A stretch of 64,000 nt of DNA, taken from contig NZ_FNQF01000005.1 in assembly GCF_900107595.1 (NCBI RefSeq), positions 1 to 64,000 on the forward strand, in the 5' to 3' direction. A program made the translations under genes and the position numbers. The number at the start of each line of letters is the position of its first letter. The first letter of the stretch is position 1. Below the pieces are notes generated by a model. It searched no databases, was not told where the DNA came from, and saw nothing but the letters and a program-made list of their open reading frames with translations. Source of the DNA: Psychroflexus halocasei (GTDB lineage: Bacteria > Bacteroidota > Bacteroidia > Flavobacteriales > Flavobacteriaceae). Positions 1 to 64,000 of this stretch are shown here, in pieces.

Positions 1-64
1 CTTTGAATAGTGCTAATAATTGAGTATCTTTAATACCTGTACTGGAGTTCTTTTTTAAAGTCAT
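1..64 (-). CDS. possible N-terminus of a gene running off the window edge
   Basis: On the minus strand an ATG at position 64 opens a frame with no stop for 21 codons up to the window edge (begins MTLKKNSSTGIKDTQ). It lies divergent from the copper operon, where a regulator or another metal gene would be expected, but 21 residues are too few to recognise a family. The frame could also be open by chance. Confidence 0.25.
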   Translation of the reverse strand, partial: MTLKKNSSTGIKDTQLLALFK

Positions 65-87
65 TACTTGAAGAATAATGCTTTAAT

Positions 88-104
88 ATACTGAATTCCA
101 GTAT
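88..104. promoter_or_regulatory. inverted repeat upstream of copper operon (possible operator)
   Basis: ATACTG and CAGTAT form perfect 6-base arms around a 5-base centre (AATTC). The repeat sits about 105 bases before the first copper-resistance gene and just ahead of the possible divergent gene. A dyad here fits a metal-responsive regulator site, but I cannot assign it to MerR, CopY or another family. Confidence 0.3.
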
Positions 105-170
105 TTTATGCAATATAAAGAAGATTAAAATTTACTTTACTTTGTTAAAAATCAAATAGTTAAACAATTT

Positions 171-203
171 TTGTCGTGTACTAAACTAAAATTTGTACTT
201 TTG
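171..203 (+). promoter_or_regulatory. putative flavobacterial promoter of the copper operon
   Basis: A TTG at 171-173 and TACTTTTG at 196-203 match the Bacteroidetes -33 (TTG) and -7 (TAnnTTTG) elements with a 22-base spacer. Transcription would start around 208-211, at or next to the ATG at 211, so the message could have almost no leader. The motif match is direct; start-site placement is inference. Confidence 0.45.
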
Positions 204-210
204 TTTTATT

Positions 211-624
211 ATGAAGCAAGTATTCCGCAAAATATTATCATTTTTCATGGCTTTTATAGTCATGATTTCTACAATGTCATTTGTTGTAGATCTACATTAT
301 TGTGGAGAAACTTTGGTCGATAAAGCGATCTTTCATACAGTGGAAACTTGCGGAATGGACATGGAAAATCCTCTAGCTGACGGATGTTCTATCGAAAAAG
401 AAAGTTGCTGCAGCGATGAGCAATTAGTTCTTGATGGTCAAGACGAATTGCAACAATCTGCGAATAAAATAACATTCGAGCAGCAAGTCTTCATAGCTTC
501 TTTTATTTACACGCACATCAATCTTTTTGAAGGACTGGAGAAGGAAGTTATTCCTTTCAGAGATTACAAACCTCCCTTTCTTATAAGGGATTTTCAAAAG
601 ATCCACGAGACCTATTTAATTTGA
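211..624 (+). CDS. HYC_CC_PP-type small membrane/periplasmic protein
   Basis: A 137-residue protein with an N-terminal signal or anchor segment (about residues 5-27) followed by a Cys-rich region containing HYC, TCG, GCS and a CC pair (ESCCSD), and a PP pair near the C-terminus (YKPPF). These features define the small HYC_CC_PP family found beside heavy-metal efflux genes in Bacteroidetes. The role is unproven; paired cysteines in an exported protein suggest metal binding. The frame can be extended to a TTG at 193, but that lies inside the predicted promoter, so ATG 211 is preferred. The RND pump gene follows after about 130 bases on the same strand. Confidence 0.75.
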   Translation: MKQVFRKILSFFMAFIVMISTMSFVVDLHYCGETLVDKAIFHTVETCGMDMENPLADGCSIEKESCCSDEQLVLDGQDELQQSANKITFEQQVFIASFIYTHINLFEGLEKEVIPFRDYKPPFLIRDFQKIHETYLI

Positions 625-752
625 TTTTTAGGAGTTGATTCTATAGCAAAGCCTTTGCGTTAGAATCTTTTTGAGTTTTGAAGCAATGTATCATTGACTT
701 CAAAAACGATTGTACTTAATACTTTGTACCAACTGCTAAAATCTTATTACAA

Positions 753-3700
753 ATGCTAAACAAAGGCATAAAATTTCTCATAGAAAATAAACTCGTTGCT
801 GTATTGCTGCTCGTGTTTTTTGTCGGTTGGGGTGTTGTCAATGCACCTTTTAACTGGAATACAGGATTTATACCTACCGATCCTGTGGCTGTTGATGCCA
901 TTCCTGACATTGGAGAGAATCAACAAATTGTATTTACAAAATGGGAAGGTCGATCTCCACAAGATATTGAAGATCAAATCACTTACCCATTAACCACTTC
1001 ATTATTGGGGATTCCTGGCGTGAAAACCATTCGTAGTTCTTCTATGTTTGGTTTCTCTAGTATTTATATCATTTTTGAAGAAGATGTTGAATTTTACTGG
1101 AGTAGAAGTCGTATTCTCGAGAAATTAAATTCTTTACCAAATGGATTACTTCCTGATGATGTTAATCCATCTTTAGGTCCTGATGCTACTGGTTTAGGAC
1201 AAATTTATTGGTACACTTTAGAGGGACGAGATAAAGATGGAAACGTCACTGGCGGATGGGATTTACACGAACTTCGAAGTGTGCAAGATTATTATGTGAA
1301 ATATGCGCTTTCTTCAGCAAGTGGTGTTTCTGAAGTTGCTTCTATTGGCGGTTATGTTCAAGAATATCAAATAGATGTTGATCCAGAGAAAATGCGACAG
1401 TATGATGTTGCCTTAAGTGATATTGTGACCTCTGTTAAGAAAAGCAATAAAGATATTGGCGCACAAACTCTTGAAATTAATCAGGCAGAATATTTAGTGC
1501 GTGGTTTGGGTTATGTAAAGTCTATTTCTGATATAGAAAATGCCGTCGTCACATCTGAAAACTTTACCTCAATACGCATCAAAGATATTGCTGAAGTTGG
1601 TTTAGGGCCAGCACCAAGACGAGGAATTTTAGACAAAGAAGGAGCAGAGGTCGTCGGTGGCGTTGTTGTTGCCCGATATGGTGCTAATCCTATGGAGGTG
1701 ATCAATAATGTTAAAGATCAAATAGAAGAACTTCAAGCTGGTTTACCTTCAAAAGAACTGGCAGATGGCCGTACTTCTCAATTAACTATTGTTCCGTTTT
1801 ATGACAGAACAGAGCTCATTCAAGAAACTCTAGGAACGCTTGATGAAGCTTTGACTCTGGAAATTCTCATTACCATTTTTGTGATTATCATTATGGTGTT
1901 CAATTTAAGAGCCTCAATTCTTATTTCTGGATTACTTCCAGTAGCGGTTTTGATGGTTTTTATTTCGATGAAACTTTTCAATGTTGATGCCAATATAGTC
2001 GCATTATCTGGTATCGCTATTGCTATTGGGACGATGGTTGATGTGGGTGTGATTCTCTGTGAAAATATCATCAGGCATCTCGATGATGAAAAAGAACGAT
2101 TTGAAAAAACAGGCAAAAAACAGCCTATCAATACTGTTGTGTTTAATGCGACTTCAGAGGTGTCAGGAGCTATATTGACTGCAGTATTAACCACCATTAT
2201 TAGTTTTATACCTGTTTTTACGATGATAGGTGCTGAGGGAAAGCTGTTTAGACCTTTAGCTTTTACTAAAACGATGGCTTTAGTCGCTTCCCTGATTGTT
2301 GCTCTGTTTTTAATTCCTCCTTTTGCATCTTTTTTATTCCGTAGGAAAAGTATCAGACAAACTAGTCAACTCTTGATTAATGCTTTATTAATTATTATAG
2401 GCATAACAGCAATTTTATTTGGTTATTGGTTAGGTCTTATATTAATCGTTTTTGGAGTGACGGCATTTTTAAAGGATGATAAAATCACTTCTAAAATTTC
2501 ACCAAAATTAGCTATAACAGAGAAGCGAGCAAACAGCATAAATATTCTTATTTCTGCTTTAGCAATTGTCTTTTTACTTGCAGAATATTGGCGACCACTG
2601 GGTGTTGATGAAAGTATTTTTTGGAATTTACTTTTTGTCGGAGTCATCTGTTTTGGTTTATTAGGCGCGTTTTGGTTATTCCAAAGCTACTATACCAGAA
2701 TTTTACGTTGGGCACTTAGAAACAAGTTTTTATTTCTTTCCGTACCTACTCTGATCGTCATTTTTGGTATCTTAATTATGCAAAATACAGGAAAGGAATT
2801 TATGCCGTCTCTAAATGAAGGTTCTTTTCTTTTGATGCCGACCTCTTTGCCTCATGCTGGAATAGAAGAGAATAAAAGAGTCCTGCAACAATTAGATATG
2901 GCGGTGGCAAGTCTTCCAGAGATTGAAACTGTGGTTGGTAAAGCCGGACGCACAGAATCTGCTCTTGATCCTGCGCCACTTTCAATGTATGAAAATATTA
3001 TTCAGTATAAATCTGAATATATGTTAAATGAAAACGGAAAGCGTCAGCGATATAAAATTAATGAAGACGGATTGTTTGTTTTAAAAAATGGGAATTTGGT
3101 GGTAAATCCCAATCACGATGTGGTTGAAAATAAAAGTTATACTGATTCAGAAATTGAAGATCCTTTTCAAGTCAAAAGTCAAAACCTCATTGCTGATGAA
3201 GATGGAGAGTTTTACAGAAACTGGCGTCCAGAAATACAATCACCAGATGATATTTGGAACGAAATTGTTCGGGTCACTAAATTACCTGGCGTGACTTCAG
3301 CTCCTAAATTGCAACCTATCGAAACCCGTTTAGTCATGCTGCAAACAGGCATGCGTGCACCGATGGGAATTAAAGTAAAAGGCCAAGATTTAAAAGAAAT
3401 TGAAGACTTTGGAATGCAACTAGAAAACATTCTTAAACAAGCTGAAGGCGTCAAGGAAGAAGCTGTTTTTGCGGATAGAATTGTGGGGAAACCTTACCTT
3501 TTAATCGACATTAAAAGAGAACAACTTGCAAGGTACGGAATCTCTATTGAAGATGTTCAAGAAGTCTTAGAAGTTGCCGTCGGTGGGATGCCACTCACCC
3601 AAACCGTAGAAGGTAGAGAACGTTATAATGTGAGAGTAAGATATCCGCGTGAGTTGCGAGCCAATCCTGATGATATAAAAGGAATATATGTGCCTGTCGA

Positions 3701-4538
3701 AAAAGGCAGTCCAGTACCACTTGGAGAATTAGTTGATGTTCGATACGAGCAAGGCCCTCAAGTGATTAAAAGTGAGGATACCTTTTTAGTCGGTTATGTT
3801 TTATTTGATAAATTGGATGGTTTTGCTGAGGTTGATGTCGTTGAAAATGCGCAGGCCTTGATTCAAGATAAAATTGACAATGGCGAGCTAAGAATACCAA
3901 AAGGAATTAATTATCAATTTACTGGAACTTATGAAAATCAAATACGAGCAGAAAAAACTTTAAGCATTGTTGTTCCAATGGCTTTGGCAATCATTTTTCT
4001 AATCCTCTATTTTCAGTTCCGTTCTGTATCCACTTCATTAATGGTATTTACTGGTATTGCAGTGGCTTTTGCAGGTGGCTTTTTAATGCTATGGTTTTAT
4101 GGTCAGGATTGGTTCTTAAACTTTAGTTTTTTTGGTGAAAATCTAAGGGATTTATTCCAGATGCATCCTATTAATTTAAGTGTAGCCGTTTGGGTAGGAT
4201 TTATTGCCCTTTTTGGTATTGCGACTGATGATGGCGTTGTGATGGCAACTTATCTCACCCAAACTTTTGATCGCAATAAACCAGAGAACAAAATGGAAAT
4301 ACGCAATTCAATTGTAGAGGCTGGACAAAAAAGAATTCGTCCGTGCTTAATGACAACAGCCACGACAATCTTAGCCTTATTACCAATTCTAACATCAACA
4401 GGAAGAGGAAGTGATATTATGATTCCGATGGCGATTCCAAGTTTTGGTGGGATGCTCATCGCACTGATTACACTTTTTGTAGTCCCAGTTTTATTTAGCA
4501 TGAAAAAAGAATTTCAACTTAAAAGAAAAAACAAATGA
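753..4538 (+). CDS. cusA: CusA/CzcA-family heavy-metal RND efflux pump
   Basis: A 1261-residue inner-membrane proton-driven RND permease that would drive Cu(I)/Ag(I) export through a tripartite CusCBA-like complex. An N-terminal transmembrane helix (about 8-28) is followed by a periplasmic porter domain, a first membrane bundle with the conserved charged motif GTMVDVGVILCEN (Asp near residue 428), a second porter domain and a C-terminal bundle with IATDDGVVMATYL. It is about 200 residues longer than E. coli CusA: there are extra hydrophobic segments near residues 535-650 and an added periplasmic stretch near 745-820. Bacteroidetes members of the family share this greater length. The TolC gene overlaps its end by four bases (ATGA), so the two are translationally coupled. 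Metal specificity is inferred from neighbours; zinc/cobalt is possible but less likely beside CopA. Confidence 0.93.
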   Translation: MLNKGIKFLIENKLVAVLLLVFFVGWGVVNAPFNWNTGFIPTDPVAVDAIPDIGENQQIVFTKWEGRSPQDIEDQITYPLTTSLLGIPGVKTIRSSSMFGFSSIYIIFEEDVEFYWSRSRILEKLNSLPNGLLPDDVNPSLGPDATGLGQIYWYTLEGRDKDGNVTGGWDLHELRSVQDYYVKYALSSASGVSEVASIGGYVQEYQIDVDPEKMRQYDVALSDIVTSVKKSNKDIGAQTLEINQAEYLVRGLGYVKSISDIENAVVTSENFTSIRIKDIAEVGLGPAPRRGILDKEGAEVVGGVVVARYGANPMEVINNVKDQIEELQAGLPSKELADGRTSQLTIVPFYDRTELIQETLGTLDEALTLEILITIFVIIIMVFNLRASILISGLLPVAVLMVFISMKLFNVDANIVALSGIAIAIGTMVDVGVILCENIIRHLDDEKERFEKTGKKQPINTVVFNATSEVSGAILTAVLTTIISFIPVFTMIGAEGKLFRPLAFTKTMALVASLIVALFLIPPFASFLFRRKSIRQTSQLLINALLIIIGITAILFGYWLGLILIVFGVTAFLKDDKITSKISPKLAITEKRANSINILISALAIVFLLAEYWRPLGVDESIFWNLLFVGVICFGLLGAFWLFQSYYTRILRWALRNKFLFLSVPTLIVIFGILIMQNTGKEFMPSLNEGSFLLMPTSLPHAGIEENKRVLQQLDMAVASLPEIETVVGKAGRTESALDPAPLSMYENIIQYKSEYMLNENGKRQRYKINEDGLFVLKNGNLVVNPNHDVVENKSYTDSEIEDPFQVKSQNLIADEDGEFYRNWRPEIQSPDDIWNEIVRVTKLPGVTSAPKLQPIETRLVMLQTGMRAPMGIKVKGQDLKEIEDFGMQLENILKQAEGVKEEAVFADRIVGKPYLLIDIKREQLARYGISIEDVQEVLEVAVGGMPLTQTVEGRERYNVRVRYPRELRANPDDIKGIYVPVEKGSPVPLGELVDVRYEQGPQVIKSEDTFLVGYVLFDKLDGFAEVDVVENAQALIQDKIDNGELRIPKGINYQFTGTYENQIRAEKTLSIVVPMALAIIFLILYFQFRSVSTSLMVFTGIAVAFAGGFLMLWFYGQDWFLNFSFFGENLRDLFQMHPINLSVAVWVGFIALFGIATDDGVVMATYLTQTFDRNKPENKMEIRNSIVEAGQKRIRPCLMTTATTILALLPILTSTGRGSDIMIPMAIPSFGGMLIALITLFVVPVLFSMKKEFQLKRKNK

Positions 4539-5746
4539 GATATATAATTTTAATAGGATTTGCTTTTTTCGCTTTTACAAAAGTTAATGCTCAAGATTTG
4601 CAAAGTCTTATTCAGGAAGCAATATCAAATAATCCGCAGATTCAAAAGTTTGATCTTCAGCACAAGATTGCGCTCGAAAAAATCAATGAAGCTAATAGTT
4701 TACCAAATACTGAGTTTAATGCGGGTTATATGGCGATAGCTCCTGAAATGGAAATGCCGATGGAAAGATTTAGTGTTTCTGTCATGCAGATGCTACCTTG
4801 GTTTGGAACTATTTCTGCCAGAGAAAATTACGCCGAATCAATAGCTGATGCTCAATATATTGAAGTAACCATTGCTAAACGTCAACTGGCACTTTCTGTG
4901 TCTGAGTTTTATTATTTGCTCTATGAAATTAATGCTAAAAAAGAAGTGCTTAAAGATAATATTGAACTCTTACAGACTTATGAAGAATTAGCGCTTAATT
5001 CAGTTGAAGTCGGTCAGGCTTCTGCTGTTGATGTGTTGAGATTACAAATGAGACAGAATGAATTAGAGCAAGAAATAGAAGTTTTAAATCAAAAAAGTAA
5101 AGGTATTCAGGCCGCATTAAACAGTTTGATGAATCGTGAATTTGATAAAAATGTTTCCGTGATCTCTACTTTAGAAATGCCAGAAAATGATGATTTCTAT
5201 AGTTACGATAATTTATCTGTCAATCCAGAACTACTGAAATATGACAAACTTTATGAGTCTGTAGAACAATCTGAGTTATTAAACCAAAAAGAAAGTGGTC
5301 CTCTAATAGGTTTTGGTGTGGAATATATCAATCAAGAAAACAGCCCGATGATTACGAGTTCTTATAAAGATATGGTGATGCCAATGCTTTCCTTGTCGAT
5401 ACCAATTTTTAACAAAAAATATAAATCTCAGACAAGACAAAATGAATTGCGTATGCAGGAGATAAAATCTCAAAAAAATGAACGTTTAAATACGCTCAAA
5501 GCTGATTTATCCCAAGCAATATCAGAAAGGAATCAATCACGAATTAAATTTAATACGCAAAAGAAAAACCTAAAACAAGCTGAAAATGCTCAAGAAATTC
5601 TCATTAAAAATTATGAAACAGGAGATATCAATTTTAAAGAGGTTTTAGATATTCAGGAGTTACAGTTGAAATTTCAGAAAGCTCAGATTGAATCAGTAAA
5701 AATCTATTACGTTCAATCTGCTCTTATTAACTATTTAACAAATTAA
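4535..5746 (+). CDS. TolC-family outer-membrane efflux protein
   Basis: A 403-residue outer membrane factor with a signal peptide (cleavage after about VNA, residue 19), then long alpha-helical coiled-coil segments typical of the TolC/CusC fold, arranged as two similar halves (Gln/Glu/Leu-rich helices near 130-200 and 290-390). It would form the outer-membrane channel for the CusA-type pump encoded immediately upstream, with which it shares an ATGA overlap. No lipobox cysteine follows the signal peptide, unlike E. coli CusC. Assignment to the copper system rests on the coupling; the family call is secure. Confidence 0.9.
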   Translation: MRYIILIGFAFFAFTKVNAQDLQSLIQEAISNNPQIQKFDLQHKIALEKINEANSLPNTEFNAGYMAIAPEMEMPMERFSVSVMQMLPWFGTISARENYAESIADAQYIEVTIAKRQLALSVSEFYYLLYEINAKKEVLKDNIELLQTYEELALNSVEVGQASAVDVLRLQMRQNELEQEIEVLNQKSKGIQAALNSLMNREFDKNVSVISTLEMPENDDFYSYDNLSVNPELLKYDKLYESVEQSELLNQKESGPLIGFGVEYINQENSPMITSSYKDMVMPMLSLSIPIFNKKYKSQTRQNELRMQEIKSQKNERLNTLKADLSQAISERNQSRIKFNTQKKNLKQAENAQEILIKNYETGDINFKEVLDIQELQLKFQKAQIESVKIYYVQSALINYLTN

Positions 5747-5861
5747 GGCATGGGAAAGACTTACTATATAAAAAGTATAGCTTTCAAGCGTAGAATTATG
5801 ATTTTAAAATAAACAACAGTTAAAAATAAATATTAATAACACTAATTCAAATTAAATCAAA

Positions 5862-6503
5862 ATGAACAAATTAAGATCAACATTAGGTGTAGTTGCAATA
5901 GCATTTATAACCTTAACGATAATGTCTTGTAAAGAAAACAAAAATGAGCATAATAATGCAGATGGTCACCATTCTAAAATGAGTTCTGGAGAAGATCATT
6001 CAAAAATGAATCACCAAGATGGTATGATACACGACAAGATGAATATGTCAAGTACTATAATGGATTCTGAAACACAAAATTCAGCTTCACAAAAAGTATT
6101 GGCTGATTATATGACGCTTAAAGATGCCTTAGTGGAAACTGATAAAAATAAAGCAGCTCAAGCCAGCAATAAATTGAATAAAACTCTAAACGAATTTGAT
6201 CTTAGCGAGTATAATTCAGAAGAACAAAAAGAACTAAAACAAATTATCGCTGAAGCCAAAGAGCACGCAGAATATATCGGCAAAAACGAAATGAAAAAGC
6301 AACGTGAACACTTCGAAACATTGAGCAAGAATATAATGGATATGGTTGCAATTACTGGCACTGAAAATACTTTGTACCAACAATTTTGCCCGATGTATGC
6401 TGATAATGGCGGTGTTTGGGTAAGTACTGATAAAAATATTAGGAATCCATATTTCGGTAGTAAAATGATGAAATGCGGAGAAGTTCAAAAAGAGATTAAT
6501 TAA
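5862..6503 (+). CDS. DUF3347 lipoprotein, His/Met-rich (copper-binding candidate)
   Basis: A 213-residue protein with a lipoprotein signal peptide ending in a lipobox (IMSCK, Cys near 23). A linker rich in His, Met and Asp (about residues 28-65, with HH, HSKM and DKMNM) is typical of periplasmic copper-binding segments. The rest is a DUF3347 domain ending in QFCPMYADNGGVW and NPYFGSKMMKCGEV, with paired CPM and MKCG motifs. The same domain forms the C-terminus of the CusB-type adaptor encoded at 9893-11671, so this looks like a free copy of that module. It probably captures or delivers periplasmic Cu(I)/Ag(I); this is inference from composition and context. Confidence 0.85.
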   Translation: MNKLRSTLGVVAIAFITLTIMSCKENKNEHNNADGHHSKMSSGEDHSKMNHQDGMIHDKMNMSSTIMDSETQNSASQKVLADYMTLKDALVETDKNKAAQASNKLNKTLNEFDLSEYNSEEQKELKQIIAEAKEHAEYIGKNEMKKQREHFETLSKNIMDMVAITGTENTLYQQFCPMYADNGGVWVSTDKNIRNPYFGSKMMKCGEVQKEIN

Positions 6504-6620
6504 TCAAAATTTGAATTCAAGCCTAAGTTTTGTCTTGGAACTTTATCGCGCATTTATGTCGAGTGTTTGGATCGCCACTCGTGACTAATTAAAAATAAAT
6601 TCAAGTGAAGATCCGCAACA

Positions 6621-6661
6621 GCATAGGGTTTAAGAGTTTTGATGACCTTCAAACCCTATGC
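6621..6661. other. strong hairpin between DUF3347 gene and copper ATPase gene
   Basis: GCATAGGGTTT (6621-6631) and AAACCCTATGC (6651-6661) are perfect 11-base arms; the loop can close further through AAG/CTT with one bulge. No T-run follows on the plus strand, so it is not a classic intrinsic terminator. It could be an RNA-stability or processing structure at the boundary between two copper transcripts. Confidence 0.5.
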
Positions 6662-6691
6662 TAATAAGTCATAAATAATTAAAACCTCATT

Positions 6692-9202
6692 ATGAAACAC
6701 ACATATCACATACACGGAATGACTTGCCAAGGTTGCCGCAAGCATGTAGAAGAAACACTTTCAAAAGCGGAGGGTGTTTCTAATGTATCAGTTAATTTAG
6801 AAGAAGAAAATGCAACAATCGAAATGAAATCGCATATTCCTCTTGAAAAATTTCAAGATGTTTTAAAAAATGATGGAGGAACTTACAGCATTCATAAACT
6901 AGGTGAAAAACCTCAAACTAAAGAAAAAAAAGATTTGCAACCTAAAGGGAAAGGAACAGGAACTTTTTATTGTCCCATGCATTGCGAAGGCGATAAAACC
7001 TATGAAGAACCTGGCGATTGCCCTGTTTGCGGAATGGACTTAGTCGAAGAGCAAAATTTATCTGCTTCTACAGGTGATCAATGGACATGCCCAATGCACC
7101 CAGAAATTGTTAAGGATGAAGCAGGTTCTTGTCCTAAATGTGGGATGGACTTGGTGCCAAAAGAACCAGATTTGTCCGCTGAAGAAAAAACCTATAAAAA
7201 ATTATTAAAAAAGTTTTGGATCGCAAGTGCTTTTACATTGCCAATTTTTATTATCGCCATGAGCGAGATGTTGACTAACAATCCATTATACGATCTCATG
7301 GATCAAAAAAAATGGAATTGGATTCAATTTGCTTTATCAATTCCAGTCGTATTTTATGCCACTTGGATGTTTTTTGAGCGTGCGTATAAAAGTATAGTCA
7401 CTTGGAATCTCAATATGTTTACGCTTATTGGTATTGGTGCAGGCGTAGCTTGGCTTTTTAGTGTATTTGGAATGTTTTTTCCAAATTTCTTCCCAGAGCA
7501 ATTTTTATCTGAATCTGGTGCTGTACACGTCTATTTCGAAGCAGCAACCGTTATTTTAACGCTTGTGCTTTTGGGTCAGCTTTTAGAAGCTCGTGCGCAT
7601 AGTAAAACCAATTCAGCTGTAAAAGAATTACTAAAACTAGCGCCAAACAAAGCCGTCAGGGTTGAAAATGGAGAGGAGATTGAGGTCAGTATTGACGAGA
7701 TTGAACTTGGCGATATATTAAAAGTAAAACCCGGCGATAAAATTCCTGTTGATGGTGTCATTACTGAAGGCGAAACCAGTATAGATGAATCCATGATTAC
7801 TGGAGAACCTATTCCTGTTAATAAATCAGTAGATGACAAAGTAAATAGCGGAACAATCAACGGTAATCAATCCTTTTTAATGAAAGCCGAGAAGGTGGGG
7901 AGCGACACATTACTCTCTCAAATTATTCACATGGTCAACGATGCTAGCCGAAGTCGCGCCCCAATTCAAAATTTGGCAGATAAAGTGTCAGGTTATTTTG
8001 TACCGATAGTTGTTATTATTTCAGTAATAACCTTTGCAGTATGGGCTATTTGGGGCCCAAAGCCTGCTTATGTTTATGCTTTGGTTAATGCGATTGCCGT
8101 TTTAATTATTGCTTGTCCTTGCGCTTTAGGTTTGGCAACTCCGATGTCGGTTATGGTTGGTGTTGGTAAAGGCGCTCAAAATGGGGTATTGATTAAAAAC
8201 GCTGAAGCCCTCGAGAAAATGGATAAGGTTGATACGCTTATCGTCGACAAAACAGGAACAATAACTGAAGGCAAGCCTACTGTCGAAACTGTTGGTGCTT
8301 TTGGTAATTCATATAACGAAAAAGAAGTCTTGCAATACATTGTATCATTAAATACAAATAGTGAACACCCTTTGGCAGAGGCAACTGTAAAATATGGAAA
8401 AGAAATTCTTACTGACTCTGAAACTTCAGAACTAAAGTCCAAAGATTTTAGCGCAGTAACAGGTAAAGGCGTTGAAGCCAAAATTAATGGTAAAAATGTG
8501 GCATTAGGTAATCCTAAAATGATGGAACATGCTAAAGCAGAAATCAAGGAGGAGATGCAGAAGGAAGCTAAAACTTACCAAAAACAAGGCAAAACAGTTT
8601 CTTATTTAGCTATAGAAAAAAACGTTATTGGTTATGTCATCATTGGCGATAAAATAAAAGAGACAAGTGGCAAAGCTGTTAAAACGCTTCAAGACAAAGG
8701 TATTGATGTCATTATGCTTACTGGCGATAATCACGATACAGCCCAAGCTGTTGCTTCAGAATTAAACCTGGCAGATTTTAAAGCCAGTATGTTACCTGAA
8801 GATAAACTTAAAGAAGTTGAAAAATTACAAAATAATGGACATGTCGTTGCCATGGCAGGCGATGGTATCAACGATGCGCCAGCTTTAGCTAAAAGCGATG
8901 TTGGTATTGCAATGGGAACAGGCACAGACGTTGCAATTGAAAGCGCGATGATAACCCTAGTTGAAGGTAATTTACATGGAATAGTTAAAGCCAAAAACTT
9001 AAGCCATGCAGTTATGAAAAACATTAAGCAAAACCTGTTTTTTGCACTTGTTTATAACGCTTTAGGTGTGCCCATTGCAGCAGGTGTTTTATTTCCGATT
9101 TTCGGAATTTTATTATCGCCTATGATTGCTGCTTTAGCCATGAGTTTTAGTTCGGTTTCTGTTATTGGAAATGCGTTGCGATTAAGAAGTAAAGAAATTT
9201 AA
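6692..9202 (+). CDS. copA: Cu(I)-translocating P1B-type ATPase (CopA-like)
   Basis: An 836-residue copper exporter. It has an HMA domain (GMTCQGC, residues 9-15), then two tandem heavy-metal-binding modules (CPMHCEG...CPVCGMDL near 92-118 and CPMHPEI...CPKCGMDL near 130-153), and a membrane region. It shows the actuator TGEP motif (about 369), the membrane ion-binding CPC (about 474), the phosphorylation motif DKTGTI (Asp about 518) and GDGINDAPAL (about 723). Residues in the last helices (YN, and MSFSSVSV) match the P1B-1 Cu(I)/Ag(I) subclass. It removes copper from the cytoplasm, complementing the periplasmic RND system. The two CxxCGMDL modules between HMA and the first membrane helix are a Bacteroidetes-style N-terminus. 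Confidence 0.95.
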   Translation: MKHTYHIHGMTCQGCRKHVEETLSKAEGVSNVSVNLEEENATIEMKSHIPLEKFQDVLKNDGGTYSIHKLGEKPQTKEKKDLQPKGKGTGTFYCPMHCEGDKTYEEPGDCPVCGMDLVEEQNLSASTGDQWTCPMHPEIVKDEAGSCPKCGMDLVPKEPDLSAEEKTYKKLLKKFWIASAFTLPIFIIAMSEMLTNNPLYDLMDQKKWNWIQFALSIPVVFYATWMFFERAYKSIVTWNLNMFTLIGIGAGVAWLFSVFGMFFPNFFPEQFLSESGAVHVYFEAATVILTLVLLGQLLEARAHSKTNSAVKELLKLAPNKAVRVENGEEIEVSIDEIELGDILKVKPGDKIPVDGVITEGETSIDESMITGEPIPVNKSVDDKVNSGTINGNQSFLMKAEKVGSDTLLSQIIHMVNDASRSRAPIQNLADKVSGYFVPIVVIISVITFAVWAIWGPKPAYVYALVNAIAVLIIACPCALGLATPMSVMVGVGKGAQNGVLIKNAEALEKMDKVDTLIVDKTGTITEGKPTVETVGAFGNSYNEKEVLQYIVSLNTNSEHPLAEATVKYGKEILTDSETSELKSKDFSAVTGKGVEAKINGKNVALGNPKMMEHAKAEIKEEMQKEAKTYQKQGKTVSYLAIEKNVIGYVIIGDKIKETSGKAVKTLQDKGIDVIMLTGDNHDTAQAVASELNLADFKASMLPEDKLKEVEKLQNNGHVVAMAGDGINDAPALAKSDVGIAMGTGTDVAIESAMITLVEGNLHGIVKAKNLSHAVMKNIKQNLFFALVYNALGVPIAAGVLFPIFGILLSPMIAALAMSFSSVSVIGNALRLRSKEI

Positions 9203-9230
9203 TAATGAAGCAAGAAGATATTTTATTTGG

Positions 9231-9305
9231 GCGCTCGAGCGGGCTTTACGCTATATCTTTTTTTGTTATGAAAAAAACAAAAAAAGGATGCCACTTCAAT
9301 CCCTA
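9231..9305. repeat. palindrome-rich intergenic element, possibly a dispersed repeat
   Basis: The segment between copA and the DUF305 gene contains a perfect palindrome CGCTCGAGCG (9232-9241), then GGGCTTTACGCTATAT, then an 11-base stem (CTTTTTTTGTT at 9257-9267 pairing with AACAAAAAAAG at 9276-9286), then GGATGCCACTTCAATCC. Similar strings are, to my recollection, found in intergenic regions of other Flavobacteriaceae, but I cannot verify that here. It encodes no obvious protein; the hairpin could act as a terminator for copA. Confidence 0.4.
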
Positions 9306-9411
9306 GCGCAAATGCAGTGCCTTAGTAAATCAATCAGGTATAAATAAAATTAGATTTCAAGGCCAAAAACAACATAAATTTAAACGAGTATTAATGTAAA
9401 AATTTAAAATT

Positions 9412-9903
9412 ATGAATACACAAAAAGATAAAAACAAAGAAAACGGAATGAGCAACTACACAAAATTCTTTTTGATGTTAGGCGGATCTTTTGTTGCAAT
9501 GTACATCACCATGTATCTTAATACTTATGAAATTGATCACGTTTGGTTTAGTTTAACAAGGGTTTATATGGTTTGTTTAGGCATCTCGGCAATGGCATTA
9601 ATTATGTTTTTCTTTATGAAAAATATGTACAAGAATAAAAAGAAAAATATAGGTATTATTTTAGGAAGTATCCTGCTTTTCTTTGGAGCCTTAGGATTGG
9701 TACGTGACCAAAAATCAACAGTTGGTGATGTGTTATGGATGAAAGCTATGATTCCGCATCACTCCATTGCAATATTAACAAGTGAAAGAGCAGATATCAA
9801 AGATCCAGAAGTTAAAAAGTTAGCAGAAGAGATCATTAAGGCACAACGAAAAGAAATAGAAGAAATGAAAACGATGATAAAACGATTAGAAAATGAAAAA
9901 TAA
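9412..9903 (+). CDS. DUF305-domain membrane protein
   Basis: A 163-residue protein with three hydrophobic segments in its first 100 residues and a C-terminal DUF305-type helix containing MIPHHSIAI (about 112-120) followed by a charged helix (KAQRKEIEEMK). The HH motif and Met-rich surroundings are typical of DUF305 proteins, which recur in copper operons and are thought to bind metal. It overlaps the start of the CusB-type adaptor gene by 11 bases, implying coupled translation and a role in the same system. The exact function of the family is not established. Confidence 0.8.
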   Translation: MNTQKDKNKENGMSNYTKFFLMLGGSFVAMYITMYLNTYEIDHVWFSLTRVYMVCLGISAMALIMFFFMKNMYKNKKKNIGIILGSILLFFGALGLVRDQKSTVGDVLWMKAMIPHHSIAILTSERADIKDPEVKKLAEEIIKAQRKEIEEMKTMIKRLENEK

Positions 9904-11671
9904 TAAAATATTTATATACATAGGCTTGCTTGCAGCAGGTGTACTTTTAGGATGGCTGTTTTTTGGAAACTCATCAGAAGAAAAAACAGAACATCAGCAT
10001 GATGAAGTTGCAGAAACCAATCAAATGTGGACTTGCTCAATGCATCCTCAGATTATGCAACCAGAACCTGGCGATTGCCCGATTTGCGGAATGGATTTGA
10101 TACCAGCAGAATCTGGAGATGATGGTCTATCTGTAAATGAAATTAAAATGACAAAAAATGCAATGGCATTGGCAAACATACAAACCAGTATCGTTGGGAA
10201 TAGTGTTGGTGAAAACGGTAACACAACTTCCTTGTCAGGTAAAATTGTGAAAAACGAAGAAGGAAACTTTGTACAAGCTAGTTATTTTGATGGACGTATT
10301 GAACGTCTAAATGTTAATTATGAAGGACAAGAAGTTCGTAAGGGACAGCTTTTAGCAACTATATATTCGCCTAATCTCGTTGCTGCACAACAAGAACTTT
10401 TAACCACAGCTTCTTTAAAAGAAAGTCAACCAGCGCTTTATAAATCAGTGCGAAATAAATTAAAAAACTGGAAACTTTCAGAAAAACAAATCAATAGTAT
10501 TGAAGAATCAGGAAAAGTACGTGAATTTTTTCCGATTTACGCTACTGTTTCAGGTACGGTTTCAGAAAAAATGCTAAACGAAGGTGATTACGTTAAGCAA
10601 GGTCAGCCTATTTTAAAACTGAATAACCTCAGTACTGTTTGGGCTGAATTTGATGCTTATGAAAATCAAATTTCACAATTTAAAAAAGGTCAAAAAATTA
10701 AAATAAAAACCAACGCTTATCCTGAAAAAGAGTTTGAAGCAACAATTTCTTTTATTAATCCTCTTTTAAATACCCAAACAAGAATAGTGACAGTCAGGGC
10801 AACGATAAATAATAAAGATAACTTGTTAAAGCCAGGGATGTTTGTTTCCGGTCAGGTCGAAGGTGTTGATTCATCAAAAGAAAAGCTGCTCATCGTGCCA
10901 GCTTCAGCCGTTATGTGGACAGGCGAGCGCTCGTTGGTTTACGTCAAAACAAATCCTGACCAACCTACTTTTGAAATGCGAGAAGTCACGATTGGCAACC
11001 GAAATGGAGAAACTTACATGATTACAGGAGGTCTTGATAATGGAGACGAAATTGTGACACACGGCACATTTACAGTCGATGCTGCAGCTCAGCTACAAAA
11101 TAAAAAATCTATGATGAATCAAGATGGTGGAAAAACAACAACTGCTCATGATCATCATAAAGCAACCAGCAGTCATTCATCTGAAAATACAAGTGCTTAC
11201 ACTAAAACAAATAAGCGTTTCGAAGTACCTCAAACTTTCCAAAAGCAATTAAATAAAGTTTATAAAAATTATATTGATTTAAAAGATGCATTAGTCCAAG
11301 ACAATACAGCTAAAGCAACTGAAGATGCCAAAGCTTTACTCAATAATTCGAGTCAAGTCGATATGACATTAGTTAAGGGTGAAGCGCATGAAAATTGGAT
11401 GTCGTTGTCAAAAGAGATCAAAGCTTCTGCAACTGCTATTTCTGAGACATCAGATTTAGAAGAACAAAGAAAATATTTTAGAGATTTGTCTTTACACTTC
11501 ATTAAAGCTGTGCAAATTTTTGGTGTCAATGAAAAAGTTTATGTGGAATTTTGCCCAATGGCAGATAGCTATGAAGGCGCATATTGGTTGAGTCAAGATG
11601 AGAAAGTTATCAACCCATATTTTGGAGACGCAATGCTGACCTGTGGCGAAGTGAAAGAAATTATTGAATAA
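9893..11671 (+). CDS. cusB: CusB-type RND periplasmic adaptor with C-terminal DUF3347 domain
   Basis: A 592-residue membrane-fusion protein. A single N-terminal membrane anchor (about 5-24) is followed by a His-rich linker, a heavy-metal-binding module (WTCSMHPQ...CPICGMDLIP, about 42-72), then biotinyl-lipoyl-like and helical hairpin regions (about 110-230), a beta-barrel and a membrane-proximal domain to about 400. After a His/Ser linker, residues about 440-592 form a DUF3347 domain ending FCPMADSYEGAYW...NPYFGDAMLTCGEV, homologous to the lipoprotein at 5862. It would link CusA and TolC and pass copper to the pump. In E. coli the metal chaperone is separate CusF; here a DUF3347 domain may take that place. 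The gene overlaps DUF305 by 11 bases and ends at a terminator. Confidence 0.92.
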   Translation: MKNNKIFIYIGLLAAGVLLGWLFFGNSSEEKTEHQHDEVAETNQMWTCSMHPQIMQPEPGDCPICGMDLIPAESGDDGLSVNEIKMTKNAMALANIQTSIVGNSVGENGNTTSLSGKIVKNEEGNFVQASYFDGRIERLNVNYEGQEVRKGQLLATIYSPNLVAAQQELLTTASLKESQPALYKSVRNKLKNWKLSEKQINSIEESGKVREFFPIYATVSGTVSEKMLNEGDYVKQGQPILKLNNLSTVWAEFDAYENQISQFKKGQKIKIKTNAYPEKEFEATISFINPLLNTQTRIVTVRATINNKDNLLKPGMFVSGQVEGVDSSKEKLLIVPASAVMWTGERSLVYVKTNPDQPTFEMREVTIGNRNGETYMITGGLDNGDEIVTHGTFTVDAAAQLQNKKSMMNQDGGKTTTAHDHHKATSSHSSENTSAYTKTNKRFEVPQTFQKQLNKVYKNYIDLKDALVQDNTAKATEDAKALLNNSSQVDMTLVKGEAHENWMSLSKEIKASATAISETSDLEEQRKYFRDLSLHFIKAVQIFGVNEKVYVEFCPMADSYEGAYWLSQDEKVINPYFGDAMLTCGEVKEIIE

Positions 11672-11691
11672 ATGATTGCTATTAAAAACAA

Positions 11692-11719
11692 AAAAAGACC
11701 GTTGAAAAACGGTCTTTTT
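11692..11719. terminator. bidirectional intrinsic terminator (cusB / cold-shock gene)
   Basis: AAAAAGACCGTT and AACGGTCTTTTT form a perfect 12-base stem around a GAAA loop. A-runs on one side and T-runs on the other let it terminate both the copper operon (+) and the convergent cold-shock gene (-). Confidence 0.85.
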
Positions 11720-11760
11720 ATAATAAGTTTTCACCTGTAAGAGGTAAATATTATTGAGAA

Positions 11761-11955
11761 TTAATCTATAACTTCTACATTGATAGCGTTTAATCCTTTT
11801 CTTCCTTGTTCAGTGTTAAACTGTACTTTATCATCCTCTCTGATATCATCTCTTAAACCAGAATTGTGTACGAAAATATCTTCGCCTGTTTCTGATGATT
11901 TAATAAATCCGAATCCTTTTGAGTTGTTGAAAAATTTTACTGTGCCTTCTTGCAT
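11761..11955 (-). CDS. cspA: cold-shock protein, CspA family
   Basis: A 64-residue single cold-shock domain, nearly the full family length. It contains the RNA-binding motifs KGFGFI (RNP1, about 13-18) and DIFVH (RNP2, about 25-29) and starts QEGTVKFFNNSKG. It acts as a single-strand nucleic-acid/RNA chaperone. The gene is monocistronic, ends at the shared terminator 40 bases downstream, and has a long AT-rich upstream region that could be an extended leader as in other cold-shock genes. Confidence 0.95.
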   Translation of the reverse strand: MQEGTVKFFNNSKGFGFIKSSETGEDIFVHNSGLRDDIREDDKVQFNTEQGRKGLNAINVEVID

Positions 11956-12320
11956 CTTTGTTTAATTTTAAATTATTAATTATTTTTTCACAATAAAACT
12001 TCCTAGTTAAGAAAAACATACTAAAGATTTATAACTAAATTGTGATAACAACCTGTTAACTAAAAAAATACTATTGAAAAAGTAATTGTAAAAATAAAAT
12101 TTGAAAGAAGAGATAAACTCGAAATAACTAATTGTACTATATAATAACTTAAAATTCTATAGGAATTTTTATTGTGCTGCAAAGATGCATCATTTTTTTA
12201 TATAAAAGTGTGTTTTGTTTAAAAAATAATAATTTGAATTGTGTTGTTGTGAAAAAATCAAAGCTTTTTTAGCTTTCTGTATTTAAAAAACGATGCTAGA
12301 GAAAAAGCGTTTTACACTTA
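11956..12320. other. 365-base intergenic region: cold-shock leader and mgtC terminator
   Basis: No coding frame is convincing. A candidate -7 element, CATCTTTG on the minus strand (12180-12187, one mismatch to TAnnTTTG), would give the cold-shock gene a leader of about 215 bases; I see no matching -33 element. The half nearer mgtC holds a weak terminator for that gene. The rest is very AT-rich without clear repeats. Confidence 0.4.
12252..12276 (-). terminator. weak terminator downstream of the MgtC gene
   Basis: Read on the minus strand, AAAGCT and AGCTTT form a 6-base stem around an A-rich loop, followed by GATTTTTTC. It lies about 45 bases after the MgtC stop. Confidence 0.5.
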
Positions 12321-13040
12321 TTAATACTCCGTTTCTTCCCCAGCAAATTCCCAACCTGCAAGAATTACATGAGATTCTTTAGTCAGCATCATAACAAGGT
12401 TTTCCATTAATATTTCTTTCTTCCCAATACTAGCAATTTCGATACTGATACTTATTTCATGAGGTCTAGATTCTTTTGTTTCACGATTAATTGATCGCAA
12501 TAATAACTGATCATTATTTTCAATATAAGTCAATACCAGTCCTCTGACGTTAGATTCATTATTGATACCACACTTAATGAACACGCGATAATAGGTTTCA
12601 ATAACTTTATTTTTTCTGTAAGCTGATATTTTGGCAAGCCGATTACTGATAGGTCTTAACAATACGTGAGATAAGACGACTGCAATTGTCGTTAATAAGG
12701 CTTCAATTACAAATCCCATTCCTGCTAATGTGCCAACTGCAGCAGAACACCAAATGGTTGCAGCCGTATTTAAGCCTCTGACATTAAAACCATCCTTCAT
12801 AATAACGCCAGCACCTATAAAACCTATACCTGTAACAATTTGTGCTGTAATTCTGCTCAGGTCGCCACCTGTTAATTCGTGAAGATTAACTGATAATAAT
12901 ACAAAGGAAGCTGCACCAATCGCTACCAAAGTGTTGGTTCTTAAACCTGCATTTTTTTGATGCCACTGCCTTTCAAAACCTATAATGCCTCCTAATACAA
13001 AGGCAGTTGATAAGCGTAAAATGTATTCGGTTATTTCCAT
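12321..13040 (-). CDS. MgtC/SapB family membrane protein
   Basis: A 239-residue protein whose first 140 residues form the MgtC/SapB domain with four to five hydrophobic helices and the family signature GGIIGFERQWHQKNAGLRTNTLVAIGAA (given in part: GFERQ and GLRTNTL). The C-terminal 90 residues are a soluble ACT-like region. MgtC proteins modulate magnesium homeostasis, membrane potential or ATP synthase in intracellular pathogens, but chromosomal copies in environmental bacteria are of uncertain role. It is monocistronic with TACCTTTG on the minus strand (13109-13116) as a candidate -7 box. Confidence 0.88.
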   Translation of the reverse strand: MEITEYILRLSTAFVLGGIIGFERQWHQKNAGLRTNTLVAIGAASFVLLSVNLHELTGGDLSRITAQIVTGIGFIGAGVIMKDGFNVRGLNTAATIWCSAAVGTLAGMGFVIEALLTTIAVVLSHVLLRPISNRLAKISAYRKNKVIETYYRVFIKCGINNESNVRGLVLTYIENNDQLLLRSINRETKESRPHEISISIEIASIGKKEILMENLVMMLTKESHVILAGWEFAGEETEY

Positions 13041-13108
13041 TAAATTTTTTTAAAAAAAAAGATTATATCAGCTTGCTAAACTAATTATGTAATTGGCTTG
13101 TTGTTAAT

Positions 13109-13116
13109 CAAAGGTA
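13109..13116 (-). promoter_or_regulatory. candidate -7 element for the MgtC gene
   Basis: TACCTTTG on the minus strand matches TAnnTTTG and lies about 70 bases before the MgtC start codon. No TTG at the expected -33 distance was seen. Confidence 0.35.
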
Positions 13117-13278
13117 AAGAATATAAAATTTAGCTTTTCTTTTCAGGCTTATATTTAAATCTTATTTTTTAAATAAGAAGCATAAATCCTTGATTATAAG
13201 TATAATGAATATAAAGACTATCATTTTGAAAACTTAGTAAAACGACTTTTCAAATCGTATTAAGCTCATTTAAAGACT

Positions 13279-13286
13279 TATCTTTG
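13279..13286 (+). promoter_or_regulatory. candidate -7 element for the AAA ATPase gene
   Basis: TATCTTTG matches TAnnTTTG exactly and lies 20 bases before the ATG at 13307, giving a short leader. No convincing -33 TTG is present. Confidence 0.4.
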
Positions 13287-13306
13287 TCTTTTGAAAACAG
13301 CAGAGT

Positions 13307-14032
13307 ATGGCGATTCACAGATCAACTTTAAGAAATAAGAAAAATACCCTATCTCTTGATCAACTTCACTTAAAAAAAGAAAGCAGAAAGCAAATTAATC
13401 AACTTATTGAGGAATTTACTTTTCTGGAAGCACTCAAAAAGTATGATATTCCTGTTGCTAATAAAATATTATTATACGGCCATACAGGTTGTGGCAAAAC
13501 AGCCACGGCTCATGCTATTGGTCAGGCTTTAGAAAAAGAAGTTGTCACTTTAAATCTCGGTGGTTTTGTGTCTTCTAAATTAGGTGAAACTGGTAAAAAT
13601 GTGACAGATGTTTTCAGAAAGGCTTCTTTTGGTGATACCGTTTTGTTTATTGATGAATTTGATTTTATAGGTAAAGTAAGAGATTATGATAATCAAGATT
13701 CTGGTGAAATGAAACGTTTAGTCAATACATTGATTCAGCAAATAGATCAATTACCAGAAGATACTTTACTGATTTGCGCAACCAATCATGTTGAAGTAAT
13801 CGATACAGCTTTGCTCAGGCGCTTTCAAATCAAATTAAAATACGAGCTGCCAAGTCAAGAAAAACTCGATGTTTACTACGATGATATTTTAGAACGCTTT
13901 CCGGATAATCTTACGAATATTAAAAGAGTTTACGATATATCTTATGCAGAAGCAAAAGACGTTGCTTTACAGCAAGTGAAAACAAAGATCATCAATCAAG
14001 AGAAGTTGAAGTTAATATCTGAAGTTAATTAA
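13307..14032 (+). CDS. small single-domain AAA ATPase
   Basis: A 241-residue AAA-family ATPase with Walker A GHTGCGKT (about 58-65), Walker B VLFIDEFDF (about 111-119), a sensor-1 CATNH (about 159) and arginine-finger-like LLRRF (about 168). The order and sequence resemble the classic AAA module of FtsH/spastin/Cdc48-type proteins, but no protease or substrate-binding domain is attached. It is monocistronic and its end overlaps the convergent endonuclease gene by eight bases. A remodelling role is implied by the family; the substrate is unknown. Confidence 0.85.
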   Translation: MAIHRSTLRNKKNTLSLDQLHLKKESRKQINQLIEEFTFLEALKKYDIPVANKILLYGHTGCGKTATAHAIGQALEKEVVTLNLGGFVSSKLGETGKNVTDVFRKASFGDTVLFIDEFDFIGKVRDYDNQDSGEMKRLVNTLIQQIDQLPEDTLLICATNHVEVIDTALLRRFQIKLKYELPSQEKLDVYYDDILERFPDNLTNIKRVYDISYAEAKDVALQQVKTKIINQEKLKLISEVN

Positions 14033-14852
14033 AATCAACTTCTACCCATAGTAGAATATGATCTGAAATTTTTCTAGCTAATTTCATGTTTTCAAAATCT
14101 TCATAAAAATGAATAACACCACAATCTATAATTGAAAGATTGTCTGTTTTTAAAAAGATATGATCATATTCAGAAGCTAAGCAATCGCCATCAATACATT
14201 TGGTTCTTAAAGAGGTTTTCTGATTTTCAAAGACAGATATAAAGTTCATTTTTTTAAGTGGATTAAAAACTGAATGAGAATTTGGGATATTGAAATCTCC
14301 TAAAAAAATCAATTCATCTTCGGGATATAAAGCAGGGTATTTTTTGAAATATTTAATCTCAGTTTCAGGTTGTTTCTTTTTAGGAACGGCATGAAAACTA
14401 ACAACAGTGAAAACATGTCCATCATTATCTTTTAGTCTGATAAAATAGGGTTCGCGCTCAATTTTATCGATAAAATTCTCATCTAACCAAGCCTTGCCAA
14501 CAATTTTTAGCCGGCTTGTTTTCCATAAGTAAGCATAGCGTTCGCTACTGTAAGGCGAACTTTTTGTCGGGTTACTAATGCTGTAATCCCATTTTGCACC
14601 CTTTCTGTTGAGTTCGTCAGCCAATCTTGCAACAGCCTTTGCGCCTCCTGGTCCAGCGACAACTTCTTGTATCGCAATGAGATCATGTGTTTTTAAAGCA
14701 TCAGCGATATATGAAATCTCTTCATCAGATTTTGATTTTCCCATGTGCTGAATATTCCATGTACTCAATTTAACCTGAGCAATACTAATAGAAAAGCAGA
14801 AGAAAAATAGGATAAAGCTAAGTTTACTCAAAGCTTGAGAAAAATTCTTCAT
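14025..14852 (-). CDS. secreted endonuclease/exonuclease/phosphatase-family protein
   Basis: A 275-residue protein with a signal peptide (about 1-25, ending SIAQ) and a DNase I-like fold: STWNIQHMGKS (WNIQ, metal site), DLIAIQEVV (Glu), FHAVPKK (His), FLGDFN (Asp/Asn) and a terminal SDHILLWVEV (catalytic SDH). All core residues of the exonuclease-endonuclease-phosphatase family are present. It would act in the periplasm or outside the cell, probably on nucleic acid to recover phosphate and nucleosides. Phosphodiesterase activity on another substrate is possible. Confidence 0.85.
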   Translation of the reverse strand: MKNFSQALSKLSFILFFFCFSISIAQVKLSTWNIQHMGKSKSDEEISYIADALKTHDLIAIQEVVAGPGGAKAVARLADELNRKGAKWDYSISNPTKSSPYSSERYAYLWKTSRLKIVGKAWLDENFIDKIEREPYFIRLKDNDGHVFTVVSFHAVPKKKQPETEIKYFKKYPALYPEDELIFLGDFNIPNSHSVFNPLKKMNFISVFENQKTSLRTKCIDGDCLASEYDHIFLKTDNLSIIDCGVIHFYEDFENMKLARKISDHILLWVEVDFN

Positions 14853-15076
14853 GTATAAAGATTAAAAGGATTTTTTGACGCGTTAATAAAAATTAGATTT
14901 CGATCCAATAACAATTGCAACAAGCTTATCGTCTCTTTCAATTGACCTGATAATTTTGGTTCATCATTTTCAATTTTGCCTTGTTCAAAGATTTATATAA
15001 AAAATATAATCAAACCAAACATGCAAATAACAAATCTAATATTTTAAGATGAATCAAGATGAAGAAAAGTTAACAT

Positions 15077-15110
15077 AAAAAAAGCTGAACAATAAAGAAT
15101 TGCCCAGCTT
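15077..15110 (-). terminator. terminator downstream of the porin gene
   Basis: On the minus strand AAGCTG and CAGCTT close a stem that extends through CAAT/ATTG with mismatches and is followed by TTTTTTT. It ends the dcuA-aspA-ansB-porin region. Confidence 0.75.
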
Positions 15111-15139
15111 AATATTAGTAAGTATTTATAATATAAAAA

Positions 15140-16321
15140 TTAAAGAAAGTTTAAAGGTGTTATGATTCCAAAGGACAATCTTCCTGTATCTCCATTGGAT
15201 AGATTAAATGTATCTTCAGCGAAATCTGTGTAACGGAAAACTCTACCCACATAATTTACAAATAGCTTGACGTTGTAATCTTTAAAAGGGTAGTATTCAA
15301 TAGCAGGTATGTATGAATATGCATTTCTTACTTTTTTGTAATCACCCATTTCATTTTTTACAGATGAGAAATCAACAAATGCAGTTAAACTTAATTGCCA
15401 TTGCGGATGTATTCGATGCTGTACACTCAGCCAGTGACTTTCGTATCGTGTGTTTCTTAAAACGTATGTTTGATCATTAGTCGAGATAAGATTCCTAATG
15501 ATACCAGTTCTATCTACATCTTCTAAACTTAATTTGTAGTCATAGGCGATACTCCATTTATTTAAGTTAAGTTGTTGACCAAAGGCCATGTAGTTCTGGA
15601 AATCATCATCACCCTCATTAAATACAGAGTAATGCCATAAAGTATTTAATTTTCCATCAAAGAAGCTACCGCGCCAGTTGAAAACACCAGCCCAAGGCGC
15701 TTTTGCAGTTTCAATATCCCCTCCGATAATGACATCTTCACCGTAGATTTCTTCGGCTGTCTGTGTTCTTGGGTTAAGAAGTTGTAATCCAAATGAATGG
15801 TCTTTTGTTGCTTGGTATGTAGCTCCTACACCAGCGAGATAGTTGTCAGCTTGTTCGATAATGTCTGAATAAGTATAGATATCAATAGGGTTCAAGTCAA
15901 ATTCGATACCACCCCAATCTGTCGCCATTTTACCGGCAGTAATAGACCACTTTTCATTTACTTTAAAAGTTAATGCGGCGTAATCAACCCCTTTTATAAT
16001 GTTATCAACACTTTGTGGTTCAAAAGAACTAGTATAACGGTGTCTAAAACGGAAATATAATTTTTCTGTCACCCATCCTCTTATTTCCATTCTAAATTGA
16101 TTCATGTTAAATTTAGAACCTTGCCAGCTGCCATCATCCCAGTCACTACTGTGGCCAAATTGCATGTTTGCAATCAAATCTACATTGCTCAGTAAACTTT
16201 GTCTTTCAACAGGAATTATAGACTTGTAAGTTGATACTGTATCGGCTTGTTTCAATTGTGAAAAACTTATTTGGGAAGCTCCAAAAACCAGAATAAGTAG
16301 TAAAAGATTTTTAAGTTTCAT
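15140..16321 (-). CDS. outer-membrane porin (phosphate-selective OprO/OprP-like)
   Basis: A protein of about 393 residues with a signal peptide (MKLKNLLLLILVFGASQISFS, cleaved near residue 22) and a mature part of alternating amphipathic strands with many aromatic residues, ending in a short Leu/Phe-terminated strand (TPLNFL). Segments such as FRMEIRGWVTEKLYFRFRHRY and ITAGKM resemble the porin O/P family. The frame extends seven codons upstream to an ATG at 16342, but the start at 16321 begins directly with a normal signal peptide. Its position after the asparaginase gene suggests it admits asparagine, aspartate or peptides; that is inference. Confidence 0.8.
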   Translation of the reverse strand: MKLKNLLLLILVFGASQISFSQLKQADTVSTYKSIIPVERQSLLSNVDLIANMQFGHSSDWDDGSWQGSKFNMNQFRMEIRGWVTEKLYFRFRHRYTSSFEPQSVDNIIKGVDYAALTFKVNEKWSITAGKMATDWGGIEFDLNPIDIYTYSDIIEQADNYLAGVGATYQATKDHSFGLQLLNPRTQTAEEIYGEDVIIGGDIETAKAPWAGVFNWRGSFFDGKLNTLWHYSVFNEGDDDFQNYMAFGQQLNLNKWSIAYDYKLSLEDVDRTGIIRNLISTNDQTYVLRNTRYESHWLSVQHRIHPQWQLSLTAFVDFSSVKNEMGDYKKVRNAYSYIPAIEYYPFKDYNVKLFVNYVGRVFRYTDFAEDTFNLSNGDTGRLSFGIITPLNFL

Positions 16322-16363
16322 GATTATAATTTTAATGTTCATAAATTAAACTACACACTTCAT

Positions 16364-16396
16364 AAAAATCAGTCTCATCAGTCTGAGACTGATTTT
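16364..16396 (-). terminator. 13-base perfect hairpin between asparaginase and porin genes
   Basis: AAAATCAGTCTCA (16365-16377) and TGAGACTGATTTT (16384-16396) pair perfectly around a 6-base loop. On the minus strand the 3' arm runs into TTTTT, a textbook intrinsic terminator after the asparaginase gene. As no strong promoter is visible between it and the porin, it may attenuate rather than end transcription. Confidence 0.75.
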
Positions 16397-16468
16397 ATAA
16401 AGGTTAAATCATATAAAACTCAAGCTCGTTAAGCTTTGTATGATAATTAAAACGTAAAACAAGAATTA

Positions 16469-17542
16469 TTAATAATTGAAAAATATTTCTTGGATTTCGT
16501 TGAGGCTTCGGTCTTTTAAGAGAGTTAGCATTAATAAAACTCTTGCTTTTGCAGGATTAAGTTCATCAGAAACAATGGTTTTGTACTCATCGTCATTGAC
16601 TTCTGCATTTCGCAATACATCACCAAGAGGAACACGTGTACTTCTAACGACAACAATTCCTTTATCTGTTGCTTTCTTAACTTCTTTAAGAGTTGCTGCA
16701 TTCATATTTCCATTACCTACACCTGCTATAACGATGCCTTTTGCACCTTTTTTAATAGAACTTGTTACAAAATCTGCAGGCATATCTGCATAAGCATAAA
16801 TAATATCTACACGAGGAAGAGATTTAACGCCCTTAACAGAAAATACGCTTTTTGTTGTATGTGTACTGTATGGTTTTCTGAAGTATTCTATATCGCCATA
16901 AATCACACTACCGATTTGACCTTCTATTGGTGACATAAAACTCTGTACAGCTGTTGTGTTAAACTTGGTCACATCATGCGCTGCATGAATTTGATCGTTC
17001 ATAACAACAGTTACGCCATGCCCTTTTGATTTTGGACTTGCAGCTACAGCTACAGCATTGTAAAGATTCAACGGCCCTTCAGCACTCAGAGCAGTCGCTG
17101 GTCGCATTGCTCCAGTAGTGACAATAGGTTTGTTACTGTCAACAACTAAACTCAAGAAATAAGCTGTCTCTTCTTGTGTATCAGTTCCGTGTGTGATAAC
17201 GATACCATCAACATCATCTGAAGCTAATAATTCATTCGCTTTTTTAGCGAGCTTTAACCAAATGTCTATTGACATATCTTGTGAGCCAACGTTAGAAATT
17301 TGTTCTCCAGTAATATTGGCTAGTTCTTTAATCCCTGGTGCTGCATCAATCATCGTATTGATGCCTAATTGTCCAGCTGTGTATCCTGCTTGATTACTAC
17401 CTTCAGCTGTACCAGCAATGGTTCCTCCAGTCGCGAGAATGACCACGTGAGGAAGGTCTTTGTTTTGAGCAAAACTTATATTAGTTAAACCAATAACTAA
17501 AACAAGTAAAAGCGCATGTCTAAATAATTTGAAAGTTTTCAT
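16469..17542 (-). CDS. ansB: type II L-asparaginase, periplasmic
   Basis: A 357-residue enzyme hydrolysing L-asparagine to aspartate and ammonia. A signal peptide (about 1-25, ending SFAQ) places it in the periplasm. Both active-site signatures are intact: ILATGGTIAGTA (catalytic Thr, about 36-47) and DGIVITHGTDTQEETAYFL (Thr-Asp pair, about 117-135); a Lys in the VMNDQIHAAHD region is expected later. Length matches E. coli AnsB. Its downstream position to dcuA and aspA makes a coherent pathway: asparagine is cleaved outside, aspartate imported and deaminated to fumarate. A 193-base gap separates it from aspA. Confidence 0.95.
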   Translation of the reverse strand: MKTFKLFRHALLLVLVIGLTNISFAQNKDLPHVVILATGGTIAGTAEGSNQAGYTAGQLGINTMIDAAPGIKELANITGEQISNVGSQDMSIDIWLKLAKKANELLASDDVDGIVITHGTDTQEETAYFLSLVVDSNKPIVTTGAMRPATALSAEGPLNLYNAVAVAASPKSKGHGVTVVMNDQIHAAHDVTKFNTTAVQSFMSPIEGQIGSVIYGDIEYFRKPYSTHTTKSVFSVKGVKSLPRVDIIYAYADMPADFVTSSIKKGAKGIVIAGVGNGNMNAATLKEVKKATDKGIVVVRSTRVPLGDVLRNAEVNDDEYKTIVSDELNPAKARVLLMLTLLKDRSLNEIQEIFFNY

Positions 17543-17735
17543 TTTAATGAGATTTATGTATTAAACATTAATTAATTTGCTTATTAAGCATGATAGTTTT
17601 ATTCTAAAAAACTATTAACAGTCATTGATGTGCTCCAGTGATTTTTTTACATTTTTTTAATCAGCTACAAAATTTTGCTTTCACATAGCGAGCATTTCCA
17701 TTATTTCTATCACTGGTTAATTTTATAGCAATATT

Positions 17736-19154
17736 TTATTTTTTAATCACTGCAGTATATTTCGGATGCATAAGGTTCTCAGGACTTAAAATTTTATCCA
17801 ATTCCTCTTCAGAGAGCAATTCTTTTTCAAGAATAAGTTCTCTAATTGTTTTTCCTGTTGCAACTGCTTCTTTCCCGATTACATCTCCCATATGGTGACC
17901 TATATAAGGATTAAGAAAAGTGATTAATCCTACAGAGTTGTAAACCATTTTTTTGGTATGTTCAGCGTTAGCTGTGATGCCTGAAATACATTTTCTAGCA
18001 AGTGTTTCAATGGCATTTGACAATAGTTCCATTGACTCAAATAAGCATTGTGCCATCACAGGTTCATAAACATTAAGTTGCAATTGTCCTGCTTCAGCAG
18101 CAAAAGAAACTGTTGCATCATTACCTATAATTTTAAAACAAACTTGGTTCACAACTTCTGGAATAACAGGATTAACTTTAGCTGGCATAATAGATGACCC
18201 AGCTTGCATTTGCGGCAGATTAATTTCATTTAATCCGCAACGAGGTCCTGAAGAAAGCAAACGTAAATCGTTACAGATTTTTGAAACTTTGACAGATGTT
18301 CTTTTTAAAGCGCCAGAAATAGTCACATAGTCACCACAATCTGATGTTGCCTCAATAAGATCTTCAGCTTCAACAAAACTTGCCTTTGTAAATTTTTGTA
18401 AATATCCTATTGAAAGTTCTGTAAATCCATCAGGTGCATTGACGCGTGTTCCTATTGCTGTACCGCCTAAATTAACCGGTAAAATAAGGTCTCTACAAGC
18501 CTTGAGATTTTTTGTTTCTTCTTTTAAATTTGTTGACCAAGCTGAAAACTCGTCACCTAAAGACATTGGGACTGCATCTTGCATTTGTGTTCTTCCCATC
18601 TTAATAACTTTTCTAAATTCAGCACTCTTTCTATCAAATTGATTAGTTAGAATATTGATTTTTTCAAGCAAATGGTTGATATAATAAAATATGGCAACGC
18701 GAAAACCAGTTGGATAAGCATCATTAGTCGATTGAGATTTATTAACATGGTCATTCGGATGCAGAATATCATAACTGCCTTTTGGGTGGCCATTTAAAGT
18801 AAGTGCCACATTCGTAATAACTTCATTGGTATTCATGTTAACTGAAGTTCCAGCGCCTCCCTGAAAAACATCAATCGGAAAGTATTCGATATATTTTTCC
18901 ATATTATTCAAGATCTCGTCACAAGCCTCAATAATCATGTCTGCTTGTTTTTTAGGGACCGTTCCGATATCTTTATTAGCAAAGGCACAAGCTTTTTTAG
19001 TTGTGACCATGCCTTTTATAAATATTGGATAATCACCTATCTTTCCATTTGAAATTTGGAAATTATTGAAGGCACGTTGAGTGTGTACACCAAAATAAAC
19101 ATCATCATTGATATCTAATTGTCCTAATAAATCTTCTTCTTTTCTAGTTTTCAT
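17736..19154 (-). CDS. aspA: aspartate ammonia-lyase (aspartase)
   Basis: A 472-residue cytoplasmic enzyme of the fumarase/aspartase superfamily that converts L-aspartate to fumarate and ammonia. It shows the superfamily signature [11 protein letters not shown] (about 318-328), the substrate-binding [10 protein letters not shown] (about 140) and [10 protein letters not shown] (about 188), and an N-terminus (RKEEDLLG) like AspA rather than FumC. The gene lies 38 bases after dcuA, the same partnership as the aspA-dcuA operon of E. coli. It supplies fumarate, for example as electron acceptor or TCA intermediate. Confidence 0.95.
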
Positions 19155-19192
19155 AATATTTATTTTTTGATCAATAGCTTATTTTAATAATT

Positions 19193-20494
19193 TTAAAGTA
19201 TTAAACCTCCTATCACAAAGCCGAACACGACACTTAATGCAATAGTTATTATTCCTGGGATGAGGAAAGAGTGGTTAAAAACATACTTTCCTATTTTGGT
19301 GGTTCCAGTATCGTCCATCTCTACAGCAGCGATTAATGTTGGATAAGTTGGTAGTACAAACAATGCGCTCACCGCTGCAAAAGATGCTATCGCAGCAACT
19401 GGACTCACTCCTAAAGAAAGTGCAGCCGGCATCAAGGCTACTGTTGTTGCAGCCTGAGAATAAAGCAGCATACTCGCAAAAAATAGTATGACAGCCAATA
19501 ACCAAGAGTAACTATTTAAAAGTCCTCCTGCAGCTTCTTTGATTTCTTCAATATGATTACTTACAAAAGTATCTCCTAGCCAAGCAACTCCGAGAACACA
19601 AACACAAGCACTCATACCTGATTTGAAAGTGGACATGCTCGTCACTTTACCGATATCTATTTTGCAAACTAAAGCAATAACTGCTGCTGTTAAGAGCATA
19701 ATAGCGATGATGGCTTGGTTACGAGAAATAGTCACATTTGTGATAATCCCAATATTCTCAGATGTTAATGTTGCATAAGCGACAACGATGATAATTGCTG
19801 CAAGAAAAATTCCTACAGAAAATTTAGCGCTTTTAGAATCTTTATGATCTTTTTTGTCTAAATGTTTGACTAAACCTTTTGCTTCTCTCTTTAAATAAAC
19901 AGGATCTTGATCTAAAGGTTTTTCCATCAAGTTTGCGATAAAGGCGCTACCCATAACTGCTAAGAAAGTGGTAGGAATCGCAACTGCTAACAATTGAAGA
20001 TATGATACGCCGAGAGGCTCAAGATAGTCTGCGAAAATAACAACAGCTGCAGATATTGGAGATGCTGTAATTGCTATTTGAGATGCAATGACAGATATGC
20101 TCAAGGGTTTAGAAGGTCTTACATTTCCTTCTTTAGAAACTTCAGTAATGACTGGCAATGCGGCATAGACGGTGTGGCCTGTGCCTGAAAGTAAAGTCAT
20201 GAAATAAGTGACTAATGGAGCTAAGAAAGTAACGCGTTTAGGATTTTTACGCAATATTTTTTCGGTAACGTGAACGAGATAATCCAATCCACCTGCGTTT
20301 TGCATTGCTGCAATTGCTGCAATAACAGACATAATAATCAGTATAACATCCACAGGAATAGAGCCAGCCTCTAAACCGAAAACCATAGTAAGGACAATAA
20401 CGCCAGCACCACCAGCGTAGCCAATTCCGATACCTCCCATTCTGGCTCCAATGAGTATAAATAAAAGGACGATTAATAGTTCAACCCAAATCAT
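19193..20494 (-). CDS. dcuA: anaerobic C4-dicarboxylate transporter DcuA
   Basis: A 433-residue inner-membrane carrier with about ten hydrophobic helices, the same length as E. coli DcuA. Stretches GGLDYLVH, SQIAITASPISAAVV, GMSACVCVLGVAWLGDTFVSN and LPTYPTLIAAVEMDDTGTT match DcuA closely and DcuB less well. It exchanges aspartate, fumarate, malate and succinate. First gene of the aspartate set; a candidate Crp/Fnr-type site lies upstream. A long leader of about 255 bases is predicted. Confidence 0.95.
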   Translation of the reverse strand: MIWVELLIVLLFILIGARMGGIGIGYAGGAGVIVLTMVFGLEAGSIPVDVILIIMSVIAAIAAMQNAGGLDYLVHVTEKILRKNPKRVTFLAPLVTYFMTLLSGTGHTVYAALPVITEVSKEGNVRPSKPLSISVIASQIAITASPISAAVVIFADYLEPLGVSYLQLLAVAIPTTFLAVMGSAFIANLMEKPLDQDPVYLKREAKGLVKHLDKKDHKDSKSAKFSVGIFLAAIIIVVAYATLTSENIGIITNVTISRNQAIIAIMLLTAAVIALVCKIDIGKVTSMSTFKSGMSACVCVLGVAWLGDTFVSNHIEEIKEAAGGLLNSYSWLLAVILFFASMLLYSQAATTVALMPAALSLGVSPVAAIASFAAVSALFVLPTYPTLIAAVEMDDTGTTKIGKYVFNHSFLIPGIITIALSVVFGFVIGGLIL

Positions 20495-20756
20495 AAGATA
20501 TAATTTTAGCGTTTGCAGAGATTTGATATAACCTCTTTAATCTTGTTAATAAATTTTGTAATGGATTCAGTGGTGTGGTATGTCGATTAACATTTACAAA
20601 TGGCCATTCTAATTAATGGGAATTAGACCGCCTTCTGAATTTTTCCATTCTGCGAATGAACTGTCTAAAGCTTAAGAAGTAATAATACCTTACAAAAAGA
20701 GCTTTTCTAAATCTGAAGATTTGCAAATTTTCGCAATCTACTATCAGATTACAATA

Positions 20757-20764
20757 CAAAATTA
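20757..20764 (-). promoter_or_regulatory. candidate -7 element of the dcuA-aspA operon
   Basis: TAATTTTG on the minus strand matches TAnnTTTG. There is no -33 TTG; instead a TGATnnnnATCA dyad lies upstream at activator distance. Confidence 0.5.
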
Positions 20765-20787
20765 CGCTTCATAAGGATCGCAGTAGA

Positions 20788-20799
20788 TGATTTATATCA
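20788..20799. promoter_or_regulatory. Crp/Fnr-type site upstream of dcuA
   Basis: TGATTTATATCA fits TGATnnnnATCA, the core of Fnr-family sites (TTGATnnnnATCAA). Its centre (20793.5) is 33 bases upstream of the centre of the dcuA -7 box, about -41.5 from the probable start, the class II activator position. The same motif and spacing occur before the universal stress gene at 62045-62088. Confidence 0.55.
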
Positions 20800-20931
20800 G
20801 TTATGATTGTTAATGATTTGGTAATGATTTAATAATGCTATTTTAATCTTATTATTTGAAGCTTTATGTCTCTATAAATTAATGTAGAATACTGATAATC
20901 ATCTTGAATAAGAATATTGATAATCTCACAT

Positions 20932-22992
20932 TTAATTTTGATTTAAATTAATATGGATTTCTGTGCCTAATGCATTCCCATCTTCGTCTTTTTTATCGAT
21001 GATTTTTAAACTAATTTTTCCTGGGTTTGATTTATTATAAAGCTCAATACGTTCTTTAATAATCTGCATTCCCATGCTTTTGTGAGGTTTTTTCCTTTTA
21101 CGATTTTTGTTTTTATCTCTACCGACACCGTTGTCTTTAATAATGATCTGAGCTTTATGTTGATTAATAACAATATGGATACTCAATTTTTTCTCAGGAT
21201 TTTCACTTAATAATAGGCCATGCCAAATTGCATTTTCTAAAAAGGGTTGTAAGAGAAGAGGCGGAATAAATACATTTTCTATCTTCTCTGAATTGTCACC
21301 TGTAATATTAAAAATAAAATCTTTTTCAAATCTATTTTCTTCAAGCATCATGTAATACTGTGCGAGTTTGAGCTCTTCTTGTAAAGGAATAACATGATGT
21401 TTTGAAGTTTCCAAAACCATCCTTGTATAGCGACTAAATATTTTAAGATACTTAATCGCCTTTGCGTTTTGTTCACTTTGTATTAAATAAGTTATGGCAT
21501 TCAAGCTATTAAATAAAAAGTGAGGATTGACGCGTAATCTTGTTACCAAAATTTCTGCTTGAGCAATATTACGCTCGTAAATTGCATTCATTTTTTCTTT
21601 TTCTTCCTTAGAAATGCGTTCGGATGTTTTTTTCTTAGTTCTGTAATTTCTGTATTGTAAAGCAAAAATGATAAGAATGAAAATCAAACCAATGCTCAAC
21701 AAGATAGTTACAATCCGTCTGCGTTCAAGCTGTTCTTTTTGTTGTTCAACAACGGCTTTTTGTAAAGCTTTATCTTTTTCTAAAAGTTGAATATGGCTTT
21801 CTTTTTTTTCAAGATTGTATTGACGTGTGAGTGCTTCTATTTTGATGTTTTGATCTTCTATTTTAATACTGTCTTCATAAGTTTCAGATATTTTATAAAA
21901 CTCTAAAGCTTTTTTATAGTCCCCTTTTTTTTCTAAAAGTTGAGATATCTTAAATGTGTTAGCGATGATCAAGCCTAATTGATTGATTTGTTGCGAAATC
22001 TCAAGTGATTCACTAAAATAGTCTTCAGCCTTATTGTAATTTTTTTTATTATAGTTTACTTGACCTATTCTATATAATAGGCCAGCAACTTTACGTTTGT
22101 TTTTTAATTCTTTAAATAAATCGAATGATTTCTCATAATATGATATGGCTTTGTCATAGTTTTTAGCTTCTTTTAGATATGAAGTGCCGAAATATTCATA
22201 AGTGATTGCTAGACCAAATATGTCATTTCTATCTTGGTTAAGTTTAAGTAATTTCTGTAGGTATTGTCGTGCTGTTACGTAATCTTTTTTGTCAACATAA
22301 TAATCAGCAATAGAGAGATAATTCATTGCAGCACCAAGTGTATTTCCAAGTTCTAATTGAGTTTTAAGAGCTCTTTCAAAATAAGATAGGCTTTCATCTT
22401 CACGACCTGGTAAGCCGCTTAAAGCGTTCCCGATACCATTACAAGCAATACCTATATTTTTGAGATCATTTTCTTTTTCAGCAATTGATAGGGCTTTCAT
22501 GTAATATGAAATGGATGTATCATACTTTTGATTGTAGCGGGCAGCAACGCCAGCATTGTTAGCGAAAATCATTTTTTGAAGCGTTTCTACATCTTTATCC
22601 TCAACAAGTTTAAAAGCTTTGATGTGCAAGTTCAGAGCTTGATCATAAAGTTGATGATATCGGTTAAGCAAGCCTAGGTTATCCAAGGCTTTAGCATAAA
22701 GTAAGGTGTCATTTATTTTAAGCGCTAAATTAACTGCGTCTTCTGCATAAGATATTTCAATAGCTTCATTATGTTGCTCTCTGTGAATCTGCCTGGCAAG
22801 CTTCATCTGGTAATCGACTTTTAGTTTTGCTACTGTCGTGTTTTTAACTAGAGATTTTAGGCTGTCAATTTTAGATTTTTGTTGAGCCGATAATTGATTA
22901 AAACTAATGACATAACAGATTAAAAGAACAACTTTTAAAACTTTATAGAATACATTTTTTGAAGAAAGAATTAAAGTGAGTTGAGGTTTCAA
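20932..22992 (-). CDS. TPR-containing LytS-like sensor histidine kinase
   Basis: A 686-residue membrane kinase. An N-terminal hydrophobic segment (about 16-35) and a periplasmic array of at least six tetratricopeptide repeats (about 45-400) are followed by a coiled coil, one transmembrane helix (about 425-445) and a His_kinase domain with the phospho-acceptor NPHFLFNSLN (about 490) and an ATP-binding region (LLQPFLENAIWHGLL; DNGVGRDKN). This is the LytS/YehU architecture typical of Bacteroidetes, using TPRs as the sensor. It is third in a set with a LytTR regulator and a second kinase. Confidence 0.92.
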   Translation of the reverse strand: MKPQLTLILSSKNVFYKVLKVVLLICYVISFNQLSAQQKSKIDSLKSLVKNTTVAKLKVDYQMKLARQIHREQHNEAIEISYAEDAVNLALKINDTLLYAKALDNLGLLNRYHQLYDQALNLHIKAFKLVEDKDVETLQKMIFANNAGVAARYNQKYDTSISYYMKALSIAEKENDLKNIGIACNGIGNALSGLPGREDESLSYFERALKTQLELGNTLGAAMNYLSIADYYVDKKDYVTARQYLQKLLKLNQDRNDIFGLAITYEYFGTSYLKEAKNYDKAISYYEKSFDLFKELKNKRKVAGLLYRIGQVNYNKKNYNKAEDYFSESLEISQQINQLGLIIANTFKISQLLEKKGDYKKALEFYKISETYEDSIKIEDQNIKIEALTRQYNLEKKESHIQLLEKDKALQKAVVEQQKEQLERRRIVTILLSIGLIFILIIFALQYRNYRTKKKTSERISKEEKEKMNAIYERNIAQAEILVTRLRVNPHFLFNSLNAITYLIQSEQNAKAIKYLKIFSRYTRMVLETSKHHVIPLQEELKLAQYYMMLEENRFEKDFIFNITGDNSEKIENVFIPPLLLQPFLENAIWHGLLLSENPEKKLSIHIVINQHKAQIIIKDNGVGRDKNKNRKRKKPHKSMGMQIIKERIELYNKSNPGKISLKIIDKKDEDGNALGTEIHINLNQN

Positions 22993-23113
22993 ATTTTTCA
23001 GATATTGGTTAGTGAATTCTATGATTTAATTACTAGAGATTAAGTTAATGATTTTTAAGATATTAGACGTTGTCAATCTGATATTTTTGTACTAATGGTA
23101 ATATTGAATTGGC

Positions 23114-24580
23114 TTATTTGTATTTTAGTTCGAGTATAACTTCAGTTCCTGTGGCTTCATTATATTTATTTTTTAGATCATCGATTTTAAACGTATAGTT
23201 AAGACCATGTTTTTGATTGAAGTGTTGTAAACGTTGTTTGTTTATTTTTAGACCAATAGGCTCTTTTTGTCTTAATTTTCGACTAGAATAATGCTCTGAT
23301 TTTTCTCGGCCAATACCATTGTCTTTTATTTTTAAAACAACTTTATTTTCAGTTTTTTCAAATGAAATGTCAATTAACTTATCTTCCTTTTTGAGCATTA
23401 AACCATGCCAAATTGCGTTTTCGATAAAGGGTTGCAAAATCATAGGCGGCACCATGATTGTACTGAGGTTTATATCATTAGGTTTACGAATTTGAAGTTC
23501 GATTTTTTCTTCGAATCTGATGTTTTCTAAACTTGCATATAACTTTGTAATTGTGAGTTCTTCATCCAAAGTGATGCTGTCGAGTTCGGTACTATTAAGT
23601 ATATGTCTGATAAGTTTTGAAAATTTATTGAGATAATAAACAGCTTTTTCTTTTTGATCTTCAATCAAGAAAACTTTAATGGAATTTAAGGCATTAAAAA
23701 TAAAATGTGGATTCATCTGGCTTTGTAAAGAAACTAAATGAAGATGGTGTATCTGCTCTTCAAACTTTGCCTTTATAGTTTCTAATCTTTCTTTTTCTGC
23801 ATTTGCTGTTAATTCAAGTATTTCTTTTTCTTGCTTTTTTAATTGATCTTCTAAAAGTCTGTTTTGGTTTGCCTTAATGTTATGATTTTCTATTGATTTA
23901 TTGATGAGTTGAGTGTTAATCAAATTGATTTTATAAGCTAAGCCTATTGCAAAAACAATTTGTTCAATAAAAATCCCTATATAAAAAAGAATGAATGGAT
24001 TGATGTTAAGAAAATTCCATCCCATGATAGGGAAGAAAAGAGCAATCATAGCCAGAGTGATAAAAGTACCCCCTCCTAATATGAAAAAATATTTGAGTGA
24101 ACCTGGAAGTTTAAATGCTTTGTAAAGAGTATAAACTGCAAAGCAAAAAACAATAGGTACAAAAACATAAATATAGAAAATATCATAAAGCCTTGTGTTG
24201 TCAACATAGATTGTGTAAATAAGAAACAACGTACTGATTAAGAATGCAATAGAAACAACTTTAGTAATGAATTTATAAAATTGTTTTAAATGCTGCTTGA
24301 TGTCTAGGAAATAAAGGAAAAAGATAAAATAGGAGCAATTATAGATTACCTGAAGATACCATTTGAGAGAACTAAACGATGATGAACGAATGCTTTCTAA
24401 CCATTGTGCTTCATAAGGAGACATAATGATGAAATATGCTAAAAGAAAAAAGGTGTAATTTGAATACAGTAAAAAGCTTTTCTCGCGTGAGTTGAAACCA
24501 ATAACGAAGCTTAAGGCACAAAACACGACTAATGTACATACCATTAATTGCCAGAAAAATACGGATGGTTCAAATAGCAT
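23114..24580 (-). CDS. multi-pass LytS-like sensor histidine kinase
   Basis: A 488-residue protein with about six or seven hydrophobic helices in the first 225 residues, a coiled-coil linker (about 228-275) and a His_kinase domain with NPHFIFNALN (phospho-acceptor His about 292), PPMILQPFIENAIWHGLM and the G box DNGIGREKS. The membrane part resembles 7TM receptor-type sensor modules, though no ligand-binding extracytoplasmic domain is attached. It is 23 bases downstream of the LytTR regulator and should be its direct partner. Confidence 0.9.
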   Translation of the reverse strand: MLFEPSVFFWQLMVCTLVVFCALSFVIGFNSREKSFLLYSNYTFFLLAYFIIMSPYEAQWLESIRSSSFSSLKWYLQVIYNCSYFIFFLYFLDIKQHLKQFYKFITKVVSIAFLISTLFLIYTIYVDNTRLYDIFYIYVFVPIVFCFAVYTLYKAFKLPGSLKYFFILGGGTFITLAMIALFFPIMGWNFLNINPFILFYIGIFIEQIVFAIGLAYKINLINTQLINKSIENHNIKANQNRLLEDQLKKQEKEILELTANAEKERLETIKAKFEEQIHHLHLVSLQSQMNPHFIFNALNSIKVFLIEDQKEKAVYYLNKFSKLIRHILNSTELDSITLDEELTITKLYASLENIRFEEKIELQIRKPNDINLSTIMVPPMILQPFIENAIWHGLMLKKEDKLIDISFEKTENKVVLKIKDNGIGREKSEHYSSRKLRQKEPIGLKINKQRLQHFNQKHGLNYTFKIDDLKNKYNEATGTEVILELKYK

Positions 24581-24603
24581 GGGGTAAAATGTTTAAGATC
24601 TAG

Positions 24604-25326
24604 TTATATCTTATCTAAAAATTCTGATTTTTTATTACGTGAAACAGGAATTTCTTGTTGATTATCAAGGATAACGTAGCCTTCAGTTTTTAGATATTCA
24701 CTAACTTTTTTTAGATTGATTAGATAACTGTTGTGAACTCTAAAAAAATCTTGATTGGATAACAAGCTTTGAATTTCTTTTAATTTCTTTGAAATAAAAA
24801 GAGGTTTTCTATTTTCAAGATGAATTTTACAGTAATTGCCATCGCTTTTACAATATATAATTTCATCTGTGTTAATGAATACAAGCTTCCCTTCAACAGG
24901 GATTGCAATGCGTTTATCAGTATGTGCTTTCAAACGTTCTTCAAGAGCATCATAAGTACGTCCATTTCTTTTATCCGCTCTTACCTTTTCTATGGTTTCG
25001 GTTAAATCATCAGAGTCAATAGGTTTTAGTAGGTAATCCAAGGCATTTTCTTTAATAGCTTGAATAGCATATTGATTATAAGCTGTGACAAAGACGACAC
25101 AAAAATCACGTTTTTGAAAATGATCTAAAAACTGAAAACCATCCATCTCAGGCATTTCAACATCTAAGAAAACACAATCAGGATCATTGTGCCTTAAATA
25201 TGTAATAGCTTTCTCAGGGTTTGTGAAAGTTTCCATGACTTCAACATCCTTACAGAAATTATTTATTTCCCATTCAAGACTTTTGATTGACTTGAGTTCG
25301 TCATCAATTAAAATTACTTTAAGCAT
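24604..25326 (-). CDS. LytTR-family response regulator
   Basis: A 240-residue regulator with an N-terminal receiver domain (acidic DDE at 8-10, phospho-acceptor Asp in VFLDVEMPEMDG at about 55, VTAY, and LLKPI) and a C-terminal LytTR DNA-binding domain (about 140-240, with YCKSDGNYCKIHL and FFRVHNSYLINLKKV). First gene of the three-gene signalling set with two LytS-like kinases; both kinases could phosphorylate it. Targets are not evident. Confidence 0.93.
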   Translation of the reverse strand: MLKVILIDDELKSIKSLEWEINNFCKDVEVMETFTNPEKAITYLRHNDPDCVFLDVEMPEMDGFQFLDHFQKRDFCVVFVTAYNQYAIQAIKENALDYLLKPIDSDDLTETIEKVRADKRNGRTYDALEERLKAHTDKRIAIPVEGKLVFINTDEIIYCKSDGNYCKIHLENRKPLFISKKLKEIQSLLSNQDFFRVHNSYLINLKKVSEYLKTEGYVILDNQQEIPVSRNKKSEFLDKI

Positions 25327-25588
25327 TATTAAAAATAGTTTAGGTTCTTTTTAAAATTACAAAAAAAATGAGTTGCTAAACTATAATTTGTATGCATGGT
25401 CTAAAAGACCTTGTATTTGGCTGTTTTTAAAAGATAATTGAGAAACTTGAGTTTTGGTTAAAAACAGCAATTACCAATTACCCTTGAAAGTGTACCGATT
25501 ATAAACTCTATGTTCCCATCTGCAAATTAGCCCGTTGATAATCATTTATTTATCTCAATATTTGTTTTGAATTGAAAAGATAAAAATT

Positions 25589-26410
25589 ATGAAATCTAAT
25601 CTTCACAGTATATTATTTATGGTAGCAATTTGTAGCTCCATAACTCTCAATGCACAATTTCTTAAAAAATTAGGAGACAGAGTCACTGATGCTGCAGAGA
25701 ATACCATTACAAGGAAATCTGCTCAAAAAACCTCAAGAGAAGTTGGTAAAGGAATGGATGGTTTTTTTGAAAGTACATCTAAACAACAACGCTCTAAACT
25801 TTCTAAACCTAATTCTAAATATGCATTTGATTACAATTATCAAATGCAGATAACAACCGATGGCGAACAAATGTTAATGAACTATTACTTCAAACCTAAT
25901 AGTGATTATGCAGGGATGGCAATGTCACAAGACAATGTCAATATGTTTATTGTTTTTGATTATGATAAAGAAGCAGGTTACACTTTTATGAAAAGTAAAA
26001 ATCAAAGAATGTACACATCTACGCCTCTCGATATAGAAACAGATAATGATTGGGCTAATAATCCCTACACAAAATCTGATTACACAGTTAATGATCTGCC
26101 AAACAAAAATTTTTTAGGATATACATGTCAAGGAAAGCAAATAGAAAATGATGAATGGACTTTTACGATGTATTACACTGACGAAATTGAGATTAGTTTT
26201 CACAATATTCTAAACGCTTCAAAAGATCAATCTAATGATCCTTCAGTACTTCGAGATTATTTCGCTGAGGCTGAAGATGCTATGATGATGTATATGAAAA
26301 CAGTTGATAAAACTGGAAGAAAAAATCAAGAAACCATTATGGAGTGTGTTGCTTTTGAAAAAGTGAATCAGAATTTCAAAACAAAAAATTACCAATCTAT
26401 AAATTATTAA
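25589..26410 (+). CDS. secreted DUF4412-like protein
   Basis: A 273-residue protein with a signal peptide (about 1-22, ending LNAQ). After a basic region it has a beta-rich domain with YAFDYNYQMQITT, LMNYYFKPNSDYAG, MFIVFDYDKEAGYTFM, LGYTCQGKQIE and EWTFTMYYTDE, the pattern of DUF4412 proteins common in Bacteroidetes. No enzymatic motif is visible. The DUF4870 gene follows 11 bases later, so they may be co-transcribed. Confidence 0.7.
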   Translation: MKSNLHSILFMVAICSSITLNAQFLKKLGDRVTDAAENTITRKSAQKTSREVGKGMDGFFESTSKQQRSKLSKPNSKYAFDYNYQMQITTDGEQMLMNYYFKPNSDYAGMAMSQDNVNMFIVFDYDKEAGYTFMKSKNQRMYTSTPLDIETDNDWANNPYTKSDYTVNDLPNKNFLGYTCQGKQIENDEWTFTMYYTDEIEISFHNILNASKDQSNDPSVLRDYFAEAEDAMMMYMKTVDKTGRKNQETIMECVAFEKVNQNFKTKNYQSINY

Positions 26411-26421
26411 AAATAAACAAG

Positions 26422-26796
26422 ATGGAGAACAACACAAAAACACCACCTGCAGAACAAGCAGCAACGACAGATACTGAAATTAGTTTAGAAGCTAAAACCA
26501 TTGCTATCATCAGCTATATCACGCTCATCGGTTTAATCATTGCTTTTGTAATGAACAATGATAAAAAAGCAGATTTCTCAACATATCACATCAAACAAGC
26601 TTTAGGCATTGGGTTGACGGGTCTTGCTTTAGGTGTGGTTGGGATGATACCTATTTTAGGTTGGATAGCCTCATTTTTAGGAACAATCGCTTTAATTTAT
26701 TTATGGATTATGGGATTGGTAAATGCTGTAAATGCAAAGAAGAAGCCAGTACCATGGTTGGGTAAAAAGTATGAGGAATGGTTTAAAAATATTTAA
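26422..26796 (+). CDS. DUF4870-family membrane protein
   Basis: A 124-residue protein with three hydrophobic helices after a hydrophilic 20-residue N-terminus. The sequence KADFSTYHIKQALGIGL and the C-terminal WLGKKYEEW are typical of the DUF4870 (Tic20-like) family. The function is not known. It follows the DUF4412-like gene after 11 bases. Confidence 0.8.
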   Translation: MENNTKTPPAEQAATTDTEISLEAKTIAIISYITLIGLIIAFVMNNDKKADFSTYHIKQALGIGLTGLALGVVGMIPILGWIASFLGTIALIYLWIMGLVNAVNAKKKPVPWLGKKYEEWFKNI

Positions 26797-26864
26797 TATC
26801 TAAAAAACTTTCAGCAAAAAACAGAAATCTGAAAGCAATTCAATTAACTATAAAATTTATTATT

Positions 26865-28532
26865 ATGAAAACGAAAAACTACTTATTTAACAAAAGTAAA
26901 TTAGGAAGCAGTATTTTAAGTTCCAGAATTTACGTTACGCTAGCAGCATTGCTGATAGGGAGTACAATGTTAGCTCAAACACCAGAAATGGTCAGTGGAT
27001 CACCATTAAATGCTAAAGGTTTTACTGAGCTTGGCAATAGACTATATTTTAACGGAGAAAGCTCTTCTACAGGAGACAGATGGCTTTATAGTACAACTGG
27101 AAGTAGTGCAAATATCCATTCAGGTTATGTTTCATCAGGCGCTACTGAAAATGACCCATCTAATATGATTGCCTTTAATGGACAATTAATTCACCGAGGT
27201 TATCAACCTAATTCAGGCTCAGGATATAGTTATGAATTAGCTAGTTTTAACCATACTTCGACCTATGATGTTTATGCCTTCCCAGAATTGATAAAAAACA
27301 TTAACTCTGGAGGTGATAGTAATCCTAGAGGTCTAACAGAACTTAATGGGAATTTATATTTCTCTGCTGACGATGGTATAAACGGAAGAGAATTATGGAT
27401 CACAGATGGAACTGAAGCTGGTACGCAATTACTTAAAGATATTAATACTGGGTCTCAAGATGGAAATCCTAATTCTTTTATTGAATATAATGGCAACTTG
27501 ATATTTGAAGCAGATAATGGCACAGATGGTACCGAATTATGGATCACAGATGGGACAAGCCAAGGCACTGAAATGTTAATAGATATAAGACCAGGCTCTC
27601 AAAGTTCTAACCCGCATAGATTTATTGAATTTGATAACAAAATATTTTTCACAGCTAATGATGGAACTAATGGTCGAGAATTGTGGGCTACAGACGGTAC
27701 AGCCTCTGGAACTTCTATGGTCAAAGATATGTACCCTGGACCTCAGAATATTTACCCAAGTGATTTCATCGTTTATAATGGGATGCTATATTTTAACGCT
27801 TCCAATGATGTTAATGGTAGAGAAATTTGGGTTTCAGATGGAACTCAAAGTGGAACTTCAATGTTAAAAGACCTTAATCCAGGTGGAGATTCTAGTAGTC
27901 CTACACACTTTCAAGAGCTTGACGGTTTATTATATTTTTTCGCTGATGACGGCACTGATGACGGATTATGGGTAACGGATGGTACTTCAACAGGAACAAC
28001 ACTTGTAGTTACTGTCTCTAGTATGCCATATCAAGGTATGACCAATTACGATGGTCGTCTATACTATGTAACTAATGATGCTAATGGAGACGGTAAGTTA
28101 TGGGTAACAGATGGATCTGCTTCTGGAACTGAACTAGCACCATCTCCTAACGTTGCGCCTAACGATAGTCCATTCCCTAATGGACCAGGAACTTATAACT
28201 CTGCTGTGTTTAATGGTTCATTTTACTTTACAGCAGATTATGATAACAGTGGCCTTAAACTCTATAAATTAACCACTAATAATCTTGGAATTAAAGATTA
28301 TGAAACAATTGATTTTGTTATTCACCCAAATCCAGTTGAAGATGTACTTTATTTAGAGTCTGGTTCTAATCAGATATCTGAAATTATCTTGTTCTCAATA
28401 ACAGGGCAACGTTTACAATCTTGGGAGGGGAAATCCGAAATCAATCTTTCAGAATATAACAGTGGAAATTATTTAGTAAAAATTACCACAGAAAATAACA
28501 AATCTGTTACAAAGCAAATCATTAAAAAATAA
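26865..28532 (+). CDS. ELWxxDGT-repeat protein with T9SS type A sorting domain
   Basis: A 555-residue secreted protein. An N-terminal signal region ends near MLAQ (about 38). The body is a beta-propeller-like array of six clear units containing (E/K)LWxxDG(T/S)xxGT, each about 48-60 residues, with FIEYNGNL or similar between. Residues about 475-555 form a type IX sorting domain (IHPNPVEDVLYL, ITGQRLQSW, YLVKITTENN, final KQIIKK). It should be exported by T9SS and attached to or released from the surface. Ligand unknown; such proteins are assumed to be adhesive or binding. A terminator follows. Confidence 0.9.
   Translation: MKTKNYLFNKSKLGSSILSSRIYVTLAALLIGSTMLAQTPEMVSGSPLNAKGFTELGNRLYFNGESSSTGDRWLYSTTGSSANIHSGYVSSGATENDPSNMIAFNGQLIHRGYQPNSGSGYSYELASFNHTSTYDVYAFPELIKNINSGGDSNPRGLTELNGNLYFSADDGINGRELWITDGTEAGTQLLKDINTGSQDGNPNSFIEYNGNLIFEADNGTDGTELWITDGTSQGTEMLIDIRPGSQSSNPHRFIEFDNKIFFTANDGTNGRELWATDGTASGTSMVKDMYPGPQNIYPSDFIVYNGMLYFNASNDVNGREIWVSDGTQSGTSMLKDLNPGGDSSSPTHFQELDGLLYFFADDGTDDGLWVTDGTSTGTTLVVTVSSMPYQGMTNYDGRLYYVTNDANGDGKLWVTDGSASGTELAPSPNVAPNDSPFPNGPGTYNSAVFNGSFYFTADYDNSGLKLYKLTTNNLGIKDYETIDFVIHPNPVEDVLYLESGSNQISEIILFSITGQRLQSWEGKSEINLSEYNSGNYLVKITTENNKSVTKQIIKK
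27300..28135 (+). repeat. coding ELWxxDGT repeats
   Basis: Six imperfect repeats, each ending in LWxxDGTxxGT, occupy the central part of the secreted protein gene; the DNA is divergent between units, so the array is old rather than freshly expanded. Confidence 0.75.
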
Positions 28533-28545
28533 TATAAATAATCAA

Positions 28546-28580
28546 ACTGCGGGAGCTTAGGATGAGCTTCCGTGGTTTTA
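28546..28580 (+). terminator. terminator after the ELWxxDGT gene
   Basis: ACTGCGGGAGCT (28546-28557) pairs along its whole length with AGCTTCCGTGGT (28565-28576), allowing G-U pairs, around a 7-base loop, followed by TTTAATTT. Confidence 0.75.
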
Positions 28581-28616
28581 ATTTCTTGAATCAGAATTTT
28601 TAAAAACAATTAAATC

Positions 28617-29141
28617 ATGAAAAAACAATTATCAACTATGTCATTATTAAGCTTTTTCTTTTTTAGCTTAATTTCTTTGACAAATGCACAAGCTCAAGAA
28701 ATCGATACACGCATTGGCGGTATGATTGCTTATGGTACCGAAATAGAAAATATAGGAATTGGCGCTAACGCCGAATTTGGAGTGATGGATAAATTAAGCA
28801 TCTCTCCGAGTTTTATTTACTATTTACCAAAAGAAGAAGGACCAATAAAAATGGACTGGTTTGAAGTTAATGCTAATGCTAACTACTATTTCTTAAGTGA
28901 CGATAAATTTGATGTTTATGGCTTGGGAGGTCTTAACTATAGTAGCGTTAAAGTTAGTTCCGATGCAACTTTTTTTGGAGAAAGCTATTCAGTGTCTGAC
29001 GGTCGCTTTGGTTTAAACTTAGGCGGAGGAGCAAATATGCATTTAAATAACGATAGTATCATGCCTTTTGCGGAACTCAAGTACGTCATTATCGATGGAG
29101 GACAACTTGTGTTAGCTGCAGGTGTAAAATTTAAAATTTAA
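28617..29141 (+). CDS. outer-membrane beta-barrel protein
   Basis: A 174-residue protein with a signal peptide (about 1-27, ending AQAQ) and a small barrel of alternating strands (IGIGANAEFGVMDKLSISPSF, FEVNANANYYF, LGLNLGGGANMHL) ending LVLAAGVKFKI, the terminal-aromatic pattern of outer-membrane barrels with about eight strands. It lies 12 bases before the beta-helix lipoprotein gene and may be co-transcribed with the lipoprotein series. Function unknown. Confidence 0.8.
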   Translation: MKKQLSTMSLLSFFFFSLISLTNAQAQEIDTRIGGMIAYGTEIENIGIGANAEFGVMDKLSISPSFIYYLPKEEGPIKMDWFEVNANANYYFLSDDKFDVYGLGGLNYSSVKVSSDATFFGESYSVSDGRFGLNLGGGANMHLNNDSIMPFAELKYVIIDGGQLVLAAGVKFKI

Positions 29142-29153
29142 AAAACAAAAATT

Positions 29154-30401
29154 ATGAAAAATTATCAATTTAACTTAAAACACATTTTTTATTTATTCAC
29201 TGTAAGTTTACTCATGGTAGGTTGTAGTAGTGATGATGACGGAACGCCAGATGATCCTGGAGAACCAGACCCGACAGTTGAGCCAGTTGTACTTGATTGT
29301 GATTTTTTTCAAGAAGGAAATATTCATCTTGAGAAAGTTCCTAATGCAATAGTTGATTATATTGTAACATGTGATCCTAAAATTAAAGGAGATCTTATAA
29401 TAGATGAAGGAGTAGTTATTGAATTTGAAAGAAATGCTGGATTACAAATGATTCATGACAATAACTACAAAATACAAATGAATGGTACAGTTGATAATCC
29501 AATTTTATTAACAGGCGTTGAAAAAACTAAAGGCTATTGGAGAGGCCTCTTAATGACTAGTGACGACCCTACTAATGTTATGAAACATGTAACTGTTGAA
29601 TATGCAGGACAACAAAGACCTGGAGGTTGGGGTTATGAAGGGGCTGTTATTGGCTCGTGGGGAGCAGTTATGAGTTTTGATAATTGTACGATTCAACATT
29701 GTCAAGAAATAGGGCTACACTGGGTTGGTTATTCAGCAGAATTAAATATTTACAATTCAATTTTCACAAAAAATGACCTTCCTATAAAAACTAATCCAAA
29801 TTTTATCAATTCGATTGATGAAACAAGTACATATCAAGGTAATATAAATGATTATGTAAGGTTAGAACATACCGATGTTAATAAAGATATTACATTCCAC
29901 AACATTGATGTGCCGTTTTTTTCAAATGGATTTAAGCCGTCTAATGGAGCTAAACGTACCTTTACTTTTAAACCAGGAGTTACTATATTGATGGATGCTG
30001 GTAGCCAAATGCGATTTCAAAACGCCTTTTCATATCAACATGAAACTATTATGATTGGTACTCCAGAAGATAGGATAACGATTAAAGGTAAAGAAGATGT
30101 ACCTGGTTACTGGAAAGGTTTAAGTATTGAATCAGACAGTCCACTTAATGAAATTGCTTATTTAGACATAGCTAATGCTGGACGCACAACTGCCTATCCT
30201 AATGGAGCGATAAATCTTGGCTATTCTAGTTATCTGAAAATAGAGAATGTTAATTTCATAGATTGTTTTGAATATGCAATGAGTCTAGATTACAGACAAA
30301 CAATGTTTTATTTAGAGTATGATAATTTAGTTTTAGATAATACACCAAAACTATTTTCTGATCGTCATGGAGTTGAAGTCGCAGATCCACATAATCCATA
30401 A
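29154..30401 (+). CDS. surface lipoprotein, beta-helix-like (paralogue of 32198-33544)
   Basis: A 415-residue lipoprotein: signal peptide with lipobox (LMVGC, Cys about 24) directly followed by SSDDD, a pattern matching the flavobacterial surface-export signal. The mature part alternates short strands and turns (GDLIIDEGVVIEFE, MNGTVDNPILLTG, GYWRGLLM, MKHVTVEYAG), resembling a right-handed parallel beta-helix, with two half-repeats (the GYWRGL/GYWKGL blocks). It aligns over its length with the lipoprotein at 32198. The ligand is unknown; carbohydrate or adhesive roles are possible. Confidence 0.75.
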   Translation: MKNYQFNLKHIFYLFTVSLLMVGCSSDDDGTPDDPGEPDPTVEPVVLDCDFFQEGNIHLEKVPNAIVDYIVTCDPKIKGDLIIDEGVVIEFERNAGLQMIHDNNYKIQMNGTVDNPILLTGVEKTKGYWRGLLMTSDDPTNVMKHVTVEYAGQQRPGGWGYEGAVIGSWGAVMSFDNCTIQHCQEIGLHWVGYSAELNIYNSIFTKNDLPIKTNPNFINSIDETSTYQGNINDYVRLEHTDVNKDITFHNIDVPFFSNGFKPSNGAKRTFTFKPGVTILMDAGSQMRFQNAFSYQHETIMIGTPEDRITIKGKEDVPGYWKGLSIESDSPLNEIAYLDIANAGRTTAYPNGAINLGYSSYLKIENVNFIDCFEYAMSLDYRQTMFYLEYDNLVLDNTPKLFSDRHGVEVADPHNP

Positions 30402-30482
30402 TAATTAATATTAAAATACCTTTAAGTGATTTAAACGATAAGTCTAATGATCTTAGAGGTATTAATTTATTAAATAAATACT

Positions 30483-31448
30483 ATGAAAAACTTGAAACTT
30501 AAACACCAACAATTACTTTTTTTGGTACTTATTAGTTTAAGTCTTTCTTGTAGCATGCTTATTTATTCACAAAATCTAGAAGGTCATTGGATTGCCGCCG
30601 GAGATAAAGGGCCTTTGTTACAATTCACTAAAGATAGTCTGCTAATTAATAATTTAGATAAACGCATAGATGCAAAACCATACTTTGTAAAGGACGATCT
30701 CATAAATGTAGGTGAAAGCAAAGTTTTAAAGCTTAAATTCATAAATCATAACAGATTACGCGCTGTAAAAGATCAATCAAATGCTGCAAAAGACATTATC
30801 AAGCTTCAACCTACAAAAACAAATTTAACAAAGCCTGAGATACAAAATACAGAGTACTTCATCCCTAATGATCCTCATCATAAAACATTTAAATTTAATA
30901 AAGCTTTCGATGACTCTAATAAAATAATCAAATTAGAAAAAATAGGATCTACTTATTTTTTATCACAATACATCAATGATGATAGAAAAAATTATGTGCC
31001 TATTGAAAGCTTAACTTCTGATGAAATAGTGATAAACATTTCACCTGAAAAAAAGATGGTTTTAAAAGCTAAAAATACGGATGGAAGCTCTGTTAATGAC
31101 AATACTTCTTTTTCTTCTCGTAATGGAATAAATATCGCAGAAATAATCATAGGTAAATGGTTTTATAAACGTTTAGCTGGCAGACCAAGCTTATCAAAGT
31201 GCACTAAAAAAACTTTCTTTCTTTTTAAAAAAGATCTAAGCTTACAAATAAAACCCTATGCAGAAAATTTTGATAACGGAAAATGCATTGAGGGCTCAAT
31301 CATAGACAGAACTTATGAAATTCTAGAGAACAATCAAATCAAAGTTTTCCAAAATGGAAAATCAGAAATTTGGAAGATACAAGCGCTTACAAAAACAGAG
31401 CTCGTTGTAGAAAAAAACGATAGAGTACTGACGCTAACAAAAGAATAG
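30483..31448 (+). CDS. secreted protein with lipocalin-like C-terminal domain
   Basis: A 321-residue protein with a signal peptide (about 1-30). Its first part starts NLEGHWIAAGDKGPLLQFTKDSL and its last part (about 220-321) has IIGKWFYKR, a CTKKTFFLF strand and TYEILENNQIKVF...EIWKIQALTKTELVV, the GKW/strand pattern of lipocalin-like domains. Two related barrel modules may be present. A Cys in LSCSM within the hydrophobic part could be a lipobox, with YSQ an alternative cleavage site. No specific family is recognised. Confidence 0.6.
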   Translation: MKNLKLKHQQLLFLVLISLSLSCSMLIYSQNLEGHWIAAGDKGPLLQFTKDSLLINNLDKRIDAKPYFVKDDLINVGESKVLKLKFINHNRLRAVKDQSNAAKDIIKLQPTKTNLTKPEIQNTEYFIPNDPHHKTFKFNKAFDDSNKIIKLEKIGSTYFLSQYINDDRKNYVPIESLTSDEIVINISPEKKMVLKAKNTDGSSVNDNTSFSSRNGINIAEIIIGKWFYKRLAGRPSLSKCTKKTFFLFKKDLSLQIKPYAENFDNGKCIEGSIIDRTYEILENNQIKVFQNGKSEIWKIQALTKTELVVEKNDRVLTLTKE

Positions 31449-31559
31449 GAAAGTATAAAAGCGATTTATAAAATTCAATTTTGAGGCAAAAAAATGAAAA
31501 CACAACAATCAAATTATAACAAGAATAGATTTAAAATTTAACTCTAAAACCCTTTAAAA

Positions 31560-32174
31560 ATGAAACCAGTTCAGCTTAAATTCAAAACTATGTTATTCTT
31601 ACTCGTCGTGGGTTGCACTCTGAGCAGTTGCAATAAAAAAGGAGTACTTGTTGAAAGCCGTTTTTTGAAAGATGCAGAAGGCTGGAAAATAATAGGTGAT
31701 GCTCAAGGGGGGAATGGGGAACAAGTCGAATCTTCCTATTCGCCAGATGACGGTGTGCAAAACGGCCATATTCATGCTAAAGACAATGCTACAGGAGGAA
31801 CGTGGTACTTCTCAGCTCCTAAAGATTATCTTGGTAATCACAACGATTTTTATGAGGCGAGCCTCAGTTTTAATCTGTCTCAAAAGTCAGCAATGAACAG
31901 TCAGTTTAAAAACAATGATATCATTTTTAAAAATGGAGAAAAGAAGATAAGCTATCAATTTAAAAGCTATCCAGGGGAAGACTGGACCGCTTATAGTGTT
32001 CCAATTCATGAAGATAGTGGTTGGATGAAAGGAAATTTTGACAGTGAAAAACCCGCTACCAAAGCAGATATAAAAGCTGTGCTGTCTAATGTGACCGAAT
32101 TTTGGATTCGTGGCGAATATGAAAGTGGAGGTGACGAAGGCAGTTTGGATGAAGTCGAAATATCTAAAAAATAA
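31560..32174 (+). CDS. lipoprotein with laminin B (domain IV)-like domain
   Basis: A 204-residue lipoprotein (lipobox LSSCN, Cys about 24). The mature part follows the laminin B pattern: DAEGWKIIGDAQGG, then GGTWYFSAPKDYLGN, YEASLSFNLSQ, a strand-rich middle, EDWTAYSVPIHEDSGW, then VTEFWIRGEYESGGDEGSLDEVEI. The aligned order of aP-xx-yLG, l-i-rGEy and LDeV is characteristic, so I assign it by pattern memory rather than search. Such domains are mostly known from extracellular-matrix proteins and some bacterial secreted enzymes. Its leader resembles that of the next gene. Confidence 0.65.
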   Translation: MKPVQLKFKTMLFLLVVGCTLSSCNKKGVLVESRFLKDAEGWKIIGDAQGGNGEQVESSYSPDDGVQNGHIHAKDNATGGTWYFSAPKDYLGNHNDFYEASLSFNLSQKSAMNSQFKNNDIIFKNGEKKISYQFKSYPGEDWTAYSVPIHEDSGWMKGNFDSEKPATKADIKAVLSNVTEFWIRGEYESGGDEGSLDEVEISKK

Positions 32175-32197
32175 ATAATCTTAAAAACCTTCTAAAA

Positions 32198-33544
32198 ATG
32201 AATACGTTTCAACTAAAATTCAAACCGGTATTAATCTTGTGTTTAATCGGTTTCGTCGTTGCCAGTTGTGGTAATGATGAGAAGAGTGAGAGCAGTGACT
32301 CAGAGAAAGATTCTGGTAAAGTAGAACAAACCTCAATATTAAAAAATGATAAAGAGAATAAAGATTCTAAATTATCCAAGAAAGCTAATTCGCGAATCGC
32401 TATTGAGGAAGATGACGAAACGAGCCCCGAGTCACCAGAAGGGAATACCGCTCCAATCGCATTAGACTGTGATTATTTTAGAAAAAATCCCAATACAGTC
32501 TTGATAAACAATCTTGATTCTACTGTAGATTATATGATATCTTGTATGACTAGAATAGATGGAAAACTAATAATCGAAGAAGGGGTAGTTATCGCATTTG
32601 ATCAAGACGCAGGAATGTATTTTACTGATAAGTCGACTTTTAAAATGCAAGGTACCGCCGAGAAACCCATTATCTTGACAGGGAAAGAACAAACGAAAGG
32701 CTTTTGGAATGGCGTTCTTAGCAAAAGCTCTAGCTCAAATAACAAAATGAGCCACGTAACCATCGATTATGCAGGAGGCTCAAAAGCAGCCTTAGAAATT
32801 GATAATGAAGACAGCAGTTTAAAACTTGAGCATTGTACGCTTTCAAATAGTAAAAACTATGGGATGATTGTACATGATAATGTCGGAAAAGATGTGCATA
32901 ATATCTTTATGGAAAACTGCACATTTACTAAAAATAAAATTCCATTTAAAACAGACGCAAGTCGCTTGAGATTATTTAATGGAACCAATAGTTTTTCAGG
33001 AAACGATGAAGATTACATTGATCTTAATGGCGGAACACTATACGGCGACGCAACATGGGCAAACTTAAATGTGCCTTATTTTCTTCAAAGTGATTTTAGG
33101 TACAGAGACGGCGTGCTAACTGTAGAAGCTGGTACTGAGATCGTAATGCCAGCTCAAAGTTGGATGCATTTACAAGATAAAGCTTCTTTAGTGATGGTAG
33201 GCACAGAAGAAGACCCCATCATCATCCGTGGTGAACATGATGTTCCTGGTTTTTGGAATCAACTGACTATTGATTCTAGCAGTCCGCTTAATGAAATTGG
33301 ACATGTTGTTTTTAAAAATGCAGGACAAACGACTAAGAAACCAAATGGGGCAGTTTTTTTAAAAAGATCAAAATACCTCAAAATTCATGATGTAGTTTTT
33401 AGCAAGTGCTTTGCTTATGGTGTAAGCATACAAGATTTAAACAAATCACATTTGGAATATGCTAATTTAAAATTAGACAATACCTCTAAATTATTTTCTG
33501 ATTGGAGAGGACAAGAAATATCTGTGCCTGATAATTTGCAGTAA
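32198..33544 (+). CDS. lipoprotein, beta-helix-like (paralogue of 29154-30401)
   Basis: A 448-residue lipoprotein with lipobox VASCG (about 25), a long Ser/Glu/Lys-rich linker (about 26-85) and a beta-helix-like body parallel to that at 29154: LDCDYFRKNP, GKLIIEEGVVIAFDQDAGM, MQGTAEKPIILTGKEQTKGFWNGVL, MSHVTIDYAGG, then a second GFWNQL block and KLFSDWRGQE at the end. It lacks the CSSDDD start of its paralogue, so it may sit on the periplasmic side. It lies 23 bases after the laminin-B-like gene, in the same transcript. Confidence 0.75.
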   Translation: MNTFQLKFKPVLILCLIGFVVASCGNDEKSESSDSEKDSGKVEQTSILKNDKENKDSKLSKKANSRIAIEEDDETSPESPEGNTAPIALDCDYFRKNPNTVLINNLDSTVDYMISCMTRIDGKLIIEEGVVIAFDQDAGMYFTDKSTFKMQGTAEKPIILTGKEQTKGFWNGVLSKSSSSNNKMSHVTIDYAGGSKAALEIDNEDSSLKLEHCTLSNSKNYGMIVHDNVGKDVHNIFMENCTFTKNKIPFKTDASRLRLFNGTNSFSGNDEDYIDLNGGTLYGDATWANLNVPYFLQSDFRYRDGVLTVEAGTEIVMPAQSWMHLQDKASLVMVGTEEDPIIIRGEHDVPGFWNQLTIDSSSPLNEIGHVVFKNAGQTTKKPNGAVFLKRSKYLKIHDVVFSKCFAYGVSIQDLNKSHLEYANLKLDNTSKLFSDWRGQEISVPDNLQ

Positions 33545-33639
33545 ATCTCTGATTTTAAAACTTTTATTTATATCAGATTTGAGTGGAGTCCAAGCTAAAT
33601 AACTTAAAAAACAATGATGAATTTAAAAACCATTAAATT

Positions 33640-34194
33640 ATGAAAACAAACTTTTAAAAAATCAGAAATATTAATTTGATAGCATGTCTTGTACTTATTG
33701 TCACTTTAAGTTCATGCCAAGAAGAAAAAAAAGGCAGTTACTTTGGTTCTAGTCAACGTGACGATATTGGCGAACTCATCACTAAAGAAAATATTCGAGA
33801 TGTATTTGATTTAAGTAATGATGTTGTTATTGAAAAGAAAGTTAAAAAAGATGCAATAACTTCTTATGACTGGGAGTCACCTGAAACAAAAAAATTGTTT
33901 TATTCTATTAAACTTAATTTCTCAAAAGGAAATCGACGAAGCAGTAGTAAGATTGATAAAGTGTGGGAAACACAAAATAAGTTTTTAGAAAAACACAATC
34001 CTCAAGAAGTATGAGGTATAGGCGATAAAGCTTCTTGGAGTGAAATGGGAGGAGGACAACTTCGCGTAGCAGCGGATGGATATATCTTCTTCGTGTCTTT
34101 CTATATCACACCTAGAAAGGACAATCCTTTAGAAGCTCAAGAAATGATAGATAAGACCAAATCTTTAGCAAACCGGGTGATCAAAAAGATGTAA
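33640..34194 (+). pseudogene. broken lipoprotein gene (paralogue of 35640-36254)
   Basis: A 185-codon frame aligns from end to end with the intact 204-residue lipoprotein at 35640 but has two in-frame stops: TAA at 33655-33657 (codon 6, inside the signal peptide) and TGA at 34012-34014 (after QEV; the intact copy reads KVSGVGDKATW). After the TGA the frame goes on GIGDKASWSEMGGGQLRV and ends IKKM, TAA. Both Cys of the intact copy (KDIC and SSCSYDW) are replaced (DDIG, ITSYDW). The internal piece 33676-34014 stays open and could be mistaken for a short gene. Confidence 0.85.
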
Positions 34195-34240
34195 AACTTC
34201 AACTCTCTTTTAAAAGTTAAACTTCCATAAAACAACTATC

Positions 34241-34834
34241 ATGAAATATTTTAAAAAAACTTCTTATTTAATTCTATTAATAGCCCTAAGCTTTTTAGTA
34301 GGCTGTACTAGTGATGACGACTCCAATCCGTCAAATCCGAGAGGAAGTCAACTTGAATTTGCAGGTGATCCACATACATACAATTTTACAATTACTGGAG
34401 GAGAAATAGCTGGCGATTACATTGGTGAAATAGAAAACGATTTAACCGTCACCGAATTGTTGCTCGCTAATTATTCTGCTTACATGCAATTCGGTAATGA
34501 AAAGGATATAAGCTTAAATATTTTTAAAGAGAACCTTATTATTGGTGGTAGTTTTAACTATGCAAACGGAACTATTGGAAGTTTAGATAACAATGCTTCA
34601 AATTTAAGTTTCCAGTTTGAGCCCTCAGCCATTAGATATAATAGTGTCTCTGGTAGTATGCAATTATCAGAAGTTGATTTTACAGATTCTCTTGGTATAA
34701 ATACAGCTTACACAGGATTAGCTGCTTATGAAATTTCTTTTAACGGAACTTTTATCAACGCATTAAATGGTAGTGAAGTACAGATAGAGGGACCCATAAA
34801 AGTGAATTTTCCAGAAAATGTAGAGCAGTATTGA
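34241..34834 (+). CDS. small surface lipoprotein (full-length paralogue of 36293-36580)
   Basis: A 197-residue lipoprotein (lipobox LVGCT, Cys 22, then SDDD). The mature part is beta-rich (HTYNFTITGGEIAGDYIG, IGSLDNNASNLSFQFEP) and ends SLGINTAYTGLAAYEISFNGTF and KVNFPENVEQY. The gene at 36293 carries the same N- and C-terminal parts with the middle removed. No known domain is recognised. It lies 46 bases after the pseudogene, and the order pseudogene-this gene mirrors the order 35640-36293, as expected of a duplicated pair. Confidence 0.75.
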   Translation: MKYFKKTSYLILLIALSFLVGCTSDDDSNPSNPRGSQLEFAGDPHTYNFTITGGEIAGDYIGEIENDLTVTELLLANYSAYMQFGNEKDISLNIFKENLIIGGSFNYANGTIGSLDNNASNLSFQFEPSAIRYNSVSGSMQLSEVDFTDSLGINTAYTGLAAYEISFNGTFINALNGSEVQIEGPIKVNFPENVEQY

Positions 34835-34967
34835 TCATTGTAATTATGGCTAAGCGCAATTTGATAAATATACAAAAGAATCGTTTTCGTGATTTTGAGA
34901 TGATGCGTCACTCAATAGCCAAGAAACACACAAAAATTAATTATAAAAATAACTAAAACCACTTAAA

Positions 34968-35582
34968 ATGAAAGCTTTAAAAAATCAATTCAAAACAATC
35001 CTTTTTTTATTAATAGTTGGCGCCATATCTGTCGGTTGTAGCAGCGACGATGATATTGGTGACAATGGTGGTGAGCCAAGTATAAATGAAGGAAATGCAT
35101 CGGCAGTCATTAACGTTGATAATCAGATAATCGAATTCTCATCTGAAACCGATAATAGTTTTGCGACAATAACTCAATTTGAAATAGAAGGAAATGAAAT
35201 CGATAAATTAACAATCATTATGGCCGATGATAATTCAGGTTTAATGATAGCAGTAGAGGTTGCACCTGCTCCCAACAGCCCAATGAACTATGATTTAAGT
35301 AATGTGGGCTTTGGCCAAGACTACATGTTAACGGCCACTGTACTTCTTGATGGAGAAAATTCATCTGAGACAGATATTTACGGAGTTGGTTCTTATAGTC
35401 AAGATGGGGAATTGACACAAAGTCAAGGTTTATTTAAAATTACATCCATAACAAACACCACTATTAAAGGGACATTCAACATGACGTTGTATAATAGTTA
35501 TAGTCCAAATGATGATTTTAACACCAAAGAATTGACAGTAACAGAAGGAGAGTTTGAATTACCAATAGTTGATATAAACTAG
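34968..35582 (+). CDS. small lipoprotein with CSSDDD terminus
   Basis: A 204-residue lipoprotein (lipobox ISVGC, Cys 24, followed by SSDDD, a predicted surface-export signal). The mature beta-rich domain (NASAVINVDNQIIEFSS, NEIDKLTIIMADDNSGLMIAVEV, TTIKGTFNMTLYN) resembles small DUF6252-like Bacteroidetes lipoproteins, but I would not insist on that family. It lies between the two copies of the duplicated lipoprotein pair. Its leader (FKTILFLLIVG) is close to that of the gene at 31560. Confidence 0.7.
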   Translation: MKALKNQFKTILFLLIVGAISVGCSSDDDIGDNGGEPSINEGNASAVINVDNQIIEFSSETDNSFATITQFEIEGNEIDKLTIIMADDNSGLMIAVEVAPAPNSPMNYDLSNVGFGQDYMLTATVLLDGENSSETDIYGVGSYSQDGELTQSQGLFKITSITNTTIKGTFNMTLYNSYSPNDDFNTKELTVTEGEFELPIVDIN

Positions 35583-35639
35583 ACTTATAGCTTACTTATA
35601 TTATTTCTAGCATTTTTTTCATCCAACATAAATTTAATT

Positions 35640-36254
35640 ATGAAAACACTTTTTAAATTATCCAGAACTACCAAGATTATGCTAGCTGTTTTTTTGATAA
35701 GCATATCAGTTTCGTGCAAAGATAAAAAAACTCAAAAGGACCAACCGAAACAGCTTGATCAAATAGAAGAACTAGAAAATGAGGAAAGTTTTGCTGGTTC
35801 CAGTAAACGTAAAGATATCTGTCAACTTATAACCGAGGAAGATGTCCGTGGTGTTTTTTCGCTTTCGGATAATGTAGAAATAAAGCAAAAGAAAAATAGA
35901 AGTTCATCATGTTCTTATGATTGGGAAGCGACAGGCGAAAAATTTGAGCGATATACCGTTTTATTGAATTTTGCAAAAGGAAAAAAGCGAACTAATAGTC
36001 AAATCGATAAAATTTGGAAAAACCAAAATTCAACGGTCTATAAAAATCGTGAGTTACAAAAAGTTTCTGGAGTAGGCGATAAAGCTACTTGGAGTAATCT
36101 TGGTGGTGGACAACTTCGCGTATCCAGCGATGGATTTATCTTTTACGTTTCTCATTCCGTGATGGTCATGCCAGGAAAAGATAAACCTAATGATACAAAA
36201 GAGATGATTGATAGAACGAAAGATTTAGCCAGCAGAGTGATAGCTGAGATGTGA
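35640..36254 (+). CDS. small lipoprotein, intact copy of the broken gene at 33640
   Basis: A 204-residue lipoprotein with lipobox ISVSCK and a charged linker. The mature domain has KDICQLITEEDVRGVF, then SSCSYDWEATG, a basic KGKKRTNSQIDKIWKNQN helix, VSGVGDKATWSNLGGGQLRV and IFYVSHSV. The two Cys could form a disulfide. The Ic-LiT-xxDV and C-x-Y-W pattern recalls DUF3558-like lipoproteins, which is only a resemblance. Function unknown; the second copy is a pseudogene. Confidence 0.7.
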   Translation: MKTLFKLSRTTKIMLAVFLISISVSCKDKKTQKDQPKQLDQIEELENEESFAGSSKRKDICQLITEEDVRGVFSLSDNVEIKQKKNRSSSCSYDWEATGEKFERYTVLLNFAKGKKRTNSQIDKIWKNQNSTVYKNRELQKVSGVGDKATWSNLGGGQLRVSSDGFIFYVSHSVMVMPGKDKPNDTKEMIDRTKDLASRVIAEM

Positions 36255-36292
36255 CCTTATTTTAATAATTAAAATTTAATTCTATCAAAACC

Positions 36293-36580
36293 ATGAGATA
36301 TTTTAAAATAACATATTATTTAGCATTTGTATTAATCATCAGTCTTGCATCATCGTGTAGTAGTGATGATGACACTAACCCATCAGCTCCAGAAGGAAGT
36401 CAACTTGAGTTTGCAGAAATAGATTTTACCAATTCTCTTGGTATAAATACAGCTTATAAAGGACTAGCAGCTTATGAAATAATTTTTAATGGAACTTTTG
36501 TCAATGCTTTAAATGGTATTGAAGTCCAGATTGAAGGAACTTTAAAAGTCAATTTCCCTGAAAATGTAGAACAATATTGA
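36293..36580 (+). CDS. internally deleted lipoprotein (derivative of 34241-34834)
   Basis: A 95-residue lipoprotein (CSSDDD start) whose residues 1-41 and 42-95 match residues 1-41 and 144-197 of the 197-residue protein at 34241. The missing 102 codons (306 bases) were removed in frame between EFA and EIDF, where the longer copy carries CAG at both ends of the lost segment (microhomology). Signal peptide and C-terminal strands remain. Whether the short product folds is doubtful; it may be a pseudogene still in frame. Confidence 0.7.
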   Translation: MRYFKITYYLAFVLIISLASSCSSDDDTNPSAPEGSQLEFAEIDFTNSLGINTAYKGLAAYEIIFNGTFVNALNGIEVQIEGTLKVNFPENVEQY

Positions 36581-36934
36581 TTTTAAAAATTAGTTTATTT
36601 GTTCGTTTACAAGTCCCGTGTATCTAATAAATACTCGGGACTTATTTTTTAGACTTTAGCTAATTCATAACTGATTTTGTTCTTTAAAGTTCCTTAGGAT
36701 TTTAAATGAATCATACTAATTACTAAAAACAAATGAATTTTCAGCCGTATAGATTGAAGTCTTAAAATTAACAATCACTATGTTTTAGTCGGAAAGTCGA
36801 AAAACTGAATTAATGCTATTTACCAAGCATACATTAAACCATGTCATTTATAAAGTATTTTATGGCGCAGATAAATTTCCTCTATGATTTTTAGTGAGTA
36901 GTTTGTAATTTAACTCACTTAAAATCAATAAATT
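36581..36934. other. 354-base intergenic region with terminator
   Basis: It begins with the terminator of the lipoprotein series (36611-36650). The rest is AT-rich without a convincing frame; no clear TAnnTTTG element was found before the gene at 36935. Confidence 0.45.
36611..36650 (+). terminator. terminator of the lipoprotein cluster
   Basis: AAGTCCCG (36611-36618) and CGGGACTT (36636-36643) pair, extended by GTAT/ATAC after one mismatch, followed by ATTTTTTA. Confidence 0.85.
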
Positions 36935-37465
36935 ATGATGTATCTTGAAAAGATTAGAGTGATTGCTAGTTTTGTTCTACCTTTTATCATTCTTGTTTCT
37001 ACTCCAAATATAATATCTGCCCAATCCACAGTAAACACTTCAGGAGGAAGTAATACATTATCAATTGGAGCTTTTGATTATTCCATAGGTGAAATGACAG
37101 TCGTCAGTACACAAAGCAATGCTAATATCACTGTGACACAAGGATTACTTCAAGTTGAAAGTTCAAGTTTAGGGACTCCAGAAGAAATACTATCGGATCA
37201 AGACTTGACAATATATCCTAACCCAACGACAGATTTACTTTATATCAAGCCGTCATTAAAGGGTTCTGGGGAGCTTTCAATCAAACTTTACGATTTACAA
37301 GGACGTCGCGTTTCGGAACGTACTTTCTATTTGGAAACAGGTTTAGAAAAGCAAAAAATTGATTTGTCTTATTTACAAGAAGCAACCTATATGCTCAGTG
37401 TGGAGTTTATTCATGAACAAAAAAATTATCGCCAAACTTACAAGATTGTGAAATCTAGTTTATGA
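36935..37465 (+). CDS. small T9SS type A sorting-domain protein
   Basis: A 176-residue secreted protein: signal peptide (about 1-30, ending ISAQ), a short region of about 55 residues (STVNTSGGSNTLSIGAFDYSIGEMTVV...VTQGLLQVE) and a type IX sorting domain (LTIYPNPTTDLLYIKPS, IKLYDLQGRRVSE, YMLSVEFIHEQ) filling the C-terminal half. The gene for the large YadA-like protein starts 39 bases later; small proteins of this layout often precede large repeat surface proteins in Flavobacteria, so it may help display its neighbour. Confidence 0.82.
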   Translation: MMYLEKIRVIASFVLPFIILVSTPNIISAQSTVNTSGGSNTLSIGAFDYSIGEMTVVSTQSNANITVTQGLLQVESSSLGTPEEILSDQDLTIYPNPTTDLLYIKPSLKGSGELSIKLYDLQGRRVSERTFYLETGLEKQKIDLSYLQEATYMLSVEFIHEQKNYRQTYKIVKSSL

Positions 37466-37504
37466 TAATGGTTATCAATTATTAACCGATTAAATCTAAA
37501 TATT

Positions 37505-40504
37505 ATGAAAAAAATTGTTTTATTTTTCTCTGTCATATTATTGTTTAGTTATCATCTTCAGGCGCAAACGCCAGAGGAATTTAATTATCAAGGTATTGCA
37601 AGAAACAACAGCGGAGACCCAATGACCAATCAAAGTTTAGGATTGCGAATTAGTATTCTTAGTGGAAGTTCAGCCGTTTATATAGAGACACATAATGTGA
37701 CGACCAATAATTTTGGTTTATATACATTATCTGTAGGAGGAGGGACGCCAATTTCAGGAGCGATGAATACTGTAAATTGGAGTTCGGGAAATAAACACAT
37801 TAAAGTGGAGATTGACCCTAATGGAGGAACTAATTATTCTGACTTAGGAACATCTGCGCTATTAAGCGTTCCATACGCCATGTATGCTGCATCTAGTGGT
37901 GGTGGTGGTGGCGGAAGCCCAACAGGAATTGCAGGAGGAGACTTATCAGGAACTTATCCCAATCCAGATATTGCCGATAATGCTATCACCACAACAAAAA
38001 TAAACGATGCAGCAATTACTGCAGAAAAAATAAACGCGATGGGCGCCACCAATGGCCAAGTGCTTACGTTTAACGGCACCAATTGGACCCCAGACAATAT
38101 AACCGGCGGAAGCGGCGACAACTGGGGAAGCCAAGTAGCTGAAACCGATGCAACATTAACAGGGGATGGAACAACAGGTAACGAGTTAGGCCTTGCCCAA
38201 AATGGCGCCACCGACGGCCAAATCCTGCAATGGGACGATACCAATGCCAATTGGACCCCTACAGACCCAACCGCTGGTGCTGATGCTTTTTTTGAAGCCG
38301 ATGCCGATAAAATTAACTATACCGAAACCACTAATTTTGGAAAGGATTTTTTGGTTAATACAGATGAGATTGATTATCCGACTGGTAGCACAGATATTAA
38401 GAATAAGTTGATGTTTGTTCCCTCAAAAGAAGGTGCTTTACGAGTTGGAAGAATTTCTAATGAAAATTGGAACTTAAGCAATATTGGAAATTCAAGTGTG
38501 GCATTTGGAAGCAATACGGAAGCTTCTGGTACAAACTCTTTTGCCGCGGGGGTTGTATCAAAAGCTACTGGCTTATACTCCACCGCACTAGGATATCATA
38601 CAAAAGCCTCTGGTTGGTATTCGACAGCAACGGGAAAATTTGCGGAAGCATCTGGGTGGGGCTCCACTGCTATGGGACAAAATACAAAAGCATTATCCTT
38701 TGTCGAAACCGTAGTAGGAACTTACAATACAGAATATACACCTGCAGATATAGATTCATTTGATGATACAGACAGGCAGTTTACCGTAGGAATTGGAGAC
38801 GCTACAAACAACAGAGCCGACGGGTTTATGGTAATGAAATCTGGCTTGGTAACTGCACCGGAATTGACCAATACATTAATTGACAGTGATCAACAAGCAT
38901 TGGTGACCAAGGAATACCTTGATGCCAATGCAGGAGCGGGCTTTTTTGAAGCCGATGCCGATCAAATTACGTATGGAAATACCACTAATTTTGGGAAAGA
39001 TTTATTGTTTAATACCGATGAGATTGATTATCCTACTGGCAGTACGATTGATAAATACAAAATGATGTTCCTCCCTTCTAAAAATGGAGCTTTTCGTGCC
39101 GGTTCGGTTTATGGTGATCCGTGGAACGTGAGTAATATAGGAGATGGGAGTGTCGCAATGGGGTATTATACAAAAGCCTCGGGTGAAGCCTCCACCGCAA
39201 TGGGTGGTAGTACAAAAGCCTCGGGCGATTATTCCACTGCAATGGGTAGAAGTACAGAAGCCACCGGCGCCTACTCCACTGCAGTAGGCAATTTAACGCT
39301 AGCCCCGGGCGAAAACTCTACCGCAATGGGAAATGAAACAGAAGCTATTGGCGAAAACTCTACGGCAATGGGAAATAAAACAGATGCTATTGGCGAAAAC
39401 TCCACTGCAATGGGATATGGCTCAAGAGCCAATGGTTTTAACTCTACTGCAATTGGGCTTAACGCTTTCGCCACCGACTCTTTGTCCATCGCAATGGGTT
39501 ATTTTACAGAAGCCTCAGGTGTACGTTCCACAGCAATGGGAGGACTTACCACAGCATCTGGTCGAGCCTCTATCGCAATGGGATATAATACCGAGTCCTC
39601 GAGCTTTACCTCCACCTCAATGGGATGGAGAACCGAAGCTTCGGGCCGCAGTTCTACGGCAATGGGACAATATTCAACAGCCTCTGGCGAGGGTTCCACG
39701 GCAATGGGGAATGACACACAAGCTCTTGGTCAAAATTCCCTCGCAATTGGGAGTGATACAAAAGCAGTAGGCAATAGATCTCTCTCAATGGGTTATATGT
39801 CAGAAGCTAATGCGCATGGTTCTATTGCGATGGGAAATAATGTTGTAGCGAATGGATTTAGTTCCACAGTTATCGGTTCTCATGCAAAGGTAACCAAAGA
39901 AGGCGCAATGTATTTAGCGGACTACAGTAGGGATGTAAGTACCATAGACACCCGGGTAACGTCCAACCGTTTTTATGCCAGGTTTGACAATGGATACTAT
40001 TTATATACCGATGGTTTAGCAGATATAGGTATCTATATGCAACATGGCGATAACTCGTGGAGCACCATTTCCGACAAGAACAAAAAGGAAAACATAAAAC
40101 TTGCAAAGGGAAATTATTTTATCGAGAGCATTAAAAAAATGCCGCTGGGCAGTTGGAATTATATTGGCCAAGACAAAAAGAAATACCGTCACTGGGGACC
40201 AATGGCACAAGATTTTCATAAATATTTTGGCAAAGATGGCATCGGGACCATCGGGAACGATACCACTATCGCAAGTGCCGACATTGATGGCGTAATGATG
40301 ATTGCTATTCAGCAATTGGCAAAAGAGAACGATTCCTTAAAAACTAAAATCGCTATATTAAAAAAGAAAATGAAAAAACAAGAGATGTTTTTAGAAGCTA
40401 AGGTGGAGAATCTTCATAAAGCCAAAGGCAAGATGGAAGAACGTTTATCTAAAATAGAAGCCTTAATAAGACGCAATGAGCCAACTAATTACTCGAATCG
40501 ATAA
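37505..40504 (+). CDS. trimeric YadA-head/tail-fibre protein with S74 chaperone domain
   Basis: A 999-residue secreted protein. After the signal peptide (about 1-21) come a beta-rich N-terminal domain (FNYQGIARNNSGDPM), a GGGGGG linker, collagen-like or coiled linkers, and two homologous blocks, each FFEADAD...NFGKD...NTDEIDYPTGST...W(N)xSNIG, followed by YadA-like head repeats (STAMGxxTxASG, 14 residues). The first block has about five repeats, the second 18. The C-terminal region (ISDKNKKENI...GPMAQDFHKYFG) is an S74 intramolecular chaperone with a Ser-Lys dyad in SDKNKK, and a final coiled coil. S74 domains drive trimerisation of phage tail spikes and may be cleaved off. It probably forms a long surface fibre. 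No outer-membrane anchor barrel is present. Confidence 0.88.
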   Translation: MKKIVLFFSVILLFSYHLQAQTPEEFNYQGIARNNSGDPMTNQSLGLRISILSGSSAVYIETHNVTTNNFGLYTLSVGGGTPISGAMNTVNWSSGNKHIKVEIDPNGGTNYSDLGTSALLSVPYAMYAASSGGGGGGSPTGIAGGDLSGTYPNPDIADNAITTTKINDAAITAEKINAMGATNGQVLTFNGTNWTPDNITGGSGDNWGSQVAETDATLTGDGTTGNELGLAQNGATDGQILQWDDTNANWTPTDPTAGADAFFEADADKINYTETTNFGKDFLVNTDEIDYPTGSTDIKNKLMFVPSKEGALRVGRISNENWNLSNIGNSSVAFGSNTEASGTNSFAAGVVSKATGLYSTALGYHTKASGWYSTATGKFAEASGWGSTAMGQNTKALSFVETVVGTYNTEYTPADIDSFDDTDRQFTVGIGDATNNRADGFMVMKSGLVTAPELTNTLIDSDQQALVTKEYLDANAGAGFFEADADQITYGNTTNFGKDLLFNTDEIDYPTGSTIDKYKMMFLPSKNGAFRAGSVYGDPWNVSNIGDGSVAMGYYTKASGEASTAMGGSTKASGDYSTAMGRSTEATGAYSTAVGNLTLAPGENSTAMGNETEAIGENSTAMGNKTDAIGENSTAMGYGSRANGFNSTAIGLNAFATDSLSIAMGYFTEASGVRSTAMGGLTTASGRASIAMGYNTESSSFTSTSMGWRTEASGRSSTAMGQYSTASGEGSTAMGNDTQALGQNSLAIGSDTKAVGNRSLSMGYMSEANAHGSIAMGNNVVANGFSSTVIGSHAKVTKEGAMYLADYSRDVSTIDTRVTSNRFYARFDNGYYLYTDGLADIGIYMQHGDNSWSTISDKNKKENIKLAKGNYFIESIKKMPLGSWNYIGQDKKKYRHWGPMAQDFHKYFGKDGIGTIGNDTTIASADIDGVMMIAIQQLAKENDSLKTKIAILKKKMKKQEMFLEAKVENLHKAKGKMEERLSKIEALIRRNEPTNYSNR
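39140..39889 (+). repeat. 42-base coding repeats (YadA-like head)
   Basis: Eighteen consecutive 42-base units encode a 14-residue motif of the form GxxSTAMGxxTxAS. Some neighbouring units are almost identical (GENSTAMGN(E/K)T(E/D)AI), so recombination between them could change the copy number. Open frames on other strands here are shadows of the repeat. Confidence 0.9.
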
Positions 40505-40526
40505 TAGTTTTATTTGTTCGCGAGAT

Positions 40527-40562
40527 AGTCTCGGGTATTATATCAATACTTGGGACTTCTTG
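40527..40562 (+). terminator. terminator after the YadA-like gene
   Basis: AGTCTCGGGTATT (40527-40539) pairs with AATACTTGGGACT (40545-40557), allowing G-U pairs, followed by TCTTGTTATT. It resembles the terminator at 36611. Confidence 0.65.
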
Positions 40563-40571
40563 TTATTAAAA

Positions 40572-40606
40572 AAGCTCTTAAGATTCAATTCTTAAGAGCT
40601 TCATTT
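40572..40606 (-). terminator. terminator after the riboswitch-controlled gene
   Basis: GCTCTTAAGA (40574-40583) and TCTTAAGAGC (40590-40599) pair perfectly. On the minus strand a TTTTTT run follows directly, giving a strong terminator for the gene at 40625. Confidence 0.85.
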
Positions 40607-40624
40607 ATTTTGAAATTTGAAATA

Positions 40625-41737
40625 CTATTTCTTAATTAATTTTTTAATCGCAACACCTTCATTTGTACTGATATGAATCTGATAAAATCCAGATTGCAAA
40701 TGAGTCAGGTCGATGTTTTTCATTTTTGAGCTTAAAACAAGTTGACCTGCCGCATTATATATATTGACAGCTGTAACCTCTTTCTCAGTTTGTATTTTAA
40801 TATTTGATGCTACAGGGTTTGGATAAACCAATAAATCATCAGAAGAAAACTTTGTCGATTTGAGTACCGTTTCTGCTTCTTGAGGAATATAAGGTCTTCT
40901 TTCAGAAAAACTTAATCCCACCCAAGAGTTATTTGTTAACTGAATTTGATTAAAATCTGTAGCTGTTTGCCAGTTAGATAAATTAGTTCCTGTGTAATAC
41001 TTCCATTGGTTTTCAGCTGAATTTTGTCCAGAATGTATATCGAGTTGTACATCTGTAACCTCTTCGCTATCAAATGTATAACTGAAGTAGTTTGTGTTGT
41101 TTTCAATTATACTCAAAGCTTCTTCAGCAGTTAGGCTTCCATCATATTGAATGCCAAAAACAAATGAATCTTCAACGCTATCAGTTGAAGTTCCAAAATC
41201 AACAATCACTAAACTTCGGTCGCTCCCAGTGCCAATCCAATTTTCAATATCATTATGGTTCAACCATAATGAGCTGTAAGCAGGAATAGGTGTGATTGGC
41301 GCTTCAGCCTCAGGATTTGAAAAACCATAAGAACAGCCATACCACATGCCGTTTTCAACAACTTCGCCAATTCCGCCATTCATTTCAAACATTTCTATTG
41401 AGCTTCCGCTCCACGTACTCCACCAATCAGGTTCTCCACTTAATTGACTATGATTGTTGTAAATAATATCATTTAAAAAACCACCGGTTTGATCAATCTC
41501 AAAAGCAGGTTCTTCCATTTCAATTGTTTCTAAAATATCTTGAAAAGTAGGATTTTCACTAGCGTTATATCTAAAGCCCCAAGCATAAGAGCGGTCATCA
41601 GTTTCGTCTTTAAAGTCGATGACCATATAGGCTGTTTGATCTCCTTCTCCGACATAAAATTTAACATCCTCTGATGTAAATTGTGCGAAAACAAATTGCG
41701 TCAAAAACACAAATAATAAAAAAGTAATTCTTCTCAT
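40625..41737 (-). CDS. T9SS-secreted protein under cobalamin riboswitch control (duplicated domain)
   Basis: A 370-residue protein with a signal peptide (about 1-18, ending VFAQ) and a C-terminal type IX sorting domain (about 295-370: LLVYPNPVASNIKIQ, AAGQLVLSS, FYQIHISTNEG). The middle holds two tandem copies of one domain: copy 1 has YVGEGDQTAYMVIDF...SYAWGFRYN...DILETIE, copy 2 has WIGTGSDRSLVIVDF...SFVFGIQYDG...EALSIIE, each ending in a Trp-rich stretch (WWSTWSG; WKYYTGTNLSNW). Similar domains occur, as I recall, in PEP-CTERM and other exported proteins near B12 genes, so a cobalamin- or cobalt-binding surface protein is the best guess. It is the only gene between the riboswitch and its terminator. 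Confidence 0.8.
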   Translation of the reverse strand: MRRITFLLFVFLTQFVFAQFTSEDVKFYVGEGDQTAYMVIDFKDETDDRSYAWGFRYNASENPTFQDILETIEMEEPAFEIDQTGGFLNDIIYNNHSQLSGEPDWWSTWSGSSIEMFEMNGGIGEVVENGMWYGCSYGFSNPEAEAPITPIPAYSSLWLNHNDIENWIGTGSDRSLVIVDFGTSTDSVEDSFVFGIQYDGSLTAEEALSIIENNTNYFSYTFDSEEVTDVQLDIHSGQNSAENQWKYYTGTNLSNWQTATDFNQIQLTNNSWVGLSFSERRPYIPQEAETVLKSTKFSSDDLLVYPNPVASNIKIQTEKEVTAVNIYNAAGQLVLSSKMKNIDLTHLQSGFYQIHISTNEGVAIKKLIKK

Positions 41738-42034
41738 AACTATATAAAATTTAAAAGTTTAACTCCCGAAACTTTATAGAAATTGAGTTACATAAGAATT
41801 CAGCATTGAATAATGCGCAAGTGAAGACTTTTGTAAACCTTTATTCCCGAAAGTTTATTTTTCATTCTAAAGGCAGGTCTCCTGGCTTGCTAATTATTGT
41901 TGGCCTTCCCAGATAAATCCAGTGGCATGTTTCAACAATAACGACAGTATAGCTTACAGTTGCGGGTACAGCTCAAGATTTGATATCATCTCACTTGATT
42001 CCCTTTTCATGAACAATTGTTCAGCCTTATGGCG
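41738..42034 (-). promoter_or_regulatory. cobalamin riboswitch leader of the secreted-protein gene
   Basis: On the minus strand, from 5' to 3', are a GGGAA near 42003-41999, GCTGTACCCGCAACTGT (41972-41956), GCCACTG (41926-41920), TGGGAAGGCC (41911-41902) and the B12 box AAGCCAGGAGACCTGCC (41888-41872). These are the conserved core elements of the adenosylcobalamin aptamer in the right order. The aptamer covers about 41870-42005; the rest to the start codon at 41737 is an expression platform containing two similar CTTTCGGGA/GTTTCGGGA segments. The riboswitch would lower expression when B12 is plentiful. Confidence 0.93.
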
Positions 42035-42042
42035 CAAATATA
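42010..42042 (-). promoter_or_regulatory. promoter of the riboswitch transcript and 14-base palindrome
   Basis: TATATTTG on the minus strand (42035-42042) matches TAnnTTTG. Just downstream lies a perfect palindrome TGAACAATTGTTCA (42010-42023), near the expected transcription start (about 42028). The palindrome may be a protein operator or a 5' hairpin of the leader. Confidence 0.45.
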
Positions 42043-42151
42043 GAGTTAAATTTTGAGATTTGTTTACTCTCAGTTTCAATCTTTCTTATCTCTATCATTC
42101 AGAGATTCTATGCAGATTATTTTTTAGGCTTTAAAGCAATTCAACTTTCCA

Positions 42152-43273
42152 TCAACTTACTTTTTTATAGCTCCACACCGCTAGACCATTCATGACAATA
42201 GCATAAAGAAGTGTTTTTAAAACTTGCGGAAGAATATCTAAAGGCCCAGAGCCTTTGAGCAAAACCATGCGTACAATTTCCACAAAGTATTTAACAGGAT
42301 TAAATTCTGTGATAATTTGAGCCCACTTCGGCATACTTTCAATGGGTGTAAATAAACCGCTCATCAAAATAAAAATTACAACAAAAAACCATGAAATGAA
42401 CATGGCTTGTTGCTGGGTGTCAGTAAAGTTTGAAATAAACAATCCCATCCCTAAAACCACTAAAATATAGATTGAAGTATAGCCGTATAATAATAGCAGA
42501 CTGCCGACCATTGGAATATTAAAAATAACTTTTGCGAGGATTAAACCTATTGTTAATAAGCCCATCCCGATAATCCAAAATGGAAATAACTTTCCTATGA
42601 TAAATTGACTTTTTCGAATGGGTGTCACATTCATTTGTTCAAGTGTGCCAATTTCTTTTTCTCTCACAATATTCATTCCTGACAGAAATAAAGTAATCAT
42701 AGTCACGAGCAACACCAAAATACCAGGGACCATAAAAGTTTTATAGTCTAAAGTCACATTATACCAAAAAGAAGGAATACTCACGATACTGACGGGTTGC
42801 ACGGCTTTTTGGGAAGCATCCATCAATTCGGTCTTGATGTTTTGATTATAATTCTGAACAATTTGATTAACATATCCGCTTTCAACACCGGCAGCAGCAC
42901 CATCAATGGCATTGATGATGAGACTAAGACTTGCCTTTTTTTCTTTTAAAAGATGGCGTTCAAAATTATTAGGAATTTCTAATATCACATCTACATCACC
43001 TGCCAACATTGCAGAACTTGCTTGATCGTGAGAATCAAAATCAGCTAAAACATTAAAATATGTTGACGCATTAAATTTTTCAACTAATTCACGTGAAGTT
43101 GATGTGTGATCACTATCAATATAGGCGAACTTTATGTTTTTTACTTCATAAGTTGCAGCATTTGATAAAATGACCAATTGCAAAATCGGTAATATAAAAA
43201 TGATAGGAAGCATCCCTTTGTTTCTAAAGATTTGCTTAAACTCTTTTTGTACGATGTAAGCTATTGTTTTCAT
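42152..43273 (-). CDS. ABC-2 type transporter permease
   Basis: A 373-residue membrane protein of the YbhS/YbhR class: one N-terminal helix (about 22-38), a large extracytoplasmic domain (about 40-170) and five C-terminal helices with the ABC-2 motif NIVREKEIGTLEQMNVTPI. It is the last gene of the exporter operon and overlaps the preceding permease gene by one base (TAATG). The two permeases and two ATPases should form one heteromeric pump with HlyD and TolC. Confidence 0.92.
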   Translation of the reverse strand: MKTIAYIVQKEFKQIFRNKGMLPIIFILPILQLVILSNAATYEVKNIKFAYIDSDHTSTSRELVEKFNASTYFNVLADFDSHDQASSAMLAGDVDVILEIPNNFERHLLKEKKASLSLIINAIDGAAAGVESGYVNQIVQNYNQNIKTELMDASQKAVQPVSIVSIPSFWYNVTLDYKTFMVPGILVLLVTMITLFLSGMNIVREKEIGTLEQMNVTPIRKSQFIIGKLFPFWIIGMGLLTIGLILAKVIFNIPMVGSLLLLYGYTSIYILVVLGMGLFISNFTDTQQQAMFISWFFVVIFILMSGLFTPIESMPKWAQIITEFNPVKYFVEIVRMVLLKGSGPLDILPQVLKTLLYAIVMNGLAVWSYKKVS

Positions 43274-44379
43274 TATTCCAATCGTATTTTATATTTTTTG
43301 ATACTGAGGCTAATGAAAAATAGAGTCATTGCTATCAATATTAAACTCTCTTTCCACAAATAAGAAATACCGACGCCCTTGAGCATAATGCCTTTAATGA
43401 TGATGATAAACCACTTGGCTGGTATGATGTTACTGATGACTTGTAAAGGAATAGGCATACTGGTAATTGGAAATATAAATCCTGACAGTAAAATCACAGG
43501 AAGCATTAATCCCATTAATGAAATCATCATTGCTGCTTGTTGTGTTTGTGCAATGGTTGAAATTAATATGCCGAGAGCTAATGATGTTATGATGAATAAA
43601 ACACTTTCTGCACCTAATAAAAAGAGACTTCCTTGAATAGGCATTTTAAAAATAGTTATACTTAAAAGCACAATGACCATAGCGTTAACGACAGATAAAA
43701 AGATGTAAGGCACAACTTTTCCGATGATAACTTGGAACGGTTTTAAGGGTGAAACAAGTAAAATTTCCATTGTGCCTAACTCTTTTTCACGTGTAATGGA
43801 TATAGAAGTCATCATTGCTGAGACTAACATGAGGATGATTGTCATCACGCCTGGCACAAACATAAAAACGCTCTTGAGTTCAGGGTTATAAACCATGCGT
43901 GTTTGAGGTATAATTTGGTATGCGACTTCTATATCTTTATTTTCTGCTTGCTGGTAATTTTGAAGGATCGCATTGATATAGTTGGTAATCGAATTAGCTG
44001 TGTTAGGGTCAGTTGCATCAGTCAGAATTTGCAAGCTTGCTTTTCTTTCTTTGATTAAATTTTTACTAAAATCTTTTTCAAAATTGATAACAGCTTTGAT
44101 TTTTCCTTTTTTAAAGGCAGTTTCTATATTGTCTTCATGTGATATAAATTGAGTAATTGTAAAGTATTTTGATGCTGATATTTTATTGATGATTTCTTCA
44201 GTTGTTGCATCTTTTGAATGATCTAAAACAGCGATATCAACATTGTTGATTTCATTTGTAATGGCAAATCCAAAAAGTAAAATTTGGGCAATTGGCATTC
44301 CAAATAGAATGAATAACGAACGTTTATCCCTGAAGATGTGATAAAACTCTTTTTTTACAAAGCCTATGAATCTTTTCAT
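43273..44379 (-). CDS. ABC-2 type transporter permease
   Basis: A 368-residue paralogue of the next permease, with the same layout: N-terminal helix, extracytoplasmic domain and a C-terminal bundle including SITREKELGTMEILLVSPL. It overlaps the downstream permease by one base. The ATPase gene lies 66 bases upstream. Similar two-permease sets (YbhS-YbhR) export drugs and other compounds. Confidence 0.92.
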   Translation of the reverse strand: MKRFIGFVKKEFYHIFRDKRSLFILFGMPIAQILLFGFAITNEINNVDIAVLDHSKDATTEEIINKISASKYFTITQFISHEDNIETAFKKGKIKAVINFEKDFSKNLIKERKASLQILTDATDPNTANSITNYINAILQNYQQAENKDIEVAYQIIPQTRMVYNPELKSVFMFVPGVMTIILMLVSAMMTSISITREKELGTMEILLVSPLKPFQVIIGKVVPYIFLSVVNAMVIVLLSITIFKMPIQGSLFLLGAESVLFIITSLALGILISTIAQTQQAAMMISLMGLMLPVILLSGFIFPITSMPIPLQVISNIIPAKWFIIIIKGIMLKGVGISYLWKESLILIAMTLFFISLSIKKYKIRLE

Positions 44380-44445
44380 TTTTATATATAAAAGACTTTA
44401 CTGTATTTGCTTATCCATTTAAGCGGAAAGTCAGTTAAGTTTAAA

Positions 44446-45180
44446 TTATTCAATATTTCTTGCTAACCTTAAAAACACATCATTCATAGAGTCAACTTTA
44501 AACTGTTTTTTGAGTTCTTTAGGCGTATCTAAAGCTTCAATTTTGCCTTCTACCATGATTGAAACACGATCACAATATTCAGCTTCATCCATATAATGTG
44601 TTGTCACAAAAATGGTTGTGCCTCGATCGGCAGCCTTGTAAATCATTTCCCAAAATTGTCTTCTTGTTATTGGGTCAACACCTCCTGTGGGTTCGTCCAG
44701 AAAAACAATTCTGGGTTCATGCAAAAGAGAAACGGAAAATGATAGTTTCTGTTTCCAACCTAAAGGCAATGAGCCAACGAGTTGATGTTTGATTTCTTCC
44801 AAGCCTAATTCAGAGACTAATTGCTGTGTTTTTTCTTTAATTCTTTTACGACTTAGACCATAAATACCTCCAAAAAATGTAATATTTTCTCTAACAGTGA
44901 GGTCATCATATAAAGCAAACTTTTGGCTCATATAGCCAATATTTTTTTTGATATTTTCAGTTTGCGTATAAACATCGAAACCTGCAACATTGGCTTGGCC
45001 AGAAGTTGGTTTCGAGATTCCAATCAGCATTTTCATCGCTGTTGTTTTTCCTGCACCATTTGCGCCTAAAAAGCCGAATATTTCACCTTTTTTGATTTCA
45101 AAACTAATTTTATTAACAGCCGTGAAATCACCAAACTTTTTGGTTAATGCTTTTGCTTCTATGACGTTTTCTGTTTTCAT
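44446..45180 (-). CDS. ABC transporter ATP-binding protein
   Basis: A 244-residue nucleotide-binding subunit: Walker A GANGAGKT (about 39-46), Q-loop MSQKF, ABC signature variant LPLGWKQK instead of LSGGQ, Walker B RIVFLDEPTGG, switch H in TTHYMDEAEYCD. The degenerate signature suggests this subunit is the less active half, paired with the ATPase encoded upstream, whose signature is intact. One-base overlap (TAATG) with the previous gene. Confidence 0.93.
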   Translation of the reverse strand: MKTENVIEAKALTKKFGDFTAVNKISFEIKKGEIFGFLGANGAGKTTAMKMLIGISKPTSGQANVAGFDVYTQTENIKKNIGYMSQKFALYDDLTVRENITFFGGIYGLSRKRIKEKTQQLVSELGLEEIKHQLVGSLPLGWKQKLSFSVSLLHEPRIVFLDEPTGGVDPITRRQFWEMIYKAADRGTTIFVTTHYMDEAEYCDRVSIMVEGKIEALDTPKELKKQFKVDSMNDVFLRLARNIE

Positions 45181-46082
45181 TATTTTGCTAATTCCATAAA
45201 GGCATCCTCTATATTTGGTTGTGTTTTTTCGATGATGATATTGTCAAGACCTTGGTTTTTTAAGTGAGATTGTAAATCTTTTATCTCAAATGCATCCCGC
45301 TGATCTGTATAATGTACAAACTCTCCAAATGGGTAAACACTGTATGAATGTTGGTAAGATTGAAGTTCTTGTATCAGTTTATACATATTGTTTGCCTTGA
45401 CATTAAAAATATTCTTAGGAAACTTTTCGACGATTTTCTCTGGCGAGTCAATATCTAAGATGCTTCCATCTTGTATCAAGGCAATTCTGTCACACAAAGC
45501 AGCTTCATCCATGTATGGCGTGGAAACCAATATTGTAATTCCTTTTTTTTGTAAGCGTTTGAGCATTTCCCAAAATTCCTTTCTAGAAACCGGATCAACA
45601 CCCGTTGTCGGTTCATCTAAAAAAAGGACTTTAGGTTTATGTATTAATGCACAAGACAAAGCCAGTTTTTGCTTCATCCCACCAGATAATTTTCCGGCAC
45701 GCCGCTTTTTAAAAGGTTCGATTTGAACATAGATATCTTCAATTAAATCGTAATTTTCTTCAATTGTTGTCCCAAAAATTGTAGCAAAGAATGTTAAGTT
45801 TTCTTCAATCGTTAAATCTTGATATAGAGAAAAACGTCCCGGCATGTATCCAACTGATTTGCGGATAGATTTATAATCTTTAACAACATCCAGATCAGTG
45901 ACGGTTGCAGTGCCCTGATCTGGAGTCAGTAAAGTGGTTAAAATTCTGAAAAGAGTTGTTTTCCCCGCACCATCAGGTCCAATTAAACCAAAGAGTTCAC
46001 CTGGTTTCACTTCAAAAGAAATATCCTGAACTGCTTTTACCTTTTTATAAGATTTACTGATGTTGCTAAGAGAAATTCCCAC
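45180..46082 (-). CDS. ABC transporter ATP-binding protein
   Basis: A 300-residue ATPase with Walker A GPDGAGKT (about 38-45), signature KLSGGMKQK (intact), Walker B KVLFLDEPTTGVDP and a STPYMDEAALCD segment where Pro replaces the usual switch His; a C-terminal extension of about 70 residues follows. The sequence resembles the first half of fused YbhF-type ATPases; here the two halves are separate genes joined by a one-base overlap. Confidence 0.93.
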   Translation of the reverse strand: MGISLSNISKSYKKVKAVQDISFEVKPGELFGLIGPDGAGKTTLFRILTTLLTPDQGTATVTDLDVVKDYKSIRKSVGYMPGRFSLYQDLTIEENLTFFATIFGTTIEENYDLIEDIYVQIEPFKKRRAGKLSGGMKQKLALSCALIHKPKVLFLDEPTTGVDPVSRKEFWEMLKRLQKKGITILVSTPYMDEAALCDRIALIQDGSILDIDSPEKIVEKFPKNIFNVKANNMYKLIQELQSYQHSYSVYPFGEFVHYTDQRDAFEIKDLQSHLKNQGLDNIIIEKTQPNIEDAFMELAK

Positions 46083-46087
46083 TTGAT

Positions 46088-46549
46088 TTATTTTTGAGTG
46101 ATGATTTTAGTTTCCATACTAATTTCTGATTTTACAGAATTAGAGATTAAACATGCCTTTTCAGATTTCTGGAGAACGCGTTCTGCACGATCTTGGTCTT
46201 CTTCTGTTTTGATTGTGACTATTGGCTTTAAATGAACCTCTGTCATTAAAAACTTCCCATCCTTTTTCTCCATAATCCCAATCGCATCACAACTAAAATC
46301 TTCAAAATCCAATTTTGAGTTTTCTGCAATTGCTAAAAAAGTTGTCATTAAGCAACTGCTTATTGAAGCTGTAAATAAATGCTCTGGTGACCAAATGTTT
46401 GGCACTCCGCCAGGAAATGGAGGAGGAGTAGCGATGTCAATGCTATTATTTGCTGCGGTGTTATGACCTTCTTCTAATTCTGGAGAACTGATAACGCCTT
46501 CGCGCTCATTCTTCCATTGTAATGAAACTTTAAACTGATGTTTGTCCAT
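46088..46549 (-). CDS. OsmC-family protein
   Basis: A 153-residue protein of the OsmC/Ohr superfamily: SPEHLFTASISSCLMTTFLAIAEN carries the first redox Cys (about 68), and AERVLQKSEKACLISNSV the second (about 132); a WSPE motif precedes the core helix. Such proteins reduce organic hydroperoxides. It sits inside the exporter operon, 5 bases before the first ATPase gene, suggesting that the exported compound or its inducer causes oxidative stress. Confidence 0.88.
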   Translation of the reverse strand: MDKHQFKVSLQWKNEREGVISSPELEEGHNTAANNSIDIATPPPFPGGVPNIWSPEHLFTASISSCLMTTFLAIAENSKLDFEDFSCDAIGIMEKKDGKFLMTEVHLKPIVTIKTEEDQDRAERVLQKSEKACLISNSVKSEISMETKIITQK

Positions 46550-46556
46550 GATATTA

Positions 46557-47114
46557 TTATTTGAAATAATTATAATATTTGTTTAAATTATCCTTGATAC
46601 TCTCAATAATCTCAGCGCTTTCTTCAACAGTTGTTGTTTTTTGTAAAGCAGCTATTTTCTCAATCAAGGGATGTAAGAAAACGTGTAAGTTATCATGCGA
46701 TGGACCTTCCATTGTACATTTTTTGACAACAAAATTTTTCTCTTCATTAAGTTTTGAAGCTAATTGGTGGTAATCTTCCAAAGTTTTTAATTCTGCAGAT
46801 TCAATCGAGCTTAACATGTTTTTTACACCTTGATTTGTTTCTGGATTTGCTTTCCATCTTTTGTTTTTATTCATTTGAATTTCATCTACCCAAGCATTTC
46901 CTAAATCAGCATTTTTATGCATTTGTTTGCGTTTCTGCTTTTGATGCATCTTTTTTGATTGAGAACCTTTTTTGTTCTTTTTCTGGTGTTGTTTATTTTG
47001 CATCATCTCGGTTGATTGTGATGCTTTGTCTTCTGTCTGATTTTCATCATTTTGCTTATTGCAGCTTAGCATAACTATAGAAATAAGCATTGATAATAAA
47101 ATTGTTTTTTTCAT
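46557..47114 (-). CDS. His/Met/Lys-rich lipoprotein of unknown function
   Basis: A 185-residue lipoprotein (lipobox VMLSCN, Cys 18). Residues about 35-70 are very basic and rich in Met, His and Gln (MMQNKQHQKK, KKMHQKQKRKQMHK); the C-terminal part is helical with VVKKCTMEGPSHDNLHVFLHPL, a conserved-looking Cys/His cluster that suggests metal binding, and a Tyr-rich end. I recognise no named domain. It lies 7 bases before the OsmC gene and 35 after the HlyD gene, in the same operon. Confidence 0.7.
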   Translation of the reverse strand: MKKTILLSMLISIVMLSCNKQNDENQTEDKASQSTEMMQNKQHQKKNKKGSQSKKMHQKQKRKQMHKNADLGNAWVDEIQMNKNKRWKANPETNQGVKNMLSSIESAELKTLEDYHQLASKLNEEKNFVVKKCTMEGPSHDNLHVFLHPLIEKIAALQKTTTVEESAEIIESIKDNLNKYYNYFK

Positions 47115-47149
47115 TTTTATAGGTTTTAAAATTCTAATTATTAATTTAT

Positions 47150-48034
47150 TTACTCAGAAATCCACATTTCTGCTGGCATACCAATTTTAAGGCGACCATC
47201 ATTATTGACTGTTATTTTTACAGCGTAAACGAGGTTCACACGTTCTTCTTTAGTTTGAATAATTTTAGGTGTAAATTCTGCTGATGCTGATATCCAATCA
47301 ATCCGTCCTTCATAAGTTTTCATCTCATCACCAGAATCAATTTTGACATTGACCATTTGCCCGATTTTTATGGCTGACAATTGTGTTTCACTCACATAAA
47401 CGCGTAATGTCATTTTGTCGAGATTTGCAATTTTATAAAGAGGCTTTCCAAATGATACAATCTCTCCAGCTTCTGCATACTGCGTCAAAACTGTGCCTTC
47501 AATAGGGTTTGTGATTTCACTTTTTTTAATGTTATCATCGATCTGATCAATTTGAGCATCAATAGCTTTCATTTCGTTGACAATTGGAGCATTTTGAGTT
47601 TCAACATTTTTTATTTGTTTTTTTAAAACATCAACTTCACTGTTAACGCGATCTAATTGTTGCTGTGTTGCGGCTTTGTCAGCAAACATATTCTGAATAC
47701 GATTTTGTTCTATTTCTGCAGTTTTTAATTGCTCTTTAAGTACTTTCACCTGAGACCAAACACCATCAGATTTTGAAGCTACTGTGGCTTTTGAAGCTTG
47801 TAATTGTAATTTGTTGAGGTGAAGTTGTAGCGTGTCAATAAGACCAACTTTTTCTCCTTTTTTGAGAGTTTGGCCTTCTTCTGCGATTAAAAATTGGAGT
47901 TGACCATTGGCCTCAGCAGATACTATTATTTCTGTTGCTTCAAAATTTCCGTATCCATCTGCTTTTTCATGATCAGAACATGAAAATAAAAAGCTGATTG
48001 CAACAATGGATGTTATTATTTTTAATTTTTTCAT
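47150..48034 (-). CDS. HlyD-family periplasmic adaptor (lipoprotein)
   Basis: A 294-residue membrane-fusion protein. Signal peptide with lipobox (FLFSCS, Cys about 19), a biotinyl-lipoyl segment (VSAEANGQLQFLIAEEGQTLKKGEKVG), a helical hairpin (about 75-160) and the closing lipoyl and barrel parts (GTVLTQYAEAGEIVSFGKPLYKIANL; LRVYVSETQ). YbhG-like size. It would connect the ABC-2 pump to the TolC channel encoded just upstream. Confidence 0.92.
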   Translation of the reverse strand: MKKLKIITSIVAISFLFSCSDHEKADGYGNFEATEIIVSAEANGQLQFLIAEEGQTLKKGEKVGLIDTLQLHLNKLQLQASKATVASKSDGVWSQVKVLKEQLKTAEIEQNRIQNMFADKAATQQQLDRVNSEVDVLKKQIKNVETQNAPIVNEMKAIDAQIDQIDDNIKKSEITNPIEGTVLTQYAEAGEIVSFGKPLYKIANLDKMTLRVYVSETQLSAIKIGQMVNVKIDSGDEMKTYEGRIDWISASAEFTPKIIQTKEERVNLVYAVKITVNNDGRLKIGMPAEMWISE

Positions 48035-48043
48035 TTTAACTAT

Positions 48044-49306
48044 TTAATTAAAATCCCCTTTAGTGACTCTATAATTTGCTTTGACTAATCCGAGTTGTAT
48101 TTCGTGCAATTGTTGATTTATTTTTGCTTCGTAAAGTTTATTGAGTTCAGTGATATATTCTGATGATGAAATCACGCCGTTGTTAAGTTGGGTCACAGAA
48201 GCCTTTACAACTTCCTCATACATAGCGATGATACCATCATCTTTTTCTAACATTTCTCTGTATTTATCGATGTCATTTTTAAAATTTTGAAGTTCTATGT
48301 CATTGTTTAGTTTGAAAGTTTCTTTTTCGGTTGAAACGATTTCTTTAGAAAATTCGATGACTTGTTTTTCTTTTTTTGTTTTTCCCCAATCAAAAATATT
48401 CCAGTTGAGCTTGAGACCTACGATATAAAAATCTTGAAAAGAATTATCGAGCATGTTTAAACCAGGATTTCCATAGCCTAGTTGTGTAAATCCTGAAAGT
48501 TTGGGGTATCTTGATTTTGAAATAGCATTTTTAGAAACTTCTAATTGGTTTTCTTGTAAATTAAAAAGGGCAAATTCTGGTCTATTTGAAGCTGAATCAT
48601 CATTTATAAAAATGTTTGGTTTCTTTAATATCGTGTTAGTGCTTATTTTTTGCGCTAACAGTGATGATAAATTATCTACAGCTTTTTGACGATCAAATTC
48701 AGCTTCGGAAATCTGTTGTTCTATCTTCAGAACTTCAGCTTTTAAAACTTGTTGGGCAGAGGGTAAAATAGCGCCATACTTAATACCGCTTTCAATTTCT
48801 TTTAATCGTAAATGGAGCAATTCCTTTTTAGATTGTAAAAGACTGGCTTGTTCTTGAAGCAACAAAACGCTAAAGAAACTTTGATTGATTCTCGATTTTA
48901 ATGTATAAAGGTTCACCTCAATTTGTTGTAACTGAGTTTCTGATTGTGCTGTTTTTAATTCTTTTTGAGCGTTAATGTGTCCACCATTATAAATAAGTTG
49001 GTTTGCATCAAGTGTCGCGCGATACTGATCTTTATTAGGCGTTTCCATGTTTATATTAGGAATCTGTCCTGCGAATTGAATAACATCAGATTGATATGAT
49101 GCTTGAGCGTTTAAATCTAATTGAGGAAGCTTTCCTTTGTCGAGAATGCTTATTTCAGAGCTCGTTTTCTTCTGTATTATGTCTGACTGTTTTGCCAAAG
49201 GATAATTGGTTTCAGCAAGTTTGTAAGATTGTTTTAAAGTCAATATTTCTTGAGCAGAAGCAATGAGAGAAGCAAGACTAAAAAATAAGAACAAAAATCT
49301 TTTCAT
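48044..49306 (-). CDS. TolC-family outer-membrane protein
   Basis: A 420-residue outer membrane factor with a signal peptide (about 1-18, ending ASA) and long helices containing the repeated TolC pattern (LKQSYKLAETNYPLAKQ; NRPEFALFNLQENQLEVSKNA). It lies 5 bases after the TetR gene and 9 before the HlyD gene. It is the exit duct of the ABC-2 exporter and is clearly different from the copper TolC at 4535. Confidence 0.92.
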   Translation of the reverse strand: MKRFLFLFFSLASLIASAQEILTLKQSYKLAETNYPLAKQSDIIQKKTSSEISILDKGKLPQLDLNAQASYQSDVIQFAGQIPNINMETPNKDQYRATLDANQLIYNGGHINAQKELKTAQSETQLQQIEVNLYTLKSRINQSFFSVLLLQEQASLLQSKKELLHLRLKEIESGIKYGAILPSAQQVLKAEVLKIEQQISEAEFDRQKAVDNLSSLLAQKISTNTILKKPNIFINDDSASNRPEFALFNLQENQLEVSKNAISKSRYPKLSGFTQLGYGNPGLNMLDNSFQDFYIVGLKLNWNIFDWGKTKKEKQVIEFSKEIVSTEKETFKLNNDIELQNFKNDIDKYREMLEKDDGIIAMYEEVVKASVTQLNNGVISSSEYITELNKLYEAKINQQLHEIQLGLVKANYRVTKGDFN

Positions 49307-49311
49307 CTTTT

Positions 49312-49923
49312 TTATTTTTTAATTGAATTGATGATAAACTCAGCAACATCTATTTTACGTTGTTCAAGTAATTCCTGAAAATCTTTATCGTCTAGTTTTA
49401 AAAAACCTTTAATCAGCGGTTTGGCAACAAATGGAAAAATGTTTAGTGACACAATATGTACAAAAAGTTGCTTCCCATCAATGGGTTTTAATATCCCATC
49501 TTCGACTTCTTTCTCAACTTGGGCATTAAATTTATCTAATGATGGAAAAGCATCAGCTTGCTGAATTTTTTCTATAAACTTCGGGTTTCTGTTTAATTCT
49601 TGAATTACAAAATTTGGAATGTAAGGATGCTTAGCAATAAACGAAATATAGTTATGTGTAAAGCTTCTGATTTTTTCCTCAATTGAATCATCATTGTTTA
49701 AAATAGCATTTAATTGAGGCGCTAAAAGCGAAAAAGCATTTTTGAATACTGCTTCAAACAACAGTTGTTTACTTCTATAATAATAGTGAAGCATCGCTTT
49801 ATTAATTCCTGCTGCATCAGCTATTTCTTGCATTCTTGCACCATTCATTCCCTTAACTTCAAAAATATTTTTTGCAGCATCTAATATTTTATTTTCGGTA
49901 TTTTCAGTCTTTTCTTTTTTCAT
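49312..49923 (-). CDS. TetR/AcrR-family transcriptional regulator
   Basis: A 203-residue repressor with an N-terminal helix-turn-helix (ILDAAKNIFEVKGMNGARMQEIA and AAGINKAMLHYYYRSKQLLFEAVF, about 12-57) and an all-helical ligand domain. It is the first gene of the exporter operon, followed after 5 bases by tolC. A dyad site overlapping its start region suggests autoregulation, relieved when a transported compound binds. Confidence 0.93.
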   Translation of the reverse strand: MKKEKTENTENKILDAAKNIFEVKGMNGARMQEIADAAGINKAMLHYYYRSKQLLFEAVFKNAFSLLAPQLNAILNNDDSIEEKIRSFTHNYISFIAKHPYIPNFVIQELNRNPKFIEKIQQADAFPSLDKFNAQVEKEVEDGILKPIDGKQLFVHIVSLNIFPFVAKPLIKGFLKLDDKDFQELLEQRKIDVAEFIINSIKK

Positions 49924-49938
49924 AACTAACTTAACGGT

Positions 49939-49962
49939 TTAACCAAACGGTTAACAAAGGTA
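49939..49962 (-). promoter_or_regulatory. TetR operator next to the -7 element of the exporter operon
   Basis: TTAACC (49939-49944) and GGTTAA (49949-49954) form a perfect dyad with a 4-base centre, within the larger TTAACGGTTTAACCAAACGG and TTAA. It touches TACCTTTG on the minus strand (49955-49962), an exact TAnnTTTG box, 16-40 bases before the TetR start. Binding there would block transcription. Confidence 0.6.
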
Positions 49963-50272
49963 AGTAAAATATTTCAATTGATTTTAATGAAGTTTAAAAA
50001 ATATTAAAATTGACATTTTAAAGCTGTAAATGTCTTTTAATCATGTCTTTATTTACATAATTTTAATTTTTTTATAATAGGAAATACTTAAAAAGAATGT
50101 AGGTGTATAATTTAAGTTTAGTTTTGCAAGTCTAAATTTTAGCGATCGTCTTTTGAAATTAAGCTTTCGATAATTTTAATTTATGATTGGTTTGTTTTTC
50201 AAAAAAATATTTTTTTTTAGCACGTACCTATTTTATCCTAAATTGAAGAGTTAATTTTTTTAAATAAAACTT
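49963..50272. other. 310-base intergenic region between TetR and lipoprotein genes
   Basis: AT-rich, with a candidate TAGTTTTG -7 element on the plus strand (50119-50126) for the lipoprotein gene. A frame of 23 codons from ATG at 50176 is not convincing. No repeats or terminators were seen. Confidence 0.35.
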
Positions 50273-51423
50273 ATGTTGAATAATAAGTCCTTTGCTTTTG
50301 TAAAGCTTTTTAGCTTTATAGGTGTTATTTTTTTCTAAACTCTTGCTCCTTGGTGCGTATCGAGAGTGAACAAAAACCTCTTGAAGTTGTTGATCTTAAC
50401 ACGCGTTTACTGACGCATGAATTTGTAGGTCATGCGATGAATGTCACTCAAAATGCTTCTGACAGTATTCTTAAAAGTAAACCTAACCAAAAGGTTCAAC
50501 AATTGCTTTTAAGTTGGCAAATAAACACTGCCAAACAACTTAAGAAATTTGGTTTTCAGCCATCACCACAAGTCTCCATGGTTGATGTATGGACATATGC
50601 TTTGAAGGCTGATAACTTTTTTGATACCTATAAAAATGAAAATTTAAATGAGCAGCAGCAGCAAATTATTAAGTCAGCAACTTCAGATAATCTAATGCGA
50701 ATACAGAAAATTGCTTCAAGTGTAAAGTCAAAAAAAGATTATATTGCTTTATCTGATTTCATTGAAAAGCAAGCTGCAAAATCACCATTTAAAACCATAG
50801 ATTTTGACAGAATGGAATCTGTAAAAGATGCTTATTTTAAATTTAAAGAAACACCTGATGATCTTGCTGTTGAAACTGTAGGAACTTTATCTGAAGTGGT
50901 TTCAAATATGGGAAGTAAAATCAGTTATGGTTCAGATTTAACCAGAAAACAATTGCAGTGGGAAACACAACTTTATTTAAATGAAAAAGGAATTGATTCT
51001 ATTAAAATTGAGCAAAAAATCAAAGAATTTCAATTGCAAACTGAACGTCTAATTAATGTTGCGGAAAATGCTCCAGAATTAATAGATGACGCACTTATTA
51101 CTTTCCGACAGCAGATGGATCCTTTGTTTTCAGGTTTAAATACAAGTGTCTCGGATGCGATGTTACGTCTTTCAGAAGAAAGGTTACTGATAGATGGAAT
51201 GATTGAGCGCGAAAGATATGCTTTTGATAAAATGCTTCAACGTGAGCGTAAAATCTTAACTGAAGAAGCTCACACCATTGTCAATGATGGTGTTAAAAAC
51301 ACAATGGCGGAGCTTCGTAGCACTATTCGAACACTCGCTTTGCTGGGAATTCTTTTCGTTATTGTTATTTTAGGACTGCCTTTTTACGCCGGTTATTTAT
51401 TAGGCAAAAAGAAGAAAAAATGA
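50273..51423 (+). CDS. lipoprotein with frameshifted signal peptide and C-terminal membrane helix
   Basis: From ATG 50273 the frame reads MLNNKSFAFVKLFSFIGVIFF and meets TAA (50336) just after a run of seven T (50328-50334). The main frame, open from there to 51423, starts upstream of 50350 with LNSCSLVRIESEQ. One extra T would fuse them into a perfect lipoprotein signal (FFLNSCS). The mature part (about 350 residues) is helical, with a coiled coil near 270-310 and one transmembrane helix at the end (LALLGILFVIVILGLPFYAGYLLG) followed by KKKKK. If expressed, it would be anchored at both ends. No family is recognised. The short form from 50350 would lack any export signal. Confidence 0.7.
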
Positions 51424-51598
51424 TGAGAATCACCAGAATAATAATCCATAGAGTGTAAGATGGTTTTTGATTCTGATAATGTTTGCTGGCGGACTTTTTC
51501 AAAAAATGGAAAATAATCCCAAGGCAAATCATTGGTTTTTCAAAACTGCTGAAGGTCAGCAGCTGTTTAATAGATAAGAAATAGATTATATGCTGTCT

Positions 51599-51997
51599 TT
51601 ATGAATCAAGTTTCTTATTTGGACTTTTATACATCAGTCCTGCAATTATGATCGTAAATAAAATTCTAAAAATCATGTTTACTAGAATACGGTTTTCATA
51701 AAGTTTCACTGTCTGAGAATGCAAATAAAGTAAAGCCGTTGAGTAAAACAGAAGGAGAGCGACAGAAAGCATGATCCAAAAAGGCCATTTTTGAGACTTT
51801 AAATAACCAAAAGCTGCAAGTAAATAAAAAAAACCAGCAGTTAAATTTGTCTTCAATATAAAAGGTGCATAGCTTCCTTGTTTTGCACGAATACCAAACC
51901 AATCGAACAAGACAGAACTACTCATAAAGATTGTGGTAAGAGCAAAAATAACTAATATAGTTGCGACAACATATTTGAATTTTTTATTCTTCTTCAT
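51599..51997 (-). CDS. small membrane protein, unknown family
   Basis: A 132-residue protein with four hydrophobic segments (about 8-27, 45-63, 70-90, 106-124) and a basic C-terminus. Nothing identifies it by motif. It is a single gene on the minus strand with about 200 bases free on the upstream side. Confidence 0.65.
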   Translation of the reverse strand: MKKNKKFKYVVATILVIFALTTIFMSSSVLFDWFGIRAKQGSYAPFILKTNLTAGFFYLLAAFGYLKSQKWPFWIMLSVALLLFYSTALLYLHSQTVKLYENRILVNMIFRILFTIIIAGLMYKSPNKKLDS

Positions 51998-52197
51998 AGT
52001 TTTATGAGCTTAAATTTTTTGTAATATTCTATATTGAAAATACGATAGAAAATTTTGTATTATTTTGGTTTGTATGAATGTGATAATTTTAAAAAGGGCA
52101 TTTAAATTTTGCTTTTTGCTCGCGTAATTACAAAGGTATACGAATATTCAATCATTAAAAATATACAGGAAACAAATAAGAATTTTATTGACTTATG

Positions 52198-54780
52198 TCA
52201 ATAAGAATTGTGTTTTCTTTTTCTCAGTATGAGAAAAATACATAAGATAGCTCCGAGAATAATAAAGATTATCCACCATTTTATTTGTGGAGAATCTGTT
52301 TCTTGAGGTATCTCTATTTCGCCGTAATACACAAATCCAGCCCAATAATAAGGTGATTGTTTATGGTTTCTAATTTCAAAATGATCTAGGTAATCTAATT
52401 TTGATTGATGTAAGGCATAGGATTTTGATTGATGATTTTCAAAATAACTATAAAAAGATGTCATCATCTCAGCTGTTGATTGGTCGTTGACTTGCCATAA
52501 TGAAAAAAGTAAGTTTTTTGCTCCAGCATATTGAAAACCTCTAGCGAGACTCATGGCGCCTTCGCTCCCTTGAATTTTACCAATTCCTGTTTCACAAGCA
52601 CTCAAAACAACAAGCTCAGGGTTTAAATCTAGAGTATATAACTCGGGTAATATCAGTGTTTCATCATAAAAAGCTAAGCTTGCAGGTACTGAAAAGTTGC
52701 CGCCTTGCGCATGAGTTGATAAATGCAATATGTTATAATGAGAGGCTTTTTTTAAAAATTCAGATTTTGTGGCTTTGTTTTGGTATAAAATATCTGAGTT
52801 TTCTAATTTTCCAAAGCTTTTTGCTTCTTCTTTTGAGTAGCTTAATTCATAACTGGTATTGTCAAAAATCGGAAAAACGCCAAGTTGATTTTTTAAATCT
52901 GATTCTTTTCTATCATCTAAATAAAATGAAATAGAAGTTTGATAAGTCAAAGATTTCTCACGAATTAAAAATGGCATTTTCTCAAATTGGGAGGTCTTAC
53001 TTTTTTCTGTCAAGAAGGAATCAAATGGCGTAAAACTCAATAAAGCATCAGGAACAATAACAATGTTTTTTGATTGAAGTTGTTTTAAATTTAAATCTTG
53101 GTAAAGTCGATGAGCGCTTTCTTTGAAGTCTTTGAGTTGAGAATTGATGGCTGAAGGATCCTCAAAGAAAGATAAGTATGTTTTGACAGGTTTTCGTAAA
53201 TCTTTAGCGGTTCCTGTTTTGTTAAACGCAGTAGTTTTTTCTGTGATCAGGAAATCGTAAACCGATTCTTGGCCAAAAAAATACAGCTGCATCTCAGCTT
53301 TGTCAAGTTCTAATTTCTTTTGAATTTCTCCTATTGAAACCTGATGATTCGTTGTTTGTTTTAAATCTTTATCAATTAGTTCTTGTGTTTGGTTGTATGC
53401 TAAATTGATTTTATTTAATGCTTTAAGAACACTGTCAGAAGGTTTTTCATTATTTAATTGAGATCTTATAACACGATTGATAAGTGATTGTTGAAGCTTT
53501 TTCAATTCTAGGCTTTTTGATAAAATTGAGTCTTGAGGTTGAGTCTCCGAAATTGCACGTTTCTTTATATTTTTTTTTAAAACGATTGCTTTATTATTTT
53601 CAACATAATTCAGCGCTCGTTTGAAAATAGAGTTGTCACTTGATTTTTTTGACTGCTCATATAAAATACCTAAACAAGTTTCGGTTCTTTTTTTTGATGA
53701 GCTGAGGTGTAATATTTTAGCTTGCTGACTTGTGATTTCATGATTGATTAAATCAGAAACATAAAAACTCAAATCGTAATACTGAAGCGCTTTTTCCCAA
53801 TCGTCTTGTAGTTTCGCGAGTCCATCAAAAATTGTGAGAAATGTATTTTCAGGATACAGAATATCTCGATCGGTAAAAGTTTCTAAATCTTGCTGAGGTA
53901 AAAGTGTTTTTAGAGCTTTAAAAAAACTTTTTTCAGCTTTATCGTATTCTTTATTGAAGAGATAAATATCAGCTTTTTCAGTATAAAACTTTGCTAAGTC
54001 TCTCGCATTGATGTCTGCTTTTTTAATCAGTATTTCTTCAGCTAACTTCATCTTATTTTTAGCTTCTGAAATTTCATTGTTTTTCAAATGCAGTAAAGCC
54101 TCATTTTTATAGTAATTGAAAGAACGCTCAACTTCACTAGAATTTGAAACTAATTTCTTTGCTTTTTCGTAATCTTTTAAAGCAATTAGATTTGTGGTTA
54201 AATTATTTTTTAAAGCTTCCTTTTGTTCTGGCTTTAAGTCAACTTTTTTTAGTTTTTCTTCTAAAATATCAATCGCCATTTTGAAATGACCTGTGTTGTG
54301 ATAAACAACAGATAAATTAATGATGCCCGCTATTTCTTGATCTTTATTATTTTCTTTTATCGCTTGATTGATATATGTTTTAATAATGTTTTCAGCTTGA
54401 GTGAAATTGCCTGTTTTTGTATAAAGATTGCCTAGCGGTTTAAGGCAATATTCAGTGATGTCGTAATTGTCAAAATTTTCTTCTTGATACAAAAGCCAAG
54501 CTTTCTCATATAATGAAATAGCTTCCTGCGTTCGGTTATATTTTTTTGAATAATAACCCATGTTACATTGGGCAATAACCACTGCTAATTTTTCTTCAGG
54601 CTTTAAATTTTTCTGAGAAATTTTATTGATTTCTAACTTAAATTGATCGAGATGTTCTTCACTAGGCGAAGCGACAAAAGTATCAAGTGAATTGTATATG
54701 CTGTCTTCTAAATTTTGAGCTTGAGCTTGAAAAGCACAGAAAATTAAGATGCAAATAAATCTTAAATATAAATTTCGCAT
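52198..54780 (-). CDS. periplasmic TPR-CHAT protease-like protein
   Basis: An 860-residue protein with a signal peptide (about 1-21, ending AQAQ), a long tetratricopeptide region (about 30-400), a linker and a C-terminal CHAT domain (about 520-830). Both catalytic residues of this caspase/separase-like clan are visible: His in LHLSTHA (about 690) and Cys in VVLSACETG (about 729), followed by GAMSLARGFQYAGAKNLLFSLW. A transmembrane helix (about 835-852) and a basic tail (RKRKHNSY) close the protein, placing the CHAT domain on the periplasmic side. The gene lies 32 bases after the PKD/barrel gene. Substrate unknown. Confidence 0.9.
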   Translation of the reverse strand: MRNLYLRFICILIFCAFQAQAQNLEDSIYNSLDTFVASPSEEHLDQFKLEINKISQKNLKPEEKLAVVIAQCNMGYYSKKYNRTQEAISLYEKAWLLYQEENFDNYDITEYCLKPLGNLYTKTGNFTQAENIIKTYINQAIKENNKDQEIAGIINLSVVYHNTGHFKMAIDILEEKLKKVDLKPEQKEALKNNLTTNLIALKDYEKAKKLVSNSSEVERSFNYYKNEALLHLKNNEISEAKNKMKLAEEILIKKADINARDLAKFYTEKADIYLFNKEYDKAEKSFFKALKTLLPQQDLETFTDRDILYPENTFLTIFDGLAKLQDDWEKALQYYDLSFYVSDLINHEITSQQAKILHLSSSKKRTETCLGILYEQSKKSSDNSIFKRALNYVENNKAIVLKKNIKKRAISETQPQDSILSKSLELKKLQQSLINRVIRSQLNNEKPSDSVLKALNKINLAYNQTQELIDKDLKQTTNHQVSIGEIQKKLELDKAEMQLYFFGQESVYDFLITEKTTAFNKTGTAKDLRKPVKTYLSFFEDPSAINSQLKDFKESAHRLYQDLNLKQLQSKNIVIVPDALLSFTPFDSFLTEKSKTSQFEKMPFLIREKSLTYQTSISFYLDDRKESDLKNQLGVFPIFDNTSYELSYSKEEAKSFGKLENSDILYQNKATKSEFLKKASHYNILHLSTHAQGGNFSVPASLAFYDETLILPELYTLDLNPELVVLSACETGIGKIQGSEGAMSLARGFQYAGAKNLLFSLWQVNDQSTAEMMTSFYSYFENHQSKSYALHQSKLDYLDHFEIRNHKQSPYYWAGFVYYGEIEIPQETDSPQIKWWIIFIILGAILCIFLILRKRKHNSY

Positions 54781-54812
54781 ATCAAGCTAATTCTGAATTA
54801 AAATTTAGTAAT

Positions 54813-56789
54813 CTAAAACTTCCAAATAGCATAGAGCTGAATGTGATCGTGAGGCGTGTTGTAGTAATAAACATACCTAGCGCCAACACTTGGGCCAATT
54901 CTGGCACCACCAATATTGAAGCCTGCAAATGCACCTGCTTGAAAATCATTAAATTGATTTTTGCTTTCTGAAGTTTCCGAGATATCTTTAGATTCATCTC
55001 GAATTCTGATATCTTCTCCTTCATAAATCAGGTAATGTTCTGCTTCTGTTTTGTTTTTAATTTTTTGAGACAAATTCATTTTGAGTTCTAATCCTGCACC
55101 AACAGCTAAAAAATTATTGATGTTATAGCGGTAGGAAGCGGGAACGAGATGAATGCCAAAATTTTTAATATCGCTTTCTTCTTCATACAGAAATAAGCTA
55201 GAGGCATTGATAGCTCCGTTACCTGGTTTCAGTGTTTCGTATTTCTTGAATTCATCAAAAGATTCAGCGGTTATCATCAATTCAGCTTGAAAATATCCTC
55301 TGTAAGATTTAAAAGGAGATATAGTGGCACCTACAAAATACGAACTGTGATTGTCCAAGTCTGGTGATAAAATTGTCCCTGCTTTTGCACCGATTGAAAT
55401 TCCTGGTAAAAAACGTGTTGTGGCTGTATTGGTAATGATGGGTTCGTTTTTATCAAAAATAATAGCTGTTTTACTTTTTGTTTTTTGTTTATGAAAATCA
55501 TCTTTTAGCTTGATTGTGTATTTGACAAAACCTTTAGTTGAATCAATATCGGTAACGTTTTTTTGTTGACTTCCTGGTAAATAAATATTCTTAAAAGTAA
55601 ATATGGCTTGTTGTTCAGTTCTTGTTGTGTCAATACAACTATAACGAACTTCAGCTTCATCAGGGCAAGTAGGACATTCAGGATATTGATCAATAATTTT
55701 GATTGTTGACATATCAAACATATCTGGAATATCTGTTTTGAGTTGAACTGTACTTGCTGGCCCGTCTCCGTTATTTTGAAACTGCACTTTAAACTTGAAA
55801 GTTTTAAACCTGACTAACCTGTAATTCATGACAGTTGCGTTACTCGACATTTTATTGGGATCGTGAGAGTTGACGATTTCCATTTCAAGATCTTTTACTT
55901 TATGGTTTTCATAATTTGCATCTGGCACATAAATACTTCTGACGCTAATAATGGCGCTTGTGTCTTTTAGCATTTCTGGTTTTGTGCGTAAAGTGAAAAA
56001 TATGTTGCGTTCTTCGCTTGGCTTTAAATTTTCAAATTCAATGCTTTGGCTGTTTCTGTATTTTTCATCAGCCTCTAATAAACTGAGTTGTAAATCTCTT
56101 TTCTCAGTTGTATCCTGAGAAGTGATTTTCAAATCTTGAAGACTTCTTTTATGCGAAGCTAACCACTGATGCTCAGAAGAAGTTTCAAGTTGAGCTGCGT
56201 AAAAAGGTTTTTTGTCTCTTATTGTTTCACCATGATAGCTTCGTGTGTCTTTTATTTCAAAATTATCAGCTTTATATTTTTTTTCATTATAAAAAAGATA
56301 GAGTTTACCGTTTGTGACATATTGCTTAGGGTTTTTGTAGCTCATCACAACAACGATTTCTTCATCAGGAATAGGATCTCTATTTTTTCTGAGTTGAATG
56401 TCTTCAGTCATAAAAGCTTTATCTTCAACATCAGCTGGTGTACTTCTAACGGAAACAGATTTTGGTCTTGTCGTTGGTGTTTTGCCATTATCATAATGGT
56501 TTGTCGCCCATAAACGAACGTCATAATCACCTTTCTTTTTGTAGGTGTGTTTAGGTTCTTTTTTCGTACTAAAACTTCCATCTCCAAACTCCCAGTAGTA
56601 ATTGTAATAAGCTTGTGGCGCACCAGCTTTCTGGTATAACTCTGGTGTGTCTGATTTGAATAAAACTGAATTTCCTTGCTTTTCAAATTTTATTTTTGCT
56701 TCACGCTTAAGTGTATCAATCTTTACTTCTTGAGAGAAACTCAAGAATGAAGTAGATAAGAATATCCAGAAAATAATTGTTTTTCTCAT
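54813..56789 (-). CDS. PKD-domain outer-membrane barrel protein
   Basis: A 658-residue protein with a signal peptide (about 1-19), a PKD domain (YYWEFGDGSFSTKKEPKHTYKKKGDYDVRLWATN, about 50-100), an extracellular/periplasmic part including a DUF11/CARDB-like stretch (FKVQFQNNGDGPASTVQLKTDIP, about 330-360) and a C-terminal beta-barrel (about 460-658: ISIGAKAGTIL, YRYNINNFLAVGAGLELKMN, ending HDHIQLYAIWKF). The mature domain could contact a partner at the surface. The TPR-CHAT gene follows after 32 bases, so the two probably act together. Confidence 0.82.
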   Translation of the reverse strand: MRKTIIFWIFLSTSFLSFSQEVKIDTLKREAKIKFEKQGNSVLFKSDTPELYQKAGAPQAYYNYYWEFGDGSFSTKKEPKHTYKKKGDYDVRLWATNHYDNGKTPTTRPKSVSVRSTPADVEDKAFMTEDIQLRKNRDPIPDEEIVVVMSYKNPKQYVTNGKLYLFYNEKKYKADNFEIKDTRSYHGETIRDKKPFYAAQLETSSEHQWLASHKRSLQDLKITSQDTTEKRDLQLSLLEADEKYRNSQSIEFENLKPSEERNIFFTLRTKPEMLKDTSAIISVRSIYVPDANYENHKVKDLEMEIVNSHDPNKMSSNATVMNYRLVRFKTFKFKVQFQNNGDGPASTVQLKTDIPDMFDMSTIKIIDQYPECPTCPDEAEVRYSCIDTTRTEQQAIFTFKNIYLPGSQQKNVTDIDSTKGFVKYTIKLKDDFHKQKTKSKTAIIFDKNEPIITNTATTRFLPGISIGAKAGTILSPDLDNHSSYFVGATISPFKSYRGYFQAELMITAESFDEFKKYETLKPGNGAINASSLFLYEEESDIKNFGIHLVPASYRYNINNFLAVGAGLELKMNLSQKIKNKTEAEHYLIYEGEDIRIRDESKDISETSESKNQFNDFQAGAFAGFNIGGARIGPSVGARYVYYYNTPHDHIQLYAIWKF

Positions 56790-57168
56790 GAGGTTTGATT
56801 AAGAAATTCTTAAAAATAGCAAAATGCGGTGAAAAACTCACCGCATTTTTAAAATTCATGTTTTTTAAATGATGATTTTTTCTTCATTCAGGTTTATTAA
56901 AATGGCTATTCAATTTTTAGTTATTAAGCCTGATAAAGAGAAATTTCAAAATTGGTTGATTTTTTTCTTTTGAAAATTATCATCATTCTATAAAACATTC
57001 ACTTAGGATAAAGGACTTTACCAATTTCTATTTAAATTACTTGTGGTTGGAAAAACAACAACATTACTTTATTAAAATTCCACAGTTAGTTTTAATTTCA
57101 TTGATAAAGCCTAACACAATCGACTGTGTTCTTATATTCTCAACAAAAATAATGTTGAGAATTTTTTG
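56790..57168. other. 379-base intergenic region between PKD and lipoprotein genes
   Basis: It holds a strong hairpin (56821-56850) only 32 bases before the PKD start, and a second weaker hairpin (TTCTCAAC/GTTGAGAA at 57137-57161, followed by TTTTTT on the plus strand). No frame is convincing and no TAnnTTTG element was found on the minus strand. Confidence 0.45.
56821..56850. terminator. bidirectional hairpin upstream of the PKD gene
   Basis: AAAATGCGGTGA (56821-56832) and TCACCGCATTTT (56838-56849) pair perfectly around a 5-base loop, with A/T runs on both sides. It may terminate the lipoprotein transcript (-) or act as an attenuator for the PKD-CHAT genes. Confidence 0.65.
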
Positions 57169-58161
57169 TTAAGGTAAAGCTTCAATTTCTGCTTCAAGTT
57201 CATTTAATGAACCAGTTGTCGTGTCATCGATATCTATAACATAAAGATCATTGGCTTGAACTGTAACACCTTGTGTTGCATAGCGGTATTCGCCATTGTC
57301 TTCTGTTATAAATATGATGTGCATTTCTAATCCGATTGGAATTTGACCATAATGCTCAGAGAAAATATTAGCTTGATCATCAAAAACATCTAACTTAGCT
57401 AGTAAGTTAGGTTCGCCATCATAAGATAGGTAAATAGCACTATTTTCAAAACCGAAACCAGCAGGAACTTGGACTTGTAAAGTTGTTTTAGGTCTAGGAT
57501 CGCTCCAGAATCTATCAACATTTGTCCATCCAAAATCATTAAAATTTACATAATATGAATCAATATCAGGAAAAACACCCTCTTGTTCTCCTGCTCCGTC
57601 AGGGTCAGGCTGATCTTCATTCCATTCAAGATCTCCATTTTCATTCATATTGCCTGTCCATAATGTCATGTCATTTTCAATGCCGTTTGTTAAATCAGCA
57701 GGAACAGTCATGCTTGATAAACAATCCATAATTAAAGGTTCTCCATTCTGGAAAGCTTGAATATAAAATTGGCCGCCAGTTTGTAAAGCTGCTTTATCAC
57801 CATTTGGTTTAACTCCCATTAAAGGTTTATTAGATGTAGCCATTGCGCCACGTTCATAAAACTCAATAAATTCTAAATCAACTTCTCCACTAACAAGATC
57901 ACCATTTAAGGTCAAGCAATTAGAAGGAATAAATAAACTTGTTCCAGCATCACTTGTAAATGTGATACCATCTTCAGCATCAAATTGAGCGTTTTGCGTT
58001 ATGGAAGCTAAGCTGTTATCAAACATCTGATCCATAGCAGCTGAAGTTGGAATGTAATATTCAGGGCCTTCTGGCTGCGGTGTAACTTTATCGTCATCAC
58101 TACAACTCGATAATAGCACAGCTGCTAATGCGAAAGTTAAATAAGTTTTCATCGTTTTCAT
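57169..58161 (-). CDS. surface lipoprotein of the CHAT/ECF locus
   Basis: A 330-residue lipoprotein (lipobox LLSSCS, Cys about 20, followed by DDDK, a likely surface-export signal). The mature domain has a beta-rich part starting GITFTSDAGTSLFIPSNCL, VDLEFIEFYERGAMATSNKPLMG and a later PPDIDSYY-like segment (FPDIDSYYVNFNDFGWTNVDRFW). The GTSLfIPsncL/EfieFyERG pattern is common in Bacteroidetes lipoproteins of unknown role. It is divergent from the ECF sigma gene with 99 bases between. Confidence 0.75.
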   Translation of the reverse strand: MKTMKTYLTFALAAVLLSSCSDDDKVTPQPEGPEYYIPTSAAMDQMFDNSLASITQNAQFDAEDGITFTSDAGTSLFIPSNCLTLNGDLVSGEVDLEFIEFYERGAMATSNKPLMGVKPNGDKAALQTGGQFYIQAFQNGEPLIMDCLSSMTVPADLTNGIENDMTLWTGNMNENGDLEWNEDQPDPDGAGEQEGVFPDIDSYYVNFNDFGWTNVDRFWSDPRPKTTLQVQVPAGFGFENSAIYLSYDGEPNLLAKLDVFDDQANIFSEHYGQIPIGLEMHIIFITEDNGEYRYATQGVTVQANDLYVIDIDDTTTGSLNELEAEIEALP

Positions 58162-58260
58162 AATTTATAAATTTAATTGTTCACCCTTAAATCAACTTAA
58201 ACTGAGAAGTGTTACCCTATAATTTTAAATTTTTTACATTTACTTTTTATAATTTGTATA

Positions 58261-58842
58261 ATGAGCGTACAAAAAGCACATCCTGATCAAAAATATATAG
58301 AAGGTTTAAAGCAAGACAATTCATTTGTTATCAGAGAAATCTATGATAAATTTGCGCCTAAAGTCATTCATTTTATTTGTCAGAATAATGGTGATGATGC
58401 ACAAGCAAAAGATGTTATTCAAGAAGTTCTTCTAGTTATTTATGACCAAGCTTGTATTAAAGACCTAAAATTAACCTGCCCTTTTGATGCTTATTTTTTC
58501 TTGTTATGTAAAAGAAGGTGGTATAATAAATTGAAAAAGAAAAAGCTAGACACGGTAACAATTAAAGAAGAGATTGTATCTGAACATGAAGGAGCCAATC
58601 ATTTAGAATTTGAAACCAGTCTTTTTCAAGATCAACAAGAGCTTTTTAAAAGGATGTTTGGAGAATTAGGGAAATCTTGTCAAGACTTGTTAAAGAAGTC
58701 ATTTGAAATAGATTCTATGAAAAAAGTCGCAGAAAAACTTGATATTTCTTACGCTTATGCTAGAAAAAAGAAATCTTTATGCATAGGTAAACTGACTGAA
58801 ATGATTCAGAATTCTCCTCATTATAAAAATTTAAAATCGTAA
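58261..58842 (+). CDS. ECF-type RNA polymerase sigma factor
   Basis: A 193-residue sigma-70 family protein with only regions 2 and 4: region 2 includes REIYDKFAPKVIHFICQ, AKDVIQEVLLVIYDQ and DAYFFLLCKRRWYN (about 25-90); region 4 includes SCQDLLKKSF, MKKVAEKLDISYAYARKKKSLCIGKL (about 140-180). The next gene starts 2 bases later and is a membrane protein with the layout of an anti-sigma factor. It probably controls the divergent lipoprotein and PKD-CHAT genes; that is inference from position. Confidence 0.92.
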   Translation: MSVQKAHPDQKYIEGLKQDNSFVIREIYDKFAPKVIHFICQNNGDDAQAKDVIQEVLLVIYDQACIKDLKLTCPFDAYFFLLCKRRWYNKLKKKKLDTVTIKEEIVSEHEGANHLEFETSLFQDQQELFKRMFGELGKSCQDLLKKSFEIDSMKKVAEKLDISYAYARKKKSLCIGKLTEMIQNSPHYKNLKS

Positions 58843-58844
58843 AA

Positions 58845-59576
58845 ATGAAAGAGCAGGAATACATTTTAATAGAGAATTATTTAGCTGATGATTTGACAGC
58901 TAAGGAGTTAGGGGATTTTGAAGATAAGTTAAGGACTGATTTAGAATTTAGAGAAACATTTGAAACTTATCAACAAGTTTCGGATCAACTTAAGCATGAG
59001 TTTACACATTATTCTGAAAAAGAAGCTGTGAAGAAATCTATTGATAAAGTTGCTAATACTTATTTTGAAAAGAAAAAAGAACAACCGAAAAAATCAAGTT
59101 TTAAACCATGGCGAATAGGAGTGGCAGCGATGATTCTAATTCTTGTTGGAATTTATGCTTACCAAGAATTTTCAACACCAGTTTATAGTGATTATAATCA
59201 GTACCCAACGGTAAGTTTTCAGAGTAGAGGAGAAGAAAGTGAAAGCTTAAGAGAAGCTGAGGAGGCTTTTAACTCACATCAATTTGCTGAAGCAGCAACC
59301 CATTTTGAGGTCTTGGTTAAAGGAAATGATAATGTTGAATACAAATTATATTGGGCAATTTCTTTAGTTGAAACTGATCAGTTTGAAAAAGCAGATCAAC
59401 TTTATCTTGATATTTTAAAAAGTGAAAGTGTATTTGTTCATGAAGCTTTATGGTTTGGTGCATTGAGTAAACTAAAACAAGAAGACAATAAAGCAGCTTC
59501 ACAATTACTGAGTCAGATTCCTGAAGAAAGTGATAGATACAAAGAAGCTCAAAAGCTTTATAAAAAACTCAATTAA
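58845..59576 (+). CDS. putative anti-sigma factor with periplasmic TPR domain
   Basis: A 243-residue protein with an N-terminal cytoplasmic helical part (about 1-85; YILIENYLADDLTAKELGDFEDKL resembles the start of Bacteroidetes anti-sigma proteins), one transmembrane helix (about 91-107) and a C-terminal TPR-like region (about 130-243). No zinc-binding HxxxCxxC motif is present. The 2-base spacing after the sigma gene indicates coupling. TPRs on the outside could bind the TPR-CHAT protein or its product. Anti-sigma function is inferred from layout and position. Confidence 0.75.
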   Translation: MKEQEYILIENYLADDLTAKELGDFEDKLRTDLEFRETFETYQQVSDQLKHEFTHYSEKEAVKKSIDKVANTYFEKKKEQPKKSSFKPWRIGVAAMILILVGIYAYQEFSTPVYSDYNQYPTVSFQSRGEESESLREAEEAFNSHQFAEAATHFEVLVKGNDNVEYKLYWAISLVETDQFEKADQLYLDILKSESVFVHEALWFGALSKLKQEDNKAASQLLSQIPEESDRYKEAQKLYKKLN

Positions 59577-59599
59577 ATTCTTTAAATAATCATTTCGTT

Positions 59600-59652
59600 A
59601 AAAGCCTGATTTTTGAATAAATTTTAAAAATCAGGCTTTTTCTATTTTTTAA
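59600..59652 (+). terminator. terminator of the sigma/anti-sigma operon
   Basis: AAAAGCCTGATTTTT (59600-59614) and AAAAATCAGGCTTTT (59626-59640) form a perfect 15-base stem, followed by TCTATTTTTTAA. Confidence 0.9.
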
Positions 59653-59723
59653 TAGAATGATTTTTTAGAAGGAGGTAAAAATCGAATATTCAATTTTTAT
59701 AAGAGCAATTCTTTCATATCTAT

Positions 59724-59731
59724 TATATTTG
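59724..59731 (+). promoter_or_regulatory. candidate -7 element of the PAS kinase operon
   Basis: TATATTTG matches TAnnTTTG and lies 18 bases before the GTG start at 59750, giving a short leader. Confidence 0.4.
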
Positions 59732-59749
59732 TTATCAAATTAAAGAGAA

Positions 59750-61009
59750 GTGAGGAACAAAAAAGGTTTTGAAAATGATATAGAAATCTTTAAACTTTTA
59801 TTTGAAGGTATTTCTGAGGGCGTTATTGTTGTTGATAAATCCAAAAGTATTATAGAACTAAACACATCTGCATGCGAAATGTTTGGCTACACTTGTGATG
59901 AATTGGTGGGACAACATCTTGATGTACTCATTCCTTCAAAATTTCATCAGAAGCATAAAACATATACAGATCAGTATTTAAGCACACCAAAACGTCGCCA
60001 AATGGGCATAGGAAAAGAGCTTTACGGTGTGACTAAGGATGGACATGAGTTTCCGGTTGAGGTTGGTTTAAACCCGTTTAAGCTTAAAAATGAAGATTTT
60101 GTGATGTCTATGGTAACCGATATTACTATCAGAAAGGAAAATGAGGTTGTTATTGAAAGACTTAATTTAGAGCTTGAGAGAAAAATTCAGCGTCGTACCG
60201 AAGAATTAGAACAGACAATAAGGAAGTTAACTAGCCTTAATAAAGCGCTTGAAATAGAGATAAATAAGAGGAAAATTGCAGAAGCTAAAACTAAAGACGC
60301 ACTTCAGAAAGAACGTGAATTAAGCGAGTTAAAAACCAAATTTTTATCTTTAGTTTCTCATGAATTTAAAACCCCTTTGAGCGGTATTTTAACATCAACT
60401 AGTTTAATAGGTAAATATCAAAAGACAGACCAGCAAGATAAGCGAGATAAGCACCTTAAAACGATTAAGAATAAAGTACATTATCTTACAGGAATCCTAA
60501 ATGACTTCTTGTCAGTTGAGCGTTTAGAGACTGGCAAAGTCACTTATAATTATGAGGATTTCAGCTTGGTTAACCTTGTTAATGAAGTCATCTATGGAGC
60601 TAATATTACATTAAAAGAAGGCCAGAACCTTCACTATCCAAAAGATGTTGAGGATGTAACTTTAAAGCAAGATAAAAATGTTATAGAGTTAATTTTTTCA
60701 AATTTATTAAGTAACGCCATCAAATATTCACCTGAACACACAGATATTTACTTTAAAGTTGATACCACAGACGAGAAAATTTTAAAATTTGAGATTCAAG
60801 ATCAAGGTATAGGTATTCCAGCAGAAGATCAAAAACATATTTTTCAACGTTATTTCAGAGCAGAAAATGCTTTGCTTAATCAAGGAACAGGAATCGGGCT
60901 AAATATAGTTAAAGATCACCTTGAAAATCTCAATGGAAAAATTAAATTTGAAAGCAAAGAAAATATAGGAACGATTTTTTTTATAGAAATACCAAAGAGA
61001 CATGAGTAA
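59750..61009 (+). CDS. PAS-domain sensor histidine kinase
   Basis: A 419-residue soluble kinase without membrane segments. It starts with GTG. Domains: PAS (about 12-130, with EGVIVVDKSKSIIELNTSACEMFGY and a PAC-like MSMVTDITIRKE end), coiled coil (about 135-195), HisKA (SLVSHEFKTPLSGI, His about 203) and HATPase (NLLSNAIKYSPEHT, DQGIGIPAEDQ, GTGIGLNIVKDHL). PAS may bind heme, flavin or another ligand, which cannot be read from sequence here. It overlaps the regulator gene by 8 bases, so the two form a two-component pair. Confidence 0.93.
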   Translation: MRNKKGFENDIEIFKLLFEGISEGVIVVDKSKSIIELNTSACEMFGYTCDELVGQHLDVLIPSKFHQKHKTYTDQYLSTPKRRQMGIGKELYGVTKDGHEFPVEVGLNPFKLKNEDFVMSMVTDITIRKENEVVIERLNLELERKIQRRTEELEQTIRKLTSLNKALEIEINKRKIAEAKTKDALQKERELSELKTKFLSLVSHEFKTPLSGILTSTSLIGKYQKTDQQDKRDKHLKTIKNKVHYLTGILNDFLSVERLETGKVTYNYEDFSLVNLVNEVIYGANITLKEGQNLHYPKDVEDVTLKQDKNVIELIFSNLLSNAIKYSPEHTDIYFKVDTTDEKILKFEIQDQGIGIPAEDQKHIFQRYFRAENALLNQGTGIGLNIVKDHLENLNGKIKFESKENIGTIFFIEIPKRHE

Positions 61010-62042
61010 GAAAGTGCTTTTAATTGAAGACGATCAAACTGTAAGAGAAAATACAGCCGAAATTTTGGAATTATCTGATTATGATGTCGAAACTGCAGCA
61101 GATGGAGAGATTGGTATTCAGAGTGCTATTCGATTTCAGCCGGATATTATAGTTTGTGATATTATGATGCCAAAATTAGATGGTTATGATGTTTTAAAAG
61201 CATTATCTCAACATCCAAAAACTAAGCGACTTCCTTTTATATTTCTATCTGCAAAAACCGATCGCAATGACGTCCGCAGAGGAATGAATCTTGGCGCAGA
61301 TGATTATTTAACAAAGCCTTTTGAAGAAGACGATTTGATACATGCGATTGAAAGCAGAATTGCAAAAACTAAAATATTACAAGAGCGAGAAATTGAAGAA
61401 GTTGAAGACTCTAATCAACTTCAGTCTTTTGAGGCCTTGAAAGAAATTATTAAAGATTTTGAAATTCAAGTTTACGATCAAAATGAAATGATTTATGAAG
61501 CTGGACAAACAGCTAATCGTGTTTTTTTAATTGAAAGAGGTGTTGTGAAAACACATCAAATCGATCAAAACGGGAAAGAGTTAACCACAGCTCTTTTTCG
61601 AGATGATAACTTTTTTGGGCAGTTAAGCTTTACTAAAACTTCAAACTATGTTGATAATGCAACTGCTATGGAAAAAACAAAGCTTTATGAAATTTCTATA
61701 GATGATTTCAGGAAGTTTTTTAATAAAAATCCACAAGTTATGTTTGAGTTCATTGATAATCTTGGCGATTCTTTAAATGAAACAAAATCTCAACTTGTAG
61801 AGATGGCTTATAGTTCTGTCCGTAAAAAAACAGCCCAAACGGTATTGGTTTTTGCTGAGCGCTTAAAGAAAAACAAGTTGAATCAAATTCGTATTTCTAG
61901 AGCAGACCTTGCTGCTGTTGCTGGAATAGCATCGGAAAGTTTAATTAGGACTTTATCTGATTTTAAAAAAAGAGGAATCATCCAAGTTGAGGGAAGAAAT
62001 ATAAAAATCCTTGACTTTGAAGCTCTAAAGAATATATCCTAA
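61002..62042 (+). CDS. response regulator with Crp/Fnr-type output (receiver-cNMP-HTH)
   Basis: A 346-residue fusion: a receiver domain (1-120; IEDD, Asp53 in IIVCDIMMPKLDG, LSAKT, TKPF), a cyclic-nucleotide-binding-like beta roll (about 155-240; MIYEAGQTANRVFLIERGVVKTHQ) and a Crp-type winged helix (about 270-340). The recognition helix reads IASESLIRTLSDFKKRG: it keeps the Glu and Arg that contact TGA in Crp/Fnr proteins but lacks Crp's extra Arg and Fnr's Ser. No Fnr-type Cys cluster is present. Overlaps the kinase gene by 8 bases. Target candidates are the TGATnnnnATCA sites at 62045 and 20788. Confidence 0.93.
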   Translation: MSKKVLLIEDDQTVRENTAEILELSDYDVETAADGEIGIQSAIRFQPDIIVCDIMMPKLDGYDVLKALSQHPKTKRLPFIFLSAKTDRNDVRRGMNLGADDYLTKPFEEDDLIHAIESRIAKTKILQEREIEEVEDSNQLQSFEALKEIIKDFEIQVYDQNEMIYEAGQTANRVFLIERGVVKTHQIDQNGKELTTALFRDDNFFGQLSFTKTSNYVDNATAMEKTKLYEISIDDFRKFFNKNPQVMFEFIDNLGDSLNETKSQLVEMAYSSVRKKTAQTVLVFAERLKKNKLNQIRISRADLAAVAGIASESLIRTLSDFKKRGIIQVEGRNIKILDFEALKNIS

Positions 62043-62044
62043 AC

Positions 62045-62058
62045 ATGATTTTTATCAT
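62045..62058. promoter_or_regulatory. Crp/Fnr-type site upstream of the universal stress gene
   Basis: ATGATTTTTATCAT is a perfect dyad with core TGATnnnnATCA. Its centre (62051.5) is 33 bases before the centre of the TACATTTG -7 box, the same distance as at dcuA, and about -41.5 from the probable start site. Confidence 0.55.
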
Positions 62059-62080
62059 AAAAAGCTAACGCTTCACCAAA

Positions 62081-62088
62081 TACATTTG
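62081..62088 (+). promoter_or_regulatory. -7 element of the universal stress gene
   Basis: TACATTTG matches TAnnTTTG exactly. No -33 TTG exists; the dyad at 62045-62058 takes the activator position. The box overlaps a possible TTG start at 62086, favouring ATG 62107. Confidence 0.5.
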
Positions 62089-62106
62089 CACCTAGACTTG
62101 CGTGTT

Positions 62107-62898
62107 ATGAATGTATTAGTGTTAACCGACTTTTCTGAAATCTCCGAACATATTTTAAAATATGCTGGGACAGTTTTGCATGACCGTGAGGTATATTTTA
62201 CACTTTTAAACATACAATTGCCATGTTCAAATTTTAATTGTCGTGGTGAGTGTAAAGATTTGACTGAACCTAAATTTGATAAAAACTTAAAAACAATTAA
62301 GCCTTTTCTAGATGAAAAGCATACAATTAAACCTTTGTTTTTAGAAGGTCGATATATCGAATCAATTCGAAAAACAGTTGAGTCTCATGAGATTGATTTA
62401 ATTATTTTAGGGAATAGTCACTCATATCAAACTTCAAATGCATCTGAACTTGACAAGAAAACTTTTGATATTATCACAAAAATTAAATGTCACGTTTTAT
62501 TGGTGTCCAAGTATAGCGAAATCAAAATTCCTGAAAAATTTGTTCTGCCAACAGATTTCTCAATATCAGTTGATCACAAATTATTCTCAATAATTAAGCA
62601 ATTATATTCAGTTGAGACAAGTGAGCTTTCCGTACTTTCCTTACCTAAATCGGATAAAATGTCTGAAAGACAATCTTTGACTAAAGAACGTATCAACAGG
62701 ATTGTCTCAAATTTAGATTTTGAATATATTAAAAATATTAATGCGGCTAACGATAATTTGCACACAGAGAAAATGTTTGACTCAGGCATAATTTTTGCTA
62801 GAAATCTCAGTATTTTTAATCGTATTTTTTCAAAATCTCACCAAACCGCACAGCACATAAGTGACAAACATTTGCCAATGTTGTTTTTGCATGGTTGA
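62107..62898 (+). CDS. universal stress protein (two Usp-like domains)
   Basis: A 263-residue protein with a UspA-like N-terminal half (MNVLVLTDFSEISEHILKYAGTVL; later DLIILGNSHSYQTS and CHVLLVSK) and a degenerate second half (KFVLPTDFSISVDHK...LPMLFLHG). The glycine-rich ATP loop GxxGx(9)GS is poorly preserved. The cluster CSNFNCRGEC near residues 46-55 has three Cys spaced CxxxxCxxxC, unusual for the family and a possible metal or redox site. A longer start at 62086 falls in the promoter, so ATG 62107 is chosen. Likely activated by the preceding regulator. Confidence 0.82.
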   Translation: MNVLVLTDFSEISEHILKYAGTVLHDREVYFTLLNIQLPCSNFNCRGECKDLTEPKFDKNLKTIKPFLDEKHTIKPLFLEGRYIESIRKTVESHEIDLIILGNSHSYQTSNASELDKKTFDIITKIKCHVLLVSKYSEIKIPEKFVLPTDFSISVDHKLFSIIKQLYSVETSELSVLSLPKSDKMSERQSLTKERINRIVSNLDFEYIKNINAANDNLHTEKMFDSGIIFARNLSIFNRIFSKSHQTAQHISDKHLPMLFLHG

Positions 62899-62939
62899 TA
62901 TCTATAAGTTTTTATATCTTTAGAAATTCAATCTGATCA

Positions 62940-64000
62940 ATGAAGAAAAAAACAAAATACCTTTTCTCGATACTTATTATTTTAGGCGTTTATGTAGCAG
63001 CTATTATTATTGCTGAATATTTTATAGAAAAAAAAGTCAATACTGAATATGATTTAAAGTACAGCCAGTTTAATCTATCATTAACGACAAATCTGAAAGT
63101 TGAAGATTTGCATTTTGTTCAAGATGGGATTGATTTAAAAGCTGAAAGTATAAAAGTGAATCTTGGCTTATGGTCAACTTTATTTTCAGATAAAACAGTG
63201 ATTAATAAAGTCGATTTACATAATGCAAAACTCAATTATACAATTCCTCAAGAAAAAAAGTCAAAGAATTCAAATTCAAAATCCTCAAAAATTGATGTCA
63301 ATCATATTTACCTAGAGAAATTCAATGCTATTATCATAAAAGAAAAAGATACAATTGCCGAAATTGCAAATGCTAACTTTGAGCTTTCAGATCCGTTAAG
63401 TGAGAATTTTAATACTTCTAATATTGACTTTTTCAGCATGGACGAATTACATTTTCGTTTGGATAAAATTCAAGATTTATCTGTTTACAATTTTGATTTT
63501 GCCAAAAATGGTTTTGACATCGATTCGCTTCATATTGATTCAGATTACACAAAGGGAAATTACATAAATCAACTTTCTAAAGAAAAGGATTTGATTATGA
63601 TGAAAAGTTATGGTTTACATTTTAATGATTTTTCATTTGATGTAGCCTCTAAGAAACTGAGCCAAATTGCTTTTAAAAATATCGCTATAGATTCTAGTCA
63701 AACGTTAATTTATCGTGATAAAACAATTGCTGATGATGAGTCTGTTAAAGAAACATATGGTCAAAAACTTCAAAATTTAGACTTTGATTTATCTATTGAT
63801 GAATTGTCAGTTGATAATTCACAATTAACATATTCTGAAAAACTGAACCAGAAGAAAACCAGTGAGATTGTTTTTAAAGACTTATCTGTAACACTGAGAA
63901 ATTTTCATAATCTCAAGGAAAAATCTGATGAGCAGATGAAACTCATTGGCTCACTTTCTTTAAGCCAAAGCTCAAAACTTGATGTTGGTATTGCGTATAA
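62940..64000 (+). CDS. AsmA-like long membrane-anchored protein, partial
   Basis: An ATG at 62940 opens a frame of at least 353 codons that is still open at the window end. One N-terminal membrane helix (LFSILIILGVYVAAIIIAEYF) is followed by a beta-rich region (FNLSLTTNLKVEDLHFVQDGIDLKAESIKVNL; later DFSFDVASKKLSQIAFKNIAI; SVDNSQLTYSEKL). The repeated pattern of short strands with DLHF and similar is that of AsmA/YhdP-like lipid-transport proteins. Only the start is visible, so the call is tentative. Confidence 0.65.
   Translation, partial: MKKKTKYLFSILIILGVYVAAIIIAEYFIEKKVNTEYDLKYSQFNLSLTTNLKVEDLHFVQDGIDLKAESIKVNLGLWSTLFSDKTVINKVDLHNAKLNYTIPQEKKSKNSNSKSSKIDVNHIYLEKFNAIIIKEKDTIAEIANANFELSDPLSENFNTSNIDFFSMDELHFRLDKIQDLSVYNFDFAKNGFDIDSLHIDSDYTKGNYINQLSKEKDLIMMKSYGLHFNDFSFDVASKKLSQIAFKNIAIDSSQTLIYRDKTIADDESVKETYGQKLQNLDFDLSIDELSVDNSQLTYSEKLNQKKTSEIVFKDLSVTLRNFHNLKEKSDEQMKLIGSLSLSQSSKLDVGIAY

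Follow-up and report, generated by a model that had tools for sequence, protein, structure and literature searches.

Two promoters in one stretch of DNA from Psychroflexus halocasei, those of dcuA and of a usp-like gene, carry the same kind of dyad at the same distance from the promoter box. This arrangement raises two questions: whether it is an operator and, if so, which protein reads it. Promoter operators and activators are little known in Bacteroidota. The window, i.e., the whole stretch of DNA analyzed (64,000 nucleotides of contig NZ_FNQF01000005.1), contains the following features at the two loci.

16469 to 17542, minus strand: asparaginase, same direction as the genes below, 193-base gap (Pfam Asparaginase, 2e-60)
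17736 to 19154, minus strand: aspA, aspartate ammonia-lyase, 38 bases after dcuA (NCBIfam aspA, 706 bits, over the cut-off)
19193 to 20494, minus strand: dcuA, anaerobic C4-dicarboxylate transporter (NCBIfam Dcu, 6e-186; Pfam DcuA_DcuB)
20757 to 20764, minus strand (read from 20764 to 20757): -7 box of dcuA, TAATTTTG
20788 to 20799, minus strand (read from 20799 to 20788): dcuA dyad, TGATATAAATCA, an exact match in the genome scan
59750 to 61009, plus strand: sensor kinase with PAS, HisKA and HATPase domains (Pfam)
61002 to 62042, plus strand: REC-CRP, a receiver joined to a cNMP-binding fold and HTH_Crp_2 (Pfam Response_reg, cNMP_binding, HTH_Crp_2)
62046 to 62057, plus strand: usp dyad, TGATTTTTATCA, with a dyad in 78 of the 80 related loci (best 80 of 305)
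62081 to 62088, plus strand: -7 box of usp, TACATTTG, with TAnnTT equally placed in all 78 related promoters
62107 to 62898, plus strand: usp, universal stress protein-like (Pfam Usp, 9e-5, just under the cut-off)

Geometry and conservation of the two promoters

At both promoters, 23 bases separate the dyad from a TAnnTTTG box and the two centers are 33 bases apart, exactly as the initial annotation had placed them. In the available text of the start-site map of F. psychrophilum, this box spans -12 to -5 (PMC9723704). The -7 boxes listed above follow that register, and because of it the dyad centers are predicted at -41.5, in agreement with the position near -41.5 proposed earlier; the predicted transcription starts are 20752 for dcuA and 62093 for usp. 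The dyads have the GA-N6-TC core of CRP/FNR-type operators and, with this predicted center, the class II position, and the TAnnTTTG box at both promoters, with TAnnTT in 78 of 78 related usp promoters, marks predicted promoters of the Bacteroidota primary sigma factor.

Two earlier claims stood in part. The absence of a -33 element held for the two window gaps, neither of which contains TTG, but TTG is present in 31 of 78 related usp gaps. Likewise, the likeness to Fnr-type sites held for dyad geometry, but not for the E. coli half-site that had been quoted, as the outer base differs here. The base 3' of RTCA is T in 13 of the 14 exact sites of the P. halocasei genome and in 78 of 78 related usp promoters, and the base 5' of TGAY in the latter is C in 54 and A in 24. 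The operator consensus is (C/A)TGAYnnnnRTCAT and not the E. coli FNR box TTGATnnnnATCAA, whose outer T/A does not describe the own-genome and usp-promoter sites. A third copy with one mismatch (dyad TGACATAAGTCA, box TATATTTT) is located at 52158-52200 on the minus strand of the window, 168 bases 5' of where the ORF of a membrane-like protein (132 aa, no Pfam match) has its first ATG.

The usp promoter was compared in related loci, defined as the best 80 of 305 REC-CRP relatives, from named genomes of Psychroflexus, Christiangramia/Gramella, Salegentibacter, Kordia, Aquimarina, Winogradskyella and others. TGAYN4RTCA was found no more than 400 bases 3' of the REC-CRP gene and before a usp-like gene in 78 of these 80 loci, the usp-like genes being recognized by eye from their N-termini; in the remaining two (L058 and L089), no dyad was found after the REC-CRP gene. 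The full strict pattern occurs in 62 loci, all 62 with a gap of 23. The dyad core was fixed by this search, and the box was left out of the search pattern; TAnnTT is nevertheless at gap 23 in all 78 dyad-bearing promoters, with the last G in 75. When 63 usp promoters under 85% alike were compared, the spacer showed weak conservation: T is frequent immediately 3' of the dyad, and pyrimidines are favored, though less strongly, 5' of the box. The usp gene likely starts at ATG 62107 (the listed ORF opens at an upstream TTG) and, judged by eye, has the same place and a similar N-terminus in the related loci. Two other explanations of the usp region found no support, a terminator hairpin (0 terminators found) and a proteobacterial sigma-70 promoter (8 promoter-like sites versus 5.3 expected).

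Conservation speaks far less for the dcuA promoter than for the usp promoter. Few genomes encode the transporter (6 of 80, own included). Its congeneric ortholog (91% identity) has TGATATAAGTCA at gap 23 from TAATTTTA, with one box mismatch, and the site was not found at the next ortholog (77%), so that it is kept in one of the two orthologs with at least 77% identity. The leader from the predicted start is 258 bases long. Structured RNA found no support as the reason for this leader (z of -1.8; 8 of 200 shuffles fold as well), and the leader has no Rfam match at the gathering score. The one-directional set of asparaginase, aspA and dcuA (16469-20799) possibly represents an asparagine-aspartate-fumarate route.

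Frequency of the pattern and the genes behind it

It could be argued that AT-rich DNA yields TGATN4ATCA near TAnnTTTG by chance and that two copies in the window are meaningless, given that both motifs are short and AT-rich. The dyad TGATN4ATCA alone was observed 9 times in the window versus 2.86 expected, and 9 was reached by 1 of 100 shuffles. When TGATN4ATCA-N23-TAnnTTTG was searched for in the own genome (2.67 Mb), 6 exact matches were found, and 23 with at most one mismatch versus 0 for the reversed pattern; the relaxed pattern TGAYN4RTCA-N23-TAnnTTTG gave 14 exact matches, and 35 with at most one mismatch versus 3 reversed. An exact match is present in 141 of 246 genomes of the order, and the 40 own-family genomes have 347 exact sites versus 8 in the reversed control.

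Spacing was tested by searching for TGATN4ATCA followed by TAnnTTTG at gaps of 8 to 38 in eight genomes, which were picked for FNR not being found in them and not for their site counts. A reversed control with free gap gave 27 matches in these genomes, a point in favor of chance, versus 90 for the true pattern; 21 of the 27 were in G072 and G206. Gap 23 accounted for 27 of the 90, a lone peak with a Poisson probability of 6e-21; the 30 other gaps averaged 2.1 matches, and none exceeded 7. The scan suggested in the initial annotation (dyad, 22-24 bases, TAnnTTTG) accordingly produced a strong excess, and exactly at gap 23. Taken with the shuffles, the reversed controls and the conserved usp promoter, this peak led us to reject a chance origin as scarcely credible; the dyad-box layout is almost certainly a real operator.

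All 14 exact own-genome sites are located outside ORFs over 100 aa, and each has a same-strand ORF downstream. Family searches named the associated genes as dcuA, usp, ccoN, copper nitrite reductase (nirK), hemN, a cytochrome c, OmpW, a ribosome hibernation factor (S30AE, hpf), a thioredoxin-like protein and three small unknowns, as well as a copper P-type ATPase that its place in the cco cluster marks as ccoI and a COX1-family protein distantly like ccoN. One of the small unknowns is the first gene of the operon, described below, with a possible truncated haemoglobin. At the ccoN site, a ccoS-like small ORF is directly 3' of the box, inside an apparent 250-base ccoN leader. There are 21 own-genome sites with one mismatch, of which 19 were examined: 9 are within ORFs and were dropped from the regulon, and 10 are outside, including those of fixH/ccoH, a di-haem cytochrome c peroxidase, a pyridine nucleotide oxidoreductase, formate-THF ligase and an RND adaptor. 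Several of these genes are FNR or FixK targets elsewhere. Sites precede cbb3 oxidase, hemN, nitrite reductase, cytochrome c and related genes.

Annotation covered 30 of the 47 exact sites in seven other family genomes in which FNR was not found; ccoN is behind a site in 4 of these genomes and hemN in 3 (both recognized by N-terminal sequence), and 2 of the 30 sites overlap longer ORFs. The REC-CRP-adjacent usp is among the annotated exact sites in 3 of the 7, and not in G072, G206, G102 and G241, with G072 and G241 partly annotated. Because ccoN and hemN have sites in these genomes, FNR-type targets keep the site though FNR was not found. In the own genome the sites, at about 14 promoters or more, look like an FNR-type microaerobic/redox regulon. 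Both this gene content and the spacing excess support the earlier suggestion that an oxygen- or redox-linked activator of the FNR class uses this layout throughout the genome.

CRP/FNR proteins and the adjoining sensor kinase

A search of the own genome for CRP-type proteins gave three that pass the family cut-off and a fourth, weak match. The three are REC-CRP, a protein of about 227 aa beside a rhodanese-like gene, with a recognition helix without Glu, and a short stand-alone protein outside the window:

C26:392822-393415 of the own genome (G000): 198-aa stand-alone CRP/FNR protein

The 198-aa protein has one cysteine, near the C-terminus, and so no N-terminal cysteine cluster. No FNR-like protein was found among the own genome's CRP-type matches, nor any FNR match at 1e-50. 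Other family genomes encode an FNR-like protein of 225-240 aa with the helix ATESxIR and, in most, CEQC near the N-terminus. A tree with a midpoint root was built from 45 rows, 18 of them REC-CRP with the receiver removed. In it, REC-CRP forms one group (92/80), which is joined (97/89) to the FNR group and two other proteins. REC-CRP, then, groups with its own family's FNR. A very long branch places the 198-aa protein outside FNR and REC-CRP, and the program flags such rows as unsure.

Scored at 1e-50, FNR was found in 32 of the 40 own-family genomes and not in 8; this threshold is the basis of all absences except those in the own genome and G102, in which the CRP-type proteins were listed. 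The eight comprise three genomes of Psychroflexus and five of three other genera, and all have a full-length REC-CRP. REC-CRP is thus present in 8 of 8 FNR-less genomes versus 15 of 32 FNR-bearing ones, a difference (Fisher 0.0125) that is weakened by the 1e-50 threshold, by the origin of the FNR-less genomes from four genera only and by the scoring of at most 8 REC-CRP candidates per genome, which makes REC-CRP absences uncertain. With G114, a receiver-only match, counted as lacking REC-CRP, 17 family genomes have FNR only, 15 have both and none lacks both. Mean site counts are 11.6 with both, 6.6 with FNR only and 7.6 with REC-CRP only. We rejected the presence of a single regulator as an explanation of these counts, as sites occur with FNR only, with REC-CRP only, with both and with 198-aa CRP relatives. 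Since sites are also found in genomes without REC-CRP, the site is not specific to it; and since they are frequent where FNR is present without REC-CRP, the site class is older or wider than this protein.

REC-CRP, a candidate regulator that the initial annotation had passed over, is a protein of 346 aa whose stop codon is 3 bases before the usp dyad. Asp53, Lys105, Glu312, Ile315 and Arg316 are invariant in 81 of 81 sequences, and the residues of a two-component response regulator are in place (D10, D11, D53 and K105 in 81 of 81; S/T at position 83 in 81 of 81). Its recognition helix, A-x-E-S/T-L-I-R, may be compared with A-T-E-S-x-I-R of FNR. The N-terminal cysteine cluster by which FNR binds 4Fe-4S is absent from REC-CRP, and the receiver stands there. 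The cAMP pocket of CRP is marked by Glu/Arg-Ser; judged by eye, the REC-CRP stretch FFGQLSFTKTSNYVDNATA is without the Arg-Ser pair. One genome (G138) carries two REC-CRP proteins (C1:533590 and C1:2668267; L162 and L150), one of them on a long branch.

The end of the kinase gene overlaps the REC-CRP gene, the pair spanning 59750-62042, and the kinase is at most 60 bases upstream of the REC-CRP gene in 78 of the 80 related loci (best 80 of 305). Taken alone, the PAS part has its best PDB match in FixL (1d06, 1.3e-15), and DosP also matches. Kinase His69 is aligned with the proximal haem histidine of FixL, and His occupies this position in 78 of 79 aligned kinases, own included. The aligned histidine binds haem in FixL. 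At position 89, the counterpart of the distal arginine of FixL, 71 of the 79 kinases have Arg, 5 (own included) have Lys and 3 have Thr. The FixL match, the aligned His and the receiver residues support the view that the kinase may sense oxygen via a FixL-like, possibly haem-binding domain and may act on REC-CRP. Just 5' of the kinase and REC-CRP genes are an ECF-type sigma factor gene and a possible anti-sigma gene (58261-59576, plus strand), the latter scoring below the model cut-off.

Candidate regulators of the sites

We consider it probable that these FNR-class operators are read in the genus mainly by REC-CRP, with the PAS kinase as its partner. From the sites, the distances within them, the genes of the regulon, conservation, domain architecture and kinship, we infer how binding, activation, phosphotransfer and signal would be arranged in this system. 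The operator of an FNR-class activator would replace the -33 element, centered at -41.5 (class II), on promoters of the primary sigma factor. REC-CRP is most likely the main protein that reads the dyad in Psychroflexus, and its activity would be set by phosphorylation of the fused receiver domain, with the phosphate supplied by the PAS kinase. As oxygen falls, it would activate usp, dcuA, ccoS-ccoN, ccoI, hemN, nirK and others.

The dyads could instead be real class II operators that are read by the 198-aa protein, with REC-CRP controlling only usp. The helix of the 198-aa protein, VETVIRA, keeps Glu and Ile-Arg, and its gene is located between two exact sites (C26:392721-393480, L125); because of the similar helix and the flanking sites, some of the regulon may be shared with this protein or belong to it. 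It is present in 6 of the 8 FNR-less own-family genomes, and its relatives have multiplied in family f5, in which genomes with sites are common, FNR gave no match at 1e-50 and REC-CRP mostly gave none. However, it was not found at 1e-15 in G102 and G167, which have 3 and 7 exact sites, and one of the G102 sites precedes what seems, by eye, to be a counterpart of the small membrane protein from the operon next to the 198-aa gene in the own genome; its long branch, in a row of the kind flagged as unsure, also separates it from the group of FNR and REC-CRP. We regard exclusive reading by this protein, apart from usp, as unlikely. A further reading is that REC-CRP, the 198-aa protein and, where present, FNR all read one shared site, so that the regulon integrates several signals. 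The recognition helices are similar, half-sites vary between TGAT and TGAC, and the 15 of 40 family genomes with both FNR and REC-CRP have the highest mean site count; on the other hand, the overlap is deduced from helices and presence only, and site counts depend also on genome size and lineage. Such sharing is possible, if rather doubtful, and it is compatible with predominant reading by REC-CRP, whose probability it shares.

Of the two sites that flank the 198-aa gene, one serves a divergent gene and the other a downstream operon, in which a 131-aa protein without a Pfam match may, by eye, be a truncated haemoglobin. Relatives of the 198-aa protein reach 11 matches in one genome of family f5 (G129).

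Predominant reading by REC-CRP can be compared with known systems. E. coli FNR class II promoters, with TTGATnnnnATCAA at -41.5, have the same geometry, position and kind of target, and E. coli FNR has the same CRP fold and Glu...Arg recognition helix as REC-CRP. It differs in that the outer half-site base is T in E. coli and A or C here, that the promoters here are of the Bacteroidota TAnnTTTG type, and that FNR has an N-terminal cysteine cluster where REC-CRP has a receiver. The FixL-FixJ-FixK2 system of Bradyrhizobium, as generally described, also combines a FixL-like PAS kinase, a receiver and a CRP/FNR output, and has kinds of target in common with the sites here, cbb3 oxidase, hemN and nirK among them. 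In contrast to that system, receiver and CRP/FNR output are fused here and there is no transcriptional FixJ-to-fixK step; haem binding, a property of FixL, is only putative for the kinase. The work that FixL, FixJ and FixK divide among three proteins would here fall to two, the kinase and REC-CRP. Closest to home, the FNR-like protein of the own family belongs to a neighboring clade, has a similar helix and occurs with the same site class in its genomes, but it stands alone without a receiver and was not found in the three sampled Psychroflexus genomes.

More tentatively, and with somewhat greater doubt than confidence, we propose that FNR has been lost in Psychroflexus and at least three other flavobacterial genera, and that its regulon is run there by a haem-PAS kinase and a receiver-fused FNR-like activator, a collapsed FixL-FixJ-FixK cascade with one phosphorylation step, through the half-site (A/C)TGAY that replaces the -33 element. 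If true, a global oxygen regulon would have moved from FNR to a phosphorylation-controlled relative with its DNA site unchanged. The analysis offers a sharply defined operator that can be tested, in fixed register with the TAnnTTTG box, along with named targets for low oxygen and an unusually built candidate regulator.

Bacteroidota CRP/FNR proteins have been proposed for hcp or carbon sensing (HcpR and MalR; PMC1274295, PMC8510549), including a Flavobacteriales CRP homolog assigned to carbon sensing (PMC8510549). These belong to the same protein family and phylum, and the available parts of the two reports describe no receiver fusion or TGAYnnnnRTCA operator. In F. psychrophilum, cbb3 oxidase and haem synthesis genes are reported to be raised on oxygen limitation (PMC9723704), and a word search found neither FNR nor CRP in the main text of that paper. 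Among the matches listed, open-access titles and the beginnings of abstracts contained no such receiver-CRP fusion or operator.

Elsewhere in the window, on the minus strand, we observed a Flavo-1 RNA motif of unassigned function (9233-9312, Rfam 62.1 bits) and a cobalamin riboswitch (41855-42044, Rfam 102.8 bits).
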